The notes under the pieces were generated by a model that was not told the DNA's origin, searched no databases, and worked only from the letters and a program-made list of their open reading frames with translations. 64,000 nucleotides of DNA from Marivirga atlantica (lineage in GTDB: Bacteria > Bacteroidota > Bacteroidia > Cytophagales > Cyclobacteriaceae): NCBI RefSeq assembly GCF_016734805.1, contig NZ_JAERQG010000005.1:1-64000 (forward strand). Direction: 5' to 3'. The stretch's first letter is position 1; each line of letters begins with the position of its first letter. Shown in pieces: positions 1 through 64,000 of this stretch. The translations under genes and the position numbers were made by a program.

Positions 1-1633
1 GGGCACCTTTCAGCAAGGGCATATAAGCCCATTGAATACCATCAATGATTTTATCACTTACTCTTTCCAACCAGCGTTCAAATCGGCCAAACCGGTTCTT
101 TTTGTTTTGGATGGGCTTCATGAATAATGCTGACATCATTGGAACATAAGTCAGGCAAAGGAAGATAGCACCAATCATCGCGAACCCAAAGGTGTAGGCC
201 ATAGGCTGGAACATTTTACCTTCTACACCTGTAAGGAATAGAATCGGGGCAAATACAATAAGAATGATAATCTGTCCAAAAAATGCTGAACTCATCATCG
301 TACTGCCGGCATCATAAGCCACCTCATCCATCACGCCCTGGTTGAACTTAATTTTTCCTGATCGGATGCGCTTCTGTATTTCGTACACTGTGCCTTCAAT
401 AATGATTACCGCACCATCTATAATAATTCCAAAGTCAATAGCCCCTAAGCTCATAAGGTTGGCCCAGACACCAAATTGCTTCATCAGAATGAAGGCAAAA
501 AGAAGGGAAAGCGGAATAGTTGTGGCGGTGATAATACCACCGCGGATGCTACCCAATAGTATTACCAAGGCAAATATCACAATGAGGGCACCCTCTAGAA
601 GGTTCGTTTTCACTGTACTGGTAGTTCTTTCGATCAGGGAACTACGGTCAAGAAATGGTTTTATTTCCAAGCCTTCTGGCAAAGACTTCTGCACTTTTTC
701 CATTCGTTCCTGTACATTCTGAATGACAGAATTAGGATTGGCACCCTTGAGCATAAGCACCATACCCCCAACGGCTTCTTTACCATCCTGCGTAAAGGCT
801 CCATAGCGTACTTGATTTCCGAAATGCACTGTCTCTGCCACATCACCAATCGTGACAGGAATGTTGTTTTCATTCCGTACCACTATATCCCGGATGTCGT
901 CAAGCGAACGCACAAGACCTTCTCCACGAATGAAATTGGCCATGTTGTTCTTCTCTATATATGCACCTCCTGTATTTACATTATTGCGCTGAAGGGCTTC
1001 AAAAACTTCTGAGATGGATACATTCAGTGCGTTAAGTTTTTCAGGATTGATAGCTATTTCATATTGCTTTATTTTACCCCCGAAGGCATTGACATCTACC
1101 ACACCATCTACCAGTGTCATCTGGCGTTTTACAATCCAGTCTTGAATGGTCCGCAGTTCTGTAGGGGTATAAACAGTATCATACCCAGGCTTTGGTTTTA
1201 TGGTATATTGGTATATTTCTCCCAGACCTGTTGTAATGGGGCCCATAGAAGGGCTGCCGAACTTTTCAGGGATTTTGTCACGTACTTCGTTGAGTTTTTC
1301 CTGTACCAGTTGCCGGGGTTTGTATATCCCCATTTCGTCTTCAAATACGATAGTAACTACGGATAACCCAAAACGGGATACTGAACGGATTTCTGTAACG
1401 CCCGGCAGATTCCCCATGGCTAATTCCACCGGATAGGTGACGAACTGTTCTATATCTTCTGTGGCCAGATTTTGAGACACAGTCATCACCTGGACTTGGT
1501 TATTGGTAATGTCGGGTACAGAGCCCAGATTGACCGTGTACATGGAGTATATACCCACTCCAATGAGTGCCAGCGTAAGCAGGCCCACGATGAATTTATT
1601 CTTTATTGAAAAAGAAATGATTTTATTGATCAT
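1..1633 (-). CDS. czcA: CzcA-type heavy-metal RND efflux permease, N-terminal part (3' end beyond window)
   Basis: Inner-membrane proton-driven pump of the RND superfamily, heavy-metal (HME) branch, which exports divalent cations together with a CzcB adaptor and a TolC channel. The translation begins MINKIISFSIKNKFIVG, with a first membrane helix, and runs without a stop to the left edge (about 544 residues of a family that is usually over 1000). The helix-4 motif reads DFGIIIDGAVIIIEG. The DFG-xxxD-xxxxxE pattern is that of Zn/Co/Cd/Ni exporters, whereas the second RND pump in this window has a different motif. The start ATG at 1633 follows a small membrane ORF by 11 bases. Divalent-metal substrate is inferred from the motif. 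Confidence 0.95.
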   Translation of the reverse strand, partial: MINKIISFSIKNKFIVGLLTLALIGVGIYSMYTVNLGSVPDITNNQVQVMTVSQNLATEDIEQFVTYPVELAMGNLPGVTEIRSVSRFGLSVVTIVFEDEMGIYKPRQLVQEKLNEVRDKIPEKFGSPSMGPITTGLGEIYQYTIKPKPGYDTVYTPTELRTIQDWIVKRQMTLVDGVVDVNAFGGKIKQYEIAINPEKLNALNVSISEVFEALQRNNVNTGGAYIEKNNMANFIRGEGLVRSLDDIRDIVVRNENNIPVTIGDVAETVHFGNQVRYGAFTQDGKEAVGGMVLMLKGANPNSVIQNVQERMEKVQKSLPEGLEIKPFLDRSSLIERTTSTVKTNLLEGALIVIFALVILLGSIRGGIITATTIPLSLLFAFILMKQFGVWANLMSLGAIDFGIIIDGAVIIIEGTVYEIQKRIRSGKIKFNQGVMDEVAYDAGSTMMSSAFFGQIIILIVFAPILFLTGVEGKMFQPMAYTFGFAMIGAIFLCLTYVPMMSALFMKPIQNKKNRFGRFERWLERVSDKIIDGIQWAYMPLLKGA

Positions 1634-1644
1634 ACGACTTTAAA

Positions 1645-1833
1645 TTATTTGACATGGAAAATGAAAAAGTGAAGGAGCCTTACGATCATGGCTACCAATA
1701 GAATTGCGCTAATAAGCACAATGAAAAACCACTTCAGCACCAGTTTAAGCGTGATTTTCTTCCTTCTTCTTTTCCTTTTTTTCGTTTTGTTTTTATTCAA
1801 TTTTTTCAACTTTCTGAATAAGATTGAACACAA
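1645..1833 (-). CDS. Small basic single-helix membrane protein (uncertain)
   Basis: A 62-residue reading frame just upstream of the czcA-like gene. It has a very basic N-terminal third (KKLNKNKTKKRKRRRKK) followed by one hydrophobic helix of about 22 residues, which fits a cytoplasmic N-terminus by the positive-inside rule. It would start at TTG, with no clear ribosome-binding site. It lies between a gene ending at 1963 and the pump start at 1633, so it may be co-transcribed. I do not recognise a family. The A-rich composition could produce this frame by chance. Confidence 0.33.
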   Translation of the reverse strand: MCSILFRKLKKLNKNKTKKRKRRRKKITLKLVLKWFFIVLISAILLVAMIVRLLHFFIFHVK

Positions 1834-1962
1834 TGAGTTTTTGCCTTTGAGTACTAAAGGCTCATTAAAAGAAAATGCCTGACAGGGTAAGTAAAATGCT
1901 TACTGAGTCCTGATAAAAAGGACTTATCAACGGTGCATACTTATCCTGTAAGGCAAGAAGAA

Positions 1963-2283
1963 TTATGATTTGGGGGGCTTGAGAAATCCAGAGATTTCAA
2001 TGCTGTTGAAATCCTGAAAATAAGCAGTATAAATGGTAGGTAATTTTTCGGGATGGGTAAAGGCTATTCCCGAAGTAGATAAAAAATGCACGTGGCAGCA
2101 ATGGCAAACGCAAAGCGGTGAGCAACCATCCCACCCCTGATTGTGGTCATGGTCATGATTATTATCCGCAGCGTTGACTACTGTAATACTTTCCTCGCTA
2201 TCCTTAAGGGGAACGGTATCCACACAGGCCATTCCGGCAAGGATTATTAAGTAAAAGCTCAATATGTAGCACGCGATTTTCAT
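1963..2283 (-). CDS. Small Cys/His-rich exported protein (DUF6660-like) upstream of the RND pump
   Basis: A 106-residue protein with an N-terminal signal segment ending LAGMAC (a weak lipobox), then a HDHDHN run and a CSPLCVCHCCHVH cluster that could bind a soft metal. Small proteins with this layout (signal, His-rich stretch, Cys cluster, C-terminal FxxF-type tail) are commonly found next to czcA/cusA genes in Bacteroidota and annotated DUF6660; that assignment is from memory of the family. It is the first gene of the unit reading into czcA. A role as a periplasmic metal binder is inferred. Confidence 0.75.
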   Translation of the reverse strand: MKIACYILSFYLIILAGMACVDTVPLKDSEESITVVNAADNNHDHDHNQGWDGCSPLCVCHCCHVHFLSTSGIAFTHPEKLPTIYTAYFQDFNSIEISGFLKPPKS

Positions 2284-2391
2284 TTTTGCAAATATACGTA
2301 ATTACACAATGCAAAGGTATTGCAAAGTTAGATTGGACTACCAGGAAAAGTAGGACTTCTGAAACCCAATGGATATCCAGAAATCCTTACA

Positions 2392-2601
2392 CTACACTGC
2401 CTCAGCATTAAAACCCGCTTTCTGTACCGTTTTCTTTACTTCTTCTTCAGTCAGATCAGAAGTTTCTACAGTAAGTATGCGGTCATCACTTTCAAGGTTG
2501 ACATCCCATTTTTTTATGTTCTTTTCCTCGTTCAAGAAGGGAGTCACTTTTGAAAGGCATCCGCTACAATTGATATTGGTTTTGAATTTTAAAGTGTTCA
2601 T
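2392..2601 (-). CDS. CopZ-like copper chaperone (HMA domain)
   Basis: A 69-residue single HMA domain: a beta strand, then INCSGC with the metal-binding CxxC at about residues 12-15, then the usual beta-alpha-beta continuation ending in GFNAEAV. Such proteins carry Cu+ in the cytoplasm to a P1B-type ATPase. It lies 33 bases downstream of the copA stop and is read in the same direction, so the two are very probably one operon. It has no signal peptide, in contrast to the MerP-like proteins elsewhere in the window. Confidence 0.9.
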   Translation of the reverse strand: MNTLKFKTNINCSGCLSKVTPFLNEEKNIKKWDVNLESDDRILTVETSDLTEEEVKKTVQKAGFNAEAV

Positions 2602-2634
2602 TATTTAGTCTATTTAAAGTTTATAATTTGATTC

Positions 2635-4899
2635 TTAAATTTTAGCTGCTTTCAACCGCAGACTATTGGCTACTACCGATACCGAACTGAAGGCCATCGC
2701 CATGCCCGCAATCATCGGATCAAGTAAAAAGCCGTTTACCGGGTATAAAAGCCCGGCTGCTATCGGGATACCGATAATGTTGTAAATGAATGCCCAAAAG
2801 AGGTTCTGACGAATACCCAATACGGTTTTCTTAGATAGCTTAAGTGCTTTGGGTATGGACTGCAGGTCTGAAGTTATCAACGTCATCTTCGCCACATCCA
2901 TTGCTATGTCAGAACCTTTGCCCATCGCAATACTCACATCGGCTTGTGCCAGAGCGTGTGAGTCGTTGATGCCATCTCCAACCATCGCCACAATTTTTCC
3001 TTTGACTTGTAGCCCTTTTACAAAATCTGCTTTGTCGGAAGGCAATACTTCTGCTTTAAACTCCTTAAGGCCTACCTGTTCGGCAACTGCATGGGCTGTT
3101 TGCTGATTATCACCGGTGAGCATGTACACGTTAATGTTTCTTTCCTGAAGGGTTTCAATAGCTTTTTTAGATGTTTCCTTAATCTTATCGGCAATTGCCA
3201 GCACAGCTAAAGCCTGATCTTGATTGGCAAAAAAGATGACTGTTTTAGCTTCCTCCCGAAGTGTTTTGGCTTTTTTGTCAAGTTGATTACTCACACTGAT
3301 ATTATGTTCGGCAAGCAATCTTTGGTTACCGATATAGAAGCTCGTGCCATTTTTATACTTTGCTTCAACCCCCCGCCCCGTAATGCTGTTAAACTGTGAA
3401 ATGGTTGCAGATTTAATGCCTTCCTCTTTTAGCTTTTGAACCACCGCTTCTGCCAAAGGATGTTCCGATTGCGACTCCATGGCCAGTACCATGGGCTTGA
3501 GCTTTTCGGATTGCTCCTCATCTTCCCAAAAGATATCCGTAACGACCGGCTTCCCTTCGGTGATGGTGCCCGTTTTGTCTAAAACAACAGCATTTACCTG
3601 ATATCCTAATTCCAGGCTTTCAGCGTCTTTGATCAGAATATTGTTTTCAGCGCCCTTTCCGACACCAACCATAATAGCCGTTGGGGTAGCTAGCCCCAAA
3701 GCACAGGGGCAGGCGATCACCAATACAGCTACCGAGGTAAGCAATGCATGCGTGAAGGCATCATCTCCACCTACCAACATCCAGGTAATAAAAGTCACGA
3801 TGGAAATAACCATTACTATCGGCACGAATATTCCGGCTATCTTATCCACCAGCTTTTGAACCGGGGCTTTACTCCCCTGGGCTTCTTGCACCATTTTGAT
3901 TATTTGGGCAAGTAAGGTATCCCCGGCTACTTTCTCAGCCGTAAAGCGAAAGCTACCTTTCTGGTTGACCGTCCCTGCAAACACTTTTTCACCTTTGCTT
4001 TTCTCCACCGGTATGGGTTCTCCTGTAATCATGCTTTCATCCACAAAAGAATTTCCCTCGGCCACTTCACCATCTACAGGTATCTTCTCCCCCGGACGAA
4101 CCAAAATGGTATAACCCACCTCAACCGAGGCAATGGGCATTTCCACTTCCTCTCCATCCACAATCACTCTCAATGTTTTGGGCTGTAAACCCATTAGTTT
4201 TTTGATGGCAGAAGAGGTATTGGATTTCGCTTTTTCCTCCAATACTTTTCCCAGTGAGATGAAAGTGATGATTACGGTAGCCGCTTCATAATACACATGT
4301 GGATGTATGCCCCTATTGTGCCAAAACTCAGGAAATAAGGTATTGAACAAGCTGAAAATGAATGCAATCCCCGTACTCAGGGCCACCAACGTATCCATGT
4401 TGGCCTTCCCGTGCCTGGCTTGTTTATAGGCATTAATGAAAAAACTTCTGCCAAACCAGAATAAAACCGGAATGGTAAATGCCAGAGAAATCCATCTGCC
4501 CGGCACCCAGTCCATGTAGAACATGCCCTGAATGAATACCGGTAGCGTTAAGATAGCAGACCAAATGGTTCGTCTTTTTACTTCCTGATAATGCTTTTCC
4601 TGAAGCTCCTGCTGCGCTTCTGATGGGTTTTCAGCGTCAATAATCAAATCATAACCAACTGACTGTAGCGCCTTACGCAAATCCTCTGAGGTGAGTGAAT
4701 CGTTATATTCTACTAATACCGAACTATTAGCGAAATTGACACTTGCCTTGGCCACACCTTCAGTATGGGTAAGGATGGACTCCACGCTGGAGGCACATGA
4801 GGCGCAAGTCATCCCCGTTACAGGAAAGGATTTTTTTAGTGTCTTGTCCATCTTTTGAGATGGTCTTCTTTTTGGTTCAATAATATCTATGGCTTCCAT
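2635..4899 (-). CDS. copA: Cu+-exporting P1B-type ATPase CopA
   Basis: A 754-residue copper efflux ATPase of the inner membrane. One N-terminal HMA domain carries GMTCASC (Cys 32 and 35). The transmembrane CPC site is at about residues 397-399, the phosphorylation motif DKTGT near 440, the [10 protein letters not shown] motif follows, and the hinge reads GDGINDS. The last two helices carry the Cu+ signature residues: YN in FIYNIIGIP and the M..SS pattern in [15 protein letters not shown]. It is followed by the chaperone gene. Upstream, at 4919-4934, is a short inverted repeat TGTTC-N6-GAACA that could be an operator. Transport of Cu+/Ag+ is well supported by the family signatures. Confidence 0.97.
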
Positions 4900-5037
4900 A
4901 TATCATTTTTAATCTATATGTTCTGAGATGAACAATACAAAATTCGGAAGTGCAGAAGGAATAAGTACTATAGGATTTGCTTAAGGTTTTACAAAATTGT
5001 CAGTATGCCGAAGCATCTGGATTTGAATATTGAATAA

Positions 5038-5604
5038 TTATATGTTATCCAATGTGTTTCTTTTTCTATCAACAGTACTTTTAAACTGAGAAGGTGTCAT
5101 ACCAGTGACTTTTTTAAATTGACTACTTAAATGTGCCGCACTGCTGTATCCTAACTGAAAGGCTATTTGGCTCAGTGTAAGTTCATCATAGATCAGCAAT
5201 TCCTTAATGCGCTCAATTTTCTGGCGGATGATATATTGCTCAAGGGTGATGCTTTCTACCGAAGAAAAAAGCATGCCGAGATATTTATAGTCATAGTTGA
5301 GTTGGTCAGCGATCAAATCAGCCCATTTCACATCTAAAACATCCTGTGAATGATGAATCTTTTGAACAATCAAATTTTTCATCTGCTCTATCAGACGGCT
5401 TTTGCGATCATCTATAAGAGAAAATCCCACGGCTTCCAGTGCTTGATTTAACCTGCTTTTACCCTCATCCCCTAATCCTTCTTTGAGTTCAATCTTACCC
5501 AGCTCCACATTTTGAAAGGGTATCTCTAATTCTTCCATGAGTTGCTTAACCGCTGTTATACAGCGCGGGCAAACCATATTTTTAATATGAAATATTTGAT
5601 TCAT
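5038..5604 (-). CDS. AraC-family regulator with N-terminal HMA-like CPRC segment (copy 1)
   Basis: A 188-residue protein. Residues 1-70 read like an HMA fold: HIKNMVCPRC with a CxxC at about 12-15, followed by a GFSLIDD end. The rest is an AraC/XylS DNA-binding domain with two helix-turn-helix motifs (LTLSQIAFQLGYSSAAHLSSQFKKVTGMTPSQF). It sits between copA and the copB-type ATPase, 24 bases after the ATPase stop. It is homologous over its full length to the protein at 18783-19352. A cytosolic one-component sensor for Cu+ or another soft metal is inferred; the family is usually annotated only as AraC. Confidence 0.92.
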   Translation of the reverse strand: MNQIFHIKNMVCPRCITAVKQLMEELEIPFQNVELGKIELKEGLGDEGKSRLNQALEAVGFSLIDDRKSRLIEQMKNLIVQKIHHSQDVLDVKWADLIADQLNYDYKYLGMLFSSVESITLEQYIIRQKIERIKELLIYDELTLSQIAFQLGYSSAAHLSSQFKKVTGMTPSQFKSTVDRKRNTLDNI

Positions 5605-5628
5605 GTTATTAAAAACTTCAATTGCTTA

Positions 5629-7635
5629 TTATTTGAATTTTAGTCTCAATAATTGCGCATTAGCCGCACATACAATCGTACTCAGGCTCATAAGTCCTGC
5701 ACCTACAGCCGGATTGATCATGATACCTTGATAAAACAAAACACCGGCTGCTAATGGAATAGCCACCACGTTATAGCCAGTCGCCCAAATAAGATTCTGA
5801 ACCATCTTCTTGTAGGTTGCTCTTCCGAATAAGATCAGGTTAGCAATATCAGATGGGCTGCTCTCGGTAAGAATGATGTCAGCAGTTTCTGCAGCTACAT
5901 CTGTACCTGAGCCTACGGCAATGCCGATATCTGCTTTTGCCAATGCTGGAGCATCATTTACACCGTCTCCCGTCATGGCAACAAACTCATCCTCACTTTG
6001 AAGTTTCTCGATCAATTCTGACTTCTCATGAGGCAACACCTGGCTGTAGTAACCATCGAGCTTTAATTCGTCAGCTACTGCCTTGGCTGTTTGTTCATTA
6101 TCTCCAGTGGCCATCAATACTTTGATGCCTTTTTCTTTCAGCGTTTCAATTGCGGATTTGCTCTCCTTTCTGATTTGATCTGCTAATGCAATGAAACCTA
6201 TCAATTGACTTTCTTTAAGAATGAATACGACTGTCTCTGCTTTGTTTGAATTGGCTTCCTCAGGTAAGTCTATTTCTTCTTCTTCCAGATATCCGGGACT
6301 CACTATTTGATAAGTTGAGCCGTCAATTTTTGCACTCACCCCTTTGCCTTTGGTGGAGCCAAAATCAGAAATAGAAGGAAATTTGAGTTCACGCGATTTA
6401 GCCTCTTTTACAATCCCTTTGGCAATTGGATGTTCAGAACTTTGCTCAATGGCAGCCGCTTTGGAAAGCAAATCACCTTCCGGTTCATCCTCCAATGAGA
6501 CAACTCTGTTCACTCCGAAATTTCCCTCTGTTAGTGTTCCTGTTTTATCAAAAACGATGACTGATATTTTTCGGCTGTTTTCAAAAGCGGTTCTATTTCT
6601 GATAAGTAAGCCATTCTTGGCAGATAGAGCAGTAGAAATCGCTACTACCAACGGGACGGCTAATCCTAATGCGTGAGGACAAGTAATAATCATCACCGTA
6701 ACCATACGTTCAAGTGCAAAGTCCATGCCCTGCGAGCTAAAGAAAGCCCAGGCAATGAAGGTGACTACTCCAACTCCAATGGCGATGTAAGCTAACCATC
6801 CTGCAGCTGTGTTGGCGAGGTTTTGCGTTTTGGACTTGGTTTGTTGTGCTTCTTCTACCAGCTTAATAACCTTCTGTAAGTAACTATCCTCACCGGAAGA
6901 TTTCACTTCCACTTTTATGGTACCATCACCGTTAATTGCACCACCAATAACTTCATCACCTTTTGATTTTTCAACAGGCTTGCTTTCTCCCGTTAAGGCA
7001 CTTTCGTTTAAATCACTGCTCCCTTCAACAATTTTTCCGTCAGCTGGTACTTTTTCTCCAGATTTGATAAGGATGATATCACCCTTCTTGAGTTCACTGA
7101 TTTTGACATCATGAATATTATCACCATCTACTTTATGTGCCTCTGATGGCATCAGCTCTGCAAGCTTCTCTAGTGCTTTAGAGGCTCCCATGATAGAACG
7201 CATCTCTAGCCAATGCCCTAAGAGCATAATGTCAATCAGAGTGACCAACTCCCAATAAAATACTTTACCCTCCAGACCGAAAACAACTGCGGTGCTGTAA
7301 GCCCATGCGACTGTAATTGCAATGGCAATCAATGTCATCATACCCGGACCACCTTCAGAGAGTTCCTTTTTTAGACCTTTAAGAAATGGCCAGCCTCCAT
7401 AGATAAATATGAAGGTAGCCAACCCAGCAGCTACATTGCCCATTCCAGGAAAGCTGAATGAAAAGCCCAGGAATCCCTGGATCATTTCAGAAAAAGCCAG
7501 CACAGGAATAGATAGCACAGTATTGATATAAAACCGCTTCTTAAAATCCTCGATCATCTGGGCATGGTGGTCGTGGTGACCGCTTGAGTGATCAGCATGA
7601 TCTTGATGATGTTCTTTGTGTTCGTGATGTTCCAT
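5629..7635 (-). CDS. copB: CopB-type P1B-3 heavy-metal ATPase (CPH motif)
   Basis: A 668-residue heavy-metal P-type ATPase. Instead of an HMA domain it has a His-rich N-terminus (about 12 His in the first 30 residues). The membrane metal site is CPH (about residues 319-321, TCPHALGLAVPL), typical of the P1B-3 class that handles Cu2+/Cu+ or Ag+. DKTGTLTEG, SEHPIAKG and GDGVNDAPALAKAD are all intact. It directly abuts the preceding permease gene, whose stop ends one base before this ATG, and is followed by the AraC-type regulator, so the three probably form one operon. Confidence 0.96.
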   Translation of the reverse strand: MEHHEHKEHHQDHADHSSGHHDHHAQMIEDFKKRFYINTVLSIPVLAFSEMIQGFLGFSFSFPGMGNVAAGLATFIFIYGGWPFLKGLKKELSEGGPGMMTLIAIAITVAWAYSTAVVFGLEGKVFYWELVTLIDIMLLGHWLEMRSIMGASKALEKLAELMPSEAHKVDGDNIHDVKISELKKGDIILIKSGEKVPADGKIVEGSSDLNESALTGESKPVEKSKGDEVIGGAINGDGTIKVEVKSSGEDSYLQKVIKLVEEAQQTKSKTQNLANTAAGWLAYIAIGVGVVTFIAWAFFSSQGMDFALERMVTVMIITCPHALGLAVPLVVAISTALSAKNGLLIRNRTAFENSRKISVIVFDKTGTLTEGNFGVNRVVSLEDEPEGDLLSKAAAIEQSSEHPIAKGIVKEAKSRELKFPSISDFGSTKGKGVSAKIDGSTYQIVSPGYLEEEEIDLPEEANSNKAETVVFILKESQLIGFIALADQIRKESKSAIETLKEKGIKVLMATGDNEQTAKAVADELKLDGYYSQVLPHEKSELIEKLQSEDEFVAMTGDGVNDAPALAKADIGIAVGSGTDVAAETADIILTESSPSDIANLILFGRATYKKMVQNLIWATGYNVVAIPLAAGVLFYQGIMINPAVGAGLMSLSTIVCAANAQLLRLKFK

Positions 7636-8841
7636 TTATAGTAAGTAGATTAATGCTCCAATAACCAATATCAGCACAAATAAGTATACAACGACTCTCT
7701 TGAAAGAAATACCGCCACCTCCGTGATCATGATCATGGCCTCCATCGGTTTCCATCTTCTTTGTCCTGAAATTGAAGTATAGCATGAGTGCAGTAAATGC
7801 AGCGAATACGATGTTAAAATAGAAAGTGTAATCAATCTTGAATTGCGTCACTTCTTTTACTTTCCGGCTGCCCTCGGGTAATACGCCTAATAGATCAAAG
7901 CTATAATTGAGGATCAATGCCGTAATGACGATGCTTACATACATCACACCGGCAATGTAAAGGGCTATGCGGGTGCCATAATATTTTCTATTCATATTGA
8001 CCAATGGTGGCACCATCAGGTCGGAATAAATAAAGCCCATTAATCCGGCAAACAAAATTCCATTTTCATTGAGCACCGTAGCAAGGGGTATATTTCCCAT
8101 GGACCCTATGAACGTAGCTGCCGCCACAAATGGAGCGACCAATGCGTTTTCTAAACGAATAACAAATTCCGGCAATTGCCCTTGCATTCCGTTTAAAAAG
8201 ATCGCCTCCCAGAAAGACTGAGGGACTAATACGGAAACGAATCCTGCTATGGTAAAGCCTATAAGAATATCCTCCCATGCCATTTTCCATTCCATCACAA
8301 ATTTCTTCCCGACTAAAAACCAGCCTTCTTTAGACTTAATTCTTTTTCTCCAATCAAAATCCTCTTCCTCGGTAGAATCTTCCTCCACTTTCTCCCTGGC
8401 AGCTTTAATCCATTTTTTAGGATAAGTAAGCTTGATAATAAGTCCACTAATAGTTATCAAAATCAAACCACCTATTACTTCAGCTACTATAAATTGCCAA
8501 CCCAGGAATATAAAAATCAAAATTCCTAATTCTATGACCAGATTAGTGGAAGCAAACATAAACGCCACTGTACTTATGAAGTGTGCCCCTTTCTGAAATA
8601 GTGCCCTTGCCGCTGACAAAGCAGCAAAAGAGCAGGATGAGGAAATAGAACCGAAGAATGTGGATAATGAAACGCTCTTCACACTACTTTCGCCCATATA
8701 CCTGCTGAGTTTCTTTTTGGGAACAAATGCTTGAATTATCCCACTGACCAAATAACCGAGCACAAAGGCCCAGCCTGATTTCCAGAAAAACCCCAAGGCG
8801 GTTTTAGAGGATTCTCCCCATAGATCTAATATATCATTCAT
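7636..8841 (-). CDS. DUF318/YraQ-type metal permease
   Basis: A 401-residue integral membrane protein of the permease family PF03773 (DUF318, related to ArsP and YraQ). It has about 8-10 hydrophobic segments in two halves. Each half has a characteristic small-residue stretch: SISSSCSFAALSAARALFQKGA in the first, and GNIPLATVLNENGILFAGLMGF in the second. The cytoplasmic linkers are acidic (EEDSTEEEDFD) and His-rich (GGHDHDHGGGG). It is the first gene of the unit that reads into the copB-type ATPase and the AraC regulator. Metal or metalloid export is inferred from family and context; the substrate is not known. Confidence 0.85.
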   Translation of the reverse strand: MNDILDLWGESSKTALGFFWKSGWAFVLGYLVSGIIQAFVPKKKLSRYMGESSVKSVSLSTFFGSISSSCSFAALSAARALFQKGAHFISTVAFMFASTNLVIELGILIFIFLGWQFIVAEVIGGLILITISGLIIKLTYPKKWIKAAREKVEEDSTEEEDFDWRKRIKSKEGWFLVGKKFVMEWKMAWEDILIGFTIAGFVSVLVPQSFWEAIFLNGMQGQLPEFVIRLENALVAPFVAAATFIGSMGNIPLATVLNENGILFAGLMGFIYSDLMVPPLVNMNRKYYGTRIALYIAGVMYVSIVITALILNYSFDLLGVLPEGSRKVKEVTQFKIDYTFYFNIVFAAFTALMLYFNFRTKKMETDGGHDHDHGGGGISFKRVVVYLFVLILVIGALIYLL

Positions 8842-8871
8842 ATTTGCAATGATTTAATTGTTTTTTTGAGG

Positions 8872-8982
8872 TTATACAAAATAGCCTTTAGCTAGGCAGT
8901 TTTTCTCTTCGTGGTAAACCAGTTGTAATAATTTAAGCAGCTCAAAACCTTTCATTACGAGTATTTTTCTAGGTTTCCTCAT
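8872..8982 (-). CDS. Possible 36-residue small ORF upstream of the permease
   Basis: An ATG-initiated frame of 36 codons ending 30 bases before the permease start. The translation has an internal MKGFELLKLLQLVYHEEKN with amphipathic helical character, then CLAKGYFV and a stop. An alternative start lies at 8955. It could be a leader peptide, a remnant of a longer gene or chance. No family is recognised. The region otherwise holds the presumed promoter of the permease-copB operon. Confidence 0.25.
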   Translation of the reverse strand: MRKPRKILVMKGFELLKLLQLVYHEEKNCLAKGYFV

Positions 8983-9042
8983 ATTTTCATAGGGTTAAAT
9001 ACATAGTATAATAAAAATTGTTTTGCAATAAAAATTTTCATG

Positions 9043-9261
9043 TTATCCTTCATTTTTATAGCGCTTGTAAAACTGAAATCCTTTGTAGATTTTAAAACAC
9101 CCTGCCGCAATTAGAATTAGCGCAACAATATGATATATAAGCATTTCAATTTCACCCAAATACAGCAGTACTTCAATTAAACCAGCTAAAAAATACCACA
9201 TCACGGCATAGCCGAATGCTCCTTTTATTTTGTTCAGTTTTGCTTGTTTTTCGTGCTTCAT
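9043..9261 (-). CDS. Small two-helix membrane protein (paralogue of 12613-12825)
   Basis: A 72-residue protein with a basic N-terminus (KHEKQAKLNKIKG) and two predicted membrane helices. It aligns along its whole length with the 70-residue protein at 12613-12825: both have KxNKxxGxxGYxxMWxFxxxLIE..Y......IYHIVA and a YK.. tail. No function is known to me. Its position downstream of a multicopper oxidase and a larger membrane protein suggests a role in the metal response at the membrane (inference). Confidence 0.75.
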   Translation of the reverse strand: MKHEKQAKLNKIKGAFGYAVMWYFLAGLIEVLLYLGEIEMLIYHIVALILIAAGCFKIYKGFQFYKRYKNEG

Positions 9262-9288
9262 AATTGTGTCTACAAAATAATAAAATTG

Positions 9289-9816
9289 CTACCCATTTCT
9301 TATTTTCTTTCTGCTTATGGCAAATATGATCAACGGTAAAACAGAAAATTGCAAGACCGGTGAAACACCTACTTCAATGAGAGGGAGCATTGGCATCGCA
9401 TCGGCATATGACCAGTCTCCTCGCCATGTATGCCACAACTCCGCCAAAATAGCACCTAGAAAACCAACAAGGATTAATAGTAAAGCTCTGGTTAATTTTA
9501 AACGGCTAATCCAATAAACGTTTCTATATATAAGGCCAAATAAGAAGAGCAGTACGAGCACCATGAGCATATCTGCTATGGAGGCCAATGCACAAAAAGA
9601 AACATGCTCAAAATCGTATTGAAAATTCTTATATAAAGGTCCCTGCGCTACCTCCCAAACAAAATTTAGTATAAAGGCTACAATAGCTGTGTAAACGATG
9701 AAATACCGATATTTACCCTTATCTGCTACCTTCCTAAAAAAATGGATATATAACGTAATAATCACCAATAGGGTAATAACCGGCACAACGAAAATACCAA
9801 AGCTTAGATCATCCAT
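9289..9816 (-). CDS. Integral membrane protein of unknown function (paralogue of the broken gene at 33795-34217)
   Basis: A 175-residue protein with about five membrane helices. Recognisable points are NFVWEVAQGPLY in helix 2, CALASIADM, an invariant-looking RNVYWI, LAELWHTWRGDWSY and a C-terminal MPLLPLIEVGVSPVLQF. The same landmarks occur in order in the disrupted gene at 33795-34217, so this is a small family carried twice in the island. It lies 3 bases downstream of the oxidase gene and is probably co-transcribed. I do not know a function; Trp and Met in the loops would be compatible with metal or redox chemistry, but that is speculation. Confidence 0.8.
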   Translation of the reverse strand: MDDLSFGIFVVPVITLLVIITLYIHFFRKVADKGKYRYFIVYTAIVAFILNFVWEVAQGPLYKNFQYDFEHVSFCALASIADMLMVLVLLFLFGLIYRNVYWISRLKLTRALLLILVGFLGAILAELWHTWRGDWSYADAMPMLPLIEVGVSPVLQFSVLPLIIFAISRKKIRNG

Positions 9817-9819
9817 TGC

Positions 9820-11514
9820 TTATACGATTTTAAAATTCCGCATCATGCCCATATCCTCATGCTCAAGGTTGTGGCAGTGGTATACAAACAAGCCCTTAAA
9901 GTCTTTGAACTGCATGATGATTTTGGCTTTCATCCCGGGCATCAGTAAAACGGTATCGTGCCAGCCTTCATCTACAAAACCATCTTTTATAGCATCCCAT
10001 AATTCGGGATCCACATTAGCGACATCTCTTTCTATAATATTGAACTGTACCTGGTGAATATGGATCGGATGAGGCATCTGCATCATATTGCCCATCATTC
10101 CCTGGTTGTTCATCATATCATTTTCACCGCCCATCATGCCGCCATCGCCCATCATTCCGTGACCATCCATCATGCCTCCACCATTATCATCATTACCCAT
10201 CATACCTCCGCCATTGATCAGTTCCCAAACTTCGGTGCTTCCGAGCTTTACGGTCTCTTCATCAGCTACTTCGGTGGTTTCCCAGGTACGTCCGTTGATC
10301 GTCCACTCCATGTGTCCCATAGCGAAGGTAAATTGTCGCGGGGCGTTTAGATTTCTAGCTGTTGAGGGATCAATGTAATCCGGCTTGGCTAATTGCCGTT
10401 GTAAGGTATGATCATTAGACCCTGAACTCTTGGCAAGTACGGTAAACACAGGATATTCATTACCCTGTGGCAGATCGCTTTCAGCACCTTGCATCATACC
10501 TCCATCACCCATCATGCCACCAGACATTATCTCCAGTGGGAAGGACGCGTTTTTCATGGTCAATTCGGTGCCTTCAGGTTTGTCGGTTAGATCCAGCCAA
10601 ACATCCACTCTTTTTGCCGGGCCGAGCATGAGATAGGGTAATTCTTTGGGGGTACTTAGCAAGCTTCCGTCAATGCCAAAAACAGTCACTGGGCTACCGT
10701 CTTCCCAGGCCAGTTTGTAGATCCGTGAGTTTGAGCCGTTCAGTAACCTCAACCTGTATTTGCAGCCCGCTTTCAGGTTTAACCTTTGTTCAGGACTGCC
10801 ATTGATCAATATCCGGTTTCCTAAAAAACCTGTCATGCGGTCCATCTGGCCATTGTTCAAATAAACGAGTTGATTGTTTTCATCAAAAGTGCGATCCTGA
10901 ATTACGACCGGCAGATCATACTCCCCTTGCGGTAAGTTAAGTTGTTGTTCTTCCTCATCGGTAACCAGTAAAAGGCCTGCCAGTCCATTATACACCTGCG
11001 GTCCGGTGCGGCCATGCGGATGGGGATGGAACCAATAGGTACCAGCCCGGTTCATTACTTCATATTCGTAGATGTAGGTTTCTCCGCTATTAATTACGTC
11101 CTGTGGGTGACCATCGTACCGTTCCGGCACATGCATACCATGCCAGTGAACAATACTCTCTTCCGGCAAGTCATTTTGGAAGCGAATACGGACCTTCTGT
11201 CCTTTACTTACTTTGATGACCGGCCCCAGATAAGTCCCTTCTAGGGTTTGAAGCGCCTCCTTGTTGCCCTTAATTAATTTCCCCTCATACGCCCACACCT
11301 TTGTTTTTGAACCGGATAAAATGGATAAGTCACGCTGTACCGCTTTCAGTTCCAAATCAATATCGGGCTGAAAATCCTTGCCGAGTTCAGGCTTTGCTGT
11401 AGTGGAAGATTGACTGTCGCAGGAAGAAAAGAAAGGCCATATCATGGTTACCGCAGCACTTGCTCCAGCCTTTGCCAAAAATTTTCTTCTGTTTATTCTG
11501 AAAGGTTCTTTCAT
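9820..11514 (-). CDS. CueO-like multicopper oxidase with Tat signal
   Basis: A 564-residue periplasmic laccase-type oxidase that would oxidise Cu+ to the less toxic Cu2+. The N-terminus has a twin-arginine signal (NRRKFLAKAG) followed by a hydrophobic stretch and a Cys. The four copper-ligand motifs are present in order: HWHGMHVP, WFHPHPHGRT, HPIHIHQVQF and the type 1 site YHCHNLEHEDMGMM. A Met/Gly-rich insert (repeated GGMM, about residues 455-495) precedes the third motif and resembles the Met-rich copper-recruiting segment of CueO. A second, different oxidase is at 16044-18356. Confidence 0.95.
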   Translation of the reverse strand: MKEPFRINRRKFLAKAGASAAVTMIWPFFSSCDSQSSTTAKPELGKDFQPDIDLELKAVQRDLSILSGSKTKVWAYEGKLIKGNKEALQTLEGTYLGPVIKVSKGQKVRIRFQNDLPEESIVHWHGMHVPERYDGHPQDVINSGETYIYEYEVMNRAGTYWFHPHPHGRTGPQVYNGLAGLLLVTDEEEQQLNLPQGEYDLPVVIQDRTFDENNQLVYLNNGQMDRMTGFLGNRILINGSPEQRLNLKAGCKYRLRLLNGSNSRIYKLAWEDGSPVTVFGIDGSLLSTPKELPYLMLGPAKRVDVWLDLTDKPEGTELTMKNASFPLEIMSGGMMGDGGMMQGAESDLPQGNEYPVFTVLAKSSGSNDHTLQRQLAKPDYIDPSTARNLNAPRQFTFAMGHMEWTINGRTWETTEVADEETVKLGSTEVWELINGGGMMGNDDNGGGMMDGHGMMGDGGMMGGENDMMNNQGMMGNMMQMPHPIHIHQVQFNIIERDVANVDPELWDAIKDGFVDEGWHDTVLLMPGMKAKIIMQFKDFKGLFVYHCHNLEHEDMGMMRNFKIV

Positions 11515-11531
11515 ATCTCTTTAGGTTTAAA

Positions 11532-11654
11532 TTATTTCCGTATCTGCTTTACCAACCAGACAATTAAAAGTACTAATACTACCAGCAACAGCCCCCAAAA
11601 GAGCCACATCCAGACACCACCGTGCATACCAAAATTTGTTCCGTGATCCATCAT
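11532..11654 (-). CDS. 40-residue single-helix membrane protein
   Basis: A 40-codon frame between the ion-channel gene and the multicopper oxidase. The N-terminus is Met/His/Gly-rich (MMDHGTNFGMHGG), followed by one strongly hydrophobic helix with four Trp and a short basic tail (KQIRK). Two ATG codons are adjacent (11654 and 11651). Very small membrane proteins of this shape, with a possible Met/His metal site on the outside, are common next to copper oxidases. The function is unknown. It is 17 bases from the oxidase start, so it is likely in the same transcript. Confidence 0.65.
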   Translation of the reverse strand: MMDHGTNFGMHGGVWMWLFWGLLLVVLVLLIVWLVKQIRK

Positions 11655-11660
11655 AATTTT

Positions 11661-12572
11661 TCATGTTATTTCGTTTTGTGTGAGGTTCCAACCGTCACTT
11701 TTCAATAAGTTGTGAAGTTGCTCTTTGCGCAATTCGCCTGAGTTCACTCCTTCAGTTTCGTTATCTCTTTGAACCCTGGGAATAAAAGCCTCACTCATTG
11801 TGTTCAAATAGCTATCAATAGCCTGAATGAGTGGTTTTAATTTATGTGGCCGATGAGCATGGTTATTTTGAATTAAGACAATCACTTCATTTAACTCCCA
11901 TAAGCCAAAAGAAAAGGAAGCTTTTTTATCCATACTGAAAAAGTAATGCACCACAGGATATGCCAAATGATTCTGATTATGGCGGTTGATCATACTTCTA
12001 AGATCCGCTTCATTTTCATATAAGCAGTTCATTCTATCTTCGTCTTCATCAAGCACTGTCATATCGGTAATAAAAAGGGCGAGTGATCTCTTATGAATAA
12101 CGGCTGACGACACAGAGATAAGATAGGTCATGGCAGTAGTAATGAAGATAAACCCTGAAAATGAAAAAATGGCTATTACTATTTGCCAGCGAGAAGATCC
12201 CGGTACAAAATCACCATTTCCCATAGTAGAAAGTATATAACCGCTGTAGTAAAATTTATCTGACATATCAGCGGCAGTTCCAGTAGAAGCTGTAACAACA
12301 GAGAGCTCATCGGACAGTATCAATAGATAAAACCCTAACCATAAGCCCCCAATCCACCAAATAATAAGTGATAGTATAATGGACACTCCGGAATATTTAA
12401 GAACTCTTCTTGTTTTTAACGCATAATTCATTTTTAAAAATACCGTTGAAATCAAGGCAGATAATCTGGAGGAAATCGAACCTGCTCCATTGATGGATAT
12501 GACCGTAAAGAAAAAGTCATATCCTATCGTAAATAGCAATAAAACAGAAACTAGAAATAACGGCCAGTGCAT
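11661..12572 (-). CDS. Two-pore-type potassium channel protein (ion channel domain)
   Basis: A 303-residue membrane protein with an N-terminal helix, two further helices and a pore region carrying TMGNGD. This fits the TxGxGD selectivity filter of the PF07885 ion-channel family and is followed by the last helix (FSGFIFITTAMTYLISV). The C-terminal 130 residues are soluble, with an acidic segment (LDEDEDRMNCLYENEADL), and probably regulatory. Its presence inside a copper island is unusual. It may help restore membrane potential under metal stress, which is inference. Confidence 0.82.
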   Translation of the reverse strand: MHWPLFLVSVLLLFTIGYDFFFTVISINGAGSISSRLSALISTVFLKMNYALKTRRVLKYSGVSIILSLIIWWIGGLWLGFYLLILSDELSVVTASTGTAADMSDKFYYSGYILSTMGNGDFVPGSSRWQIVIAIFSFSGFIFITTAMTYLISVSSAVIHKRSLALFITDMTVLDEDEDRMNCLYENEADLRSMINRHNQNHLAYPVVHYFFSMDKKASFSFGLWELNEVIVLIQNNHAHRPHKLKPLIQAIDSYLNTMSEAFIPRVQRDNETEGVNSGELRKEQLHNLLKSDGWNLTQNEIT

Positions 12573-12612
12573 TTATCTATTAATTTAAGACTTAGAAGGA
12601 TAGCTCAGTTAC

Positions 12613-12825
12613 TTATCGGTTTATCTTTTTGTATTGTGTAATTCCAATATAAAATTTATACACAGCCGCTATACCTGCTGGTACAGCCACGATATGGTAA
12701 AATATACCTTCAAAACCCTTGGCGTAAGATATGCCTTCGATCAACGCCACCACAAAAAGCCACATAATACCATATCCGATCTCCCCCTGGACTTTATTTT
12801 TTTTCGCATTTAATTCGTAATTCAT
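12613..12825 (-). CDS. Small two-helix membrane protein (paralogue of 9043-9261)
   Basis: A 70-residue protein (MNYELNAKKNKVQGEIGYGIMW...) with two membrane helices, the second following FYHIVAVPAGIAAVYKF. It is clearly related to the protein at 9043-9261; identical landmarks are KKNKVxG, GYxxMW, LIE and YHIVA. It lies 40 bases upstream of the channel gene start and 39 bases downstream of an amino-acid permease gene. The function is unknown. Confidence 0.72.
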   Translation of the reverse strand: MNYELNAKKNKVQGEIGYGIMWLFVVALIEGISYAKGFEGIFYHIVAVPAGIAAVYKFYIGITQYKKINR

Positions 12826-12864
12826 TTCTATTGTCTTAATGGTGTTAAAATTCTTTAAGGATCA

Positions 12865-14175
12865 CTATTCATCTTCCCCTGATTCACGTCTTGTTTTCAA
12901 AAACCAATGTTCAGCAATGAAGATGAGCGCCATCAATACCACCGATACAATCACCACTAACACATCACTTGTTCCTTTCACCCAGAGAAACGCTCCCAAC
13001 ACTATTACATCAAGAATGATAGCGGTGATTACGATACCGGCTTTGGCTTTTACTTCCTTGCGCAGATGTCTGAGCACACCCCAATGTATACCAATATCCA
13101 TCACCAGGTAAAATATAGCTCCCAGGGAAGCTATTCTGCTGAGGTCGAAGAATACCGTTAAGATGATGGCAATAACTACTGTATAAACCAGCATGTGCTT
13201 TTGAATGCCCCCAGGCATACCAAAATGGCTGTGCGGTATCAGTTTCATGTCTGTAAGCATGGCAGTCATCCGGGAAACGGCAAAGATGCTGGCGATAATC
13301 CCAGATACTGTTGCTATTATGGCAATACCTACCGTAAACCATAACCCATATTTACCGAAAGCAGGGCGTGAAGCTTCGGCCAGGGCATAATCTTTTGCCT
13401 CTATGATTTTAGGTATTGACAAGTTCACTGACACTGCTAATGATACCAGCAGGTAAATTACCAGGCAAATAGCTAACGAGATAATAATTGCCCGACCTAC
13501 ATTTTTATGCGGATTGGTGATCTCGCCTCCGCTGTTAGTTATTGTCGTGAACCCCTTGAAGGCCAGAATGGATAGTGCAAAAGCACCTAAATAGCTGGCG
13601 ATGGAATAGTTTTCAGCTTGTGGCTGAGGTAGAGCTTGTTCAAGTGAGAAGCCTGTGGCCCACAGTCCTCCAATTGCAAAAATGGTGATGCCTCCAATCT
13701 TAATAATCGCCAAGATCAGCGAAGACTTGCCTATAAAATTATTCCCGGAGATGTTGACAAGAAAGGCTATGATAAGCAAAACTACCCCAAGCAAAGGAAC
13801 AAGGTAGCTGTTATCAGCCACGTCAAACAACTGTAAGGTATAGGTGCCGAATGTCCTGGCTACCAGGCTTTCGTTGATGATCATGGAAAAAGCCATGAGC
13901 AGTGAGGCAGCAGCAGTCATGGTTCCCTTGCCGTAAGCTTTCTTCAGGATCATGGCTATGCCTCCAGCTGAAGGATATTTATTCGAGACTTTAATATAGG
14001 AATAGGCGCTGAAACCCGATATGACGGCTCCTACTAAAAATGCTACCGGGAACAAGGCTCCTGATAGTTCTGCTACCTGGCCTAGCAGGGCAAATATTCC
14101 GGCACCTATCATAACGCCTGTACCTAATGCTACCGCACCAGTTAGGCTAAGGCTGTTTTCTTTATATTGTGTCAT
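12865..14175 (-). CDS. APC-superfamily amino acid permease
   Basis: A 436-residue transporter with about 12 helices. The N-terminal helix carries the APC motif GTGVMIGAGIFALLG, followed by GFSAYSYIKVSNKYPSAGG; helix 6 contains ILAFKGFTTITNSGGEITNP, a typical substrate-site region. The substrate cannot be read from the sequence. Homologues often sit in stress or metal islands of Bacteroidota (recollection, not tested). It starts 28 bases after the rhodanese-like gene. Confidence 0.88.
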   Translation of the reverse strand: MTQYKENSLSLTGAVALGTGVMIGAGIFALLGQVAELSGALFPVAFLVGAVISGFSAYSYIKVSNKYPSAGGIAMILKKAYGKGTMTAAASLLMAFSMIINESLVARTFGTYTLQLFDVADNSYLVPLLGVVLLIIAFLVNISGNNFIGKSSLILAIIKIGGITIFAIGGLWATGFSLEQALPQPQAENYSIASYLGAFALSILAFKGFTTITNSGGEITNPHKNVGRAIIISLAICLVIYLLVSLAVSVNLSIPKIIEAKDYALAEASRPAFGKYGLWFTVGIAIIATVSGIIASIFAVSRMTAMLTDMKLIPHSHFGMPGGIQKHMLVYTVVIAIILTVFFDLSRIASLGAIFYLVMDIGIHWGVLRHLRKEVKAKAGIVITAIILDVIVLGAFLWVKGTSDVLVVIVSVVLMALIFIAEHWFLKTRRESGEDE

Positions 14176-14203
14176 TGTAAAATTTAAACTCTTTTAATGA
14201 AGA

Positions 14204-14670
14204 TTATTTTTCTTGAAGGTTTCCTTGTACAGGCAACCCCAAGGTTATCCAGTCATGCATACCTCCTCGGTAGTATAATAATCTGTCAGCCGGATAGCCC
14301 GCGTCTAAAAGATTTTTAATAGCTGTTTGCGATTGTGGACATTGCGGGCCGTTACAAAAAAATATGCTGGGATGATCTTTATCTAATTCATCTATTCTTT
14401 CCGCCACCTCATCATAAGGAATATTCTTTGAACCGGGGATGCTAATACTATCGGTAGTGTCCGGTTTTCTTGCATCAATAATTGGCAATTTCATTTTTTG
14501 ATGGTAGTGTACTTTTAGTTCGCCTACGGTAATTACGCCATCTGAGACCTGCATAGGCTGGATGCTCCCCACGTGGTATCGACCTCCACTGTACCGGATT
14601 CAGATTTTACTTTGTAAGGGATCATGTGATTATTTTCCTGTTTAGCGATTCTTATTTCTGATATATCCAT
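14204..14670 (-). pseudogene. Rhodanese-like protein, interrupted by a single-base frameshift
   Basis: Two frames join into one protein. The ATG at 14670 gives MDISEIRIAKQENNHMIPY...VDTTWG, and the other frame continues SIQPMQVSDGVITVGELKV and on to a rhodanese domain with FFCNGPQCPQS, whose Cys is the expected catalytic residue. The break is in the run of four C at 14567-14570 (GGGG on the coding strand): one more G restores TTWGSIQPMQ. Without it, the only intact frame (14204-14572) must begin at GTG and lacks about 33 N-terminal residues. Sulfurtransferase activity of the C-terminal part could survive. It could be a real mutation or a sequencing error. Confidence 0.8.
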
Positions 14671-14688
14671 ATTCAATTATTCATTTGT

Positions 14689-14895
14689 TTATTTTCCAAT
14701 TTCAGCTTTTCTTTCCTCAAACTCTTCTTTATCTATGTCCCCTTTGGCATAGCGGTTTTTAAGGATTTCCATCGCTGAATTATTAGTATTACTGTCCCCA
14801 GTCCCGTTAGTTCTTTTGTTAAAGGTGTTGCCTCTTCCCAATGCGACAATTAAAACCACAATTAGTATCGCCCCGATAATCCATCCATACATCAT
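14689..14895 (-). CDS. SHOCT-domain small membrane protein
   Basis: A 68-residue protein with one N-terminal membrane helix (MYGWIIGAILIVVLIVALG), a polar Asn/Thr linker and a C-terminal SHOCT domain (EILKNRYAKGDIDKEEFEERKAEI). SHOCT domains are short oligomerisation modules at the C-termini of many small membrane proteins and are frequent in copper islands of Bacteroidota. It lies between the rhodanese-like gene and a DUF302 gene and is read in the same direction. Confidence 0.85.
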   Translation of the reverse strand: MMYGWIIGAILIVVLIVALGRGNTFNKRTNGTGDSNTNNSAMEILKNRYAKGDIDKEEFEERKAEIGK

Positions 14896-14929
14896 AATTT
14901 GAGTGGTTTTAAGTCTAGATAATTATTTC

Positions 14930-15319
14930 TCAAAATCTTTCAACTACTGATTTAAGCTTTGATCGGATTTCTTCTGCTATTTTGACTAAGTCTTTATTCC
15001 CTACGGCCTGCATGGAAGCCATCGGATCCACTGCCGCTATTTCTATTATGCCATCATCCAATTGCTGAACAATAACATTGCAGGGTAGCATGGCACCAAT
15101 TTTATCTTCGGCTAATAGCGCCTTGTGTGCAAAAGGAGGATTGCATGCACCTAAAATCTTGTAAGGACGAAAATCTTCGTCCAGTTTTTTCTTCAGCGTT
15201 TCCTTTACATCAATTTCAGTAAGGATACCAAACCCTTCTTCTTTAAGTGCTTCCGTAACTTTTTCGATAGCTGCCTCGAAGCTTATGTTCTTCAATGCTT
15301 TTTCGTGATAGTATTTCAT
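14930..15319 (-). CDS. DUF302 domain protein
   Basis: A 129-residue soluble protein with no signal peptide. It matches the DUF302 fold: a first strand, helix AIEKVTEALKEEGFGILTEIDVKETL, then ILGACNPPFAHKALLAEDKIGAMLPCNVIVQ, which contains the conserved cysteines GACNP and LPCN that could bind metal or act in redox, and a final VDPMASM. DUF302 proteins often accompany heavy-metal and sulfur genes; the biochemical role is not established. Confidence 0.9.
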   Translation of the reverse strand: MKYYHEKALKNISFEAAIEKVTEALKEEGFGILTEIDVKETLKKKLDEDFRPYKILGACNPPFAHKALLAEDKIGAMLPCNVIVQQLDDGIIEIAAVDPMASMQAVGNKDLVKIAEEIRSKLKSVVERF

Positions 15320-15435
15320 AGTCTTTCTTTTTTTGTTGACTTATATCTTAATAAGATATAAGATAAAATGCTGTAACAATTGTTACATACCTATTTAGGT
15401 ACTCCCTTAGAAAAACGATTAAGTAAGTCAGCCTG

Positions 15436-15999
15436 CTATTCAGTCAGGTTTCGTGTTTCTTCTTCAAGTGAACCCTCGAACTTAGGTAAAGGCCGATTTT
15501 CTTTTTCCTCTTCTGTCTCCACTACACCATTTTCTTTGATGTCGTTGATCAGCCATTGCATTTCCATAATTTCCCTGCGTTGAGCTTTAATAATTTCGTC
15601 AGCGAGTTTCCTCACCCTTACATCTTTTATTTGAGCACGCTCACTTGTCAGAATAGCAATTGAATGATGTGGAATCATGCCTTCCATGTAGTCAACACCC
15701 GTGACGGTTACCTGACTTCTCACCAATCCTATACCACCGGTAATCAATACGATACCCAAGCCGATGATTGCTATGTTTGCCCCTCGCTTTTTATACATAT
15801 TCAGCATATACAGAAGCATTATGATGATCATGGAACCGGCCATGATCAGTGTCATAAAAAACCTGGTTTCGCTAAACCAGAAATGATCAATGATTTGATA
15901 AGAATGGGTGTACATTAGAAAGAACATGGCCACCATTGATGTGGCTATCATTGCGAAAAATTTAAGGTAATTGCTATCGTTTTTTTGTTTGTTTTCCAT
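15436..15999 (-). CDS. DUF305 family membrane protein
   Basis: A 187-residue protein with three membrane helices in the first 110 residues and a C-terminal DUF305 segment: VDYMEGMIPHHSIAILTSERAQIKD, where the paired His and Met are candidate copper ligands, then RKLADEIIKAQRREIMEMQWL. DUF305 proteins occur almost always with copper oxidases and ATPases. It lies 44 bases downstream of the large oxidase gene and belongs to its operon. A truncated copy of its first 35 residues is at 19349-19558. Confidence 0.88.
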   Translation of the reverse strand: MENKQKNDSNYLKFFAMIATSMVAMFFLMYTHSYQIIDHFWFSETRFFMTLIMAGSMIIIMLLYMLNMYKKRGANIAIIGLGIVLITGGIGLVRSQVTVTGVDYMEGMIPHHSIAILTSERAQIKDVRVRKLADEIIKAQRREIMEMQWLINDIKENGVVETEEEKENRPLPKFEGSLEEETRNLTE

Positions 16000-16043
16000 C
16001 TTTTTGGTTTTATAGTTTAATTGTTATAACCTTAATTTTTTAA

Positions 16044-18356
16044 TCAAAATCTTATCGAGAGTCCTCCACCAGCACCGAAGCGATTGTCAAAACTACCCAT
16101 TAGAGAAAAGTTTTTAGATAGGAGAAACTCCGCACCTGCGTTCCACACAATTTCCTGAGTATAGCCCACATTGCTCTCAAGATCATTTACCCAACCGGCA
16201 TCTAGCTGATATTCATAATAGCCAAAAACAATAAATCTTGGGAAAAGCATTACAGATCGACCTATACCTACTCTTGGTCTCAATTCGTTATCAATTCGCA
16301 AGTCCACATTAAACATATAAGGGGTGAACAATCGAATACCGGCCACTGCCGTGGTTTTTATATCATTCAGACTATTTCGTGTGGTATTTTCAACATTTAC
16401 ACCCCCAAAGACACGCACATAATCGTAAAGATAATATTCATAAGAAAATTCAGTTTCTACATTTTCATTCCAGCCATATTCCAGCGAAAAATTGAACTGG
16501 TTTCGGATGTTGGATGAAACCACATTTAGTGCGCCAGTGTGGGAGGCAATATCAGCCATTCCCCAGGTATAAAACTGATTGGTTTCATGCACAAGTTTGG
16601 ACACGGGATATGGCTCCATTCGTGGATCTCTTGGCGTATCATAGCTTACTACACGTGCCATACCACCCATCATATGATAAAGGATATGACAGTGGAAGAA
16701 CCAGTCACCGTATTCATTTCCATAAAACTCAATCGTTACCTTTTGCATCGGTGGCACATTCACGGTATGCTTTAATGGTGAATAATCTCCATTCTCATTG
16801 ATTACCCTGAAAAAATGACCATGTAAGTGCATTGGGTGGTGCATCATGGTAAGGTTATTGAAAGTAATCCTTGTTACTTCTCCTTCATTGATCTTAATCT
16901 TATCGGTTTCAGAAAGTGGTATGCCATTCATACTCCAGATATAGCGGCTCATATTACCTGTCAGATTTAAGAGAATTTCTTTTACGGGAACATCCTCCGA
17001 GTAGGTTGTATTTTCTGTAGACTTGAGGTAATCATAGTTATATTCAGAAAACATATTCATTCCGCCCATTTCTGCAGATTCCATATTGGTTGATGGTGGT
17101 GAGGTTTGCATCATTTTATCATCACCCATTCCGCTCATTTTAGTTTCTTCAGGATCGTCCTTTTTCATATCCATCCCCTGATGCATTGATATGTCACTTT
17201 TCGTGTTGTCCATGTTCATGCCGCTCATTCCATCCTTCATCTGCATTCCCCAGTTTCGCATCATTTTTTCAGGGTCAACTTTTTTTGGACGGAATTTCAG
17301 GGCTGGGGCTCCCATACGCATATCCATTTTGGACATTTGCTTCATCATTGCAATTTTATCTGGCCGGGGCACCGCAGGTGCTGGTAGCATTTCACCTTGC
17401 CCCAGAAATGCGGATGCGGTACCGGATCCATCTTGCGCAGTGATTTTAAATTCCATTTTGCCTTCTTCTGGAATAGTCACAATGAAATCATACGTTTCGG
17501 CTATGGCGATGAAGGTCTTGTTGTGGGCAACAGGCTCCACATTAAGACCATCGGCAGAAACAATAGTGGGATTTCCACCACCAAAGGTCATCCAAAACTG
17601 CGTTGAAGCTGCGCCATTGATAATCCGTAACCTTACTTTTTCACCTGGTTTGAAGTCAGGGTATTCTTGCTTTTGCTCGCCATTCACCAAAAAAGCCGGG
17701 TAATAAATATCTGCTATGTCGGCACTTTCCATTCTCTGCCTCCAAAAATTAAGCTGTGCACCCAGTGCTCCACGAGCGATTACCTGGTTCAGTGGCGTGG
17801 CCGTTCCTTTTCGCCAGTTATACCACTCCGTTCCTCTTTTTAGAAAACGAAGAACGCTCATTGGATTTTCATTTGTCCAGTCTGAAAGCACCATCACCAA
17901 CTCTTTATCATATTCAAGGGGCTCTTCCTTTGGTTGAATGACAATAGAGCCGTAAACCCCACTTTGTTCCTGAAGCATGGTATGCGAATGGTACCAGTAT
18001 GTACCGGATTGCTTTAAAGGGAATTCATATTTTTGGGTATGGCCCGGCTCGATGGGTGGAGTGGTCAAGTAGGGTACCCCATCATAAAAATTAGGTAAAA
18101 GCAGTCCATGCCAATGAACTGAGGTTTCCACGTCCATTTCGTTTTTTACGTAGATGACCGCATACTCTCCTTCAGTGAACCGGAGGGTGGGCCCTGGGAT
18201 GCTGCCATTAACAGTCATTCCTTTAACATCTTTGCCGGCTTTATTAACCATCTCTTGTCTTAGAGTGAGATTGTAGACGGTGGTGTCCTTTTGAGCCAGC
18301 ACAGTGAGGTTTCCAAGTAATAGTATAAGTGCGATAATAGGTATACTGATTTGCAT
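16044..18356 (-). CDS. Multicopper oxidase fused to a CopB-like outer-membrane barrel
   Basis: A 770-residue protein with a Sec signal (MQISIPIIALILLLGNLTVLAQ). The oxidase domain (about 25-600) has HWHGLLLP, WYHSHTMLQEQSGVYG, HHPMHLHGHFF and FFHCHILYHMMGGMA. A Met/Asp-rich segment near 380-440 (repeated MSGM, MDMKKDD, MGGMN) resembles the CopA copper-binding region. The last 170 residues are beta-strand-rich with alternating aromatic residues and end ...GAGGGLSIRF, matching the CopB copper-resistance barrel. In Pseudomonas these two functions are separate proteins (PcoA/CopA and PcoB/CopB). The fused chain probably oxidises Cu+ at or near the outer membrane. Confidence 0.93.
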   Translation of the reverse strand: MQISIPIIALILLLGNLTVLAQKDTTVYNLTLRQEMVNKAGKDVKGMTVNGSIPGPTLRFTEGEYAVIYVKNEMDVETSVHWHGLLLPNFYDGVPYLTTPPIEPGHTQKYEFPLKQSGTYWYHSHTMLQEQSGVYGSIVIQPKEEPLEYDKELVMVLSDWTNENPMSVLRFLKRGTEWYNWRKGTATPLNQVIARGALGAQLNFWRQRMESADIADIYYPAFLVNGEQKQEYPDFKPGEKVRLRIINGAASTQFWMTFGGGNPTIVSADGLNVEPVAHNKTFIAIAETYDFIVTIPEEGKMEFKITAQDGSGTASAFLGQGEMLPAPAVPRPDKIAMMKQMSKMDMRMGAPALKFRPKKVDPEKMMRNWGMQMKDGMSGMNMDNTKSDISMHQGMDMKKDDPEETKMSGMGDDKMMQTSPPSTNMESAEMGGMNMFSEYNYDYLKSTENTTYSEDVPVKEILLNLTGNMSRYIWSMNGIPLSETDKIKINEGEVTRITFNNLTMMHHPMHLHGHFFRVINENGDYSPLKHTVNVPPMQKVTIEFYGNEYGDWFFHCHILYHMMGGMARVVSYDTPRDPRMEPYPVSKLVHETNQFYTWGMADIASHTGALNVVSSNIRNQFNFSLEYGWNENVETEFSYEYYLYDYVRVFGGVNVENTTRNSLNDIKTTAVAGIRLFTPYMFNVDLRIDNELRPRVGIGRSVMLFPRFIVFGYYEYQLDAGWVNDLESNVGYTQEIVWNAGAEFLLSKNFSLMGSFDNRFGAGGGLSIRF

Positions 18357-18782
18357 AATTATTCTTATTTTTTAATCGTATTGATTACTGCTTTAGATCT
18401 ACCATAGATTAACAGTTAATTTACCAAGCTCAAATGTCTTTTGGTTATAATTCTTCACTTTAGATTTATGATATTTTGACTTTCAGAAATTATTTAGGGA
18501 TTTTAAGGTATTTAACTCGATTCAGCAAGGGAAACACTAAATATCTTACCTATAATAAGGTAATCGACTTAATCAATTGACGGACTATTTGTAAGGATTT
18601 TTAAACTGAGAAAGTTTGAAAAGTGGATCAGTTTCACGCAACAAAATGACACTCTAGCTAAAAATGATGATCTTTTTCATTTCCTTACAAAAATAATTTT
18701 CATTGCGTTGTACAATAAAATAGGCTCCATATATAGTCTAATGAAGATGTATAAAATGATTTCTTTTTTATATAAAATCCTG
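18357..18782 (-). other. AT-rich intergenic region upstream of the oxidase-barrel gene
   Basis: A 426-base stretch with no convincing gene. A short frame at 18677-18886 overlaps the end of the AraC-type gene in another frame and has no recognisable features. The region must hold the promoter of the oxidase operon, but I found no clear TAnnTTTG element. It could contain the binding site of the neighbouring HMA-AraC regulator. Confidence 0.5.
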
Positions 18783-19352
18783 TCATAGATCATCGAGAAA
18801 TCCCCTATCAATCCGTATTCTTTTTTTATAATCGGATATGGACAATCCGGTAATTCGTCTGAATTGATTTGATAAATAGTGTACACTGCTGTAGCCTAAC
18901 TGAAGTGCTATTTCACTCACATTAAGCTGATCATAATCGAGCAATTCCTTCACCTTTTCAACACGCAAGAGTATGTAGTATTTTTCCAGTGTATGGCCTG
19001 TTTGTTTGGAAAAGATTTTGCTTATGTAATTGTAGTTCTTGCCTATTTTTGAAGAAATGAAATCCGAAAGTTTTTTGGCCTCTTTCCCTTCCTGTTCTAT
19101 ATGTTTCAAATATGCCAACACGGCCGTTTTTACTTCTTCAGCCAGTATACTGTCTGCTTCAAATATCAATTCAAAGCCAAATTCTTTCAGTTTATCATCT
19201 ACTATTGGAAGGGTGATCCCTTTGGGTAAAACAACCTGGGCATAGCCTAGTTTCACATCCTTTATATCCACACTCAGCGCTTTGAGTTCATTTTCAACAA
19301 CCAGTATACATCTGGGGCAAACCATATTTTTTATATGTAGCGTAGTGGTCAT
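18783..19352 (-). CDS. AraC-family regulator with N-terminal HMA-like CPRC segment (copy 2)
   Basis: A 189-residue homologue of the protein at 5038-5604. N-terminal LHIKNMVCPRC has the same CxxC; the C-terminal AraC domain reads LNVSEIALQLGYSSVHYLSNQFRRITGLSISDYKKR. The start ATG overlaps the stop of the preceding DUF305 remnant (ATGA at 19349-19352), so its translation may be coupled to a frame that no longer encodes a working protein. It is followed by the non-coding region before the oxidase operon, a natural target. Metal sensing is inferred. Confidence 0.92.
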   Translation of the reverse strand: MTTTLHIKNMVCPRCILVVENELKALSVDIKDVKLGYAQVVLPKGITLPIVDDKLKEFGFELIFEADSILAEEVKTAVLAYLKHIEQEGKEAKKLSDFISSKIGKNYNYISKIFSKQTGHTLEKYYILLRVEKVKELLDYDQLNVSEIALQLGYSSVHYLSNQFRRITGLSISDYKKRIRIDRGFLDDL

Positions 19353-19558
19353 TTTGCTGAGGCTTTAGGTTTATTACTAGGAATTTTTTTGATCTTTCGC
19401 ACGGTAGGCGAAGAAATGTAAAAAGCACTAATTCTGGAAGAACGGCTAATAATTTGGTAGGAATGGTTATACGTCAGAAAGAACATCGCTACCATTGCCG
19501 TAGCAATCATTGCGGAAAATTTAATGTAGTTGTTTTTATGTTTCTGTTCGTACTGCAT
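19349..19558 (-). pseudogene. Truncated DUF305-type protein (N-terminal remnant)
   Basis: A 69-codon frame. Its first 35 residues match the start of the DUF305 protein at 15436-15999 almost residue for residue (NYIKFSAMIATAMVAMFFL against NYLKFFAMIATSMVAMFFL, then HSYQII in both). After HSYQII the similarity stops and an unrelated Ser/Lys-rich tail of 32 residues follows, so the second and third helices and the His/Met site are lost. It ends by overlapping the AraC start. It is probably decayed, though the frame has stayed open and may serve translational coupling. Confidence 0.78.
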
Positions 19559-19589
19559 CCTTCTTAAATTTTAAAATTTGAAAGGTTTG

Positions 19590-19749
19590 TCAAAATTTTA
19601 TTGAGAGCCCACCTCCGGCACCAAAGCGATTGTCATAACTATCCATTAGAGAAAAGTTTTTGGATAGAAGAAACTCCGCACCTGCATTCCGCTCGATCTC
19701 CGCTTATCAATAGTGTAAATAATAGAAATACGATTTTATCATTTTTCAT
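19590..19749 (-). pseudogene. Remnant of a multicopper oxidase-barrel gene
   Basis: The segment 19590-19690 encodes NAGAEFLLSKNFSLMDSYDN and RFGAGGGLSIKF, then a stop. This is nearly the same as the last 33 residues of the oxidase-barrel protein at 16044-18356. Upstream, in another frame, an ATG at 19749 begins MKNDKIVFLLFTLLIS, a signal peptide. The middle of the gene (more than 2 kb) has been deleted, joining the 5' end to the 3' end out of frame. Order and orientation relative to the DUF305 remnant are the same as in the intact pair. Confidence 0.82.
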
Positions 19750-19770
19750 AATATTTGATTTTATCACTAA

Positions 19771-20274
19771 TTATTTCACTGCTCTTGATGAACTATGGGT
19801 TTTGATAATTTTCCATTCATCATCCATCTTTTTCAAAATTGATGTGGCCGTTGCTTTACGCTCCACCTTGCGGCCATCTTCCGTCAAAACAATGTTATAG
19901 ATATAGGACTCAGTCGTGAATGCATACGGCATATTCACAGCTACTTCTATTTTATATTCGCTAAAAGTGAATGACTCAAAATGACCAAGTTCGGGCCCAA
20001 TGTGATTGGCGATATAGTCTCGGTAGGTTCCTTCTATTTTTCCTTGTTCCAGGACCTCCGAATCCTCGGTGAACAATCCGTAGGAATCTGTCACATTCAG
20101 GCTTTCCAGGGTTTCTTTGTAAGTCTTCATTACTTTTTTAACTGCCTGCACTTCTGTAGCTAAATCAATTACTTCTTCCTGTTTCATCTCAGTTTTCTGA
20201 TTTTCATCCGAGGTGGGCGAATTACAAGAGGAAGCCAGTATTAACGCTGTGAGTAGATATAAAAAATTCTTCAT
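19771..20274 (-). CDS. SnoaL/NTF2-like lipoprotein
   Basis: A 167-residue protein with a lipoprotein signal (LILASSCNS, Cys at about residue 17) and an NTF2/SnoaL-type domain: helix VKKVMKTYKETLESLNVTDSYGLFTEDSEVL, later strands FESFTFSEYKIEVAVN and a C-terminal DDEWKIIKTHSSSRA. The family folds into a cone that may bind small ligands or have enzymatic activity. Here it is a periplasmic, membrane-anchored protein of unknown role in the copper island. Confidence 0.85.
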   Translation of the reverse strand: MKNFLYLLTALILASSCNSPTSDENQKTEMKQEEVIDLATEVQAVKKVMKTYKETLESLNVTDSYGLFTEDSEVLEQGKIEGTYRDYIANHIGPELGHFESFTFSEYKIEVAVNMPYAFTTESYIYNIVLTEDGRKVERKATATSILKKMDDEWKIIKTHSSSRAVK

Positions 20275-20294
20275 GGTGTTGCTTCTTTAAGTTA

Positions 20295-20732
20295 TTAGGG
20301 ATTTAGTGTTTCCAAATATTTAATTAATTGTTCCTTTTCATCATTGGTCAGTTCTGCCTCCGGATGCATCCAGAGGTATTCTTTTAGGGGCATTTCACCA
20401 TCGCTGATTTGTGAAATCATTGAGCGAATTTTTTCACGCTGCATGCGCCCGGAATATTCCTGAAAGGTGGAGAAGTTAAGTTCGTCCTTGCCCTCATCAA
20501 TGTGCTGCTGCAGCAACCATGCAAATGGCCGAACCCTGCCGTACCACGGATAGTTAGTATTGTTGCTATGGCAATCATAGCAAGAGGCTTTTATCATCTG
20601 CTGAATGTTAAAAGGTGCCTCAACCGTTTGTAAAAAGTCCGTTTTAGATACTTCATCGCTCTGATTTTTAGGCACAGGAATAAACTGTATTCCTATGCCC
20701 AAAATCAAAATAATTATTGCTGCCTTTTTCAT
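20295..20732 (-). CDS. Heme-binding domain protein (cytochrome c-like)
   Basis: A 145-residue protein with an N-terminal hydrophobic anchor (AAIIILILGIGIQFIPVP) and a single heme attachment motif, CYDCH (CxxCH), followed by SNNTNYPWYGRVRPFAWLLQQHI. This matches the Haem_bd family found with metal-resistance and cytochrome genes in Bacteroidota. A conserved Met in GEMPLKEYLWMHPEAEL may be the second axial ligand. It would be a periplasmic membrane-bound c-type cytochrome, possibly taking electrons from copper oxidation (inference). Confidence 0.88.
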   Translation of the reverse strand: MKKAAIIILILGIGIQFIPVPKNQSDEVSKTDFLQTVEAPFNIQQMIKASCYDCHSNNTNYPWYGRVRPFAWLLQQHIDEGKDELNFSTFQEYSGRMQREKIRSMISQISDGEMPLKEYLWMHPEAELTNDEKEQLIKYLETLNP

Positions 20733-20740
20733 GACCGCTC

Positions 20741-21313
20741 TTACAAGCTAATGACTTCCTGTACTTTGCCACACTTCATCATCTTATCACCGAATAGTGG
20801 ATTTTTAATTTCCTCACTGGCACTTAGCCACATACCGCCTTTGTTATCGTTGTACATTGGGCAATACTGGTGGTATAGGGTTCTATCTGTACCGATAATA
20901 GCAGTCAGGTCTTTTATATCCTTGCTTAAGGCCTCAAAATGCTCTCTTTGATGTCCAATTTCGCTCTCCGAGATATGCTCACCATGGTTTTTAGCTACTT
21001 CCACAATCTCCTGCAGCTCAGTTTGCTTATCGGCATCAAATTGAGATATATCTAAACTTGCCAGAGCTGTAGCCAGTGTACCTCCTGATTTGGCAGCTTC
21101 CTCTTGATTGTCATTCACAAGGCCGTTTTTCACTGCCAGATAAGCGTCAATAATCGGTGTAATAGCTTTTTCACCTTCTTGATCACTGGCAGCCGTATTC
21201 TCTGCTTTGGCTGTCGTTTCATTCGTGGTTTCAGCTGCTCTTTTTTCTGTTTTTGAGTTGTTGCATGAGATAATTGTCAATGCTAATCCGATTGTTAATA
21301 GAGTCGTTTTCAT
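20741..21313 (-). CDS. DUF3347 lipoprotein
   Basis: A 190-residue lipoprotein (signal ending TIISCNN). The C-terminal two thirds is a DUF3347 domain: an acidic helix (IIDAYLAVKNGLVNDNQEEAAKSGG), the mid-domain helix DKQTELQEIVEVAKNHGEHI, and the signature YHQYCPMYNDNKGGMWLS and NPLFGDKMMKCG. The two Cys, the Mets and His are the likely copper ligands. This is one of three DUF3347 domains in the cluster (with 21411-21929 and the C-terminus of the adaptor at 23373-25160). Confidence 0.9.
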   Translation of the reverse strand: MKTTLLTIGLALTIISCNNSKTEKRAAETTNETTAKAENTAASDQEGEKAITPIIDAYLAVKNGLVNDNQEEAAKSGGTLATALASLDISQFDADKQTELQEIVEVAKNHGEHISESEIGHQREHFEALSKDIKDLTAIIGTDRTLYHQYCPMYNDNKGGMWLSASEEIKNPLFGDKMMKCGKVQEVISL

Positions 21314-21410
21314 TTTTCTGATTGTTTAGTGTCCAAGGACAAAACGCAAACTTTTATTTTTTCAAAAATTTACGTCACGTCTTAAGATCTTATTTATTAT
21401 TATTTAATAG

Positions 21411-21929
21411 TTACTTGATTGTTTCTTTTACACTTCCACACTTCAGCATTTTGTCCCCGAAGTATGGGTTTTTGATTTCTTTCTGATTTGAAAGCCAGTA
21501 GGCTCCTGTATTGTTATTTGCCATGGGGCAATACTCAAGGTATACTTCTCCCATTGAGAGTTCACCATCTTTCACTAAAGTGGTCATTTCATTACTCAAC
21601 GAAGCGAAGGCTTTTCGCTGGTCATCCAAAGCAGTAGCCGAAACCACTTTTGTTACCTCTGCTTTAGCTGCCTGACCCTTGTCTACTTCGCCTAAAGACG
21701 CTTCCAGTTTAATTGCAGCCTTTTTGGCCTCATCAGTCTGTGATGCTACCAGGGCTTCTTTCAGATGGATGTAATGACCGTAGGCTGTGCCAAGATTTTT
21801 GTCTTTGAACGTAGGCTCCATTTTCTGACCCATTTCCTTTTTGTCGCCTTGACTACCGTGATCGTGCTGAGCAAATGCTCCAAAGCTTACTAAAGCCAGG
21901 GCCATTGCTAAAATTGTTTTTGTTCTCAT
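21411..21929 (-). CDS. DUF3347 periplasmic protein
   Basis: A 172-residue secreted protein (signal ALALVSFGAFAQ) followed by a short His/Lys-rich linker and a DUF3347 domain with VYLEYCPMANNNTGAYWLS and NPYFGDKMLKCG. The conserved CPM and MxxCG elements fit a periplasmic copper-binding role, perhaps handing copper to the efflux adaptor, which carries the same domain. It is separated from the neighbouring DUF3347 gene by about 100 bases. Confidence 0.9.
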   Translation of the reverse strand: MRTKTILAMALALVSFGAFAQHDHGSQGDKKEMGQKMEPTFKDKNLGTAYGHYIHLKEALVASQTDEAKKAAIKLEASLGEVDKGQAAKAEVTKVVSATALDDQRKAFASLSNEMTTLVKDGELSMGEVYLEYCPMANNNTGAYWLSNQKEIKNPYFGDKMLKCGSVKETIK

Positions 21930-21936
21930 TTTATTG

Positions 21937-22072
21937 TTATTTAAAGTTAAACATTTGAATAAGGGCTATCCCAGTCACCAGGAGAATTACTACACCCCAG
22001 ATGATACGTCCAGCCCATTTTTTTTAATTTTGAAGGGGCTTTTTCATCCCCTGTTTTGCAACATTCTTTCAT
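21937..22072 (-). pseudogene. Small Cys-containing membrane protein frameshifted in an A run
   Basis: The ATG at 22072 opens MKECCKTGDEKAPSKLKK. The run of eight A (T at 22018-22025 on the + strand) then throws the frame, and the natural continuation, WAGRIIWGVVILLVTGIALIQ and MFNFK, lies in the next frame and ends at 21937. Removing one A gives a 44-residue protein with a CC motif, a basic stretch and one membrane helix. As it stands, the in-frame product lacks the helix. Slippage during replication, transcription or sequencing is possible. Confidence 0.68.
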
Positions 22073-22082
22073 ACGATGATAC

Positions 22083-22775
22083 CTATAAAGCCTTTTTCTT
22101 AATTCTCTTTTTATTGGTCATAAAGAATAGAGTAAAGCCAGAGAGTACGGTTAGCAAACCAAAAACAGAAAATATTCTCAACAGCCAATTATTGAAGTCA
22201 TCTCTGCCTTCGTAGTCCATGGTATGGCTCATCCATAAAAAATCAAACCATCTCCAGGCGCGATGCCTTACTCTTTGAAAACTTCCGTCTCTTTGAGACA
22301 CATAGGCAGTCAGGTTTTCAGGGCTGTCAAACTCTATCTCCCATACAGGCAAAGGCCTGCCCCTATACTCGTGGTGTGACCCCACTTCGGTAAGCATCTC
22401 ACTCGATTTGATCTCATATTGTTTAATAACGTGCTTTCTTGCTATCGACTCTGCCTCCTTCTTTGTGACACCATTCTTCTTCAAGCCAGTTTGACTGTGA
22501 ATAAGCAGTGAGTCATTTATAAAGAAGTATGACTGCTCACCTATGAACCTCAAGGAGATATCATTGATCTGAACGGTGCTATCCAGTATGGGTAGTATGC
22601 CGATAGCTGCGGTATGATTTCGATGTTCTTCAATAAAATGATCACCGTGGATCTCATCTATATCGGTCCAACTAAAGTAAAGGCCGCTAATAGTCCAAAA
22701 AAGAAATTGCACTCCAATGATTACGCCTAACCACCGGTGCGTTTTTCTTACATAATATTGATTGTTCTTTCTCAT
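22083..22775 (-). CDS. PepSY-type membrane protein
   Basis: A 230-residue inner-membrane protein: N-terminal helix (THRWLGVIIGVQFLFWTISGLYFSWTDID), a periplasmic region of about 150 residues with a PepSY-like segment (KKNGVTKKEAESIARKHV and PVWEIEF...AYVSQRDGSFQRVRHRAWRWFDFLW) and a C-terminal helix with a basic end. It resembles reduced-iron/copper-associated PepSY_TM proteins. The start overlaps the preceding DUF2911 gene by four bases (22772-22775). A membrane redox role is inferred. Confidence 0.85.
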   Translation of the reverse strand: MRKNNQYYVRKTHRWLGVIIGVQFLFWTISGLYFSWTDIDEIHGDHFIEEHRNHTAAIGILPILDSTVQINDISLRFIGEQSYFFINDSLLIHSQTGLKKNGVTKKEAESIARKHVIKQYEIKSSEMLTEVGSHHEYRGRPLPVWEIEFDSPENLTAYVSQRDGSFQRVRHRAWRWFDFLWMSHTMDYEGRDDFNNWLLRIFSVFGLLTVLSGFTLFFMTNKKRIKKKAL

Positions 22776-23353
22776 TGAGCGTTATTAACTTCAAAAGAGA
22801 TTTGCCTGTCAGCCCAACTTAAGGATATTCTGGCTGTGTTTTCTTCTAATACTTCCAGGTTATAGGTTAAAGTCTCAACGGGTTCTTCCAGCTGTTGGGA
22901 AATAGTGGCAAATCGTAAAATGTCTTTTTGCTGGTTATAATCATCAGCCAAATGCATGTCCCAGACTTCATTTAATATGATCGTCCATTTCTCTTGTCCC
23001 GGTATAGTATAAAACCCATATTTGCCTGCCGGAATAAGCTTTTCATTAATAATTACATCTTCCTGAAAAGTAATGTTAGTTGCCTTGTGTGCACCCGCTA
23101 CCCATACTTCATCATAAGCCACCAGCCCTCCAAATATCTGACGGTTTCTTACGCTCGGAGCACTATATTCAATGTGAATGTGGTTATCGCCTATATTTAC
23201 CATAGCCGTTTGCTTAGGGCTTTTAGGTTTATTTTTATTGTCTTGCGATACATCTTCAGTATGATCGGAATGATTATTTTCATTAGAATTACGGTCTGAT
23301 GTACCACAGCTCCAGAAAATTGTTACAAGTGTTATTAATATGAATTGTTTCAT
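22772..23353 (-). CDS. DUF2911 lipoprotein
   Basis: A 193-residue lipoprotein (signal ending FWSCGTS). After an Asn/His/Lys-rich linker comes a DUF2911 domain: VNIGDNHIHIEYSAPSVRNRQIFGGLV, PYDEVWVAGAHKATNITF-type core (here YDEVWVAGAHKATNI), LPAGKYGFYTIPG-like segment (IPAGKYGFYTIPG) and WTIILNEVWDMH. The domain is common in Bacteroidota; a precise function is not known. It is translationally coupled to the PepSY-type gene by an ATGA overlap. Confidence 0.9.
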   Translation of the reverse strand: MKQFILITLVTIFWSCGTSDRNSNENNHSDHTEDVSQDNKNKPKSPKQTAMVNIGDNHIHIEYSAPSVRNRQIFGGLVAYDEVWVAGAHKATNITFQEDVIINEKLIPAGKYGFYTIPGQEKWTIILNEVWDMHLADDYNQQKDILRFATISQQLEEPVETLTYNLEVLEENTARISLSWADRQISFEVNNAQ

Positions 23354-23372
23354 TTGAATATAGGGTTATAGA

Positions 23373-25160
23373 TTATTTTAATATGTTTTCAACCTCTCCG
23401 CAAGTGAGCATAGATTCCCCGAAGTAGGGATTGCGGATTTCCTCTTCGGCACTCAACCAATTTGCTCCCTTATTATCATCTGCCATAGGGCAAAACTGAA
23501 CGTAAAGTGTCTGATCCAACGGGTTAAAGGCTTTGGTCAGTGCAATCATACCTTCAGATACCTGCTGAAATGTAGTGCGGAGTTCGGCTATCGTTTTAAG
23601 GTGCTGAACATGTTGCAGTGCATTTTTAAGATCGCTACTATAGCTCATCCATGCATTATGTGACTCACCGGTAAAAGCAGACATATTCACCTTATCAAGT
23701 TTTGTTTTGAGATCGAAAGCGGTATTTTGAGCCTGATCAAATTCATCGGCCGTTAAGGCATCCTTAAATTTGAGGTATTCAGTATAAAGGGGCTGCAATG
23801 CCTCTTTCGCCTTCTGACTAATTGCGACTGGATTGGTCTCCTTTTCCTTAACCTGACCGGAGGAAGCGGGCATCTCCCTACCCCCATGGTTATGCCCTGT
23901 CATGGCCGGGCCGCCTTCAGGGCTCATCATGCTTGGTTTACCTGCGAGTTGTGCAGCGGCATCAATACTAAAGGTGCCATTCACGGCTATTTCTTCACCT
24001 TCTTCCAGTCCACTCTCCACGATAAAGCTGTCACCTAAACCCGGCCCAAGCATCACATCACGCATCATGAAACTTACTCCACTACCAGTAGTATTTTTCA
24101 CATAAACTACCGAACGCTTGCCTGTCCACATCACGGCTGTTTTCGGAACTACAACGTTATTTGACTTTTTCGGCAATGTAGCTTCTACCGTACCGGAGAC
24201 AAACATTTCGGGTTTTAGCTGATTATCTTTATTGGGCACTTCTACCCGGGCTTTGGCTACCCTGGTTTTTGGATCAATAACCGGGTCTAAAAAACTAATC
24301 TTGCTTTCAAACGTTTTTCCCGGCAGTGATTGAACTGTGAACTGCACCTGGTCTCCTTTACTTATCCAGGGCATATCCGACTCATACACATCAAACAATA
24401 CCCATACACGAGACAAATTGGCAATCTCATAGATGGGTTCGCCCCGTTTTACATAATCGCCAACGTTTACATTTTTGCTTAACACATAGCCTGAAATGTC
24501 TGCCGTGATTGGAAATTCATCGGAAGGGGTGCCACTTTCTAATATTTTATCTATCTGGCTGTCTGAAAGCTTCCAGTTTTTGAGTTTGGCCCGGGCTGAT
24601 TTAAACAATTGTGGCTGTGTCTCTTTTATTTTTTGCGCTTCAAACAATTCCTCCTGGGCGGTAACTAATTCAGGGGAATAGATATAGGCTATTACCTGGC
24701 CCCTGCGTACATATTCACCTGTGAAATTCACGTTAAGCCGTTCAATCCTGCCGGGAATATGGCTGGATTGAGAGGAAACTAGCCGTTCATCTTCCTGCAC
24801 CTTCCCGTTCAACCTAACTGTCTTCACCGGATCCATAGTACCCACAGTGGCTGTTCTAATATCAGCCAGTTGCATTGCCGTTGGAGACATACTAACAGCC
24901 ATCGGGTCTAGCTCCTCACCATCATCATTATCCAATGGGATCAAATCCATACCACAAATAGGGCAGTCTCCGGGTTCACCCTGACGGATCTGAGGATGCA
25001 TGGAGCACGTCCACACCGTTTCACCCGCCATTTCTGTAGTGTACTGGTGCTCATCATCCATTTTGGTTTCGGACGAACCGCCAAAAATCAACCAACCCAG
25101 CAATAAACCTATTGCCAGTGTTGACAGTGCTATGATTATTATTTTTTTATTCGCGTTCAT
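23373..25160 (-). CDS. cusB: CusB-type RND adaptor with heavy-metal-binding and DUF3347 domains
   Basis: A 595-residue periplasmic adaptor of the HlyD/CusB family. After a membrane anchor comes a heavy-metal-binding domain, WTCSMHPQIRQGEPGDCPIC and GMDL, typical of copper/silver adaptors. The barrel-sandwich and hairpin regions follow (LNVNFTGEYVRRGQVIAYIYSPEL; GYVLSKNVNVGDYVKRGEPI). The extra C-terminal DUF3347 domain (about 440-595: YVQFCPMADDNKGANWLS and NPYFGESMLTCG) is fused on. Two separate DUF3347 genes lie a short distance downstream. The TolC gene ends 1 base before its start, within a single operon with the permease. Confidence 0.95.
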   Translation of the reverse strand: MNANKKIIIIALSTLAIGLLLGWLIFGGSSETKMDDEHQYTTEMAGETVWTCSMHPQIRQGEPGDCPICGMDLIPLDNDDGEELDPMAVSMSPTAMQLADIRTATVGTMDPVKTVRLNGKVQEDERLVSSQSSHIPGRIERLNVNFTGEYVRRGQVIAYIYSPELVTAQEELFEAQKIKETQPQLFKSARAKLKNWKLSDSQIDKILESGTPSDEFPITADISGYVLSKNVNVGDYVKRGEPIYEIANLSRVWVLFDVYESDMPWISKGDQVQFTVQSLPGKTFESKISFLDPVIDPKTRVAKARVEVPNKDNQLKPEMFVSGTVEATLPKKSNNVVVPKTAVMWTGKRSVVYVKNTTGSGVSFMMRDVMLGPGLGDSFIVESGLEEGEEIAVNGTFSIDAAAQLAGKPSMMSPEGGPAMTGHNHGGREMPASSGQVKEKETNPVAISQKAKEALQPLYTEYLKFKDALTADEFDQAQNTAFDLKTKLDKVNMSAFTGESHNAWMSYSSDLKNALQHVQHLKTIAELRTTFQQVSEGMIALTKAFNPLDQTLYVQFCPMADDNKGANWLSAEEEIRNPYFGESMLTCGEVENILK

Positions 25161-25161
25161 C

Positions 25162-26409
25162 TTAATATGTTTTTGCGGTTAAGTAATTGAGTTTGGCCAG
25201 GGCAATTTGATATTGCGTTTCTGCGGTTGCCTTCATCTTTTCATATTTTAGCAACTGTTGCTGCATACGCAGTACCTCTTCAAATTCATTTCCTGAATTA
25301 CCGTAAGCCGTAAATAATAGATTTAAAGCCTGATTGGTTTCCTGAATTTGTTGATCATATAGCTTGAGCAATTCCTGCTGTTGTTGAATTTCAAACCAGG
25401 CCATTTCGTAGCTTGACGTAAGGGTATTGGCAAAATCTTCTTTTTGGAGTGCATAGCTTTCCTGCATGAGCTGTGCTTCTTTAACAGCGGCTTTGTATTT
25501 ACTCCTGAAAATGGGGATACTGACAGAAACCATAGGCATCAAAGCATTTTTGCCATTATCTTGAGGGGCAGCCATATCGGAGGCCAAGTCTGTGCGGTCT
25601 CCAACCAACACATAGTCCAGGCCCAAGCCAAACTTTGGAAGTCCTTGTTTGTAAGCTACCTCCTCACTTACCTCACTGGAGGCTATTTTTAAGTCCAGTT
25701 CTTCCAATACCGGGTTTTTCGCCAGCAAAGAGTCCTTTCTGAAATTATCAGGCAAGGCTTGAACAACGAGAGAATCCTCTACGATTACCAATGCGTTTTC
25801 CTCTCTGTTGAGCAGTTTATTAAACCGGGTCAGCAGAGGCGCTTCCTTATCGTTCAGAATGGAAAGGTTGGTTGTGGCATCCTTCAACATAATATCTACG
25901 CGCAAGACGTCCACCATAGTACCCGCTCCATTTTCAAACTTCTTATTGGCAATGGTTTTATAAGATTCCAGTATTTCAATATTCTCGCGCTCAATCTCTT
26001 TCCATTGATTAAGTTCATAAAGCGGATAATAGGCCGCTGCCACCTGGTAGTATAACCTATTCCGAGCGTCTAAGAAGGCTTGATATTTTGCCTCTGCCAT
26101 TAAAGCTGCGGCATTTCCCTGTGCCCGTAGCGTCCCAAACCAGGGAAACATCTGGGTCAGGGAAAACCTTGCCTTTTGTGGCCCTACCCTCGTTTCCACC
26201 GGTGAAATGAAATAACCAAAAGAGAAATTAGGGTCCGGTAAAGTATTTACCTGCTCCACTTTCTGTATGGCCGCTTCAAATTCCCGATATTTCGCCTGTA
26301 ATCCCGGATTGTTTTCTGCTGCTATTTTAAAATAGTCATCCAGAGTCTGCGCCTGACTCAGGCTAGTTCCGAGAAAAACGAGTATTACAATATTTATAAT
26401 GATCTTCAT
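25162..26409 (-). CDS. TolC-family outer-membrane efflux channel
   Basis: A 415-residue protein with a signal peptide (VILVFLGTSLSQAQTLDDY) and two homologous halves of long alpha-helices that form the periplasmic tunnel of TolC proteins. Typical elements are NPGLQAKYREFEAA in the first half and NPVLEELDLKIASSEV in the second. It overlaps the RND permease gene by four bases (26406-26409) and is followed by the adaptor gene. It completes the tripartite Cu/Ag export system from the cytoplasmic membrane to the exterior. Confidence 0.93.
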   Translation of the reverse strand: MKIIINIVILVFLGTSLSQAQTLDDYFKIAAENNPGLQAKYREFEAAIQKVEQVNTLPDPNFSFGYFISPVETRVGPQKARFSLTQMFPWFGTLRAQGNAAALMAEAKYQAFLDARNRLYYQVAAAYYPLYELNQWKEIERENIEILESYKTIANKKFENGAGTMVDVLRVDIMLKDATTNLSILNDKEAPLLTRFNKLLNREENALVIVEDSLVVQALPDNFRKDSLLAKNPVLEELDLKIASSEVSEEVAYKQGLPKFGLGLDYVLVGDRTDLASDMAAPQDNGKNALMPMVSVSIPIFRSKYKAAVKEAQLMQESYALQKEDFANTLTSSYEMAWFEIQQQQELLKLYDQQIQETNQALNLLFTAYGNSGNEFEEVLRMQQQLLKYEKMKATAETQYQIALAKLNYLTAKTY

Positions 26410-29400
26410 AATAGTGTCTTTTTAAGTTTTCTTTCCTCTCTCATAGCATATAAAACCGGTACTATAAAGTAGGTGACTGCAGCGAAGAGCATACCTCCAA
26501 AGGCTGGAATTGCCATAGGGATCATAATGTCTGCCCCACGACCCGTTGAGGTAAGAATCGGTAGCAAGGCAATGATAGTGGTGGCAGAGGTCATTACGGC
26601 AGGTTTTATTCTTCGTTGACCAGCTTCCACTGTCGCTGCTCTTATTCCTTTCAGATTGTCTGTTTTATTACGATTAAAACTTTGGTCTAAATAAGTAGCC
26701 ATTAATACTCCATCATCCGTGGCTATACCAAACAAGGCAATAAACCCGACCCACACAGCCACACTTAGATTAATCGTTTGTATTTGGAAAAGATCTCGGA
26801 AATTAGTACCGAAAAGGGAGAAGTCAGCAAACCAGGTTTGTCCATACAACCATAGCATGATAAAACCTCCACTAAAGGCCATGGCAATACCAGTAAATAC
26901 CATCAATGAAGTGGCTACTGATTTAAACTGGAAGTAGAGTATCAAAAAGACAATCCCCAGAACCAATGGAACGATAATAGCAAGCCTTTTTTCAGCCCTT
27001 ACCTGATTCTCATAACTGCCGGAGAACTTGTAGCTGATACCGGCAGGAACAATTAAATCCCCAGCATCTATCCTGGCCTCGATAGCCGCCTGTGCGTCAT
27101 TGACCACTCCCACTTCTGAGTATCCGTCCCTTTTGTCAAATAATACATAACCTACCAAAAAAGTCTCCTCACTTTTGATCGCCTGTGGGCCACGTATATA
27201 CTCAAAGTCCACCACCTGGCTGATCGGTATCTGTGCACCCGTTGGGGTGGGCAATAATATTTTGCCCAATGCTTCGGGATCGTCCCTAAGTTCACGAGGG
27301 TAACGTACCCTCACCGGAAAACGCTCCCGACCTTCTACGGTAGAAGTAATTTTCATTCCTCCAATGGCTGTTTCAATGGTCTGCTGTACATCTTCCACAT
27401 TGAGCCCGTAGCGTGAAATTTCATCACGGTTGATATTCAAATGAAGATAGGGCTTACCCACAATCCTGTCGGCAAACACGGCTTCCGCTTTTACCGAAGG
27501 CACTACTTTCAATACTTCCTCAAGCTGCAGTCCGAAGTTTTCTATCGTTTTTAGGTCTGGACCGTACACTTTAATCCCCATAGGGGCACGCATACCTGTT
27601 TGGAGCATGACCAAGCGGGTTTCAATAGGCTGCAGCTTTGGCGCTGAAGTAACTCCAGGGATTTTAGTGACCTTTACAATTTCATTCCAAATATCATCCG
27701 GAGATTCAATTTGCGGCCGCCAGTTGCGGAAATAATTCCCGTTATCATCAGGGATGAGCTCCTCCAAAACAACACCTCGGTTAATGGCTTCTTCGTTAGA
27801 AAGGCTATCTCCGCTGTGAAGTATGAAGCGATCTTCCTTGTCAACCTTAAACCTTACCCGGTGCCCTTTTTCATTGAGCATGTACTCCGTTTTATAGTTG
27901 ATGATATTTTCGTACATGGAAATAGGTGCCGGATCAAGGGCAGATTCTACCCGTCCAAGTTTGCCTACCGTTAATTCTACTTCCGGAATGTTGGTCAGAA
28001 GCATATCCAACTGACCAACTACTTTACGGTTGAACTCAATACCGGAATGAGGCATGGAGGTGGGCATGAGCAGGAAACTTCCTTCGTCCAGAGAAGGCAT
28101 AAATTCTTTTCCTACACCCGGGAAGGTATGGGTCAGGCCTGACCAAACTGTAGTTGTCCGGATATCCCAGCCGAGATTGTCCAATGCTTTAGGAATAAAC
28201 CCGAAAATGGTATTAAACCCTAACCAAACATTTACGCCAAGCAAAATCAGGAAAGTAGGTATCAATAAAAAGGTTACTTTATTGTCCAGGCACCATTTTA
28301 ATATAGATTTGTAGTAATATTCTAAAAGCGTAAATGAGCCAAGGATAAAACCTACCAATAAGGTCACGAAAATAAAGTTGAGTAACAGAGACTTTGAGGC
28401 TCCCAGTGGTAGCCAATATTTAGCTAAAAGCCAGGTTACTCCAATAAGTACAATGATCAGCTCGGCATAATTGAAGAGAAATAATACAGGCCTGGAAAAG
28501 CCTTCCTTTTTAGTGTCAAAAATATTCTTCACAATTCCAATTGCACCAAACAGTACCAGCAAAACACCACCCCATATTTGACCAATAAAGAGCCCTACAA
28601 TTCCAAATAGTACTAATGCATAGCCGCCATATTTCTTAAGAAATTTATTATTGATTTTGAACCCAAAGAACCAATGTGCCAAGGTAGGCATGATCAATAG
28701 ACTCACTAACAGCGCAGCTACCAGGGCAAAGGTCTTTGTGAATGCCAAAGGTCCAAAGAGCTTTCCTTCAGCTGCTTGCATGGTAAATACCGGAATGAAG
28801 CTGACAATGGTGGTGGAAACAGCGGTGAGAATAGCAGTACCCACTTCCGAAGCTCCATTGTAAATGGTATCTATCAGTTTTTGACCAGGAGGAGCCTCAT
28901 CTATATGTTTAATAATGTTTTCGGAAAGTATTACTCCCAAATCCACCATTGTACCAATGGCAATGGCAATACCGGAAAGTGCAACTATATTGGCATCTAC
29001 ACCAAAATAGCGCATGGCGATAAACACCATCAATACTGCAATGGGCAGGATACTTGAAATGAGAAATGAAGCCCTGAGATTATACACCATCACGATCACT
29101 ACCAAAATGGTAATGAGCACTTGAAGCGAAATGGCTTCTTCCAGGGTTCCCAATGTTTCATAAATAAGCTCGGAGCGGTCATAAAACGGAACGATGGTTA
29201 ACTGGCTTTCCCTTCCATCTGCCAACGTTTTTTTCGGCAGTCCCGGGGCTATTTCTTTGATCTTATCCTTGACGTTGTTAATGACCTGCAAGGGATTGGC
29301 ACCATAGCGGGCCACCACTACGCCACCTACCACTTCAGCACCGTCTTTATCCAGCAGACCTCTACGGGTGGATGGCCCCAAGGTGACTACACCAATGTCT

Positions 29401-30230
29401 TTAATACGGACGGGAACATTTTCCTGAACGGCCACCACGGCCTTTTCAATGTCTTCTACTTTTTTGATGTATCCCAAACCACGCACCAGGTATTCTGCCT
29501 GGTTGATCTCGATGGTTTTAGCCCCTACGTCTTTGTTTGATTTCTGTACCGCCTGCATTACTTTATGCAAAGGGATATCATAGGCTTTAAGGGCATCGGG
29601 GTTAACATCAATCTGATACTCCTGTACAAAACCACCAATGGAAGCGACCTCTGAAACGCCTTCTGTTGCGTTTAATCCATATTTGACGTAGAAGTCTTGT
29701 ACAGTACGGATTTCGTGGAGATCCCATCCTCCGGTAGGGTTTCCATCCTTATCTCTACCCTCAATGGTATACCAGTACACCTGACCCAAAGCGGTTGCAT
29801 CCGGCCCCAGTGCGGGCTGAACTCCTTCCGGTAATAAGCCGGAAGGCAAGGAACTTAGCTTCTCAAGGATACGGGAACGTGACCAGTAAAACTCAATATC
29901 TTCACTGAAAATGATGAAGATACTGGAGAAGCCAAATATGGACGAGCTCCGAATAGATTTTACACCCGGAATACCTAATAAATAGGTTGTCAGCGGATAG
30001 GAAATTTGGTCTTCTATGTCTTGTGGTGATCGGCCCTGCCACTGGGTGAAGACGATCTGTTGGTTTTCCCCGATATCAGGGATAGCATCTACGGGTACAG
30101 GATCGGAAGGCAACGCACCTATCTGCCAGCCGAAAGGGGCGGTCACAATGCCCCATGCAATGAAGCCAATTAAGATGAGAACGGTAACTAACTTGTTTTC
30201 AAGAAAGTATTTAATGATTTTATTAAGCAT
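26406..30230 (-). CDS. cusA: CusA-type Cu+/Ag+ RND efflux permease
   Basis: A 1274-residue RND pump of the heavy-metal branch, longer than the 1047 residues of E. coli CusA because of inserts between the two halves (a long membrane/loop stretch around residues 560-660). The helix-4 motif is AIAIGTMVDLGVILSENIIKH, as in monovalent-metal exporters, which differs from the DFG motif of the pump at 1-1633. DEGSFLLMPTSMPHSG and LQTGMRAPMGIKVYGPD are Met-containing periplasmic segments comparable to the methionine relay of CusA. It is the first gene of the cusA-tolC-cusB unit. Confidence 0.95.
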   Translation of the reverse strand: MLNKIIKYFLENKLVTVLILIGFIAWGIVTAPFGWQIGALPSDPVPVDAIPDIGENQQIVFTQWQGRSPQDIEDQISYPLTTYLLGIPGVKSIRSSSIFGFSSIFIIFSEDIEFYWSRSRILEKLSSLPSGLLPEGVQPALGPDATALGQVYWYTIEGRDKDGNPTGGWDLHEIRTVQDFYVKYGLNATEGVSEVASIGGFVQEYQIDVNPDALKAYDIPLHKVMQAVQKSNKDVGAKTIEINQAEYLVRGLGYIKKVEDIEKAVVAVQENVPVRIKDIGVVTLGPSTRRGLLDKDGAEVVGGVVVARYGANPLQVINNVKDKIKEIAPGLPKKTLADGRESQLTIVPFYDRSELIYETLGTLEEAISLQVLITILVVIVMVYNLRASFLISSILPIAVLMVFIAMRYFGVDANIVALSGIAIAIGTMVDLGVILSENIIKHIDEAPPGQKLIDTIYNGASEVGTAILTAVSTTIVSFIPVFTMQAAEGKLFGPLAFTKTFALVAALLVSLLIMPTLAHWFFGFKINNKFLKKYGGYALVLFGIVGLFIGQIWGGVLLVLFGAIGIVKNIFDTKKEGFSRPVLFLFNYAELIIVLIGVTWLLAKYWLPLGASKSLLLNFIFVTLLVGFILGSFTLLEYYYKSILKWCLDNKVTFLLIPTFLILLGVNVWLGFNTIFGFIPKALDNLGWDIRTTTVWSGLTHTFPGVGKEFMPSLDEGSFLLMPTSMPHSGIEFNRKVVGQLDMLLTNIPEVELTVGKLGRVESALDPAPISMYENIINYKTEYMLNEKGHRVRFKVDKEDRFILHSGDSLSNEEAINRGVVLEELIPDDNGNYFRNWRPQIESPDDIWNEIVKVTKIPGVTSAPKLQPIETRLVMLQTGMRAPMGIKVYGPDLKTIENFGLQLEEVLKVVPSVKAEAVFADRIVGKPYLHLNINRDEISRYGLNVEDVQQTIETAIGGMKITSTVEGRERFPVRVRYPRELRDDPEALGKILLPTPTGAQIPISQVVDFEYIRGPQAIKSEETFLVGYVLFDKRDGYSEVGVVNDAQAAIEARIDAGDLIVPAGISYKFSGSYENQVRAEKRLAIIVPLVLGIVFLILYFQFKSVATSLMVFTGIAMAFSGGFIMLWLYGQTWFADFSLFGTNFRDLFQIQTINLSVAVWVGFIALFGIATDDGVLMATYLDQSFNRNKTDNLKGIRAATVEAGQRRIKPAVMTSATTIIALLPILTSTGRGADIMIPMAIPAFGGMLFAAVTYFIVPVLYAMREERKLKKTLL

Positions 30231-30296
30231 AATATGAGTTTGTATGGAACTATGAAGTACAGCTCGGATTGAACCCTCCGGTAAAGAGGAATTCAG

Positions 30297-30321
30297 GTCA
30301 TGAGTGTAATTATCTCATGAC
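30297..30321. promoter_or_regulatory. Interrupted palindrome upstream of the cusA operon (possible operator)
   Basis: GTCATGAG, nine bases, CTCATGAC: two perfect 8-base arms centred about 80 bases upstream of the cusA start codon. There is no T run after it, so it does not look like a terminator for the gene ending at 30339. A binding site for a dimeric metal regulator is inferred. Confidence 0.35.
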
Positions 30322-30338
30322 TAATCATATTATGCAGT

Positions 30339-30761
30339 TTAAATAAGGAATGACTGAAACAGCACTGGAAAGTCCTGCCTCAGTTTGGGAGGGGAATAGC
30401 TTAAGTAATGTATGTCTGCGTCAACAGCAAAAGGATCTATACTCAAATAGGTATAAGCAAATGCAACAAGAAAATCCAGTTGGATGGACTTTAGCACAAT
30501 TTTAGTTGTAGTGGCATCATCAGACTCTATAGATGCATATTGATTTTCGCAACAGCCTTTTTTTTGAAATTGATGTCCGGTATGGTTGTTTTCATTGATA
30601 CAGCCCATTTCCATTTGGTCCATGCCACAATCCAAATCAGTTTGACCGAAAGTAATTGCCATTTTGGCTACATGCTCACCGCAAAGGTGTGTAGCCATAG
30701 TTACTCCACTGCTACTGGCTAGCATTATGAATAGGAGAAATATGGAAATGACTTTTTTCAT
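30339..30761 (-). CDS. HYC_CC_PP-type exported protein
   Basis: About 140 residues starting MKKVISIFLLFIMLASSSGV, a clear signal peptide. A longer frame extends 25 residues upstream but would put the signal inside the protein, so the ATG at 30761 is chosen. The mature part has HLCGEH, a Met/Cys segment (DCGMDQMEMGC), HTGHQFQKKGCCENQ (the HxC, CC elements) and a C-terminal Pro-containing tail (YSPPKLRQDFPVLFQSFLI). This matches the small HYC_CC_PP family found near cus/czc genes in Bacteroidota. It is probably a periplasmic or outer-membrane metal binder. Confidence 0.78.
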   Translation of the reverse strand: MKKVISIFLLFIMLASSSGVTMATHLCGEHVAKMAITFGQTDLDCGMDQMEMGCINENNHTGHQFQKKGCCENQYASIESDDATTTKIVLKSIQLDFLVAFAYTYLSIDPFAVDADIHYLSYSPPKLRQDFPVLFQSFLI

Positions 30762-30900
30762 TTGATACTGCTTAACGCAATTCTCTTTTAAATAGTTTAA
30801 AAATAACTCTTTTACGTTAGTGGAGCAAATATACAATCAATTAATTAACCTACTGTTATAGAATTTTCTGAAAAAGTTATAAAATTTTAGATGCCATTAA

Positions 30901-31233
30901 TCATAATCCAAGATAGTTCAAAACAAACATAGAAAGTACAAGCAGCGTAGTAATCCACAAAAAAACCTTGCTCGGCATATTTTTATTTCTTCCATTTTTA
31001 CAATTCTCACAGCTTTGAGTTTTCCTTTTCGGAGGGTAGGTCTTATAGAATGTAAAACCCAGTGACAAGAAAGCAACTGCATACAAATAAGGCCGTAGAG
31101 GATGTAGCCATGAAAACCACGAGAATGCGCCAGATACACCTGCCATGGTAGTGAGTATGGCAGGTCCCCAGCAACAAAAGAATGGGGCAATGGCAGTAAC
31201 CAGACTTAGACTTAACAAAGTATTTTTCTTCAT
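30901..31233 (-). CDS. merT: MerT-like mercuric/metal transport membrane protein
   Basis: A 110-residue inner-membrane protein. The first helix carries the vicinal Cys pair (APFFCCWGPA) that takes Hg2+ or another soft metal from the periplasm. A second helix pair follows (LHPLRPYLYAVAFLSLGFTFYKTYPP), and a cytoplasmic loop contains SCENC, a second Cys pair. It has no C-terminal HMA domain, in contrast to the MerTP at 36563-37237. It follows the secreted HMA gene by 8 bases. Confidence 0.88.
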   Translation of the reverse strand: MKKNTLLSLSLVTAIAPFFCCWGPAILTTMAGVSGAFSWFSWLHPLRPYLYAVAFLSLGFTFYKTYPPKRKTQSCENCKNGRNKNMPSKVFLWITTLLVLSMFVLNYLGL

Positions 31234-31241
31234 ATAATCCG

Positions 31242-31733
31242 TTAAGATTTTAAGACTTCAATAATCCTGATACCCCATTGACTACTTAACCGATCATCCT
31301 CTTCGTCTTTTACCAATCCTTTTAACTGGATATTGCCGGGATTAAGCTTAGATAGTATGTCACTAGGAGTATCATCGCTGACAATGAATGTTTCTCCATT
31401 GACCTTAATTCTCCACTCATTGCCCTCACTAAGCAGTTCTCCTTTTAACGTAATTTCAGCATTTCTGGCTGAAAATCCATTATTCTTCACTTCTTCCTGG
31501 ATTTTTTGCAAGGTCAGTTCATTGGTGGCAGCAAGCGTAAGATAGGCTTTGCCATCATTGAGGCTTACTCTTACACTTTCCAGTCCATCCATTTTCTTGA
31601 GTCCACGCTCCAGGCCATAGGCACAAGGGGCACAGTCCATCCCAAATACTTCCTGATCTACTTTGATCAACTGAGCCATTGCACCGCTCATACTAAAAAT
31701 TATCAAAAATGCTATTATTCCTAATCTTTTCAT
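31242..31733 (-). CDS. Secreted protein with HMA domain and extra C-terminal domain
   Basis: A 163-residue protein with a signal peptide (GIIAFLIIFSMSGAMAQ) and a periplasmic HMA domain carrying GMDCAPCAYGLERGLKK (CxxC at about 32-35). The remaining 75 residues form an extension (ITLKGELLSEGNEWRIKVNGETFIV..LVKDEEDDRLSSQWGIRIIEV) that resembles no domain I can name. It is MerP-like in location but longer. It lies between an outer-membrane barrel gene and merT and would bind metal in the periplasm. Confidence 0.85.
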   Translation of the reverse strand: MKRLGIIAFLIIFSMSGAMAQLIKVDQEVFGMDCAPCAYGLERGLKKMDGLESVRVSLNDGKAYLTLAATNELTLQKIQEEVKNNGFSARNAEITLKGELLSEGNEWRIKVNGETFIVSDDTPSDILSKLNPGNIQLKGLVKDEEDDRLSSQWGIRIIEVLKS

Positions 31734-31754
31734 TTTCTTCTGTTTTTTTAAATT

Positions 31755-32591
31755 TTATAACCAATAACTAATGTTCATTGAAAGCCTGTATTTCTCTTTT
31801 GGGCCTTGTACCACATCCTGATAGACCGGAAATAATGCACCAAAGGATATGCCCCAGGCTCCATAAAGCCCCAGGAATGAAGGGCCGAGCATAACTTTTT
31901 TCCCTCTTTGATCAACGAGGGTAAGCTGACCTTCACTGGTATTAGTTCCGGGAAACTCCGCCAGCGATTCTACAAATACCCTCCAGTCTGGCTTTGGATA
32001 GTCTCCCATAAATATATTTGGCCGATAACCGACTACAAGACTTGCGTAAAGCAGGTCGCCTAATTGATCATTGCCTTCCTCAAAATAATATTGATAACCA
32101 CCGCCTACCCAGGCATACCAGGTACGTGAAGCATAACCGGTAGAGATTGCTCCATGAATAGAGTTGCTTACATTAATACCTCCCCTGGATTCTTCGGTAG
32201 GTGTCGAAACACTTAAAATAGCCGTGGATTCAAAGCGTTTGCCAACACCAAATGCATTGGAAAAGAAACGGTACCATACCGATGCTTCTATATCTCCATT
32301 TGCCGGCATGTTGTTGTTACCTCTTGTTCTGGGTGCTTCAGACAATCTGTTGACCATGGTGGGTGTCGTGATATTAATTTGCAGATCTTCCGTCACGCCA
32401 TACGACCAGATGTACCTAAGCATAAAGGATTGATCATCTTCGGTAGCCAGGCTCATAGCTGCTGCATTAAAGTCAAATCCTCCTTTTGCCAATGTGGGGG
32501 TTTGTAAGCCATAAAGGGGTCCGTGTCCCTGAGCGCTGACCTTAGAAATGGCTGTAACAGTTAGTAATATTAAAAAGACTGTACTTTTCAT
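31755..32591 (-). CDS. Outer-membrane beta-barrel protein (transporter-like)
   Basis: A 278-residue protein with a signal peptide (LILLTVTAISKVSAQ), then alternating aromatic/polar strands and a C-terminal ...MNISYWL, ending in the aromatic residue expected for insertion by the Bam machinery. The start after the signal (GHGPLYGLQTPTLAKGGFDFNAAAMSL) resembles barrel proteins of the Phenol_MetA_deg/MetA-pathway family. Its placement between Csp/MerC-like genes and a secreted HMA protein suggests a metal pathway across the outer membrane (inference). Confidence 0.8.
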   Translation of the reverse strand: MKSTVFLILLTVTAISKVSAQGHGPLYGLQTPTLAKGGFDFNAAAMSLATEDDQSFMLRYIWSYGVTEDLQINITTPTMVNRLSEAPRTRGNNNMPANGDIEASVWYRFFSNAFGVGKRFESTAILSVSTPTEESRGGINVSNSIHGAISTGYASRTWYAWVGGGYQYYFEEGNDQLGDLLYASLVVGYRPNIFMGDYPKPDWRVFVESLAEFPGTNTSEGQLTLVDQRGKKVMLGPSFLGLYGAWGISFGALFPVYQDVVQGPKEKYRLSMNISYWL

Positions 32592-32600
32592 CGTATTATT

Positions 32601-33005
32601 TTAAAGTCCTAAAAATTGTTGAATTGGTAGTAGCAGGTAAGCTGAGAATAGTCCGAGAAGGTATAAACCAAAGGATATCCATAGAATAATTTTACTCCAG
32701 CGGGCGGCTGTATCGCATGGTGTCTCATTGCCATATTCGTCTATTTCACAGGCCTGATCTATTTTGCGGCCATAAAACAGCCAAAAGTTAAACCCGATCA
32801 AAATACCTGCTGCCAGAAAAGTCCATTCCTTATACTTGCTCAGCCAGATCAATGCCGGAAAGTCCGAAACCATTCCGGCCACTACTGCGCCCATCCCTAC
32901 TGCCACGAGTAGTGACGGAAGGGCACAGCACAGCAAGGTAAATACTGAGGTAAACAAGGACGCTATGCTGACGAAATCCTGCTTTAGTGATTTTAAGACT
33001 TCCAT
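32601..33005 (-). CDS. MerC/MerT-like metal transport membrane protein
   Basis: About 134 residues starting MEVLKSLKQDFVSIASLFTS. A longer frame (to 33137) overlaps the Cys-rich gene and has no matching N-terminus, so the internal ATG at 33005 is used; it lies 5 bases from the preceding stop. The first helix has TLLCCALPSLLVAVG, the vicinal Cys pair of mercury transporters, followed by three more helices and a loop with CEIDEYGNETPC. Metal uptake or relay across the inner membrane is inferred from the CC motif and neighbours. Confidence 0.82.
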   Translation of the reverse strand: MEVLKSLKQDFVSIASLFTSVFTLLCCALPSLLVAVGMGAVVAGMVSDFPALIWLSKYKEWTFLAAGILIGFNFWLFYGRKIDQACEIDEYGNETPCDTAARWSKIILWISFGLYLLGLFSAYLLLPIQQFLGL

Positions 33006-33009
33006 AAGA

Positions 33010-33342
33010 TTATGCCGCCATTTTAGCGCAACTTTCTGCGCAGGCCGCACATTTTTCCGCACACTGCTTGCACACCTCACTGTCAAATTTTCCGCACTCT
33101 TCTGCACAGGCTTTGCATAGGTCAGCGCAAATGGCACAAACCCTGCTCGCGTAATCGGACTGGGAAGCCAGCATCTGTGTACATGCCGTACACAGCGCGA
33201 TACAGTCCAGGCAAAGCTGGTGGCACTTTTTCATGTCGGACTCGCCTAAGTGCTGATCCAGACAGATGCGTGCTGCAGTTATACAGGCGTTACAATTGTC
33301 AATACATTGCTGTAAGTCATTATTTAAAGGTTTCTTCGTAAT
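33010..33342 (-). CDS. Cys-rich four-helix copper-storage (Csp/DUF326) protein, start ATT or truncated
   Basis: The frame from 33342 reads ITKKPLNNDLQQCIDNCNAC and onward to a four-helix bundle with 20 Cys, mostly as CxxxC/CxxC, typical of Csp-type copper storage proteins (about 110 residues). Only the part from the Met at 33234 (74 residues) has a standard start, and it lacks the first helix (CIDNCNACITAARICLDQH). The natural first codon is ATT, probably a mutated ATG, with a stop just upstream. It is either translated from ATT or N-terminally truncated. It would bind many Cu+ ions in the cytoplasm. Confidence 0.78.
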   Translation of the reverse strand: MTKKPLNNDLQQCIDNCNACITAARICLDQHLGESDMKKCHQLCLDCIALCTACTQMLASQSDYASRVCAICADLCKACAEECGKFDSEVCKQCAEKCAACAESCAKMAA

Positions 33343-33369
33343 TGTGGTTTATATTAATTCCCCCCACTA

Positions 33370-33413
33370 GCACGGCAGCAAGGGAAAATAAATAAAGTAA
33401 GCCGTGCCTTGCT
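33370..33413. promoter_or_regulatory. Interleaved inverted repeats (possible pseudoknot) upstream of the Csp-type gene
   Basis: Four 7-base arms occur in order: GCACGGC (33370), AGCAAGG (33377), GCCGTGC (33401) and CCTTGCT (33407). The first is the complement of the third and the second that of the fourth, so the order is A-B-A'-B', a layout that allows two alternative hairpins or an H-type pseudoknot. It lies between the thioredoxin-like gene stop and the unusual start of the Csp-type gene. It may be an RNA switch or a protein-binding site. Confidence 0.4.
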
Positions 33414-33418
33414 TACTT

Positions 33419-33688
33419 TTATCCTTGTCCTATGCCCGCTTTGATCAGCTCTTCTTTAGAAATCCCCTGATTTTCACAGCAGGATAAAAGCGAGCCATTC
33501 ACCGCGATGGCAGGTACTTTTTTGATCCCATATTCTTCCAGCTTGCTCAGACAAGTCTTGTCCTCACACTGCTTCACCAAATCATAAATGGTGATCTCGC
33601 ATTGCTCACAAGCCAGACCTTTCACCATTTGAACTACCGGGTCGCAAACAGGGCAGTTTGCTGTAAATATTTCTACTTGTCTTTTCAT
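33419..33688 (-). CDS. Thioredoxin-like small protein
   Basis: An 89-residue cytosolic thioredoxin/glutaredoxin-fold protein: strand QVEIFTANCPVCDP, with the redox CPVC at about residues 12-15, a helix, strand, LSKLEEYGIKKVPAIAVNG (the cis-Pro of the fold) and a C-terminal helix. It has further cysteines (CEQC, CEDKTC, SCC), which is unusual for a simple redoxin and fits metal handling. It lies between the broken membrane protein gene and the Csp-type gene and may reduce or exchange metal-thiols. Confidence 0.87.
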   Translation of the reverse strand: MKRQVEIFTANCPVCDPVVQMVKGLACEQCEITIYDLVKQCEDKTCLSKLEEYGIKKVPAIAVNGSLLSCCENQGISKEELIKAGIGQG

Positions 33689-33794
33689 CTTTTCCTCCTT
33701 TTAAAATGTTCAGTTTTATATGTTTCAGGCTCTCACCAGATAAGAACAATTCAAAGGTAAGTTCAGGGAGGGGGTGGTAGCCAAGGATAAACAG

Positions 33795-34217
33795 CTAGAA
33801 AAGTTGATTTATTTTTTTGGTTATAAAAAAAGTAAGGATTGGTAGCAAAACAATGGCTAGAAATGGGGAAAGACCAATATTTAAAAAAGGGACTAACGGC
33901 ATTTGATCTGAATACTGCCACCAATCCATGATCAATGCTATTTTTTCAGCCATGACCGATACCACGGCACTTATGACCAGGGTTGTAGCAACTTTGGTTG
34001 CTGTAAAATGATATATCCAGCTTGTATTTCTGAAAATGACGGCTACTAAAAAATATACCAGAAAAATGAGCATCACGTCTCCAAGAGCACAGAGCAGAAA
34101 ATATATCTGCTCCATCCATTCAGCCTAATTCGAGTACAATGAAAAGTGCAGGTTCTCCCAGAAAATACTCAGCAGGAAGCCAATAGAAGCCATCGGTAAA
34201 TAGACAGCCTTACTCAT
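33795..34217 (-). pseudogene. Paralogue of the membrane protein at 9289-9816, broken by an in-frame TAG
   Basis: The ATG at 34217 (overlapping the CsoR-type stop by 6 bases) opens MSKAVYLPMASIGFLLSIFWE, then NLHFSLYSN, and a TAG at 34125-34127. After it the frame continues AEWMEQIYFLLCALGDVMLIF and on to MPLVPFLNIGLSPFLAIVLLP. The two parts together align with the protein at 9289-9816 (FVWEV/FWEN, CALxxD, RNxxWI, MPLxPxxxxGxSP). Without readthrough only a 106-residue product starting at 34115 could be made, lacking the first helix. Confidence 0.75.
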
Positions 34218-34575
34218 TTTGCCTACTACTACCCATACGCTGTTTCAATTCAGCAATCTCCTTCATTATAGTGGTGAGATTATCTAGTTGAAGATTTGGA
34301 AACTGCTGCCGGATAAACTCTATACGGTCTTCATTGCCACAATTGCCGGGGCAGGCTTCAACGGTTTCCGAAACCTTAATGGCGAGAGCTTTCCGGTAGG
34401 CTTCATCCAATAATAAATAATGAGCCTTATCAAGTCCTTTTTGCGCAGCTTTGAACTGTAACAAAATTTTTTCCGGATCTTTTCCCTCATCCAGCATTTT
34501 TATCAAACCATCCATTTGGCCTTTGATGCTTTGAAGCCGTGTTTTTATATCCTTTGTCAGGTCTTTGGGTATCAT
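34210..34575 (-). CDS. CsoR/FrmR-family metal-responsive repressor without the usual Cu ligands
   Basis: A 121-residue all-helical protein of the CsoR family: RLQSIKGQMDGLIKMLDEG, KILLQFKAAQKGLDKAHYLLLDEAYRK and a C-terminal helix. In Mycobacterium CsoR the Cu+ ligands are Cys36, His61 and Cys65; the aligned residues here are Pro, Ala and Ala. A different Cys pair is present later (ACPGNCGNED). It may sense another metal or a thiol signal with these cysteines. It precedes the MerA-like gene by 76 bases within the mercury module and probably regulates its own operon. Confidence 0.87.
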   Translation of the reverse strand: MIPKDLTKDIKTRLQSIKGQMDGLIKMLDEGKDPEKILLQFKAAQKGLDKAHYLLLDEAYRKALAIKVSETVEACPGNCGNEDRIEFIRQQFPNLQLDNLTTIMKEIAELKQRMGSSRQNE

Positions 34576-34651
34576 AATACTTCGTGTTTTGCTAAATATA
34601 CGTTTCCAACTAGAGAGGTCAACAACATATTTTGTGGTTTTTTAATTTAGA

Positions 34652-35995
34652 TTAAACCATTGACCCAATATCCGATCCCATCGATGGATAGGCATAAACC
34701 ATGTTCCTAATGTCTGCAACTTTTAGTTTTGCCCTAATAGCCATTGCAAAAAGATTAATCATTTCTTCTGCATGGGGCCCGATGATGTGTGCTCCTAAAA
34801 TGTGACCTTCTTTGTCGGAAATTACTTTATACGCGTAAGTTGATTCATTGATCCGTTTGGCATTGTACCAGTTTGATGCAGAGCCATCCTTTACTTGATA
34901 TTCTAAGCCTGTTTCTTTTGCCTGCTTTTCTGTCATCCCAACAGATGCCAAAGTTGGTAAGGTGAATACCGCGCTCGGCATTTCTGTGTAGTCGGGTGTT
35001 TTCGAATTGCCACGAATAATATTGGCTGCCACAGCATGCCCTTCCATAACAGCAACGGGTGTGAGGTTTAGTCCATGGCTGTCCGCTGCATCTCCCGCAG
35101 CGTATACTGATGGATTGGTTTTGCTTTGAAGGAATTCATTTACCTGTATTCCTTTTCTGTTGTAAGAAATATTGGCCTTTTCAAGGTTCATGCCATCCAA
35201 TTCAGGCACTCTGCCGGCAGCATTAACTACTAAGTCCGTTCGAATAGTTTTTTCACCATTTTTTGATGCTGCCTTTAAAGTAAGCCCGTTATCCGTTTTT
35301 TCAACTGCAACCACATCCGACTCAAGGTGAAGCTCGATACCCAATTCTTCAGTAGCTTTGACCAAGTACTTCACGATATCAAACTCAAAGTTTTCTAAAG
35401 GCATTTTGCCCCTGTGGAATATGGTCACTTTACTTCCCGCTCTGGCAGCTAGATGTGCAAATTCCATAGCAATGTAACCACCTCCTATAAAAGTGATTTC
35501 CTTAGGAAGCTCTTCCAGGTTTAGAAAATCTGTGCTATCAATGGGTAACTCACCACCTGGTATGTCAAGGATTACAGGCCGTGCACCTGTTGCAATTACG
35601 ATTTTATCTGCTTCCAATAGATTGTCTCCAATGCGGAGGGTGTTTTCCGATTCAAAGCTGGCTGCTCCGTGATACATGTCTACACCTGCTTTTTCATAAC
35701 CTTTCTCCACACCTTTCGGCATTTTGGCAACAAAGTCGTTTTTGTAAGCCATCAAGTCTTGCCAGTTAATAGAGATATCTCCTTCAATGCCGATACCTTT
35801 CATTTTATTGGCCCTGTCAATGATCTCGGCAGCTCCAACCAATATTTTCTTAGGATCACAACCACGCAATGCACACGTACCACCGTAAGGTCTGGAGTCT
35901 GTTACAGCCGTCTTCAATCCTTTTTTAGCACATTTATTGGCAATGGTCATTCCCGCCATGCCTGATCCGATTACTATTACATTATATTTCTTCAT
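34652..35995 (-). CDS. MerA-like NAD(P)/FAD-dependent oxidoreductase
   Basis: A 447-residue class I pyridine-nucleotide disulfide oxidoreductase. FAD-binding GSGMAGMTIA at the N-terminus, redox-active CALRGC (usual CVNVGC) at about 43-48, NAD(P)-binding GGGYIAMEFAHLAA near 175 and FAD segment YAAGDAADSHGLNLTP near 300. It lacks the C-terminal Cys pair and the N-terminal HMA domain of mercuric reductase (MerA), so Hg reduction is not certain; the C-terminus ends DIGSMV. The start is taken at ATG 35995 (TGATG overlap with the GDCCVxC gene), rather than a TTG 9 bases upstream. Confidence 0.88.
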   Translation of the reverse strand: MKKYNVIVIGSGMAGMTIANKCAKKGLKTAVTDSRPYGGTCALRGCDPKKILVGAAEIIDRANKMKGIGIEGDISINWQDLMAYKNDFVAKMPKGVEKGYEKAGVDMYHGAASFESENTLRIGDNLLEADKIVIATGARPVILDIPGGELPIDSTDFLNLEELPKEITFIGGGYIAMEFAHLAARAGSKVTIFHRGKMPLENFEFDIVKYLVKATEELGIELHLESDVVAVEKTDNGLTLKAASKNGEKTIRTDLVVNAAGRVPELDGMNLEKANISYNRKGIQVNEFLQSKTNPSVYAAGDAADSHGLNLTPVAVMEGHAVAANIIRGNSKTPDYTEMPSAVFTLPTLASVGMTEKQAKETGLEYQVKDGSASNWYNAKRINESTYAYKVISDKEGHILGAHIIGPHAEEMINLFAMAIRAKLKVADIRNMVYAYPSMGSDIGSMV

Positions 35996-36213
35996 CAGCA
36001 GCAATTGTTTTTACCACCTTCCTGAATGGGAGGACATGCCACAGTTCCATACGAGCAATACACACAGCAATCCCCGTCTTTTGCCTTTAAGATTTGTTTG
36101 CAGCTTTCACACTCATAGAAATACTGACACGCATCCGTAGGCATGGTTTCTTCTTTTTGATGCCCGCAATTCGGACAGGTAATAGTCGATTGTAATAAGA
36201 ATTCTTTTTCCAT
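35995..36213 (-). CDS. GDCCVxC-type small Cys-rich protein
   Basis: A 72-residue protein with two Zn-ribbon-like pairs (CPNCGHQ, CESCKQ) followed by GDCCVYCSYGTVACPP, the signature of the GDCCVxC domain family found next to mercury-resistance genes; some members in other organisms contain selenocysteine at one of these positions, here Cys. The C-terminus adds NNCC. It overlaps the MerA-like gene start by TGATG, which suggests coupled expression. A role in delivering Hg2+ or Cu+ to the flavoprotein is plausible but unproven. Confidence 0.88.
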   Translation of the reverse strand: MEKEFLLQSTITCPNCGHQKEETMPTDACQYFYECESCKQILKAKDGDCCVYCSYGTVACPPIQEGGKNNCC

Positions 36214-36219
36214 TATTGA

Positions 36220-36558
36220 TCATTTTGTTGATTTCAGTAGTTCAGCTTTATAGCTGGTCTTTTTTTCAATGGCTGCAATAAGCTGCTCAGGCTGGGTCTT
36301 TTTAGGATCATAGTCAATCACTGCAATATCACCGGGATATTCCACCGAATTGTCGACAATCCCTTTTGTTTCTTTCAAGACTTTATACAGATGACTGGCA
36401 CAGCCGGCACAGGTAAGCCCCGTTACTTTGAGTTTAACTGTCTCACTTTTCTGAGTGGTTTCCTCTGTTTTTTGAGATTCAGCAGTTTGTGCTATTCCAT
36501 TTCCTGCAAGCAGGAAGACGAATGTTAGACTTAGAATACTTAAAATTATAGGTTTCAT
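36220..36558 (-). CDS. merP: MerP-like periplasmic HMA protein
   Basis: About 112 residues beginning MKPIILSILSLTFVFLLAGN, a signal peptide. An upstream 25-residue extension of the frame overlaps merTP and is not expected to be used. After a polar linker (QTAESQKTEETTQKSE) comes an HMA domain with GLTCAGCASHLYKVLKET (CxxC). It would bind Hg2+/Cu+ in the periplasm and pass it to MerT. It is 4 bases from the preceding merTP gene, so the two form one transcript. Confidence 0.87.
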   Translation of the reverse strand: MKPIILSILSLTFVFLLAGNGIAQTAESQKTEETTQKSETVKLKVTGLTCAGCASHLYKVLKETKGIVDNSVEYPGDIAVIDYDPKKTQPEQLIAAIEKKTSYKAELLKSTK

Positions 36559-36562
36559 TATT

Positions 36563-37237
36563 TTATTGATTTGAAGTTTTATTTTGTATAATTTTCTTTT
36601 CAGTGACTTTATAGCCTGTGGCTTCCTCAACATTGGTTGCCAATTGATCTACAGATACTTTTGTTTGATCAAACTTGACCGTTGCAATACCACTTTTGTA
36701 GGAGGATGAAGCTTCGAGAACGCCTTCACTATTATTAAGCGCAGCATTCACGCTATGCTCACATCCGGTGCAGGTCATGCCTTTGATATTCAGTTCTGCA
36801 TTCAGAATATCACTTTCTTTCACCACGATAACTTTATCCCCTTTGCTGTTGTCAGGGAAAAAAATGCCGGAATAGGATGGGAAAGCAAGCATCAATACCG
36901 CAAAGACGGTAACGATTCCCAGAAACTTCTTAGACTGCCAAAATGAGGGACGCTCATCCTCGTCACAGGCACAGTCGATTTCTTCCTGGGTCCTGGGTCT
37001 TCCATGCCTGCCGGCAGGCAGGAATTTTTGATACCAGGCAAACCCCAATACCAAAACGGTAAGGCCTATTAAATAAGGTCTAAAAGGCTCCATCCATGAA
37101 AAGGTTGCCGCAATGCCTCCAATCCCTGCCAGCGTGGCGAAAACAGGTGTGATACAACAAAGAGATGCAGTAATGGCCACCAACAAACCGGTACCAACAC
37201 TTTTGGGGGTTGTATTTGCTTGATTTGAATTGCTCAT
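36563..37237 (-). CDS. merTP: MerTP fusion: mercuric transporter with C-terminal HMA domain
   Basis: A 224-residue protein. Residues 1-130 are MerT: first helix with SLCCITP (vicinal Cys), WMEPFRPYLIGLTVLVLGFAWYQ and cytoplasmic CACDEDE. Residues 150-224 form a MerP-type HMA domain with GMTCTGCEHSVNAALNN. The fusion is common in Bacteroidota. The loop segment LPAGRHGRPR is encoded over a 14-base palindrome (37006-37019) and looks inserted compared with the shorter MerT loop elsewhere. It overlaps the ArsR gene by four bases (37234-37237) and is its first target. Confidence 0.9.
   Translation of the reverse strand: MSNSNQANTTPKSVGTGLLVAITASLCCITPVFATLAGIGGIAATFSWMEPFRPYLIGLTVLVLGFAWYQKFLPAGRHGRPRTQEEIDCACDEDERPSFWQSKKFLGIVTVFAVLMLAFPSYSGIFFPDNSKGDKVIVVKESDILNAELNIKGMTCTGCEHSVNAALNNSEGVLEASSSYKSGIATVKFDQTKVSVDQLATNVEEATGYKVTEKKIIQNKTSNQ
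37006..37019. repeat. 14-base palindrome GCCTGCCGGCAGGC inside merTP
   Basis: A perfect palindrome (GCCTGCC/GGCAGGC), extended by CATG on one side and AGG on the other, encoding part of LPAGRHGRPR in the loop of MerTP. Short GC-rich palindromes of the CCTGCCGGCAGG type are dispersed in some Bacteroidota genomes (recollection). It may be an inserted repetitive element that happens to keep the frame. Confidence 0.5.
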
Positions 37238-37608
37238 GATACTGGTTCTTTTTTATTGTTATCAAATAAGCTTTTTAAGACGGGTTTAATCACCTGTATA
37301 TTATCTTCTACCAAAGAATAGAACACTGTTTGTCCCACCTTCTCACTGGTTACAAGGCCTCCTTCTCTCAATTTCTTCAGATGTTGTGAAATGGCAGGCA
37401 CGGTCATTTCCAAAATGTCACTCAGGTCGCAGGGACAAAGTTTGGTTTCTTTGCTAAGTAGGTAGAGAATTTTTAAGCGGACTTCATTGCCCGACAGGCT
37501 CAATGCCTTAGCCACGATAGCTATTGATGGTGCTACTTTGTTAATTTCTTCTTTGCACTGTTGGATCTGCTTAACATCTGCAAAAACCCGGATACACGAT
37601 TTACTCAT
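37234..37608 (-). CDS. ArsR/SmtB-family metal-responsive repressor
   Basis: A 124-residue winged-helix repressor. The first 30 residues carry CIRVFADVKQIQQC, then a helical core, LSKETKLCPCDLSDILEMTVPAISQHLKKLREGGLV, where LCPCDL corresponds to the ELCVCDL metal motif of ArsR/MerR-type sensors and MTVPAISQHLKKL is the recognition helix, and the wing VGQTVFYSL. It starts the mercury operon; two inverted repeats flank its promoter (37619-37678). Release by Hg2+, As(III) or another soft metal is inferred from the Cys motif and context. Confidence 0.92.
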   Translation of the reverse strand: MSKSCIRVFADVKQIQQCKEEINKVAPSIAIVAKALSLSGNEVRLKILYLLSKETKLCPCDLSDILEMTVPAISQHLKKLREGGLVTSEKVGQTVFYSLVEDNIQVIKPVLKSLFDNNKKEPVS

Positions 37609-37618
37609 ACTTCTTTTT

Positions 37619-37637
37619 ATTTAAGCAATTACTTAAA
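37619..37637. promoter_or_regulatory. Operator 1 of the ArsR-merTP operon
   Basis: TTTAAGCAATTACTTAAA is a near-perfect inverted repeat (TTTAAGcaattaCTTAAA) about 10 bases upstream of the arsR-type start codon, just downstream of the TAnnTTTG promoter element. The same sequence with one half changed occurs at 37661-37678. ArsR-family proteins bind such imperfect palindromes. Confidence 0.7.
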
Positions 37638-37640
37638 CAA

Positions 37641-37670
37641 CAAAGGTAAGAAAAAAAATGTTTAAGCAAA
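37641..37670 (-). promoter_or_regulatory. Promoter of the ArsR-merTP operon (Bacteroidota type)
   Basis: On the minus strand TACCTTTG (37641-37648) matches the -7 element TAnnTTTG, and TTTG (37667-37670) lies 18 bases upstream as a -33 element. The -33 element falls inside operator 2, so a bound repressor would block the sigma factor directly. Confidence 0.7.
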
Positions 37671-37678
37671 TGCTTAAA
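37661..37678. promoter_or_regulatory. Operator 2 of the ArsR-merTP operon
   Basis: TTTAAGCAAATGCTTAAA is an 18-base inverted repeat whose arms TTTAAGCA and TGCTTAAA are perfect. It shares TTTAAGCAA with operator 1, about 41 bases away (roughly four helical turns), so two repressor dimers could sit on the same face of the DNA and occlude the promoter between them. Confidence 0.7.
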
Positions 37679-37701
37679 TAATCGGTTATAAAAAAATAGA
37701 T

Positions 37702-38268
37702 TTAATGGACCCTCATATGTCCGTTCAACGCTTTTACAGAAAGAAATCCCTTCCCACATTCTCTACACTCAAAATCTTGTTTACTCTGGCCGTTTGCTTG
37801 ATGGTGTACAGGCTTGTAAACAGCTTTTTTCCTTATAAAATGCTTGTTTTCTGCCATTTTCCCGACAAATAGCTCCGCGTAGCTGTAGCCGGTAAACGCT
37901 AATACCCCGGCCAGGAATACTTTTGTGAAAGCAGCTATCAGTGATGGATCAAGAAATGAGAATGGATTGTAATACAGCAAGTTCATGATAAATACGAAAA
38001 TGGCATAAAGTGCTGGCTTGCGTCTGATCACATGGATTGTAAAAACCAGAATGGTCAGGTCAAAGCTGATGGCATAGAAAAGTGCGTAAACGTTTTTCCA
38101 CAGCCTATTGCCGTCAAAGGGAGATACATTGTAAAACAATTGATGGGAATGCATAATCATAGGGATAGTTCCGGCAATTACTACGATGAAAATGAATTTG
38201 CGTGAATAGAGAAAAGCCTCAAATCGCTCAAATACATCTGTTTTTCTGTTTTCTTCCATTATTTTCAA
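37702..38268 (-). CDS. Four-helix membrane protein with C-terminal C2H2 zinc finger
   Basis: A 188-residue protein. Residues 20-135 form about four hydrophobic helices (FIFIVVIAGTIPMIMHSH; VYALFYAISFDLTILVFTIHVI; FVFIMNLLYY; VFLAGVLAFTGYSYAELFV). The last 23 residues are FECRECGKGFLSVKALNGHM and RVH, that is C-x2-C-x12-H-x3-H, the spacing of a classical eukaryotic C2H2 zinc finger. The linker is rich in His, Lys and Gln. The finger is probably cytoplasmic. No known family is recalled for the combination. It is adjacent to the mobile-element-like genes at 38.3-40.5 kb. Confidence 0.85.
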   Translation of the reverse strand: MKIMEENRKTDVFERFEAFLYSRKFIFIVVIAGTIPMIMHSHQLFYNVSPFDGNRLWKNVYALFYAISFDLTILVFTIHVIRRKPALYAIFVFIMNLLYYNPFSFLDPSLIAAFTKVFLAGVLAFTGYSYAELFVGKMAENKHFIRKKAVYKPVHHQANGQSKQDFECRECGKGFLSVKALNGHMRVH

Positions 38269-38315
38269 GGTTTCTCACATCACATCAACAGTCGGTCCAG
38301 TAATGCTATTTTTCT

Positions 38316-38567
38316 CTAAACTCTTGCACCTTTTTTAAATTTTGCCAGCTCATTGCCATTGGGTTTGTTCTCATAAATGATTGAGGTTTCCCATTGGCCT
38401 TTAAAGGTTTCCATCAGCATTTTTTCTAGCCTTCGGATGCCAAGACCCTGGTTAGGCAAGGCTCTTTTGTGCGTCTTGTCCAGGGAATAGAAGGTTCGGA
38501 CATTGCCATCGTAAAACCAGACAATGCATTTAGACAAAGCCTCCCGTTGCATTTGTTCACTGAGCAT
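38316..38567 (-). CDS. Small hypothetical protein of the element module
   Basis: An 83-residue soluble protein: an N-terminal helix (EQMQREALSKCIVWFYDGNVRTFYSLD) followed by basic segments (KTHKRAL, RRLEKMLMETF) and a basic C-terminus. It overlaps the end of the larger upstream gene by 11 bases and is read in the same direction. I do not recognise a family; the basic character would fit binding to nucleic acid or to the partner protein encoded upstream. Confidence 0.72.
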   Translation of the reverse strand: MLSEQMQREALSKCIVWFYDGNVRTFYSLDKTHKRALPNQGLGIRRLEKMLMETFKGQWETSIIYENKPNGNELAKFKKGARV

Positions 38568-39816
38568 AAGCTTCTTGTTTAGGTTTAAGGCTTTGCAGAT
38601 GTAAACAGCGTTGTAAACACTGCTGATAGGCTTGATTCAGGGATTCATCCCGGTATCCGGCCAGCCTTTTCTGCTGAATCCGGAAGAGCTGTAAACGGGT
38701 CTTTTCCCGGAAGCGACCCTTATTCTGTTCATGCTGTTGCCATTCACTCTTTACCTGTTGAAGCAGCAACTGGTTCCTTATTTCAATTTTGAGGGTTTCC
38801 TGCTTCACATACCATTGCCAGGTCTTTTTGAAGCCGTTCCGCTCGTTGTTGGGATGGAAGTAGATATGGGGTTTAGGAATCCAGTGGCCCGGACTTCTGG
38901 TTAGCCACCTGGCCACCATATTGACCCGGTTGAAAGCTGTATCCTGGTACTTGAGCCAGTCTTTTTCAGTTGCATTCGATTGAAGCTTGCCGTAAACCGA
39001 CTCCCAAATCAGGTTAAGGATTTCCCTTACTTCAGGCTCGGAAAGAATCAAGTCGGGATACAGCACTTTTCGGGCATAATCCCAGAACTGCCGGATGAGT
39101 GAAAGTAAGAAAATGCGCCCCGCCCCTGCAACTCGTTCCTGTTTTTCGGCTTTATAATACCTTTCAGGAGCTTTTAATTGCTGTTTTGAGGAAGGGTTAG
39201 CATTTTCCTCCGTGTTCTTGTCTTGTTCATGTCCTGTTCCTGTGGCTTTGCCACTCTCGTGACCGTAGGGAACTCCGCTTTTTTGAGTTCCTGATTTATC
39301 CACCTTGCTATTATTATTTAATCGTTCTTGATGTTCATGAACTAAAGGGTGAAAATTTTTCGCTTTTTCATAAAAAATAGAGGTTACATCCCCGATTTTC
39401 AGCACATTATCCCCAAGTGGGGTGGATAACTTTGCCATACCCAAAACCTCAGGATTGAGCCAGATTTCCACGCCTCCTTTGCCTCTATGTTCTTCTTGTG
39501 TTATGAAACCGGATTGTTTCAGGCGTTCTTTATGATTGATAATCGTGCGTTTGGTGCAGCCTTTGCATTTGGCCAGGCTCTCATTATAGGTGTTGAAGCC
39601 AGGAAGGTTTTCAAGATCAAGATTATCCAACTGAGCTGCTTTGTTAAGTTGTTTGAGATAGAGCCGGGTGATCAGCTCGGCTGTAGCCCGATGGTTGGCA
39701 TTGAGCTTTTGGGTAAGTTTTATTTGCCGGTTGTTATACCGGTCAATGAATGACTTGGTATTCTGGAAAACCTCTCCAAAACTGAAATGTGCATTTTGAC
39801 TATTTTGCTCTTCCAT
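38557..39816 (-). CDS. Winged-helix replication/regulatory protein of a mobile element
   Basis: A 419-residue protein, mostly helical and basic. Residues 40-130 form a winged-helix: NHRATAELITRLYLKQLN, LAKCKGCTKRTIINHKERLKQSGFI (HTH) and GKGGVEIWLN (wing). The middle region is low complexity and the C-terminal half is rich in Arg, Gln and Trp (RWLTRSPGHWIPKPHIYFHP, KTRLQLFRIQQKRLAGYRDE). This resembles plasmid or conjugative-element replication initiators of Bacteroidota, but I cannot name the family. It overlaps both neighbouring genes. Confidence 0.72.
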   Translation of the reverse strand: MEEQNSQNAHFSFGEVFQNTKSFIDRYNNRQIKLTQKLNANHRATAELITRLYLKQLNKAAQLDNLDLENLPGFNTYNESLAKCKGCTKRTIINHKERLKQSGFITQEEHRGKGGVEIWLNPEVLGMAKLSTPLGDNVLKIGDVTSIFYEKAKNFHPLVHEHQERLNNNSKVDKSGTQKSGVPYGHESGKATGTGHEQDKNTEENANPSSKQQLKAPERYYKAEKQERVAGAGRIFLLSLIRQFWDYARKVLYPDLILSEPEVREILNLIWESVYGKLQSNATEKDWLKYQDTAFNRVNMVARWLTRSPGHWIPKPHIYFHPNNERNGFKKTWQWYVKQETLKIEIRNQLLLQQVKSEWQQHEQNKGRFREKTRLQLFRIQQKRLAGYRDESLNQAYQQCLQRCLHLQSLKPKQEAYAQ

Positions 39817-40012
39817 ACGCTGACATTTTAAAAGTTTGGAGTTCTTTTAAAGAAAAAATGATTTCCTGGGTGAAATGGATTTTCTCTGAAACTTCTTCGT
39901 CCAGTAATGAGGTGTTCTTCTCGCCAAATTCTTTCAGTAGAAAATTGTAAACCAGTTTACACCGGTCATGCTCTTTCTGTATAAAATCAATCTGTTCTTG
40001 TAATGAAGCCAT
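39800..40012 (-). CDS. Small helical hypothetical protein
   Basis: A 70-residue protein (MASLQEQIDFIQKEHDRCK...), consisting of two long amphipathic helices probably forming a coiled-coil hairpin. A longer frame to 40045 is also open; the ATG at 40012 is the better start because the added residues are not helix-like and overlap the upstream gene. The end overlaps the winged-helix gene by 17 bases, which suggests translational coupling. Family unknown. Confidence 0.65.
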   Translation of the reverse strand: MASLQEQIDFIQKEHDRCKLVYNFLLKEFGEKNTSLLDEEVSEKIHFTQEIIFSLKELQTFKMSAYGRAK

Positions 40013-40041
40013 GTTTACATTGTTTACAGGATGTTTAAGGA

Positions 40042-40338
40042 TCAATAGCTTGGTACATTCCTGTCAAGGTATTCCAGAATGCTTTTCTTGGAGTAGCGGA
40101 TAATCCTGCCATGCTTTGTAAAGCGTATTGCTTCAATGTCCCTCAGCTCCTGTAACTTGGTTTTGCTGCGGATGCCCAACAGCTTTTTAGCCTCTTCGGT
40201 GGAAAGCCAATCATTGGCCGGGTCGGCATTAGCCAGGGCTTCTTCTTTCGCTTCCCTAATGGCTTGCTTGACCAGATTGATCAGGTCTTTATGCATTTTC
40301 TGATAAGCCTCTTTTTCAAATACGATTATTTCCATCAC
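40042..40338 (-). CDS. HTH excisionase/MerR-like DNA-binding protein
   Basis: A 98-residue protein. Residues 42-95 form an HTH_17 domain: DWLSTEEAKKLLGIRSKTKLQEL, RDIEAIRFTKHGRIIRYSKKSILEYLD. This pattern (STxEAxxLLGI, IxF, xRxIRYxKxxIxEYL) is used by excisionases and regulators of Bacteroidota conjugative transposons. The N-terminal 40 residues are helical and charged. It overlaps the preceding small gene by four bases (40335-40338). Confidence 0.87.
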   Translation of the reverse strand: MMEIIVFEKEAYQKMHKDLINLVKQAIREAKEEALANADPANDWLSTEEAKKLLGIRSKTKLQELRDIEAIRFTKHGRIIRYSKKSILEYLDRNVPSY

Positions 40339-40535
40339 TTTTCAGTTAAATATTTCTCAATTACAGAGAGTAGCTCTCTCCGTGAAAAGTATCGATGGCC
40401 ATCCTGGACAAAACCAAAGAGCTTTGAATGATCTACCAGCTTCGGCAAACATTTGATCACATTTTCGGCTAACACCCATCGTGGGGTAAGTTGAGTATCT
40501 TGTGGATTTTGACCTATGTGATTTCTTACAGCCAT
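40335..40535 (-). CDS. Small basic hypothetical protein of the element module
   Basis: A 66-residue protein (MAVRNHIGQNPQDTQLTPRW...) with a predicted helix-turn-helix-like C-terminus (KLVDHSKLFGFVQDGHRYFS and RRELLSVIEKYLTEK). It overlaps the HTH gene by four bases. A longer overlapping frame on the same strand (to 40593) has no plausible composition. The function is unknown; it may be a second small DNA-binding protein such as an excisionase partner. Confidence 0.7.
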   Translation of the reverse strand: MAVRNHIGQNPQDTQLTPRWVLAENVIKCLPKLVDHSKLFGFVQDGHRYFSRRELLSVIEKYLTEK

Positions 40536-40734
40536 CAGTTGCTTTTCTGACTGTAAAGAGACGGTTTATTTCAATGCGAAAACAGTCCTTCACTGGTCTG
40601 AGGTACCCCTGGCGGCCAGATAAATAATCTGTTAATCAGTTAGTTACTTCAATGGATTAATACAAAGTTTTTTCTTGAAACTTCAAAGATGAGGTGCTAT
40701 ATTCGTTTTAAGCTTATAAAGACCGATTTGTACC

Positions 40735-40980
40735 ATGAAAAAGTCACCCCCTGGGGACCCCCTAATTTTGTATATTCCGGTATATGAGCTACCAATAATT
40801 GAGGAATTATCAGCTTTTATGCGGCAAATGGAGTTTAAAAACCTCAAGGAGCTCCTAGAATTCAGTGGTCCGGATCTTTTAAAAACAAAAGGGTTTGGGT
40901 ACAGGTGTTTACAGAGTTTACTAAGTCTGCTGGATGATCATGGGTGTATTGAGCTACTTAGTGAAAGGGATAAGTTTTAA
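40735..40980 (+). CDS. Orphan protein resembling the RNA polymerase alpha C-terminal domain
   Basis: An 81-residue protein on the plus strand. Residues 35-75 read MEFKNLKELLEFSGPDLLKT, KGFGYRCLQSLLSLLDDHG. This matches the alpha-CTD pattern (IxTLGELL..SExELLKIKNFGKKSLxEI...L..HG), a helix-hairpin-helix DNA-binding fold. It is not attached to an alpha subunit. The N-terminal 30 residues are hydrophobic and Pro-rich (PLILYIPVYELPIIEELSAF). It could recruit or divert RNA polymerase at mobile-element promoters (inference). A possible TATATTCG promoter lies about 30 bases upstream. Confidence 0.8.
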   Translation: MKKSPPGDPLILYIPVYELPIIEELSAFMRQMEFKNLKELLEFSGPDLLKTKGFGYRCLQSLLSLLDDHGCIELLSERDKF

Positions 40981-41273
40981 TAGTTCTTTCCTGCTCCTTC
41001 AATATGTGCCAGCATCTTTTTCATCATTCGACCTACAGATCGCTTGGTCCCAGTATCGATCTTATAATATTTCCCCTTTAGGCTACCGACAGATATATTC
41101 TCCTGTTGATCCGTTCTGTAATGCCGGCAAACAAAATCCAATAATTCCTGGCGGTTACCATCCACCAGACCAGTTTCAAAAAATGCCCTGACAAATAAAG
41201 AAAGCTGAGGCACCGACATCTTTAAACAGTGTTTTATCATTTGTAGATCGAATACCCGAAAATGTAGTAGCAT
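40977..41273 (-). pseudogene. C-terminal part of an RteC-like gene, frameshifted from the gene at 41176-42465
   Basis: This frame contains KMSVPQLSLFVRAFFETGLV, DGNRQELLDFVCRHYR, ISVGSLKGKYYKIDTGTKRS and a C-terminal helix, which follows the layout of the C-terminal domain of RteC-type regulators (helices, then a ...SxKxxxYxxD... segment). It is out of frame with the long upstream gene, which overlaps it by 98 bases and ends soon after TLFKDVGASAFF. Joining the frames near position 41220 gives TLFKMSVPQLSLF, a natural continuation. It is therefore the lost tail of that gene. Confidence 0.6.
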
Positions 41274-42465
41274 ACTTTAATTTTCTTTTCTGGAAATTTA
41301 TTTCTTCCTGCAGCCAGATCGACATTTGGTCTTTTAGAGGAAGTAAATTCGGGTTATAGCTGAGGTGGGTTTTTACAGGTAATTGGTTGCAGAGTTTATG
41401 ATAGTAATACAGCAGTTCCAATTTATCTTTTGGGGTTTCTCTTTCTTTTAATTCTTTGTGAATTTGGATGGTGAGGTAATTGAAGAATTTCAAAGCATTA
41501 AAGTTAAGCCTCCAGAGGATCAAGAAAACCTCTTTTCCATTCAATGGTACTTGCTGTTGCGAATATCTGTGAAAAGTCAGTAAGTAATGCTCGTGGTAAA
41601 AGTGGCTTTGATAAGTAAAAGTTAGGGGTTCTAAGATACTCAAGCGATCGAAGGGAATAGTAACTATCCCGTATAATTCGGGATCCAATTGCGCTCTTTC
41701 CACTTGGTCGAGCACTTCGCCAAGCTTTTCAGCATGCTTTATGGCCAACAATAACCTACTTTGATACGGAACAGGTAGATTTGTATCCAAATAATGGCCA
41801 AAGGATTTTTCAATGTAAACTAATATATCCTCGAGGGAGTGATAAGTGAGCTTAAAAATATCGGTAGTTGTATGATCCTCAGAAATCTGAAATAGTGAAT
41901 TCCATTCTTTTTTTGGGATATAGTCATTGAGGATGGACTTCATATACCCGATCATAAGGGTCTGGTTTTTTCTGATATATAACCGGATTTGCTCTTCATC
42001 TTTAAGTTTGAATATTTTTTCATTCAGCTGCTTTGTAATGACTGCATAAGCATCAAAAAGTGTTTCCTGATAATAATAGAATTTAATTTTTTGACCCGAT
42101 AAAGCTTGATAATCATCTTTTATCAGTAACTCTATTATGCTGTATTGACCTTCCAAAATTAATATCTGATTTATCACCTTTTGATTATCTATTTTAAGTT
42201 CTTTAGTCAAAAAATCAAGTATATCAGGAAAGTTTGCATCATCCGTATGCTCCACTGAAGATGATTCAATATTACTAAATCGGGACTCTTTCCATTCATG
42301 AATGATATAACCTTTGATTGTACTGCTCAACTTTATTTTAAGTTGATATTTGGCTTCTGGAAATTTCTCCTTTAAATAATCAACATATAGTTGTGTATTC
42401 GAAGGACGGATTAGCGGTGAAAGGTCTTCATTCAGAATCCGGTAAAAAACAGAGATATTTTCCAT
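41176..42465 (-). CDS. RteC-like protein, probably truncated by a frameshift
   Basis: A 429-residue, mostly helical protein beginning MENISVFYRILNEDLSPLIR. Its last 35 residues (ATTFSGIRSTNDKTLFK then DVGASAFFICQGIF) do not fit the preceding pattern, while another frame (40977-41273) carries the expected RteC-type C-terminal domain. RteC proteins regulate excision of Bacteroidota conjugative transposons, but the resemblance here is limited to the tail and general features, so the name is tentative. The break may be real or a sequencing error. Confidence 0.6.
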   Translation of the reverse strand: MENISVFYRILNEDLSPLIRPSNTQLYVDYLKEKFPEAKYQLKIKLSSTIKGYIIHEWKESRFSNIESSSVEHTDDANFPDILDFLTKELKIDNQKVINQILILEGQYSIIELLIKDDYQALSGQKIKFYYYQETLFDAYAVITKQLNEKIFKLKDEEQIRLYIRKNQTLMIGYMKSILNDYIPKKEWNSLFQISEDHTTTDIFKLTYHSLEDILVYIEKSFGHYLDTNLPVPYQSRLLLAIKHAEKLGEVLDQVERAQLDPELYGIVTIPFDRLSILEPLTFTYQSHFYHEHYLLTFHRYSQQQVPLNGKEVFLILWRLNFNALKFFNYLTIQIHKELKERETPKDKLELLYYYHKLCNQLPVKTHLSYNPNLLPLKDQMSIWLQEEINFQKRKLKYATTFSGIRSTNDKTLFKDVGASAFFICQGIF

Positions 42466-42582
42466 AGACTACAAATGTTAAGTTGAATAACATACTAGAA
42501 AGAGCTTTTGGTGACTTAGAAAGCAATAATTTAATGGTTTATTTATAATACTTTTACGGATAGGATTGGTAAACAGCGATTT

Positions 42583-42596
42583 TTTGACATATATCA
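42583..42596. promoter_or_regulatory. FNR/CRP-like inverted repeat downstream of the Crp/Fnr gene
   Basis: TTGACATATATCAA is an inverted repeat with the TTGAy-N4-rTCAA pattern of FNR-family sites, flanked by further T and A runs that extend the arms to 8 bases. It lies 7 bases after the stop of the Crp/Fnr gene and about 120 bases before the RteC-like gene start. It could be an operator for that gene or a weak terminator for the regulator. Confidence 0.4.
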
Positions 42597-42602
42597 AAAA
42601 AA

Positions 42603-43178
42603 TCAAAGGATTCTTATTTCTGAACGAACCCTACTAAGCGTTTCACCAGAAATACTAAGATAGGAAGAGACATGGTTGAGAGGAATTCTTTGGATGATCC
42701 TTGGCTCACTTTGAAGGAGCATGATGTAACGTTGCTTGGCTGTAAGTGTCTGTAGAGCTGTTAGTCTATCAAGCATCTGACGACTAAAATCTTCCATTAT
42801 CAATCTTCCCAAGCGCTCCCATTGTTGATATTTTGCATATAGACTGTTAAGCTCATCATACTTCAAACTCAAAACAGTGCAATTTTCAATAGCCTGAATG
42901 TATTCAACAGATGGAGTTTGAGTTGTAAAGCTACGCAAGGAGGTTACGAAAGAGTTCTCAAAAGAAAACCAATGAGTCACTGCCTTTTCATTCTTCACAT
43001 GATAAAAACGACAGCAACCTTTAATCAAGAAATGCGCCTCTTTTGTTACTTCACCTTCTACAGCCAGAAAACTACCTTTACGAAAATTTCTCTTGACAAA
43101 TTTTCTTTCAATCTCAAGAGCAGCATCTTCGTCTAATTTTACAAAACTGTTAAGATAGCCCTGAAGTTGCTCATACAT
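42603..43178 (-). CDS. Crp/Fnr-family transcriptional regulator
   Basis: About 191 residues from MYEQLQGYLNSF (ATG 43178); a longer frame overlaps the kinase gene and adds a low-quality N-terminus. A cNMP-binding-like beta roll (FRKGSFLAVEGEVTKEAHFLIKGCCRFYH...) is followed by a C-terminal HTH reduced to QRIPLNHVSSYLSISGETLSRVRSEIR. Such proteins in Bacteroidota usually bind no cAMP. It lies directly downstream of an orphan histidine kinase and may be its effector (inference), although the usual phospho-receiver domain is absent. Confidence 0.85.
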   Translation of the reverse strand: MYEQLQGYLNSFVKLDEDAALEIERKFVKRNFRKGSFLAVEGEVTKEAHFLIKGCCRFYHVKNEKAVTHWFSFENSFVTSLRSFTTQTPSVEYIQAIENCTVLSLKYDELNSLYAKYQQWERLGRLIMEDFSRQMLDRLTALQTLTAKQRYIMLLQSEPRIIQRIPLNHVSSYLSISGETLSRVRSEIRIL

Positions 43179-43269
43179 AATTTTAGTTTTATACCAATTT
43201 GGATTAAGATAAGATATAAATCGTAATATTTTTGAGCGGTACAGTTGAAAATCGAAGTGATGTAAGAAT

Positions 43270-43983
43270 TTAACCATTTTTTTTCGGAAGCTTAATGTAA
43301 AAAGTCGTTCCGCTAGTGGTACTCTCAATCTCGATCTTCCCATCCAGCTCGTCTACCAAGCTTTGGACTATATACAGACCTAACCCATATCCTTGAACGC
43401 TAACGTTAACTCTGAATCGCTCTTTGAAAATTTTCCGTTGTAATTCAATAGGGATACCCAAACCATTGTCTGAAACCGCGATTATTAATCCATCATTTGT
43501 TTGGTCGAACCGCACATGCACGAAGCATTTCTTTTTTTCAGAATCTCTATATTTTATCGCATTGTCGACCAGATTCTGAAGAATTGAAAAAAGCTTATTG
43601 TAATTGCCTTGGTAAGAGTTTGGACCATGACTGTAAACTTCAATTGTAACATCATCTGGAGGGTTAAGTTGATTTAAAACATTTTGAGAGGTTTCTATTA
43701 AGTCAATGTCTGTTACAGAGTGGTCAGGTTCAAAATATTCCCTGATAAGCTCCTCCACTCGGGTGGTTAAATCTGTCGAAGTTTGTAAAAGTATACTGGC
43801 ATACTCATTTTTTCTCGATAAGTCCGATTCTTCCTTAGTCAGTTGCGCAATTCCCTTCATGGTATGAATGGGACTCAAAATATCATGTGTAATCCTTGCT
43901 ATGAGGGATTTTAATTTTTCTTCTTTCTTTAAAACCATAGTTATGTTGTTGATGTGACTATCATCTAAGATAAACAAACACAT
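43270..43983 (-). CDS. Orphan sensor histidine kinase without sensor domain
   Basis: A 237-residue kinase consisting only of the catalytic core. H box: LIARITHDILSPIHTMKGIA (His at about residue 34). N box NLVDNAIKYRDSEKKKC, G1 box VSDNGLGIP and G2 box GYGLGLYIVQSLVDELDGKI. There is no membrane helix, so any input must come from a partner. The start is either 43983 or an internal ATG at 43938. It is divergent from the XRE-type gene at 44052, with a perfect 18-base palindrome between them. Confidence 0.87.
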   Translation of the reverse strand: MCLFILDDSHINNITMVLKKEEKLKSLIARITHDILSPIHTMKGIAQLTKEESDLSRKNEYASILLQTSTDLTTRVEELIREYFEPDHSVTDIDLIETSQNVLNQLNPPDDVTIEVYSHGPNSYQGNYNKLFSILQNLVDNAIKYRDSEKKKCFVHVRFDQTNDGLIIAVSDNGLGIPIELQRKIFKERFRVNVSVQGYGLGLYIVQSLVDELDGKIEIESTTSGTTFYIKLPKKNG

Positions 43984-43987
43984 TCAA

Positions 43988-44005
43988 TACACCTAATTAG
44001 GTGTA
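43988..44005. promoter_or_regulatory. Perfect 18-base palindrome between divergent kinase and XRE genes
   Basis: TACACCTAATTAGGTGTA is self-complementary over all 18 bases. It lies 5 bases before the kinase start and 47 bases before the XRE-type start, in the only intergenic space the two share. The XRE-type repressor is the best candidate to bind it. Confidence 0.6.
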
Positions 44006-44051
44006 CTTATTTAAGAGTAACTTTTAAGCAAAAATATTCATTTTTTTACGG

Positions 44052-44294
44052 ATGGATAAAAAAGAAGAGCAGGTAAAAAATATAGATATAGATAGGTTGG
44101 CCAAGAGAATAAAACAACTCAGGCTGGAGAAGGGACATGTGAATTATGAAACCTTTGCCATTGAAAATGGTATTTCAAGATCACAGTACTGGCGGTACGA
44201 GAAGGGAGAAGATTTACGTTTTAGCAGCCTCATGCGGGTCATTCGCGCCTTAAAAGTCAGCCCTGAAGAATTTTTTAGTGAAGGGTTTGATTGA
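44052..44294 (+). CDS. XRE-family HTH transcriptional regulator
   Basis: An 80-residue protein: a short acidic N-terminus, then a Cro/C1-type HTH (LAKRIKQLRLEKGHVNYETF, AIENGISRSQYWRYEKGEDLRFSSLMRVIRALKVSPEEFFSEG). Such small XRE proteins occur commonly at the ends of mobile elements in Bacteroidota, next to a tRNA gene. It is divergent from the orphan kinase and probably represses both genes through the palindrome at 43988-44005. Confidence 0.88.
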   Translation: MDKKEEQVKNIDIDRLAKRIKQLRLEKGHVNYETFAIENGISRSQYWRYEKGEDLRFSSLMRVIRALKVSPEEFFSEGFD

Positions 44295-44392
44295 TTATGC
44301 CTACTTAATTTCAATCACGGCAGTCAATTTTTCTCTAAAAAAGATAAACGAGTGTGATCTGAGAAAATAGGCAAGACTGATATGTTATAAAA

Positions 44393-44425
44393 AAACCCTT
44401 GCAAATCATTGATTTACAAGGGTTT
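44393..44425 (-). terminator. Terminator of the tRNA-Thr transcript
   Basis: AAACCCTTG, an inner AAATCA/TGATTT pair, and CAAGGGTTT form a long hairpin of about 15 base pairs. On the minus strand it is followed by a T run (TTTTTTTATAAC). It lies a few bases downstream of the tRNA 3' end. Confidence 0.75.
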
Positions 44426-44430
44426 AAAAG

Positions 44431-44503
<73 letters not shown>

Positions 44504-44621
44504 TTAAAGAGAACGCAATTTTAAAAAAAAAATTCAAAAAGTGTTCAAAATCTTAATATTTCAATAATCAAAAACTCTTATGCCTTTGATTTTCAGTTGC
44601 TTACAACTCCAAAGCCCGCTT

Positions 44622-44660
44622 ATTACAAGTCAGTTGCTCTACCAGCTGAGCTAAAGAGGC
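44622..44660 (-). pseudogene. 5' part of a second tRNA-Thr (broken copy)
   Basis: Minus strand GCCTCTTTAGCTCAGCTGGT and onwards through the anticodon loop (ACTTGTAAT) matches the first 39 bases of the intact tRNA-Thr at 44431-44503 with one difference (GCCTCTT against GCCTCCT). After the anticodon loop the sequence is unrelated and cannot form a T arm or acceptor stem. It lies next to the promoter at 44703-44733, before the intact tRNA, so the transcript would begin with this fragment. Confidence 0.85.
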
Positions 44661-44702
44661 TTTTTTGCGTTTGAGAGCTTGTTTTTTCCCTCATTGCGGT
44701 TG

Positions 44703-44733
44703 CAAATATAGGGGGTGTTTTTATTAATACAAA
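44703..44733 (-). promoter_or_regulatory. Promoter of the tRNA-Thr transcript
   Basis: On the minus strand TATATTTG (44703-44710) is a perfect -7 element TAnnTTTG, and TTTG (44730-44733) lies exactly 19 bases upstream as the -33 element. Transcription would enter the broken tRNA at 44622-44660 and then the intact tRNA-Thr. Confidence 0.8.
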
Positions 44734-44766
44734 CCCATTTTCAAAAAAAATTCAATTAAATTTTAA

Positions 44767-46785
44767 CTAAACAGAACGCACTATTCGTAACTGCTTCTTT
44801 AACAGGGATATCTCCTTTTCTGCCTCTTCAATTTTTTTATCAAATTCTTTTTTCAAATTATCAGCAGTTTTTGATGCAGCAAAAAATTCAAGGTTTGTTT
44901 TCCACGTAACAATATCATTATTCAAGTCTGATATTTTTTTACGGATTGCATGTTCTTTCTGATTAAGCTTTTTATCAGCATTAGGTCCAGCCATGATCTT
45001 AGTAAGCTGTGCCATAAGTTTTACCTTATTCAGTTGTTCCTCGCTTAGCTTATCTTCAGACTTCTCAATAAAGCCACTAACAGCATCTGAAAACTTTTCT
45101 TTAATTGTTTGAATATTAGCTCTAGGAACAAAGCCTATTTTACTAAAAGCCTCTTCGTATGCTTCTAATTGCTCAATATCTCCAGCTTCTAACTTCGTGA
45201 TCTGTTCAACTATGTCCTGCTTGGCCTCCAAATTGGCTTTGTATTCTTTTTCCGCCTCCTTATTACCTGCACGCTTATTAGTAAAGAAGGTATCACAAGC
45301 ACTTTTAAATTCTTTGTAGATACTCTCCCTGAACTTTTCAGGAACAGGTCCTATCTCTCTCCACTGGTTTTGTAGCTTCTTAAGCCTGTCGGCAGTTTTA
45401 TTCCACTCCGTACTGTCCTGTAGTGCCTTAGCTTCTTCAACTAGTACTTTTTTCTTATTAAGGTTCTCCTCTCTTAATGAATCTAATCTTTTAAAGAATT
45501 CATGCTTATTTGCAAAGAATTGTTTGAAGTTAGACCAAAATGCCTTGTTAATGGATTTGGCATTTTCTTTTGGTACCTGACCTGTTGACTCCCATTCTTT
45601 TTGAATAGCAAGAAGCTCCTTTGTTTTGGCATTCCATTCTTTGATTTTATCGGAATCAAAACTTAGATAATCAGTCATTTTATCAATAATGGCTTCTTTC
45701 TTTTCCAGGTTTTCCTTTTGAACATCTTTCAATTTATCTAGATAACCCTTTCTACGTTCGTAAACAGCATCTGAAGCTGCTTTGAAACGCTGCCATAACG
45801 GCTCTTGGTCATCTTTAGGAACAGGACCAATATGTTTAAACTCTTCATGAAGATCATTTAACTGCTTAACTGCAGCAGGAACATCATTCATTTGAGCTAA
45901 CTCTTCAGCTTTCACACAAAGCTCTAATTTAGCTTCGAGGTTTTTCTTTCTATCAAGCTCTTTTAGCTCATATAAAATACTTCTCTGATCGTAATATCTA
46001 TCTAAAAGGGCATTATAATTAGCCCATAAAGTTTTGGCTTGCGGGCCAGGAACCTGACCAATAGTTTTCCACTCCTTTTGCAGGTCCTTTATAACGTTTA
46101 ATCCAGTGATAGTCTCTTCTTCATCTACCAACTCTCTAAGCTTGTCCAGAATTTCTTCTTTTCTTTTGAGGTTTTCATCTCTTTGCTTTTCAAGCTCTTT
46201 ATAATGCTTTCTTCTTCTATCCTTAAATAGCTGATAGTTGGCATCGAACCTATCATTAAGTTCGTCATGCTTCATTGCAAAATCAGCTTCTTCACCCCCA
46301 TCTGCCAAGAATTTATCTAATGCTTCCTTCTTTTCAGCATCATAAATCTCATCAAAAAGTGGCTTTATTTCATTAAGAATACGATCTCCTCTTTTGAAAT
46401 TATCACTATGCGATACTTCCTTTATAACTTCAACTAATTGAGCTTTATCATAATTACTATAGTCGGGAAGTTCCTCTTCATGATGTTCATCATCATCTTC
46501 ATCCTGATTTTCAGCATCAGAACTTTCCTCTTTATCCTCTACCTTTTCAGCTTCTACTTGCTGCTCTTCTTTGGTGGCGGATTCATCACTTTGTTCAGCT
46601 ACTTCTGCCTTCTCATCAGATAAGCTCTCTTGCACTATGGCTTCATCTGCCTCATTAACAGCATTATCAGTAGCTTCAGCCTTTACCTCCTGAGTAGCAT
46701 CATTAGTTGTGTTGTTCTCCTTCTGAACATTTTCTTGTTCCTGATTTTCCTCAGGCTTGTTAGAAGTACCGTTTTCTTCAGTCAT
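44767..46785 (-). CDS. DUF349 domain protein
   Basis: A 672-residue soluble protein. The N-terminal 115 residues are acidic low complexity (Glu/Asp/Ser/Asn). The rest is a chain of about five DUF349 repeats, each with a helix ending in GxVP (KEWKTIGQVPG, EEFKHIGPVPK, KEWESTGQVPK, NQWREIGPVPE, SKIGFVPRAN). DUF349 is found in many Bacteroidota proteins of unknown function. The C-terminal 60 residues form a coiled coil (LKKEFDKKIEEAEKEISLLKKQLR). It is a normal chromosomal gene, the first after the island. Confidence 0.92.
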   Translation of the reverse strand: MTEENGTSNKPEENQEQENVQKENNTTNDATQEVKAEATDNAVNEADEAIVQESLSDEKAEVAEQSDESATKEEQQVEAEKVEDKEESSDAENQDEDDDEHHEEELPDYSNYDKAQLVEVIKEVSHSDNFKRGDRILNEIKPLFDEIYDAEKKEALDKFLADGGEEADFAMKHDELNDRFDANYQLFKDRRRKHYKELEKQRDENLKRKEEILDKLRELVDEEETITGLNVIKDLQKEWKTIGQVPGPQAKTLWANYNALLDRYYDQRSILYELKELDRKKNLEAKLELCVKAEELAQMNDVPAAVKQLNDLHEEFKHIGPVPKDDQEPLWQRFKAASDAVYERRKGYLDKLKDVQKENLEKKEAIIDKMTDYLSFDSDKIKEWNAKTKELLAIQKEWESTGQVPKENAKSINKAFWSNFKQFFANKHEFFKRLDSLREENLNKKKVLVEEAKALQDSTEWNKTADRLKKLQNQWREIGPVPEKFRESIYKEFKSACDTFFTNKRAGNKEAEKEYKANLEAKQDIVEQITKLEAGDIEQLEAYEEAFSKIGFVPRANIQTIKEKFSDAVSGFIEKSEDKLSEEQLNKVKLMAQLTKIMAGPNADKKLNQKEHAIRKKISDLNNDIVTWKTNLEFFAASKTADNLKKEFDKKIEEAEKEISLLKKQLRIVRSV

Positions 46786-46847
46786 CGTAATTAGATTCTA
46801 TTGTTGGAAATAGATACAATATTAATTAAAAATACTTAATTGATGAA

Positions 46848-47426
46848 TTAATTAAGCTTAGGATCAGTAGGATAATTGGCATAAACTTTAAATCTCCCTC
46901 CCATTTTCTCAAGGGTATCTTTCCAAAGTTTATCAGGATCCGTATTAAAAATGTATGATGGATGCACGCCTCTTGCAACAATCCATGTATTTTCGTCAAT
47001 TTCTTGCTGTAATTGAAATTCAGACCAACCACTATAGCCTACAAAAAATCTTATCTTATTCTGATCAATTGCATTAGCCTTTAATAGGGAAATTAGAAGA
47101 TCGAAATCACCACCCCAGCATAATCCTTCTTGTATCAGTTGGCCACTTTGATATAGAGGCTCAATGTCATGAATAAAATGTAATGTATTCTGTTGAACTG
47201 GTCCGCCAACATAAAGATTTGTTTTAAAGCTCTCCACTTCGTCAAGCACTTCATCCACATTTAGCATGGATAACTTATTCAATACAAAGCCAAATGAACC
47301 TTCTTCATTGTGCTCGCAAAGTAAAATTACGGTTCTATCAAAGTTATTATCAGGCAATAGTGGTTCAGAGATTAGCAAATCTCCTTTAGCAGGTGTGTCA
47401 ATATTTTTATATTGAAAAAATTCCAT
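46848..47426 (-). CDS. YqgE/AlgH family protein
   Basis: A 192-residue protein of the DUF179 (YqgE/AlgH) family: KGDLLISEPLLPDNNFDRTV, CEHNEEGSFGFVLNKLS, LYVGGPVQQNTLHFIH, CWGGDFDLLISLL and FFVGYSGWSEFQLQQEI are the conserved blocks, in the expected order. AlgH proteins are small, soluble and of uncertain biochemical function. It starts one base after the MiaE stop (overlap at 47426), so the two are co-transcribed. Confidence 0.93.
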   Translation of the reverse strand: MEFFQYKNIDTPAKGDLLISEPLLPDNNFDRTVILLCEHNEEGSFGFVLNKLSMLNVDEVLDEVESFKTNLYVGGPVQQNTLHFIHDIEPLYQSGQLIQEGLCWGGDFDLLISLLKANAIDQNKIRFFVGYSGWSEFQLQQEIDENTWIVARGVHPSYIFNTDPDKLWKDTLEKMGGRFKVYANYPTDPKLN

Positions 47427-48010
47427 TAGTGCAATGCCGCCTTCAGTGGAAGAGCCTGAAGAATTTTTGCTTCTTCAATACTCATTTGCTCTAATCTATT
47501 ATATACTTCTTCTTTTTCAAAATATTGAAGCGCCATATCAACAAATATTTCACCATGTCGGGCTTCAGATGCCCACAGCCTATGATAAAATTTCTTTAAA
47601 TCTCCTTCTGGCAATGCCTCATAGATAAGTCTAAAGCGTTCAGCACCTCGAGTTTCTACGAGAGAAGCCAATAGTAACCTATCCATAAATCTATCTTCCT
47701 TTCCTGATCGGCACAGGTTTATTAAATCGGCAACATAATGATCTTTTCCTATTTCATGAGGAAGCTCCACTCCTCTTTCCTCCATAATTTTGTAAACATC
47801 CCTAAAATGTTCGAGTTCTTCCACACCAGTATTTATCAATTCAGGGATTATCTCTAATCTATCAGGAAATTTTGCTACGAAACTCATAGCCATACTGCTT
47901 GCCTTACGCTCACAATTAGCATGATCTTGTAGAAATGCATTAAAATCGCTCATCACTGTATCAACCCATTCCTTACTACTTTCACACTTTAAATCAATTC
48001 GCTGCTTCAT
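47426..48010 (-). CDS. miaE: tRNA-(ms2io6A)-hydroxylase MiaE
   Basis: A 194-residue diiron hydroxylase that adds a hydroxyl to the isopentenyl side chain of modified A37 in tRNA. The ligand pattern of a ferritin-like four-helix bundle is visible: NCERKASSMAM, ELEHFRDVY (Glu, His), ETRGAERFRLI and SEARHGEIFVDMAL. Length matches the family (about 195-270). It is followed by algH with a one-base overlap. Confidence 0.9.
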   Translation of the reverse strand: MKQRIDLKCESSKEWVDTVMSDFNAFLQDHANCERKASSMAMSFVAKFPDRLEIIPELINTGVEELEHFRDVYKIMEERGVELPHEIGKDHYVADLINLCRSGKEDRFMDRLLLASLVETRGAERFRLIYEALPEGDLKKFYHRLWASEARHGEIFVDMALQYFEKEEVYNRLEQMSIEEAKILQALPLKAALH

Positions 48011-48102
48011 ATGTTAATTTGATTTTGCTCAAATATTGTAATGATTAGAAAACAATAATACTTTTGGACAATTGTAGAAACAAATGAATCCTGCTAAACT
48101 TT

Positions 48103-48741
48103 ATGGACAAATCAATAGCTGATATCCGAAAAGACTATACAAAAGCTTCACTATCAGAAAGCGATGTGGCTAAAAACCCTTTAATACAATTCAGGAAATG
48201 GTTTGACGAGGCTATTTCATCTCAGGTGCTGGAACCAAATGCAATGAATTTAGCAACCATCAAGAAGGATCGTGTAAGTTCCAGAATAGTGCTTCTTAAA
48301 GATTTAGATGCACAAGGATTTGTTTTCTACACCAATTACGAAAGCCAAAAAGGACAACAGATGGCCAATAATCAAAACGTGGCATTAACTTTCTTTTGGC
48401 CTGAATTGGAAAGACAAGTGAGAATTGAGGGAGTTGTGGAAAAGGTTTCTGTTAAAGAGAGTACTGCTTACTTCCACAGCCGCCCCAGAGGAAGCCAAAT
48501 TGGTGCCTGGGTCTCTCACCAAAGTAATACCATAAACAGTCGCGAATTTCTTGAGCAGCGTCAGGAGGAGTACCAGAGTCAATTTGAAGGTAAGGAAGTG
48601 CCTAAACCAGAATATTGGGGAGGTTACAGAGTTATCCCTAATCTTTTAGAGTTTTGGCAAGGCCGCAGCAGCAGGTTACATGATAGAATTCAATTTGAGA
48701 AAGTTAACAATGATTGGAAAATAGAGCGCCTGTCCCCTTGA
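48103..48741 (+). CDS. pdxH: Pyridoxamine 5'-phosphate oxidase
   Basis: A 212-residue FMN-dependent enzyme that converts pyridoxamine- or pyridoxine-5'-phosphate to pyridoxal-5'-phosphate. The family blocks are NPLIQFRKWFDEA, MNLATIKKDRVSSRIVLLK, FVFYTNYESQKGQQMANNQ, SRPRGSQIGAWVSHQS, EYWGGYRVIPNLLEFWQG and RSSRLHDR, which contains the FMN/PLP-contacting residues, ending WKIERLSP, the usual C-terminus. The plus-strand orientation begins a short divergent unit with the glycosyltransferase gene. Confidence 0.96.
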   Translation: MDKSIADIRKDYTKASLSESDVAKNPLIQFRKWFDEAISSQVLEPNAMNLATIKKDRVSSRIVLLKDLDAQGFVFYTNYESQKGQQMANNQNVALTFFWPELERQVRIEGVVEKVSVKESTAYFHSRPRGSQIGAWVSHQSNTINSREFLEQRQEEYQSQFEGKEVPKPEYWGGYRVIPNLLEFWQGRSSRLHDRIQFEKVNNDWKIERLSP

Positions 48742-49967
48742 GTAATATCTATTTTGAAAGATACGCCTATCCTAAAAGGTTTATAAAACACCCAATTAAG
48801 AGCGACTGCTTTTTAAGCGTTGTTATACCTGCTTATAAAGAACCTGACATAGTTGCTAGTTTGCAATCACTTTATGATTGTCAGCAAACTCGGTTTCCTG
48901 TAGAAATCATCATCGTATTAAATTATTCTGAAAAAGATAGTGATGCAGTAAACATACAAACTGAGCAATCAGCTGCATGTTTACATGATTACATAGAGGC
49001 TAATCAAGCTGAGTGGATTAATACATATATTATTAAGGCTTATGATTTACCAAAGAAGCAAGCTGGAGTTGGCCTAGCTAGAAAAATCGGGATGGATGAA
49101 GCTGCCTATCGCTTTAACAAAATTGATCAAGATGGTATAATCGTTTGTTTTGATGCTGATAGCAAGTGTACTACCAATTACCTTATTGAAATTGAAAGCC
49201 AGTTCCTAAAAGCAGCGAATATTCTGGGAGCTTCCATACATTATGAGCATCCGTTACAGAATGAACATGGTGAGTTGAATTTACCTATAATCCAATACGA
49301 ACTGCACCTGCGATATTATATTCAGGCCTTGGCTTATACTAATTATCCGTTTGCCTTTCATACCATTGGTTCAAGCATGGCAGTCCGTTCGTCTACCTAT
49401 CAAAAGCAAGGAGGAATGAATACCCGAAAAGCCGGGGAAGATTTCTACTTTTTACACAAAATCATTCCTTTAGGAGGCTTCATTAACATAACAAATGCAA
49501 CAGTTATACCTTCACCCCGTGAATCAAACAGAGTGCCTTTCGGAACAGGAAAAGCTATATCAGCTCATAATAGTAAAGAAAAATTACTTGGGTATACTTA
49601 TGACTTCATGATTTTCAAAATCATAAAATCCTTTTTTGAACAGGCAGATAGTGAAAATTTCCTTGACGATATCCCAAATCAAATAAAGGCTTTTCTCAAA
49701 GAGAATAATTTAGCAGAAGAGCTTGAAAAAATAAAGAAACAGTCGAAAAATCAGGCACATTTTATTGATAGGTTTTACCAGTGGTTCAATGGTTTTAAGG
49801 TACTAAAATGCGTTCATTTCCTACGTGACAACTTCTATCCTGACCAACCTATTCAAGAAAGCTGTTATCAATTGTTTCAACAGCATCAGGCATTAAAAGC
49901 TATTGAAACGCCAACAGAAAGTCTGGGTCAGTTAATTGTATTAAGAAATTATGAGCGTAGTTTATAA
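48738..49967 (+). CDS. Glycosyltransferase family 2 protein
   Basis: A 409-residue GT-A-type glycosyltransferase: SVVIPAYKEPDIVASLQSLYDCQ at the N-terminus, GIIVCFDADSKCTTNYL (DxD) near residue 150 and EDFYFLHKI. The likely start is the TTG at 48738 that overlaps the pdxH stop (CTTGAG), giving an N-terminus MSNIYFERYAYPKRF; a TTG at 48714 is also in frame. It converges on BshB1, whose gene overlaps its end by 6 bases. The substrate is unknown; many Bacteroidota have a homologue next to pdxH. Confidence 0.88.
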   Translation: MSNIYFERYAYPKRFIKHPIKSDCFLSVVIPAYKEPDIVASLQSLYDCQQTRFPVEIIIVLNYSEKDSDAVNIQTEQSAACLHDYIEANQAEWINTYIIKAYDLPKKQAGVGLARKIGMDEAAYRFNKIDQDGIIVCFDADSKCTTNYLIEIESQFLKAANILGASIHYEHPLQNEHGELNLPIIQYELHLRYYIQALAYTNYPFAFHTIGSSMAVRSSTYQKQGGMNTRKAGEDFYFLHKIIPLGGFINITNATVIPSPRESNRVPFGTGKAISAHNSKEKLLGYTYDFMIFKIIKSFFEQADSENFLDDIPNQIKAFLKENNLAEELEKIKKQSKNQAHFIDRFYQWFNGFKVLKCVHFLRDNFYPDQPIQESCYQLFQQHQALKAIETPTESLGQLIVLRNYERSL

Positions 49968-50681
49968 TACGCTGTTCAAATCTTTAATCCCTAAATATCT
50001 GTCTATAGTAAAACCTTCAGCATGCTCCACTCCTATTATTTGACCTAACTCCAAAGATCTGGCTTCAATCATTTTCATGAATTTAGGATCAGATATATAA
50101 GTTTCAGGTTCATCACTCTTTGGATCATGAAATTGGGAAGCAAAAGCTTGAATAGCTTTCATTTTGGTTTCCCAAAAGCCTGATATGTCCACTACAAAAT
50201 CCGGTGTAATTGGAATACTTTGAATGTAATGAAGCAAAGTTTTTGGACGCCATGGTTCCTGGGCCTTTCCGTCTTGATCAGTAGTTTCAACCTTTGCTAA
50301 TCCACTTAAAAACACAGCTGTTTTTACAATCTCAGAAGCTCTACCATGATCTGGGTGCCTATCACGAATAGCATTCGCTATTACAATATCAGGCTTATAT
50401 TGCCTTATTTTCTCAACTATTTTAAGCTGATGTTCGTGATCATTCTCAAAAAAACCGTCAGCGAAACTCAAATTATCTCTCACAGATAAGCCTAATATCT
50501 CAGCACTTTTTGAAGCTTCCTTCATCCTGATTTCTGGTGTTCCTCTTGTACCAAGCTCCCCTTTGGTAAAATCGATCACCCCTACTTTGTCTCCTAAATC
50601 TATATGCTTAGCCAAAGTACCAGCGCACGAAAGTTCTGTATCATCAGGATGAGCGGCAAAAGCCAAAATATTAAGCTTCAT
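49962..50681 (-). CDS. bshB1: Bacillithiol biosynthesis deacetylase BshB1
   Basis: About 239 residues. The zinc site AAHPDDTELSCAGTLA at the N-terminus and HPDHGRASEIVKTA near residue 110 mark the PIG-L/LmbE deacetylase family; the sequence TKGELGTRGTPEIRMKEA and the C-terminal GQIIGVEHAEGFTIDRYLG are those of the BshB1 branch, which removes the acetyl group from GlcNAc-malate in bacillithiol synthesis. The ATG at 50681 is preferred over an upstream TTG. Bacillithiol is the main low-molecular-weight thiol of many Bacteroidota and is relevant to metal buffering. Confidence 0.93.
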   Translation of the reverse strand: MKLNILAFAAHPDDTELSCAGTLAKHIDLGDKVGVIDFTKGELGTRGTPEIRMKEASKSAEILGLSVRDNLSFADGFFENDHEHQLKIVEKIRQYKPDIVIANAIRDRHPDHGRASEIVKTAVFLSGLAKVETTDQDGKAQEPWRPKTLLHYIQSIPITPDFVVDISGFWETKMKAIQAFASQFHDPKSDEPETYISDPKFMKMIEARSLELGQIIGVEHAEGFTIDRYLGIKDLNSVL

Positions 50682-50760
50682 ATTCAAAATTATAGGTTAA
50701 ACTATCCAATACGTATTAAAATAAATATGTTTGTATAAACATACATTTATCCATAAAAAA

Positions 50761-50785
50761 ACTGCCTCAACAATATTGAGGCAGT
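50761..50785 (-). terminator. Terminator of trxB
   Basis: ACTGCCTCAA-CAATA-TTGAGGCAGT, a perfect 10-base-pair hairpin; on the minus strand it is followed by a run of seven T. It lies 22 bases downstream of the trxB stop. Confidence 0.9.
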
Positions 50786-50807
50786 CTAATTAAGAACAAC
50801 TATTTCA

Positions 50808-51782
50808 TTATTTTTCTGAAGAAGCTAGTGCTTCATCTTCCTCTAATTCACTTTCCCTTTCTGCCAAAAACCTTTCAGCGTCTAATGCAGCCATGCAACC
50901 TGTACCAGCTGCGGTCACTGCCTGACGATATGTAAAATCCTGGGCATCACCAGATGCAAAAACACCTTCAATATTCGTTTTTGATGTACCTGGCTTGGTC
51001 ATAATATAACCAGCATCATTCATGTCTATAAAATCCTTAAAAATATCAGTATTTGGCTTATGACCAATAGCAACAAAGAATCCGGTAGCCTTTACTTCAG
51101 ACTTCTCACCAGTTTGGTTATTCACAACTCTTACACCTTCTACCTCATTTTCTCCTAGAACCTCTTCTGCTTCCGTATTCCACAAAACTTCTATATTAGA
51201 AGCATTCAACACACGTTTCTGCATAATTTTAGAAGCACGCATTTCATCTCTTCTTACCAACATTGTCACTTTCTTACAAAGCTTAGACAAATAGGTTGCT
51301 TCTTCAGCTGCAGTATCACCAGCGCCAACTACCACAACATCCTGGCCTCTGTAAAAGAAACCATCACAAACAGCACAAGCTGAAACGCCCATACCATTTA
51401 AACGTTGCTCTGATTCTAACCCTAGCCATTTAGCTGAAGCTCCGGTAGAAATGATTACCGCATTGGCAGTAATCTCATGCTTGTCGTCAATTACAACTTT
51501 ATGAGGATAGCCGCTAAAGTCTACGGAGGTTGCTAAACCATATCTTATATCTGTTCCAAAACGTTCTGCTTGCTTTTGGAAATCGACCATCATCTGTGGC
51601 CCATTGATTCCATCCGGATAACCTGGATAGTTTTCTACATCATTGGTGATGGTTAGCTGTCCTCCCGGTTGTCCTCCTTGATATAATACTGGCTTAAGAC
51701 CTGCTCTGGATGCATAGATAGCTGCAGTATAGCCTGCTGGTCCTGAGCCTATTATTAGTACATTTACTTTTTCCTCAGTCAT
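50808..51782 (-). CDS. trxB: Thioredoxin-disulfide reductase TrxB
   Basis: A 324-residue FAD/NADPH enzyme that reduces thioredoxin. FAD site GSGPAGYTAAIYASRAG, redox CAVC at about residues 134-137 (GVSACAVCDGFFYRGQ), NADPH site VVGAGDTAAEEATYLSK, and C-terminal FAD-binding GVFASGDAQDFTYRQAVTAAG. The C-terminus has an extra acidic tail (EDEALASSEK). It is a housekeeping gene flanked by two strong terminators. Confidence 0.97.
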   Translation of the reverse strand: MTEEKVNVLIIGSGPAGYTAAIYASRAGLKPVLYQGGQPGGQLTITNDVENYPGYPDGINGPQMMVDFQKQAERFGTDIRYGLATSVDFSGYPHKVVIDDKHEITANAVIISTGASAKWLGLESEQRLNGMGVSACAVCDGFFYRGQDVVVVGAGDTAAEEATYLSKLCKKVTMLVRRDEMRASKIMQKRVLNASNIEVLWNTEAEEVLGENEVEGVRVVNNQTGEKSEVKATGFFVAIGHKPNTDIFKDFIDMNDAGYIMTKPGTSKTNIEGVFASGDAQDFTYRQAVTAAGTGCMAALDAERFLAERESELEEDEALASSEK

Positions 51783-51849
51783 ATTTAAAATCTTTATGAT
51801 TAAGTACGGTTAATAGCGTTTACTGATACAAAACTAACTATAAAAAATA

Positions 51850-51875
51850 AAAAAGGTCTTCGAAAAGACCTTTTT
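51850..51875 (-). terminator. Terminator of rpoD
   Basis: AAAAAGGTCTT-CGAA-AAGACCTTTTT, an 11-base-pair hairpin with a stable CGAA-type loop and symmetrical A/T tails, 23 bases downstream of the rpoD stop. Its symmetry would allow it to work in both directions. Confidence 0.88.
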
Positions 51876-51897
51876 AAAATTAGATTAAGGTGTAAAA

Positions 51898-52761
51898 TTA
51901 CCCCAAGTAAGGCTTAAGTGCTTTACTTCTAGAGGTATGTCTTAACCTTCTTATAGCTTTCTCTTTTATTTGTCTTACTCTCTCTCTTGTAAGTGAGAAC
52001 TTTTCTCCAATCTCTTCAAGTGTCATTGAATGCTCACCATTTAAGCCAAAGTATAGTGTAATAACATCGGCCTCTCTTTGAGTAAGTGTAGAAAGTGCTC
52101 TTTGAACCTCTCTTCTTAATGAATCGTTCATCAATTCATCATCAGGAGACTCATCACCGTCATTTTCTAATACATCCAATAAACTGTTTTCTTCACCTTG
52201 CACAAATGGAGCATCCATTGACACGTGACGACCAGAAATTTTCATTGTATCAACCACTTCATTAGTTGTTACCTCTAGAACTTCTGCTAATTCATCCGGT
52301 GAAGGTTCTCTCTCAAACTTTTGCTCCAATGCAGAGAAGGTTTTTGAAATCTTATTTAAAGACCCAACCCTGTTCAATGGAAGACGAACGATACGAGATT
52401 GTTCGGCCAATGCTTGCAATATGGACTGTCTGATCCACCATACTGCATAAGAAATGAATTTAAAGCCTCTTGTTTCGTCAAATCGTTGTGCAGCTTTTAT
52501 TAGGCCTAAATTACCTTCATTAATCAAGTCTCCTAACGATAAACCTTGATTCTGATATTGCTTAGCCACAGAAACTACGAAACGTAAGTTTGCTTTAGTT
52601 AATTTTTCAAGCGCAAGTTGATCACCTTGTTTAATTCGAACTGCTAAATCCACTTCTTCATCGGGAGTTAACAAATCTACTTTACCTATTTCTTGTAAGT
52701 ACTTATCGAGTGATTGACTCTCTCGATTGGTGATTTGCTTGCTAATCTTGAGCTGTCTCAT
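51898..52761 (-). CDS. rpoD: Primary sigma factor RpoD/SigA (short Bacteroidota form)
   Basis: A 287-residue sigma-70 factor without region 1.1, the form used as the housekeeping sigma in Bacteroidota. Region 1.2 [20 protein letters not shown], region 2 [20 protein letters not shown] and [21 protein letters not shown], region 3, and region 4.2 [30 protein letters not shown] are all intact. This sigma recognises the TTTG/TAnnTTTG promoters seen elsewhere in the window. It lies between pnp and trxB. Confidence 0.96.
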
Positions 52762-52803
52762 TAATTATATTTAGTTTTACGTATAATTTGAAGTTAAACA
52801 ACA

Positions 52804-52833
52804 GCACCAAGAAAGCTTAAAGTTCCTTGGCGC
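52804..52833 (-). other. Hairpin between pnp and rpoD
   Basis: On the minus strand GCGCCAAG ... CTTGGTGC forms an 8-base stem with one G-T pair, extended by GAA/TTC-like positions, around an 8-base loop. The T run after it is short (TGTTGTTTAAC). It could be a weak pnp terminator or a structure in the rpoD leader. Confidence 0.45.
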
Positions 52834-52863
52834 CATTCTTAAGCTAGATAATATACAAAAAAA

Positions 52864-55008
52864 TTACTTATCCTCTGCTTTTTCAGGCTTTGGCAATAAA
52901 ACTTTTCTTGATAATCTAAGCTTTCCGGTCTTCTTATCGATATCGATGAGCTTTACTTGAATCTCTTCTCCTATCTCAAGAATACCCTCCATACTTTCAA
53001 CTTTTTCATGCTTGATTTCAGAGATATGAAGTAAACCGTCTTTACCTGGCATAATCTCCACAAAAGCACCATATGGCTGTATAGCTTTCACTTTACCTTC
53101 GTATATTTCACCTACTTCTGGTTTAGCCACAATACCTTTGATCCACTTAACCGCTGCATCTAAAGAATCTTTGTTAACGGCAAACACATTGATTTTACCG
53201 CCCTTTTCAGTTTCTTCTATTACAACTGTTGCACCAGTAGTTTTCTGTATTTCCTGAACAACTTTTCCGCCAGGGCCAATTACCGCACCGATCATTTCTC
53301 TGTCGATCTCTATATTAACAACTCTAGGAGCAGTTGGTTTGAAATCTTCTCTAGGAGCAGCCAATGTCTTAAGCATTTCTCCTAAAATGTGCATTCTACC
53401 TTCTTTCGCTTGGTTCAATGCTTCCATTAAAAGTTCAGATGATAAACCATCTACTTTAATATCCATCTGACATGCAGTGATTCCTTTTTCAGATCCTGTC
53501 ACTTTAAAGTCCATATCTCCGATATGATCTTCATCACCAAGGATATCAGATAAGATAGCATACTTACCAGTTTCCGCATCTGAAATCAATCCCATAGCAA
53601 TACCTGAGACTGGTGCTTTAATTGGTATACCAGCGTCCATTAGTCCTAAAATACCCGCACAAACAGTAGCCATTGAAGAAGAGCCATTTGATTCTAAGAT
53701 ATCAGAAACCACTCTTATAGTGTAAGGAAGATCCTCCTGATTAGGAAGCACCTGCTTGATGGCTCTCATGGCAAGGTTACCATGGCCTACTTCTCTTCTA
53801 CCCGGACCTCGGTTAGGTCTAACCTCTCCAGTAGAAAAACCAGGGAAGTTATAATGCAGGATAAACTTATTATAACCTGAGTGCATAGCACCATCGATCA
53901 TTTGTTCATCAAGCTTAGTCCCTAAAGTAACAGTGGTTAAAGATTGAGTTTCACCTCTGGTAAATACTGCAGAACCGTGGGCTGAAGGAAGATAATCAAC
54001 TTCACTCCAGATCGGTCTAATCTCATTTAAAGCTCTACCATCTAATCTTTTTCTTGACTCTAGCGTAGCATTTCTAATTGCTTTTTTCTGAGCCGCTTTT
54101 AAATATTTTTTTGCTAAGCTAAGGCTGATCTCATGCTCTTCAGGTAGGCTATCAAAATAGCTATCTGTGATCTCACCAAATAATTCAGCTCTTTTAGCCT
54201 TATCAGCTAAACCTTGTTTAGCCACTTCTAAATACTTAGGGTAATAAGTATCTACTAATTCTTTTTCTAAAGCTTCATCATCAGCTTCTTCATGCTGATA
54301 AGTTCTCTTTTCTTTTACGCCAAAGGCTTCAGCTAATGCGAGCTGTGCTGCGCATTGTTCTTTAATAGAAGCGTGAGCAAAATTAATTGCTTCTACCATT
54401 TCCTCTTCTGAAATTTCTTCCATTTCACCTTCCACCATCATGATGTTATCAGCTGTAGCTGCAATGATCATGTCAATATCAGACTTCTCCATTTGTTCTG
54501 GAGATGGATTAACAATCATATTTCCTTCAACTCTACCTACTCTAACTTCAGAGATAGGTCCTGCAAAAGGAATGTCAGATAAAGTGATCGCTGTTGAAGC
54601 AGCTAAGGCTGCAAGGGCATCTGGTAGGGCATTTTCATCAGCAGAGATTAGTTGAATAAATACCTGTGTATCTGCATGATAATCACTTGGGAATAAAGGT
54701 CTTAATGCTCTATCTACTAATCTACTTACTAAGATCTCATGATCAGACAAACGACCTTCTCTTTTAAGGAATCCTCCAGGGATCTTACCTGCAGATGCGA
54801 ATTTCTCTTGATAATCTACTGAAAGTGGTAAAAAATCCACTCCTTCTTTAGCATCCTGGGAAGATACTACCGTAGCCAATAACATGGTGTTACCCATACG
54901 TACTACAACAGATCCGTCAGCTTGTTTTGCTAATTTCCCTGTTTCTAATGTGATCTCTCTACCGTCTGGTAATTTAATGGTTTGATTAAAAGCTTTTGGT
55001 ATAGCCAT
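52864..55008 (-). CDS. pnp: Polyribonucleotide nucleotidyltransferase (PNPase)
   Basis: A 714-residue 3'-5' exoribonuclease and component of RNA-degradation complexes. Two RNase PH domains (first half with [20 protein letters not shown]; second half with [35 protein letters not shown] and GHGNLA), then the KH domain [23 protein letters not shown] and the S1 domain [20 protein letters not shown], all in the usual order and of usual length. It follows rpsO, as in many bacteria. Confidence 0.97.
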
Positions 55009-55111
55009 AAAATTTTTCTTTACTGTTTTCTCGATTTATTTATTTGCCGCATTTGCTATACACTTCGTTGTTGTGAAGGGTAGTATGTAATGGGTACTGT
55101 ATTAATAATAG

Positions 55112-55139
55112 AAAAAGGGAACCTTCAGATTCCCTTTTT
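55112..55139 (-). terminator. Terminator of rpsO
   Basis: AAAAAGGGAA-CCTTCAGA-TTCCCTTTTT: a 10-base-pair hairpin with flanking A/T runs, 17 bases downstream of the rpsO stop on the minus strand. Confidence 0.88.
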
Positions 55140-55156
55140 AATGATCTATTCAAAAA

Positions 55157-55432
55157 TTATTTTCTTAATCCTAATTCAGCAATGATCGCTCTATATCTTT
55201 CAATATCTCTTTTGTGTAGATAATCTAGCAATCTTCTTCTTTTACCAACTAACTTCAAAAGACCTGCTCTTGATGAGTGATCCTTTTTGTTAACCTTTAA
55301 ATGCTGTGTTAAATGATTGATTCGGTAGGTGAAAAGCGCAATTTGTGATTCTGCCGAACCAGTGTCATTCTCTGCTTTTGACCGACCATGATTTTTGAAC
55401 AGCTCTTGTTTCTTGTCTGTGCTTAAATACAT
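55157..55432 (-). CDS. rpsO: 30S ribosomal protein S15
   Basis: A 91-residue ribosomal protein. Family features are [42 protein letters not shown] and [22 protein letters not shown], the last block being the usual C-terminus. It binds 16S rRNA (the central domain) early in 30S assembly. It precedes pnp, the classic rpsO-pnp arrangement, although separated here by a strong terminator. Confidence 0.97.
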
Positions 55433-55463
55433 AGTTAGCTTTTTAATTTTATTAAAACAGCTG

Positions 55464-55494
55464 CAAATATAGAAATTAATTTTCTCTATTGAAA
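55464..55494 (-). promoter_or_regulatory. Promoter of rpsO
   Basis: On the minus strand TATATTTG (55464-55471) matches the -7 element TAnnTTTG, and TTTC (55491-55494) lies exactly 19 bases upstream as a one-base variant of the -33 element. The start codon of rpsO is about 30 bases downstream. Confidence 0.68.
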
Positions 55495-55501
55495 AGTGCT
55501 A

Positions 55502-57256
55502 TCAGCTTTTCTTTGAAAAGATTTTCTTTACTTTCTCAAAGAATACCAAATAGTTATCTTGTTCCAATAGTCGTGAATCGTTTTGAGCCTGTTTCAGAAA
55601 GTAAATACCAAACGGTAAGAGAACAACATTAGAAGCCCAAACAGCCCAAAAAGTGCTTATTTCTCCAGCCCTCCCCAGCTTTATGCCAGAAGTATTCATA
55701 ATATAGGAAAAGATAAAAAAGATTATAGATACTAATACCGGAAAGCCCAAGCCACCTTTCTTAATTATAGCCCCCAATGGCGCTCCTATTAAAAACATTA
55801 CAATACAAGCTACTGCCTGAGATAATTTTGATTTAGCTTCAATAGAGTAGACTCTACTTTCAAATTCTCGAGCACTTATTCTACGAGTTTCTCCTTGCAA
55901 TCTGTTTTTAGTAAACCTTGCTTTATCAATAATATTAAATTTGGCACCTTTATTTTTAGCATCGAAGCTACTATCTATCTTAGCTATTAATAGCGAATCA
56001 AATGAATGAATATCTGATGGGTTGGTTGGCTTCCGCAATACTGATTTTTTAGACTTCGCATTTTCACTTTTCAATTCTATTTTGTCTGAAGGGACTTCAA
56101 GCCTTTCAAGCTTTGTTTCTTGAAGCCTATCCTGCCGAGCCTGTAAAAGTTGAGGTGAAACCTCTTTAACTACTTTTGTGCCGTCCTTATCTTTCCTCTT
56201 TTGGTTTTTAGCCACCGTGCTATCCGCTAATTCATCCTTTACAATGGAATCAGCTTTAATTTGAGCTGTACTATCAGCTATGGCAGCCAAACTATCTTCA
56301 ACGGCTTTAATCCTTTCATATTCATAAACTGATGAAGGTTTTACAGCTTCTGTCTCAGCTAAATGAAGATTAAAAAATCTTGGCACGTATCTATAAACAT
56401 TTCTTTTTGATTCTAATACATCCGTTAGCATAGAATCTACATCATGCCTTAACTGCGTTTCGTTCTTCATCAATCTGTTGGAAGAGAACAATTCTTTGTC
56501 AGTACGCTCCATCTCAAATGATGCCAGCGAGAAAACAACTTTATTATGGTCAAATTCATTTCTAACAAAGGTGGCCGCCTTATCTTTACTTGAAGAGTTT
56601 TCCTCTTCACTGTAACTCTTTCCTTTAAAGAGTTCCATCACTAAATACTTATCACCAAGAATCGTATACATTAAGGCTGAATCAGCCAGAATTATTTCTT
56701 TATTGCCTTTTCCTTTTGAGTGGTTATAAATAATCAGATCACCCAAGGATTTCTCATCATCAAATTTCTTATTAGCTTTTATACTATAGCCAGGAATACC
56801 CCCGTAAAAGGCTCCTTCTTTAATATCTATTGAGGGCTTTGTCTGCTTGATATCGTACAATAAGCTAAATGCATTCAGATTTGCCTTCGGCACTATGTAA
56901 TTATTAGAAAAATAAACCCCGATCGTAAGTAGTAATACAAACACAAAAAGAGATCTCATAGCCCTTAATAGCGAGATGCCGGAACTTTTTATGGCCGTTA
57001 ACTCAAAATGTTCACCCAAATTACCGAAAGTCATTAAAGAGGATAGCAATACCGCTAGAGGAAAGGCAATTGGCGTCATGTTGATACTAAAGTACATGAT
57101 GAGCTCGGCAAATACTTCAAAACCTAAATCCTTCCCGATGAAGTCATCAAAATACTTAAGCATATACTGCGTAAGTAGAATGAATACTACTACGAAAAAA
57201 GTAATTAAGAACGGCCCTATAAATGACCTGAGTACAAGTTTATCTAGTTTCTTCAT
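55502..57256 (-). CDS. LptF/LptG family lipopolysaccharide-export permease (YjgP/YjgQ)
   Basis: A 584-residue inner-membrane protein. The N-terminal half has helix FIGPFLITFFVVVFILLTQ, then YFSINMTPIAFPLAVLLSSLMTFGNLGEHFELTAIKSSGISLLRAM, the LptF/G signature. The C-terminal membrane part (QAVACIVMFLIGAPLGAIIKKGGLGFPVLVSII; GEISTFWAVWASNVVLLPFGIYFLKQ) matches the end of the family. Between them is an unusually long periplasmic/Lys-rich insert (about residues 190-460), which is common in Bacteroidota. It forms part of the LptBFG transporter that extracts LPS. Confidence 0.93.
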   Translation of the reverse strand: MKKLDKLVLRSFIGPFLITFFVVVFILLTQYMLKYFDDFIGKDLGFEVFAELIMYFSINMTPIAFPLAVLLSSLMTFGNLGEHFELTAIKSSGISLLRAMRSLFVFVLLLTIGVYFSNNYIVPKANLNAFSLLYDIKQTKPSIDIKEGAFYGGIPGYSIKANKKFDDEKSLGDLIIYNHSKGKGNKEIILADSALMYTILGDKYLVMELFKGKSYSEEENSSSKDKAATFVRNEFDHNKVVFSLASFEMERTDKELFSSNRLMKNETQLRHDVDSMLTDVLESKRNVYRYVPRFFNLHLAETEAVKPSSVYEYERIKAVEDSLAAIADSTAQIKADSIVKDELADSTVAKNQKRKDKDGTKVVKEVSPQLLQARQDRLQETKLERLEVPSDKIELKSENAKSKKSVLRKPTNPSDIHSFDSLLIAKIDSSFDAKNKGAKFNIIDKARFTKNRLQGETRRISAREFESRVYSIEAKSKLSQAVACIVMFLIGAPLGAIIKKGGLGFPVLVSIIFFIFSYIMNTSGIKLGRAGEISTFWAVWASNVVLLPFGIYFLKQAQNDSRLLEQDNYLVFFEKVKKIFSKKS

Positions 57257-57386
57257 GAAGTGCCTTCAATACCTAATGACCAAAACTGGTCATATTTGAA
57301 ATTGCAATGCAAATAAACAAGAATTATGCTAAAGATTAAATGTTTCGTTCAGATGACGAAATTAATTTCAAAATGATGAAAATAAA

Positions 57387-57408
57387 AAAGCAGTCCGAAG
57401 ACTGCTTT
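57387..57408 (-). terminator. Terminator of the tRNA-Met gene
   Basis: AAAGCAGTC-CGAA-GACTGCTTT, a perfect 9-base-pair hairpin with a CGAA-type loop just beyond the 3' end of tRNA-Met on the minus strand. Confidence 0.85.
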
Positions 57409-57414
57409 GTATAG

Positions 57415-57488
57415 TAGCGAGGAGCAGATTTGAACTGCCGACCTCAGGGTTATGAATCCTGCGCTCTAACCAACTGAGCTACCTCGCC
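57415..57488 (-). tRNA. tRNA-Met (anticodon CAT)
   Basis: On the minus strand GGCGAGGTAGCTCAGTTGGT opens the gene; the acceptor stem GGCGAGG pairs with CCTCGCT (terminal G-U), the D loop, variable loop and T arm (GGCAGTTCAAATCTGC) are intact. The anticodon loop TTCATAA gives CAT, so elongator tRNA-Met or tRNA-Ile2 with a modified C34; Met is the likelier reading. The CCA end is not encoded. A terminator follows 7 bases beyond the 3' end. Confidence 0.9.
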
Positions 57489-57535
57489 ATGAGTTTTATC
57501 CAGCTTGTTTTGAACCACCTCGCTGAATTGGAGTG

Positions 57536-57543
57536 CAAACATA
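57536..57543 (-). promoter_or_regulatory. -7 promoter element of tRNA-Met
   Basis: On the minus strand TATGTTTG matches the TAnnTTTG -7 element about 48 bases upstream of the tRNA 5' end. Upstream TTTG and TTG words lie at non-ideal spacing (14 and 21 bases), so the -33 element is uncertain. Confidence 0.5.
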
Positions 57544-57744
57544 ATACATTCTCCATTCAAATTGCAAGTAAAAAACTGAAAGAATTTAATTGTGATATAT
57601 CAATTTAAATGATAACTTAATCGCATTATTATTTAGTACAGCACTTACTGAAAAGCTATTATTCATACATTGTTTAGTAGAAAAACCTGTAATTGCTTTA
57701 GCGCGAATCACTTAGCTGTTTTCGGCTTTTTAAATTGAGTGTCT

Positions 57745-58131
57745 ATGAAGAAATTTGAAGGAGATTTTGAAATTAAAGCATCGAAAAAAATGCTTTATCC
57801 TTATATAAGTACCGCAAGTGGGTTGGCACAATGGTTTGCCGATGATGTAAATATAAATGAAGATAAAGAATTCAATTTTATTTATGATGGTGAAGACCAC
57901 CCTGCAAGAATGGCATCGCATCGATTAAACCAATATGTGAAGTTTGAATTTTTTGAGGATGAAGATGAAGATGGTGATGTATCATACGTAGAACTTCACC
58001 TCGATGAAAATGAAATTACCCAATCTGTTTATTTGAAGGTTGTTGATTTTTCAGATTATGAGGATGATCAAGAACAGTATGAGTTATGGGAAGATCTTGT
58101 TCATAGCTTAAAAGATATTGTGGGCGGCTAA
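57745..58131 (+). CDS. START-like domain protein
   Basis: About 128 residues (MKKFEGDFEIKASKKMLYPY...), beginning at the ATG at 57745 rather than a GTG six bases upstream. The pattern of an AHSA1/START-like domain is clear: strand FEGDFEIKASKKMLYPYIST, ASGLAQWFADDVNI, strands FIYDGEDHPARMAS, KFEFFEDEDEDGDVSYVELH, a strand and a C-terminal helix (YELWEDLVHSLKDIVG). It is small and acidic. In Bacteroidota this family is very conserved, but a ligand is not known. It converges on the next gene, overlapping by 4 bases. Confidence 0.9.
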   Translation: MKKFEGDFEIKASKKMLYPYISTASGLAQWFADDVNINEDKEFNFIYDGEDHPARMASHRLNQYVKFEFFEDEDEDGDVSYVELHLDENEITQSVYLKVVDFSDYEDDQEQYELWEDLVHSLKDIVGG

Positions 58132-59372
58132 TCTCTATTATTTATTCCGGTAATATGTTCAGCTGCAACAGTAGCAGTGCTCCAGGCAGCCTGAAAATTA
58201 AAGCCTCCTGTTATACCATCAATATCCAGAACTTCTCCTGTAAAGTATAAATTTTCAATCAGTTTACTTTGCATGCTTTTATTGTCAACTTCATTCAAGT
58301 GAATTCCACCGCTGGTAACAAACTCTTCTTTAAAGGTAGTTTTTCCTAACACTTTTAATGGAAGTCTAAAAATAACCTCTAGCATTCGGTTGATTGACTT
58401 GTCACCAATATCAGCATAATTAAGCTTTTCATCGATTTGCGCCCTTATCATCAGTTCACCCCATAATCTTTGAGGTATTTCAAACAATGAATTTGAGGTT
58501 ACGCTTCTTTTGGGATGCTTCTCTTTATATGATTTGATTTGCTCAATAATTTCCTGTTCACTTAATTCACCTATCCAATTTACCAGAATTTCAAATTGAT
58601 AATCCCTTGCATTAAGCATGCGAGCTCCCCAAGCCGATAGTTTTAATACAGCCGGACCACTCAATCCCCAATGAGTTATTAATAAAGGCCCTGAATAATT
58701 CAACTTCTCTCCTACAATTTGAACTTTGGCATTTGGCACAGAAAGTCCCATCAAATGTTTTAGACCTTCTACAGGTATGTTAAAAGTGAATAAGCTAGGT
58801 ACAGGCAAATTGATAGAATGACCTAAATCAACTAACCAATCAAATTGATTTGGTTTTGGATAGCCCCCGGTAGCTATAATTAATTTACTAGTCATCAACA
58901 CATCTTCTTTTCTGGAAGTCACATGAAAAAGTCCATTGTCTTTATTTATATGCTTTACATCAAAAGATGTTCTCAAATCAACTCCTAGTCCAACACTGTT
59001 TTTAATCAAAGTATCTATAACAGATTGCGAGTTATCAGAAACAGGAAACATTCGACCATCTTCTTCTACTTTTGTTTTCACACCTCTTTCCTCGAACCAC
59101 TGGATGGTATCCTTCACTGTAAATTTTTGAAACACTTTTTTGAGAAAATTTTTACCATTAGGATAATGCTTGACAAGCTCACTATTGTAATTAATAGCAT
59201 GTGTTAAATTGCAGCGTCCACCACCTGATATTTTTACTTTTGACAGTACCTTATTTGATTTTTCAAGGATACAAACTTTTAAATTTGGGTTATACTCTTT
59301 TATCTTGCAGGCAGAAAAGAATCCTGAAGCTCCGCCACCAATTATGGCTACATCAAAAGTTGACTGATTCAT
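58128..59372 (-). CDS. HI0933/BaiN-family NAD(P)/FAD-dependent oxidoreductase
   Basis: A 414-residue flavoprotein. N-terminal FAD motif DVAIIGGGASGFFSACKIKE and KVKISGGGRCNLTH, the HI0933 signature; the central region contains LIIATGGYPKP and TGEVLDIDGITGGFNFQAAW, the C-terminal FAD-binding block with GGFN. The length and blocks match the aminoacetone/BaiN-type family, which has no firmly known physiological role in Bacteroidota. Confidence 0.92.
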   Translation of the reverse strand: MNQSTFDVAIIGGGASGFFSACKIKEYNPNLKVCILEKSNKVLSKVKISGGGRCNLTHAINYNSELVKHYPNGKNFLKKVFQKFTVKDTIQWFEERGVKTKVEEDGRMFPVSDNSQSVIDTLIKNSVGLGVDLRTSFDVKHINKDNGLFHVTSRKEDVLMTSKLIIATGGYPKPNQFDWLVDLGHSINLPVPSLFTFNIPVEGLKHLMGLSVPNAKVQIVGEKLNYSGPLLITHWGLSGPAVLKLSAWGARMLNARDYQFEILVNWIGELSEQEIIEQIKSYKEKHPKRSVTSNSLFEIPQRLWGELMIRAQIDEKLNYADIGDKSINRMLEVIFRLPLKVLGKTTFKEEFVTSGGIHLNEVDNKSMQSKLIENLYFTGEVLDIDGITGGFNFQAAWSTATVAAEHITGINNRD

Positions 59373-59457
59373 ACGCTTTAGGCAAAAATTACGTTAAGGG
59401 GTTCTTGATTGAATTATTTTTGGCACTTACTCGTTGAAGAGTTTTCTAAAAAAATAT

Positions 59458-60153
59458 ATGCACATCAAATTATTTTACAAAACAGCATTTTTTATACTAT
59501 TCTTTCTTACAGCAAATGTACCATTATTCTCACAGAATAATAATCGAGGCAGCATGTCTGAATATTATCAGCAAGCTCAGGAATTTATGAAGAATGATGA
59601 TTATGAAGCTGCCAATATTGCCTTTCGTAAGATTCTTAAATTGGGTACCAAGCTGCCAGCTGAAATGCCTTATCTCTTTGCAGAAACACTTTATCAAATT
59701 GAGCAATATCAAAACAGTAAAAGTTTTTTAGACAAGTATTTTGAAATAATGGGTAAGGCAGGAACCTATTATGAAAATGCTGTAGAACTAGAAGATAAAC
59801 TTGAGAAGAAGCTTAATAGAGCTTTTAGCTGCTCTTACTGTGACTATAGCGGTTACCGATTAAAAACCTGTGAAGTGTGTAACGGTGAAAAACAGCTCTT
59901 AGAAGAATGCCATTATTGTGCAGGCGTTGGAAAGGTAGGGTGTGAAATATGCGCAGGAGAAGGTGTGCTTGTACAATTAGGGCCTTTAGGCAATAAATCT
60001 TACAAAACCTGTCACAGATGTAAAGGAGAAGGAATTCACACTTGTAGTATCTGCGAAGGTGAAAAGGAGTTTTACAATTATTGCAGTAATTGCCTTGGTG
60101 TTGGAAAAGTTGCTACCAGCGTTATATGTAACCATAAGCCACTTTCAAATTAA
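59458..60153 (+). CDS. Secreted protein with tetratricopeptide-like helices and DnaJ-type zinc-knuckle repeats
   Basis: A 231-residue protein from ATG 59458 (MHIKLFYKTAFFILFFLTAN, a signal peptide); an upstream TTG would give 8 more residues. Residues 25-120 form TPR-like helices (YYQQAQEFMKNDDYEAANIAF). Residues 130-230 contain seven CxxCxx(G) units: CSYCDYSG, CEVCNGEK, CHYCAGVG, CEICAGEG, CHRCKGEG, CSICEGEK and CSNCLGVG. DnaJ has four such units binding two zinc ions. The Cys-rich domain here is exported, so metal binding or disulphide chemistry in the periplasm is likely. Confidence 0.85.
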   Translation: MHIKLFYKTAFFILFFLTANVPLFSQNNNRGSMSEYYQQAQEFMKNDDYEAANIAFRKILKLGTKLPAEMPYLFAETLYQIEQYQNSKSFLDKYFEIMGKAGTYYENAVELEDKLEKKLNRAFSCSYCDYSGYRLKTCEVCNGEKQLLEECHYCAGVGKVGCEICAGEGVLVQLGPLGNKSYKTCHRCKGEGIHTCSICEGEKEFYNYCSNCLGVGKVATSVICNHKPLSN

Positions 60154-60172
60154 GACAAAGATAATCCTTTTG

Positions 60173-60625
60173 CTACTTCCCCTTTGTGAAACTCTTTTTT
60201 CTGGTCATTACTTTGATGTGATCAACACTTCGAAATCTTAAAGCGCTCCAATCATCATCAACGGCTACTTGTCGCACTGGCTCGTAATTAAAATCTCCAA
60301 ATACTGCCCAACCGGTATCTCTAGTTATATCTGAACTATATTTCTTTGAACTCTTTTTTGGATAGCAACACCATAAAACAGCATCATCTTTAAGATGTGG
60401 AATTAGCTTAGGTATTATTTCATCGAGTTCTGATTTCTCTTGAAAAAAGAATAGAGCAAAATCAAGAGACTTTTCATCAGCTATAGCTGAAAAACCGATA
60501 ACTTCAGTTTGATCAAGTTCATCAAAAGCATTTTTTAGATGTGATTGCTCATCAGGAATATTATGAAGGCACAGCTTGTTATGTGTACCTTCTTTAAAGT
60601 TAAGCTTTTTAAGTAGCCGTTCCAC
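60173..60625 (-). CDS. DUF3052-like protein
   Basis: A 150-residue soluble protein without signal peptide. Central blocks EVIGFSAIADEKSLDFALFFFQEKSELDEIIPKLIPHLKDDAVLWCCYP and the C-terminal VAVDDDWSALRFRSVDHI, typical of DUF3052 (the DDxWSxLRFR motif). The function is unknown. Its start overlaps the stop of the TPR-lipoprotein gene by one base (60625), so the two are co-transcribed. Confidence 0.87.
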   Translation of the reverse strand: MERLLKKLNFKEGTHNKLCLHNIPDEQSHLKNAFDELDQTEVIGFSAIADEKSLDFALFFFQEKSELDEIIPKLIPHLKDDAVLWCCYPKKSSKKYSSDITRDTGWAVFGDFNYEPVRQVAVDDDWSALRFRSVDHIKVMTRKKSFTKGK

Positions 60626-61221
60626 TATTTACAATATTCTTTGTATAGAGCTTCAGCAGGCTCATAACCTAAATTCTTAGCTCTTTTAAGATCTGAACAT
60701 CCACTTGTCATCTTATTTAAGAAAATGTTCAAGGCACCTCTATACATATATGCCTCTCCATAGTTATTTTTTAAGCTTACGGCTTTGTTATAAAATTCCA
60801 TTGCTTTTTCTACTTCACCTGCTTTATGGTTTGCACGAGCTAAAAGTAGAGCGGCTTGGGCATTTTGAGAATTTGCTTCAAAAGCTTTTTCAAACTGGAA
60901 GGCAGCGTTCGCATAGTCTTCCTGACGGTAGTAATTTTTACCAATACTCAATAAAGCCTGCTCACTTTTAGGATTCATCTCAAGCACCTTTTTAAAATCT
61001 GCCAAGGCTTTATCATATTCTCCCAACTCTTCATAGGCTCTACCCCTATTGTAAATAGCTATTTCATTAGCAGGTTTCATTGATAGAAACTCAGTATAAG
61101 CTGCAACTGCTTTTTTATATTCCCCTTTTTTGAAATGTGCATCACCTATTTCAGCTGCATCTTTTTCTGAGCAAGCTGCAAATAAAACCCCTAGTAATAT
61201 GATGAATGAAAACTTCTTCAT
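60625..61221 (-). CDS. TPR-repeat lipoprotein
   Basis: A 198-residue lipoprotein (signal ending LFAACSEK, Cys at about residue 17). It carries four to five tetratricopeptide repeats: GDAHFKKGEYKKAVAAYTEFL, AIYNRGRAYEELGEYDKALAD, ALLSIGKNYYRQEDYANAAFQ and AALLLARANHKAGEVEKAMEF, plus a final YMYRGALNIFLNKMTSGCSDL. TPR arrays mediate protein-protein contacts; the partner is unknown. It is anchored to a periplasmic-facing membrane. Confidence 0.93.
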   Translation of the reverse strand: MKKFSFIILLGVLFAACSEKDAAEIGDAHFKKGEYKKAVAAYTEFLSMKPANEIAIYNRGRAYEELGEYDKALADFKKVLEMNPKSEQALLSIGKNYYRQEDYANAAFQFEKAFEANSQNAQAALLLARANHKAGEVEKAMEFYNKAVSLKNNYGEAYMYRGALNIFLNKMTSGCSDLKRAKNLGYEPAEALYKEYCK

Positions 61222-61298
61222 TATGATTTAATTTATTTGTAATACAGTTACCTAAAACAGAACCGATATTGGTCCTTTGAATTTTAAGAATGGCAAAA

Positions 61299-62087
61299 TT
61301 AATTCAATCCTTTCAGAAATGATAGCATTGACTCCCAATAATCCTCACTATCCACAAATTGTGGCCATAAGGCCTTAGCTCCATGTTGACCTGAAGTTGA
61401 AGGCTTAAACTGCCTTAATTTTACAGAATCAGACACATTAGTAAGTAGCTTTTCTAACCTTTCCACTTCATCCTGCGAAGAGGTAGCCCAAATAGGTACT
61501 TCAATTTTCTGTAAGAAATCGGCTATGTAGTCATCCTCTCCATTTAAATTACCAAAGTATTCTCCTGGTGAGAAAATAAACAACGCATCTATAAATGCTG
61601 ACTGAGTTTCTGCCGCTAACCTGCAACTTAGTGAAGCTGAGTAAGAACTACCTATAACAAATATTGGTAATTCTTTTCCTTGATTTATACCTTTTAATAA
61701 ACCATCATAAAAAGTAAGACTTGCTAACATATCTGGGTAAGCATCAAGATAGCTCGTTCCTTTCATTTTGGCTTTAGCATCTTGATAAGTTTCATTTTCT
61801 ATGCCGCTCATTGATTTACCGCTTCTTAAATCAACGGCCAGGCAAACATAACCTAATCTGTTTAATCTTTGCGCTGTCTCCTTATATTCACCTCTACTTG
61901 AGCCTGCCTGATGAAATAATAAAAATCCTCCTTTTGCTGTTCCTAAAGGCTTATACAAATCAGCTGTAATACTTACTACTCTATTATCTGAAGGCGGAAT
62001 GACCACCTTTTCCATAGTATTATACTTTTGTCCTTTAACGGAAGAATAAAATACAGTTAGTAGTAATATAGCTAGTCTTAACCTCAT
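61299..62087 (-). CDS. Secreted alpha/beta-hydrolase
   Basis: A 262-residue protein with a signal peptide (LRLAILLLTVFYSSVKGQ) and an alpha/beta-hydrolase fold: AKGGFLLFHQAGSSRGEY (oxyanion-hole HQxG), VCLAVDLRSGKSM, and the nucleophile elbow VIGSSYSASLSC (G-x-S-x-S, Ser at about residue 149), with later ATSSQDEVERLEKL and STSGQHGAKAL (His). The substrate is unknown. Its start overlaps the DUF3108 gene stop by four bases (62084-62087). Confidence 0.87.
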   Translation of the reverse strand: MRLRLAILLLTVFYSSVKGQKYNTMEKVVIPPSDNRVVSITADLYKPLGTAKGGFLLFHQAGSSRGEYKETAQRLNRLGYVCLAVDLRSGKSMSGIENETYQDAKAKMKGTSYLDAYPDMLASLTFYDGLLKGINQGKELPIFVIGSSYSASLSCRLAAETQSAFIDALFIFSPGEYFGNLNGEDDYIADFLQKIEVPIWATSSQDEVERLEKLLTNVSDSVKLRQFKPSTSGQHGAKALWPQFVDSEDYWESMLSFLKGLN

Positions 62088-62938
62088 TGCTTTGACATAT
62101 CAAAATTTATCGGATACTTAACTTTTCGGAAAGATGTAATTTCTAATCCTCCGGAACCAATATATAATTCAGCATCTACTTTTAACGGAATCTTATTTTT
62201 ATCATCAGAAAACCATGCAAGTATAGAATCTTCACCTTCAAAAATTTTATTATCAGGCATAACTGGTGAAACCTTATGAGCTCTGATGTAACCGACTTCT
62301 GTTTCTATGGTTTCTTTTCCAAGATACCTGATCTTCATATCATAAAACGTATCCTCAAAAAAAGCAGGTATGGTAACGACTTCTCTTAATTCAAGTGTAT
62401 CAAAATCAACCATTCGAAAATAGGCAAATCCACTGATCATATCCTTCAACTGCTGGGGAAATTCATAATACATTGGCTCACGGAAACTATCATCATTGCG
62501 CTTCATCTGTTTCACCTCTAGCATTTGAGATTTATGATCATAGTTTACAACCTCATTCAGCCTATATTTACCTTCCTTGATAATTCGATAAGCTCTATGT
62601 GGATTTAAAGAAGCAGTATCTATGTAGCCACCCCAATGATCATCAACTTTAGCCAGCCAGTCAATAACTCCAGTTGTTTTAGCACGAACGTCTACTTTAT
62701 AACTAGGACGACCATTAATTTTGTAGCTATTTTCTTGTACTTTGAATTTCCCTCTACCTACAGTGAAAATTCCAAAGTAAAGTTTGTATTCAATTTCTTC
62801 CCCAAAATCGAAAGGCTTTTCTCCTAAATTAGGAAAATCGTCTCCTTGTTCTTCCTTGTAAAGTTCTTTCACCTCTTGGGAAAAAGATTCACCAGAAAGC
62901 AAAACGATCAGCGTAAAAAGAATAGTGATTTTTTTCAT
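62084..62938 (-). CDS. DUF3108 family exported protein
   Basis: About 284 residues from ATG 62938 (MKKITILFTLIVLLSGESFS, signal peptide); an open frame extends 20 residues upstream but would hide the signal. The body matches DUF3108: FDFGEEIEYKLYFGIFTVGRGKFKV, PSYKVDVRAKTTGVIDWLAKVDDHWGGYIDTASL, and a C-terminal PVMPDNKIFEGEDSILAWFS, DDKNKIPLKVDAELYIGSG. These are large secreted proteins of Bacteroidota, perhaps involved in cell-envelope polymer handling; function unproven. Confidence 0.9.
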   Translation of the reverse strand: MKKITILFTLIVLLSGESFSQEVKELYKEEQGDDFPNLGEKPFDFGEEIEYKLYFGIFTVGRGKFKVQENSYKINGRPSYKVDVRAKTTGVIDWLAKVDDHWGGYIDTASLNPHRAYRIIKEGKYRLNEVVNYDHKSQMLEVKQMKRNDDSFREPMYYEFPQQLKDMISGFAYFRMVDFDTLELREVVTIPAFFEDTFYDMKIRYLGKETIETEVGYIRAHKVSPVMPDNKIFEGEDSILAWFSDDKNKIPLKVDAELYIGSGGLEITSFRKVKYPINFDMSKQ

Positions 62939-62984
62939 ATTAAGAAGAGGAAACAATTGTAATGCCAAAACAGTGCAGCAACGA

Positions 62985-63800
62985 TTAGACCGCCACATTA
63001 TTTTCTCTTAAAGCATTATTTAAGGAAGTTTTCTTATCTGTACTTTCTTTTCTTTGTCCTATGATTAATGCACAAGGCACCTGATATTCTCCTGCTGGAA
63101 ATTTCTTGGTGAAAGATCCAGGAATAACAACTGAACGTGGAGGCACATAGCCTATATATTCTTTAGCTTCATTTCCCGTAACATCAATTATTTTAGAACT
63201 AGCTGTAAGCGTTACATTAGCTCCAAGAACAGCTTCTTTTCCAATTCGCACACCTTCAACTATAATACATCTTGATCCTATAAAGGCATTATCTTCCACT
63301 ATAACAGGTGCGGCTTGTACAGGTTCTAAAACACCACCAATTCCAACACCACCACTTAGGTGAACATTCTTACCAATTTGGGCACAACTTCCAACTGTAG
63401 CCCATGTGTCCACCATAGTACCACTATCTACGTAAGCACCAATATTTACATAAGAAGGCATCATTACTACACCTTGATTTACGAAAGAACCATAACGTGC
63501 AATAGCATGAGGCACCACTCTTACACCCAGTTTTTCATAACCTTGCTTAAGTTTTATTTTATCATGAAACTCAAAAGGACCAACTGAAATAGACTGCATT
63601 TTCTGGAGAGGAAAATATAAAATCACAGCTTTCTTAATCCACTCGTTCACTTTCCACTCCCCATCATCTGTCGGCTCTGCCACTCTAACCTTACCATGGT
63701 CTAGCTCCTCAACAACTGTCTTTACCGCAATCTGCGTATTCTTATCTTTAAGCAGTTCTCTATTCTCCCAAGCTCTCTCTATAATTTCTTTAAATTCCAT
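62985..63800 (-). CDS. dapD: Tetrahydrodipicolinate N-succinyltransferase DapD
   Basis: A 271-residue left-handed beta-helix enzyme of lysine and diaminopimelate synthesis that succinylates tetrahydrodipicolinate with succinyl-CoA. The N-terminal helical domain (MEFKEIIERAWENRELLKDK...VRVAEPTDDGEWKVNEWIKKAVILYF) is followed by hexapeptide repeats (VNIGAYVDSGTMVDTWATVGSCAQIGKNVHLSGGVGIGGV; VIVEDNAFIGSRCIIVEGVRIGKEAVLGANV). Standard length and order. Confidence 0.95.
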   Translation of the reverse strand: MEFKEIIERAWENRELLKDKNTQIAVKTVVEELDHGKVRVAEPTDDGEWKVNEWIKKAVILYFPLQKMQSISVGPFEFHDKIKLKQGYEKLGVRVVPHAIARYGSFVNQGVVMMPSYVNIGAYVDSGTMVDTWATVGSCAQIGKNVHLSGGVGIGGVLEPVQAAPVIVEDNAFIGSRCIIVEGVRIGKEAVLGANVTLTASSKIIDVTGNEAKEYIGYVPPRSVVIPGSFTKKFPAGEYQVPCALIIGQRKESTDKKTSLNNALRENNVAV

Positions 63801-63970
63801 TATCTATTTATAACTTTAATCGGTGGATGTAAAACCAAAAATACTTATCGCCTCAGTTTTGAAGCCAGTTAACGATGTGAGGGCCTATCATAAAATTGGC
63901 TGTTCACTTGCGCAAACAAATAAATATGATGTTAATATCATAGGCTTTAATTCAAAAAAGGTATTGTTAA

Positions 63971-64000
63971 ATGAAAAAATCACTACTTACCCTATTTACA
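63971..64000 (+). CDS. Start of a probable secreted protein (cut by the right edge)
   Basis: An ATG at 63971 opens MKKSLLTLFT, the start of a typical signal peptide, before the window ends. The 5' region has a poly-A/TTTAATTC context. Only ten codons are visible, so this is a tentative call. Confidence 0.45.
   Translation, partial: MKKSLLTLFT

Follow-up and report, generated by a model that had tools for sequence, protein, structure and literature searches.

Classical C2H2 zinc fingers are regarded as a speciality of eukaryotes, and zinc fingers studied in bacteria are mostly of the Ros/MucR type. One open reading frame in the 64,000-nucleotide stretch of Marivirga atlantica DNA analysed here (the window) was read in an initial annotation as a membrane protein that ends in just such a classical finger. 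This leads us to ask whether the finger is real, to what kind of gene it belongs, and what it might do at a bacterial membrane.

The open reading frame is present on the minus strand at 37702-38268 and encodes 188 amino acids from a TTG at 38268. Since the homologues agree on an in-frame ATG at 38259, this is likely the true start rather than 38268, giving a protein of 185 amino acids (coding sequence 37705-38259). Its features are as follows.

37705-38259, minus strand: likely coding sequence of the membrane/zinc-finger protein if translation starts at the conserved ATG (185 aa), with its stop codon at 37702-37704
38125-38202, minus strand: membrane helix 1, residues 20-45 (AF2, hydropathy)
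38032-38106, minus strand: membrane helix 2, residues 52-76, containing FD..ILVFT (AF2, hydropathy)
37969-38016, minus strand: membrane helix 3, residues 82-97, Asn93 and Tyr96 invariant (AF2)
37828-37947, minus strand: membrane helix 4, residues 105-144, a helix that runs on into the cytoplasm (AF2)
37774-37845, minus strand: basic variable linker, residues 139-162 (pN/pS 0.58)
37705-37773, minus strand: classical C2H2 finger, residues 163-185 (pN/pS 0.18)

The C-terminal residues 163-185, FECRECGKGFLSVKALNGHMRVH, have the spacing C165-x2-C168-x12-H181-x3-H185 with F172 and L178 as the core positions, and the best-scoring Pfam model is PF13912 (zf-C2H2_6), which passes its cut-off (27.3 bits versus 25, E 3.6e-6). 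PF13894 and PF00096 also align to the finger, with scores under their cut-offs, and the relatives L061 and L027 score 30 with PF13912. The solved structures closest to the C-terminus by sequence are human and designed C2H2 fingers. The C-x2-C-x12-H-x3-H pattern arises in 7 of 200,000 shuffles of the protein, and a chance match or mistranslation is ruled out by the shuffles, the Pfam score and the ligands kept in homologues. The finger helix carries the motif KALNGH, similar to the plant QALGGH signature. As the annotation had argued, the Ros type is a poor fit: the x12 between the second Cys and the first His and the x3 between the two His differ from the zinc-domain spacing of that type, and no Ros/MucR model is among the Pfam and NCBIfam matches of the window protein. 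The membrane part has no match above cut-off in Pfam, NCBIfam, PHROGs or PADLOC.

The AF2 model, built on a 19-row alignment, places helices at residues 20-45, 52-76, 82-97 and 105-144, followed by a beta-beta-alpha finger, in agreement with the four membrane helices and the His/Lys linker described earlier; residues 133-161, in the linker, hold 7 K/R, 1 D/E and 3 H. The model as a whole is middling (mean pLDDT 71.9, pTM 0.47), with a pLDDT of 75-78 in the finger and a disordered linker. A model for the L059 branch again has four helices and a small finger domain (mean 79.2, pTM 0.59). The possibility that the finger is unfolded, raised at the outset, is countered by this predicted fold and by Foldseek against the PDB, in which the predicted finger superposes on several C2H2 chains at 0.4-0.6 A over 25 columns (for example 2i13_A, 25 columns at 0.5 A); the E-values of these matches are poor, near 0.5-0.6 and worse, because the domain is so short. 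In helix 2, Ile70, Leu71 and Phe73 are invariant in the family, and an acidic residue (D, or E in other branches) is kept in most members. The loop between helices 2 and 3 is basic (HVIRRKPAL), as is the linker, and by the positive-inside rule this suggests that both ends, and with them the finger, are cytoplasmic (N-in/C-in). A VIA-align comparison of the membrane bundle returned only unrelated helical proteins at Z 4-5.5, including the LTC4 synthase/FLAP group.

The zinc-finger gene is the last of a co-directional set that encodes, in order, an HTH_17 protein, an 81-aa protein, a replication-initiator-like protein, an 83-aa protein and the finger protein. Its surroundings in the window are listed below.

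36563-37237, minus strand: MerTP mercuric transport protein (cargo)
37234-37608, minus strand: ArsR-family regulator, first mercury-cargo gene, outside the family module
38316-38567, minus strand: conserved protein of 83 aa that accompanies the replication gene and lies 47 bp upstream of the zinc-finger gene
38557-39816, minus strand: protein resembling a replication initiator or helicase loader (PHROG 186 DnaD-like helicase loader, E 4e-6; HTH_36 under its cut-off)
39800-40045, minus strand: 81-aa element protein, conserved among loci
40042-40338, minus strand: HTH_17 excisionase-type DNA-binding protein (domain match)
41176-42465, minus strand: element protein of 429 aa, conserved, without a Pfam match that passes its cut-off; resemblance to RteC by eye only
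42603-43343, minus strand: cNMP-binding (Crp-type) element protein
43270-43983, minus strand: histidine-kinase-type ATPase of the element
44052-44294, plus strand: element gene encoding 80 aa, kept in L003, L004 and L007 and HTH-like by eye
44430-44503, minus strand: tRNA-Thr, element edge

There is no integrase in the window between the gene set and the tRNA-Thr. A 44-nt direct repeat (95%), which corresponds to the 5' half of the tRNA-Thr up to the anticodon loop, occurs at 44462-44505 and 44619-44662, 157 bp apart, and is probably an old attachment site or the remnant of an element inserted at the anticodon region. At the other end, between the finger and ArsR genes, two AT-rich imperfect palindromes noted by eye within 37624-37685 (TTAAGCAATTACTTAA and TTTAAGCAAATGCTTAAA) are likely candidates for ArsR operators.

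The nine closest loci, all on genome contigs, encode proteins with 63-83% identity by tblastn; two of them are near-duplicates (L003 of L002, and L009 of L005). The replication-type, 83-aa and finger genes occur together at all nine, although the replication-type gene is broken in L001. Downstream of the finger gene lie mercury genes in the window and in L001, L002, L003, L004 and L007; in L005, L006, L008 and L009 other genes follow, and then a conserved block of mostly unnamed genes. This block (L006 9078-15637; L005 10889-16557; L009 11735-16556; L029 581-11183) includes LEA_2-like and transglutaminase-like genes, a protein of about 210 aa that is 84% conserved between L005 and L006 and, in L008 and L029, endolysin-type genes, and is a candidate for an unknown prophage or virion module. 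In L004 and L007 the gene set ends, on its far side, with a tyrosine integrase.

More distant members show the search for the same helix-finger combination in other Bacteroidota mobile elements, proposed at the outset, to have been rewarded in several kinds of element. In L032 (first copy), L036, L059 and L060 the finger gene lies 13-23 bp after a tyrosine integrase gene, or overlaps it; L032 has two copies, the other after the replication/83-aa pair. The integrase-finger loci of L036, L059 and L060 are sited at tRNA-Ser(tga), with the order integrase, finger protein, cargo; L036 and L059 have in common a protein of great length (1566 aa in L036) and one of 534-537 aa, with no PADLOC match for L036. 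A family gene lies near a relaxase in L037, another is clustered with DUF5712 and a type IV coupling protein in L061, and L067 lies within an IMG/VR proviral contig (L081). The neighbourhoods are thus of four kinds: the replication-initiator-like/83-aa pair, a tyrosine integrase, a relaxase or coupling protein, and a prophage-like setting. This bears out the suggested mobile-element context, and the combination is a divergent family found in several element kinds rather than one odd fusion. Among the cargo, PADLOC identified AbiE (AbiEi/AbiEii) in L035, PDC-S73 in L060 and the Lamassu genes LmuB/LmuC in L061. Because the cargo varies, with mercury resistance here and AbiE or Lamassu elsewhere, the finger protein belongs to the elements and not to their cargo.

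The initial annotation would have been undone by homologues that lack the Cys/His residues, yet all nine close loci keep the four ligands. In the window gene and eight relatives, pN/pS is 0.17 in the membrane part and 0.18 in the finger versus 0.58 in the linker; the finger is therefore under selection as strong as that on the membrane part, and the linker drifts. A profile search extends the family to distant members aligned at 22-27% identity, with matches in 12 of 148 genomes of the window's family (E up to 0.01, including a few spurious ones) and in 14 of 390 genomes of the order (E up to 1e-4), but, among 395 genomes spread evenly over the phylum, in only 2, both from the window's own family. 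The matches in L012, L013, L014 and L025 were judged spurious. The finger is present in 17 of 19 aligned members, with spacing variants of x12 or x13 and x3 or x4. The two fingerless members, L034 and L038, group with the finger-bearing L061 (tree support 82/84) and are surrounded by ordinary chromosomal genes, with no element genes, as if the finger were lost once the element was gone.

The edges of the family are less sharp. L065, L066 and L067, found by the profile or located at its matches, combine membrane helices with a C2HC finger, and L065 and L067 have in addition a stretch resembling a coiled coil; blastp did not link L067 to the cluster, and the kinship of these proteins to the family appears weaker. 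The membrane part of L027, a viral contig protein with membrane segments and a C2H2 finger, may be unrelated to the family, because its match lies mainly within the finger. Soluble single-finger (C2H2 or C2HC) reading frames also occur (L063 9359-9898, L068 9395-9844, L129 5974-6294): those of L063 and L068 adjoin a DUF3799-cluster gene, the former also in a region of mobilisation genes, and that of L129 lies upstream of a replication-type gene. Single fingers thus seem common in Bacteroidota elements. A decayed fragment of the finger gene, altered in its ligand region, lies before the same ArsR/mer genes in a genome of the window's genus (G448; L041 8408-8599).

The closest homologues come from Cyclobacterium, two Fulvivirga species and a Flammeovirgaceae MAG, and further ones from Nafulsella and Aquimarina (Flavobacteriaceae), a host distribution that fits horizontal spread. 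Plasmid and phage searches with the window protein or its close relatives gave no match. Two MAG records titled Thalassovita and Rickettsiales (L003 and L009) are near-identical to the Fulvivirga loci L002 and L005, and these contigs are probably mis-binned.

Is the finger protein then part of a replication system? The replication-type protein, often with an 83-91-aa partner that carries an SDGNSRTF motif, forms a widespread unnamed module in the order (window 38316-39816; L112-L130), and its profile has matches in 42 of 341 genomes of the order. Among 18 distant loci with a readable neighbourhood, an 83-aa-type gene is recognisable beside the replication-type gene in 10 and the membrane/finger gene in none, the sole weak match to the family profile being the soluble finger frame of L129. 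An obligate partnership with the replication gene is ruled out by these 18 loci, and the finger protein is not required for that replication. It is an accessory protein, acquired by this module in one lineage and by other modules elsewhere. A dedicated replication role is therefore less likely, and tethering, stability, establishment or exclusion, of use to any element, are favoured.

We propose that the protein may tether element DNA, or a nucleoprotein complex on it, to the membrane, by analogy with SpdB2 or phage phi29 p16.7, a reading that we consider quite possible though somewhat short of probable. Its four membrane helices would leave both termini in the cytoplasm, and a basic flexible linker would carry one cytoplasmic C2H2 finger (C2HC in some relatives). 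The membrane domain would place many fingers at the inner membrane, perhaps by oligomerising, and the fingers and basic linkers would bind element DNA, or DNA with replication or recombination proteins; the resulting tethering could help the element to replicate, to persist, or to establish itself after transfer. The topology, zinc binding, nucleic-acid binding, oligomerisation and benefit to the element are steps that we infer. The tether is supported by the DNA-handling contexts (replication-type, tyrosine integrase, relaxase/coupling-protein and prophage neighbours), by the Pfam score, predicted fold and constraint of the finger, by the basic linker and loop, by the independence from cargo and by the fingerless members outside elements; against it stand the variation of the neighbour genes among element types, the 18 replication loci that do without the protein and the middling confidence of the model. 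A single C2H2 finger seldom binds DNA specifically unaided. Single fingers with basic flanks can bind DNA.

Other readings account for parts of the same evidence. Since many single C2H2 fingers bind proteins, the finger might bring a host protein, or one of the element's own (its integrase, relaxase or replication protein), to the membrane with no DNA contact, and the genes that adjoin it would supply such partners; these partners vary among elements while the finger signature L-x-G-H stays constant, and the basic linker suggests nucleic acid, so that we hold this reading to be rather unlikely. An exclusion or abortive-infection protein, whose membrane part would sit at the site of DNA entry while its finger senses incoming phage or plasmid nucleic acid and so protects the host, is unlikely too, if a little less so. 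Superinfection-exclusion genes typically sit beside an integrase, and the AbiE, PDC-S73 and Lamassu genes noted above lie near members of the family. Membrane association combined with nucleic-acid binding is also known in lactococcal AbiP, according to a passage that cites it in PMC10127798. The finger protein itself, however, has no PADLOC match, defence cargo occurs in only some loci, with mercury resistance or other cargo elsewhere, and strong constraint on both domains in one lineage is unlike an arms-race gene.

The close or overlapping, co-directional placement after integrase genes in four loci would also suit a membrane-held regulator of integration/excision or of other element genes, kept at the membrane or released from it, and the DUF2637 membrane proteins of actinophages, some annotated 'excisionase', likewise sit beside integrases. 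We think this improbable: no protease site, sensor domain or conserved operator came to light, the window has a separate HTH_17 excisionase-type gene (40042-40338), and DUF2637 phages with a tyrosine integrase also have a separate annotated excise gene. Nothing was found in support of the 'switch' role of the initial annotation. Least credible, to the point of being hardly worth entertaining, is a part in the mercury cargo, for instance as a membrane metal sensor with Cys/His pairs for Hg(II); the next gene is indeed the ArsR regulator of the merTP operon, but L005, L006, L008 and L009 and all distant relatives encode the protein with no adjacent mercury genes, which rules out membership of the mercury operon.

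Judged from its sequences, this is a new family of membrane-anchored mobile-element proteins with a candidate nucleic-acid-binding tail. More tentatively, and as a possibility that we rate below the tether itself, it may be a widespread and undescribed family of Bacteroidota mobile elements and phages in which classical eukaryote-type C2H2 fingers, borne by a four-helix membrane domain, keep element DNA, or its integration or replication complex, at the inner membrane, a membrane-tethered use of the classical finger so far unreported in bacteria. Phrase searches of open-licence texts, a weak negative, returned no report of a four-helix membrane protein with a C2H2 finger. The family offers a clear and testable example of a classical finger that does a job in bacteria and is retained on a membrane protein in many kinds of mobile element. 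It may reveal how the integrative elements and phages of Bacteroidota organise DNA at the membrane, and an unannotated gene found alongside metal-resistance and defence cargo would gain a function.

How does the protein compare with known systems? Ros and MucR likewise belong to the C2H2 class of bacterial zinc fingers, but they are soluble regulators of alpha-proteobacteria, and their zinc domain is larger and differently spaced. These prokaryotic zinc fingers are reviewed in PMC9779718. The finger is closer to the classical C2H2 type (PF13912, PF00096, and the plant SUPERMAN QALGGH type), with which it shares spacing, Phe/Leu core and the predicted beta-beta-alpha fold. SUPERMAN reportedly carries QALGGH in its single finger; K-A-L-N-G-H is near Q-A-L-G-G-H, and both are single fingers with a basic flank. 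The structure of the SUPERMAN finger is cited in a passage of PMC5745721. Unlike proteins of that type, ours is bacterial, bears its finger on a four-helix membrane protein and occurs in mobile elements, with no nuclear-factor context.

For the membrane part, the DUF2637 proteins of actinophages (PF10935) have a similar order of membrane segments, with an Asp in helix 2 and an Asn in helix 3, sometimes have a C-terminal HTH, and often adjoin an integrase, but they are from Actinobacteria and have no zinc finger. We found these phage proteins with a hand-written DUF2637-like bait and then confirmed them by Pfam (a first bait gave no match among plasmids, nor did the SAP1 plasmid). Among them (L075 21544-22017, L076-L080), some are annotated 'excisionase' and several lie beside an integrase; two DUF2637 phages with tyrosine integrases have a separate excise gene annotated. 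PF10935 does not match the window protein, and the best relative (L032:9147-9755) reaches 13.0 bits versus a cut-off of 22.8. With hhalign, on small alignments, helices 1 and 2 of the family and of DUF2637 are in register at a score of 18 (column shuffles of the membrane part gave 9-12, and the membrane part itself 15.9), and kinship is unproven because E is 0.097. The membrane domain is matched better by proteins of the Tenacibaculum phages pT24 and PTm1 (A0A1B4XWP2 and A0A5S9BYZ7), which rank first among the structural matches in BFVD (E 0.015 and 0.034, probability 1.00 and 0.99) and are also found by the family profile (E 7e-4 and 0.02). These are proteins of Bacteroidota phages, with a long acidic or coiled C-terminal part in place of the finger.

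The two systems nearest to the proposed function are likened to ours by what they do. The protein p16.7 has one N-terminal membrane helix and a coiled coil, and its dimeric DNA-binding domain has a different fold. It shares with our protein its origin in a phage or element, its place in the membrane and, as a candidate function here, the bringing of DNA to that membrane. A passage of PMC4974454 describes p16.7 as a phi29 membrane protein that binds phage DNA and terminal protein and brings viral DNA to the membrane. SpdB2 of Streptomyces plasmids, likened by description and not by sequence, is from another phylum, and the part of PMC4170104 that concerns it describes an oligomeric protein that binds dsDNA and reports no DNA-binding zinc finger. 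The window protein, by its contexts, AF2 model and hydropathy, joins SpdB2 as an integral membrane protein encoded by a mobile element.
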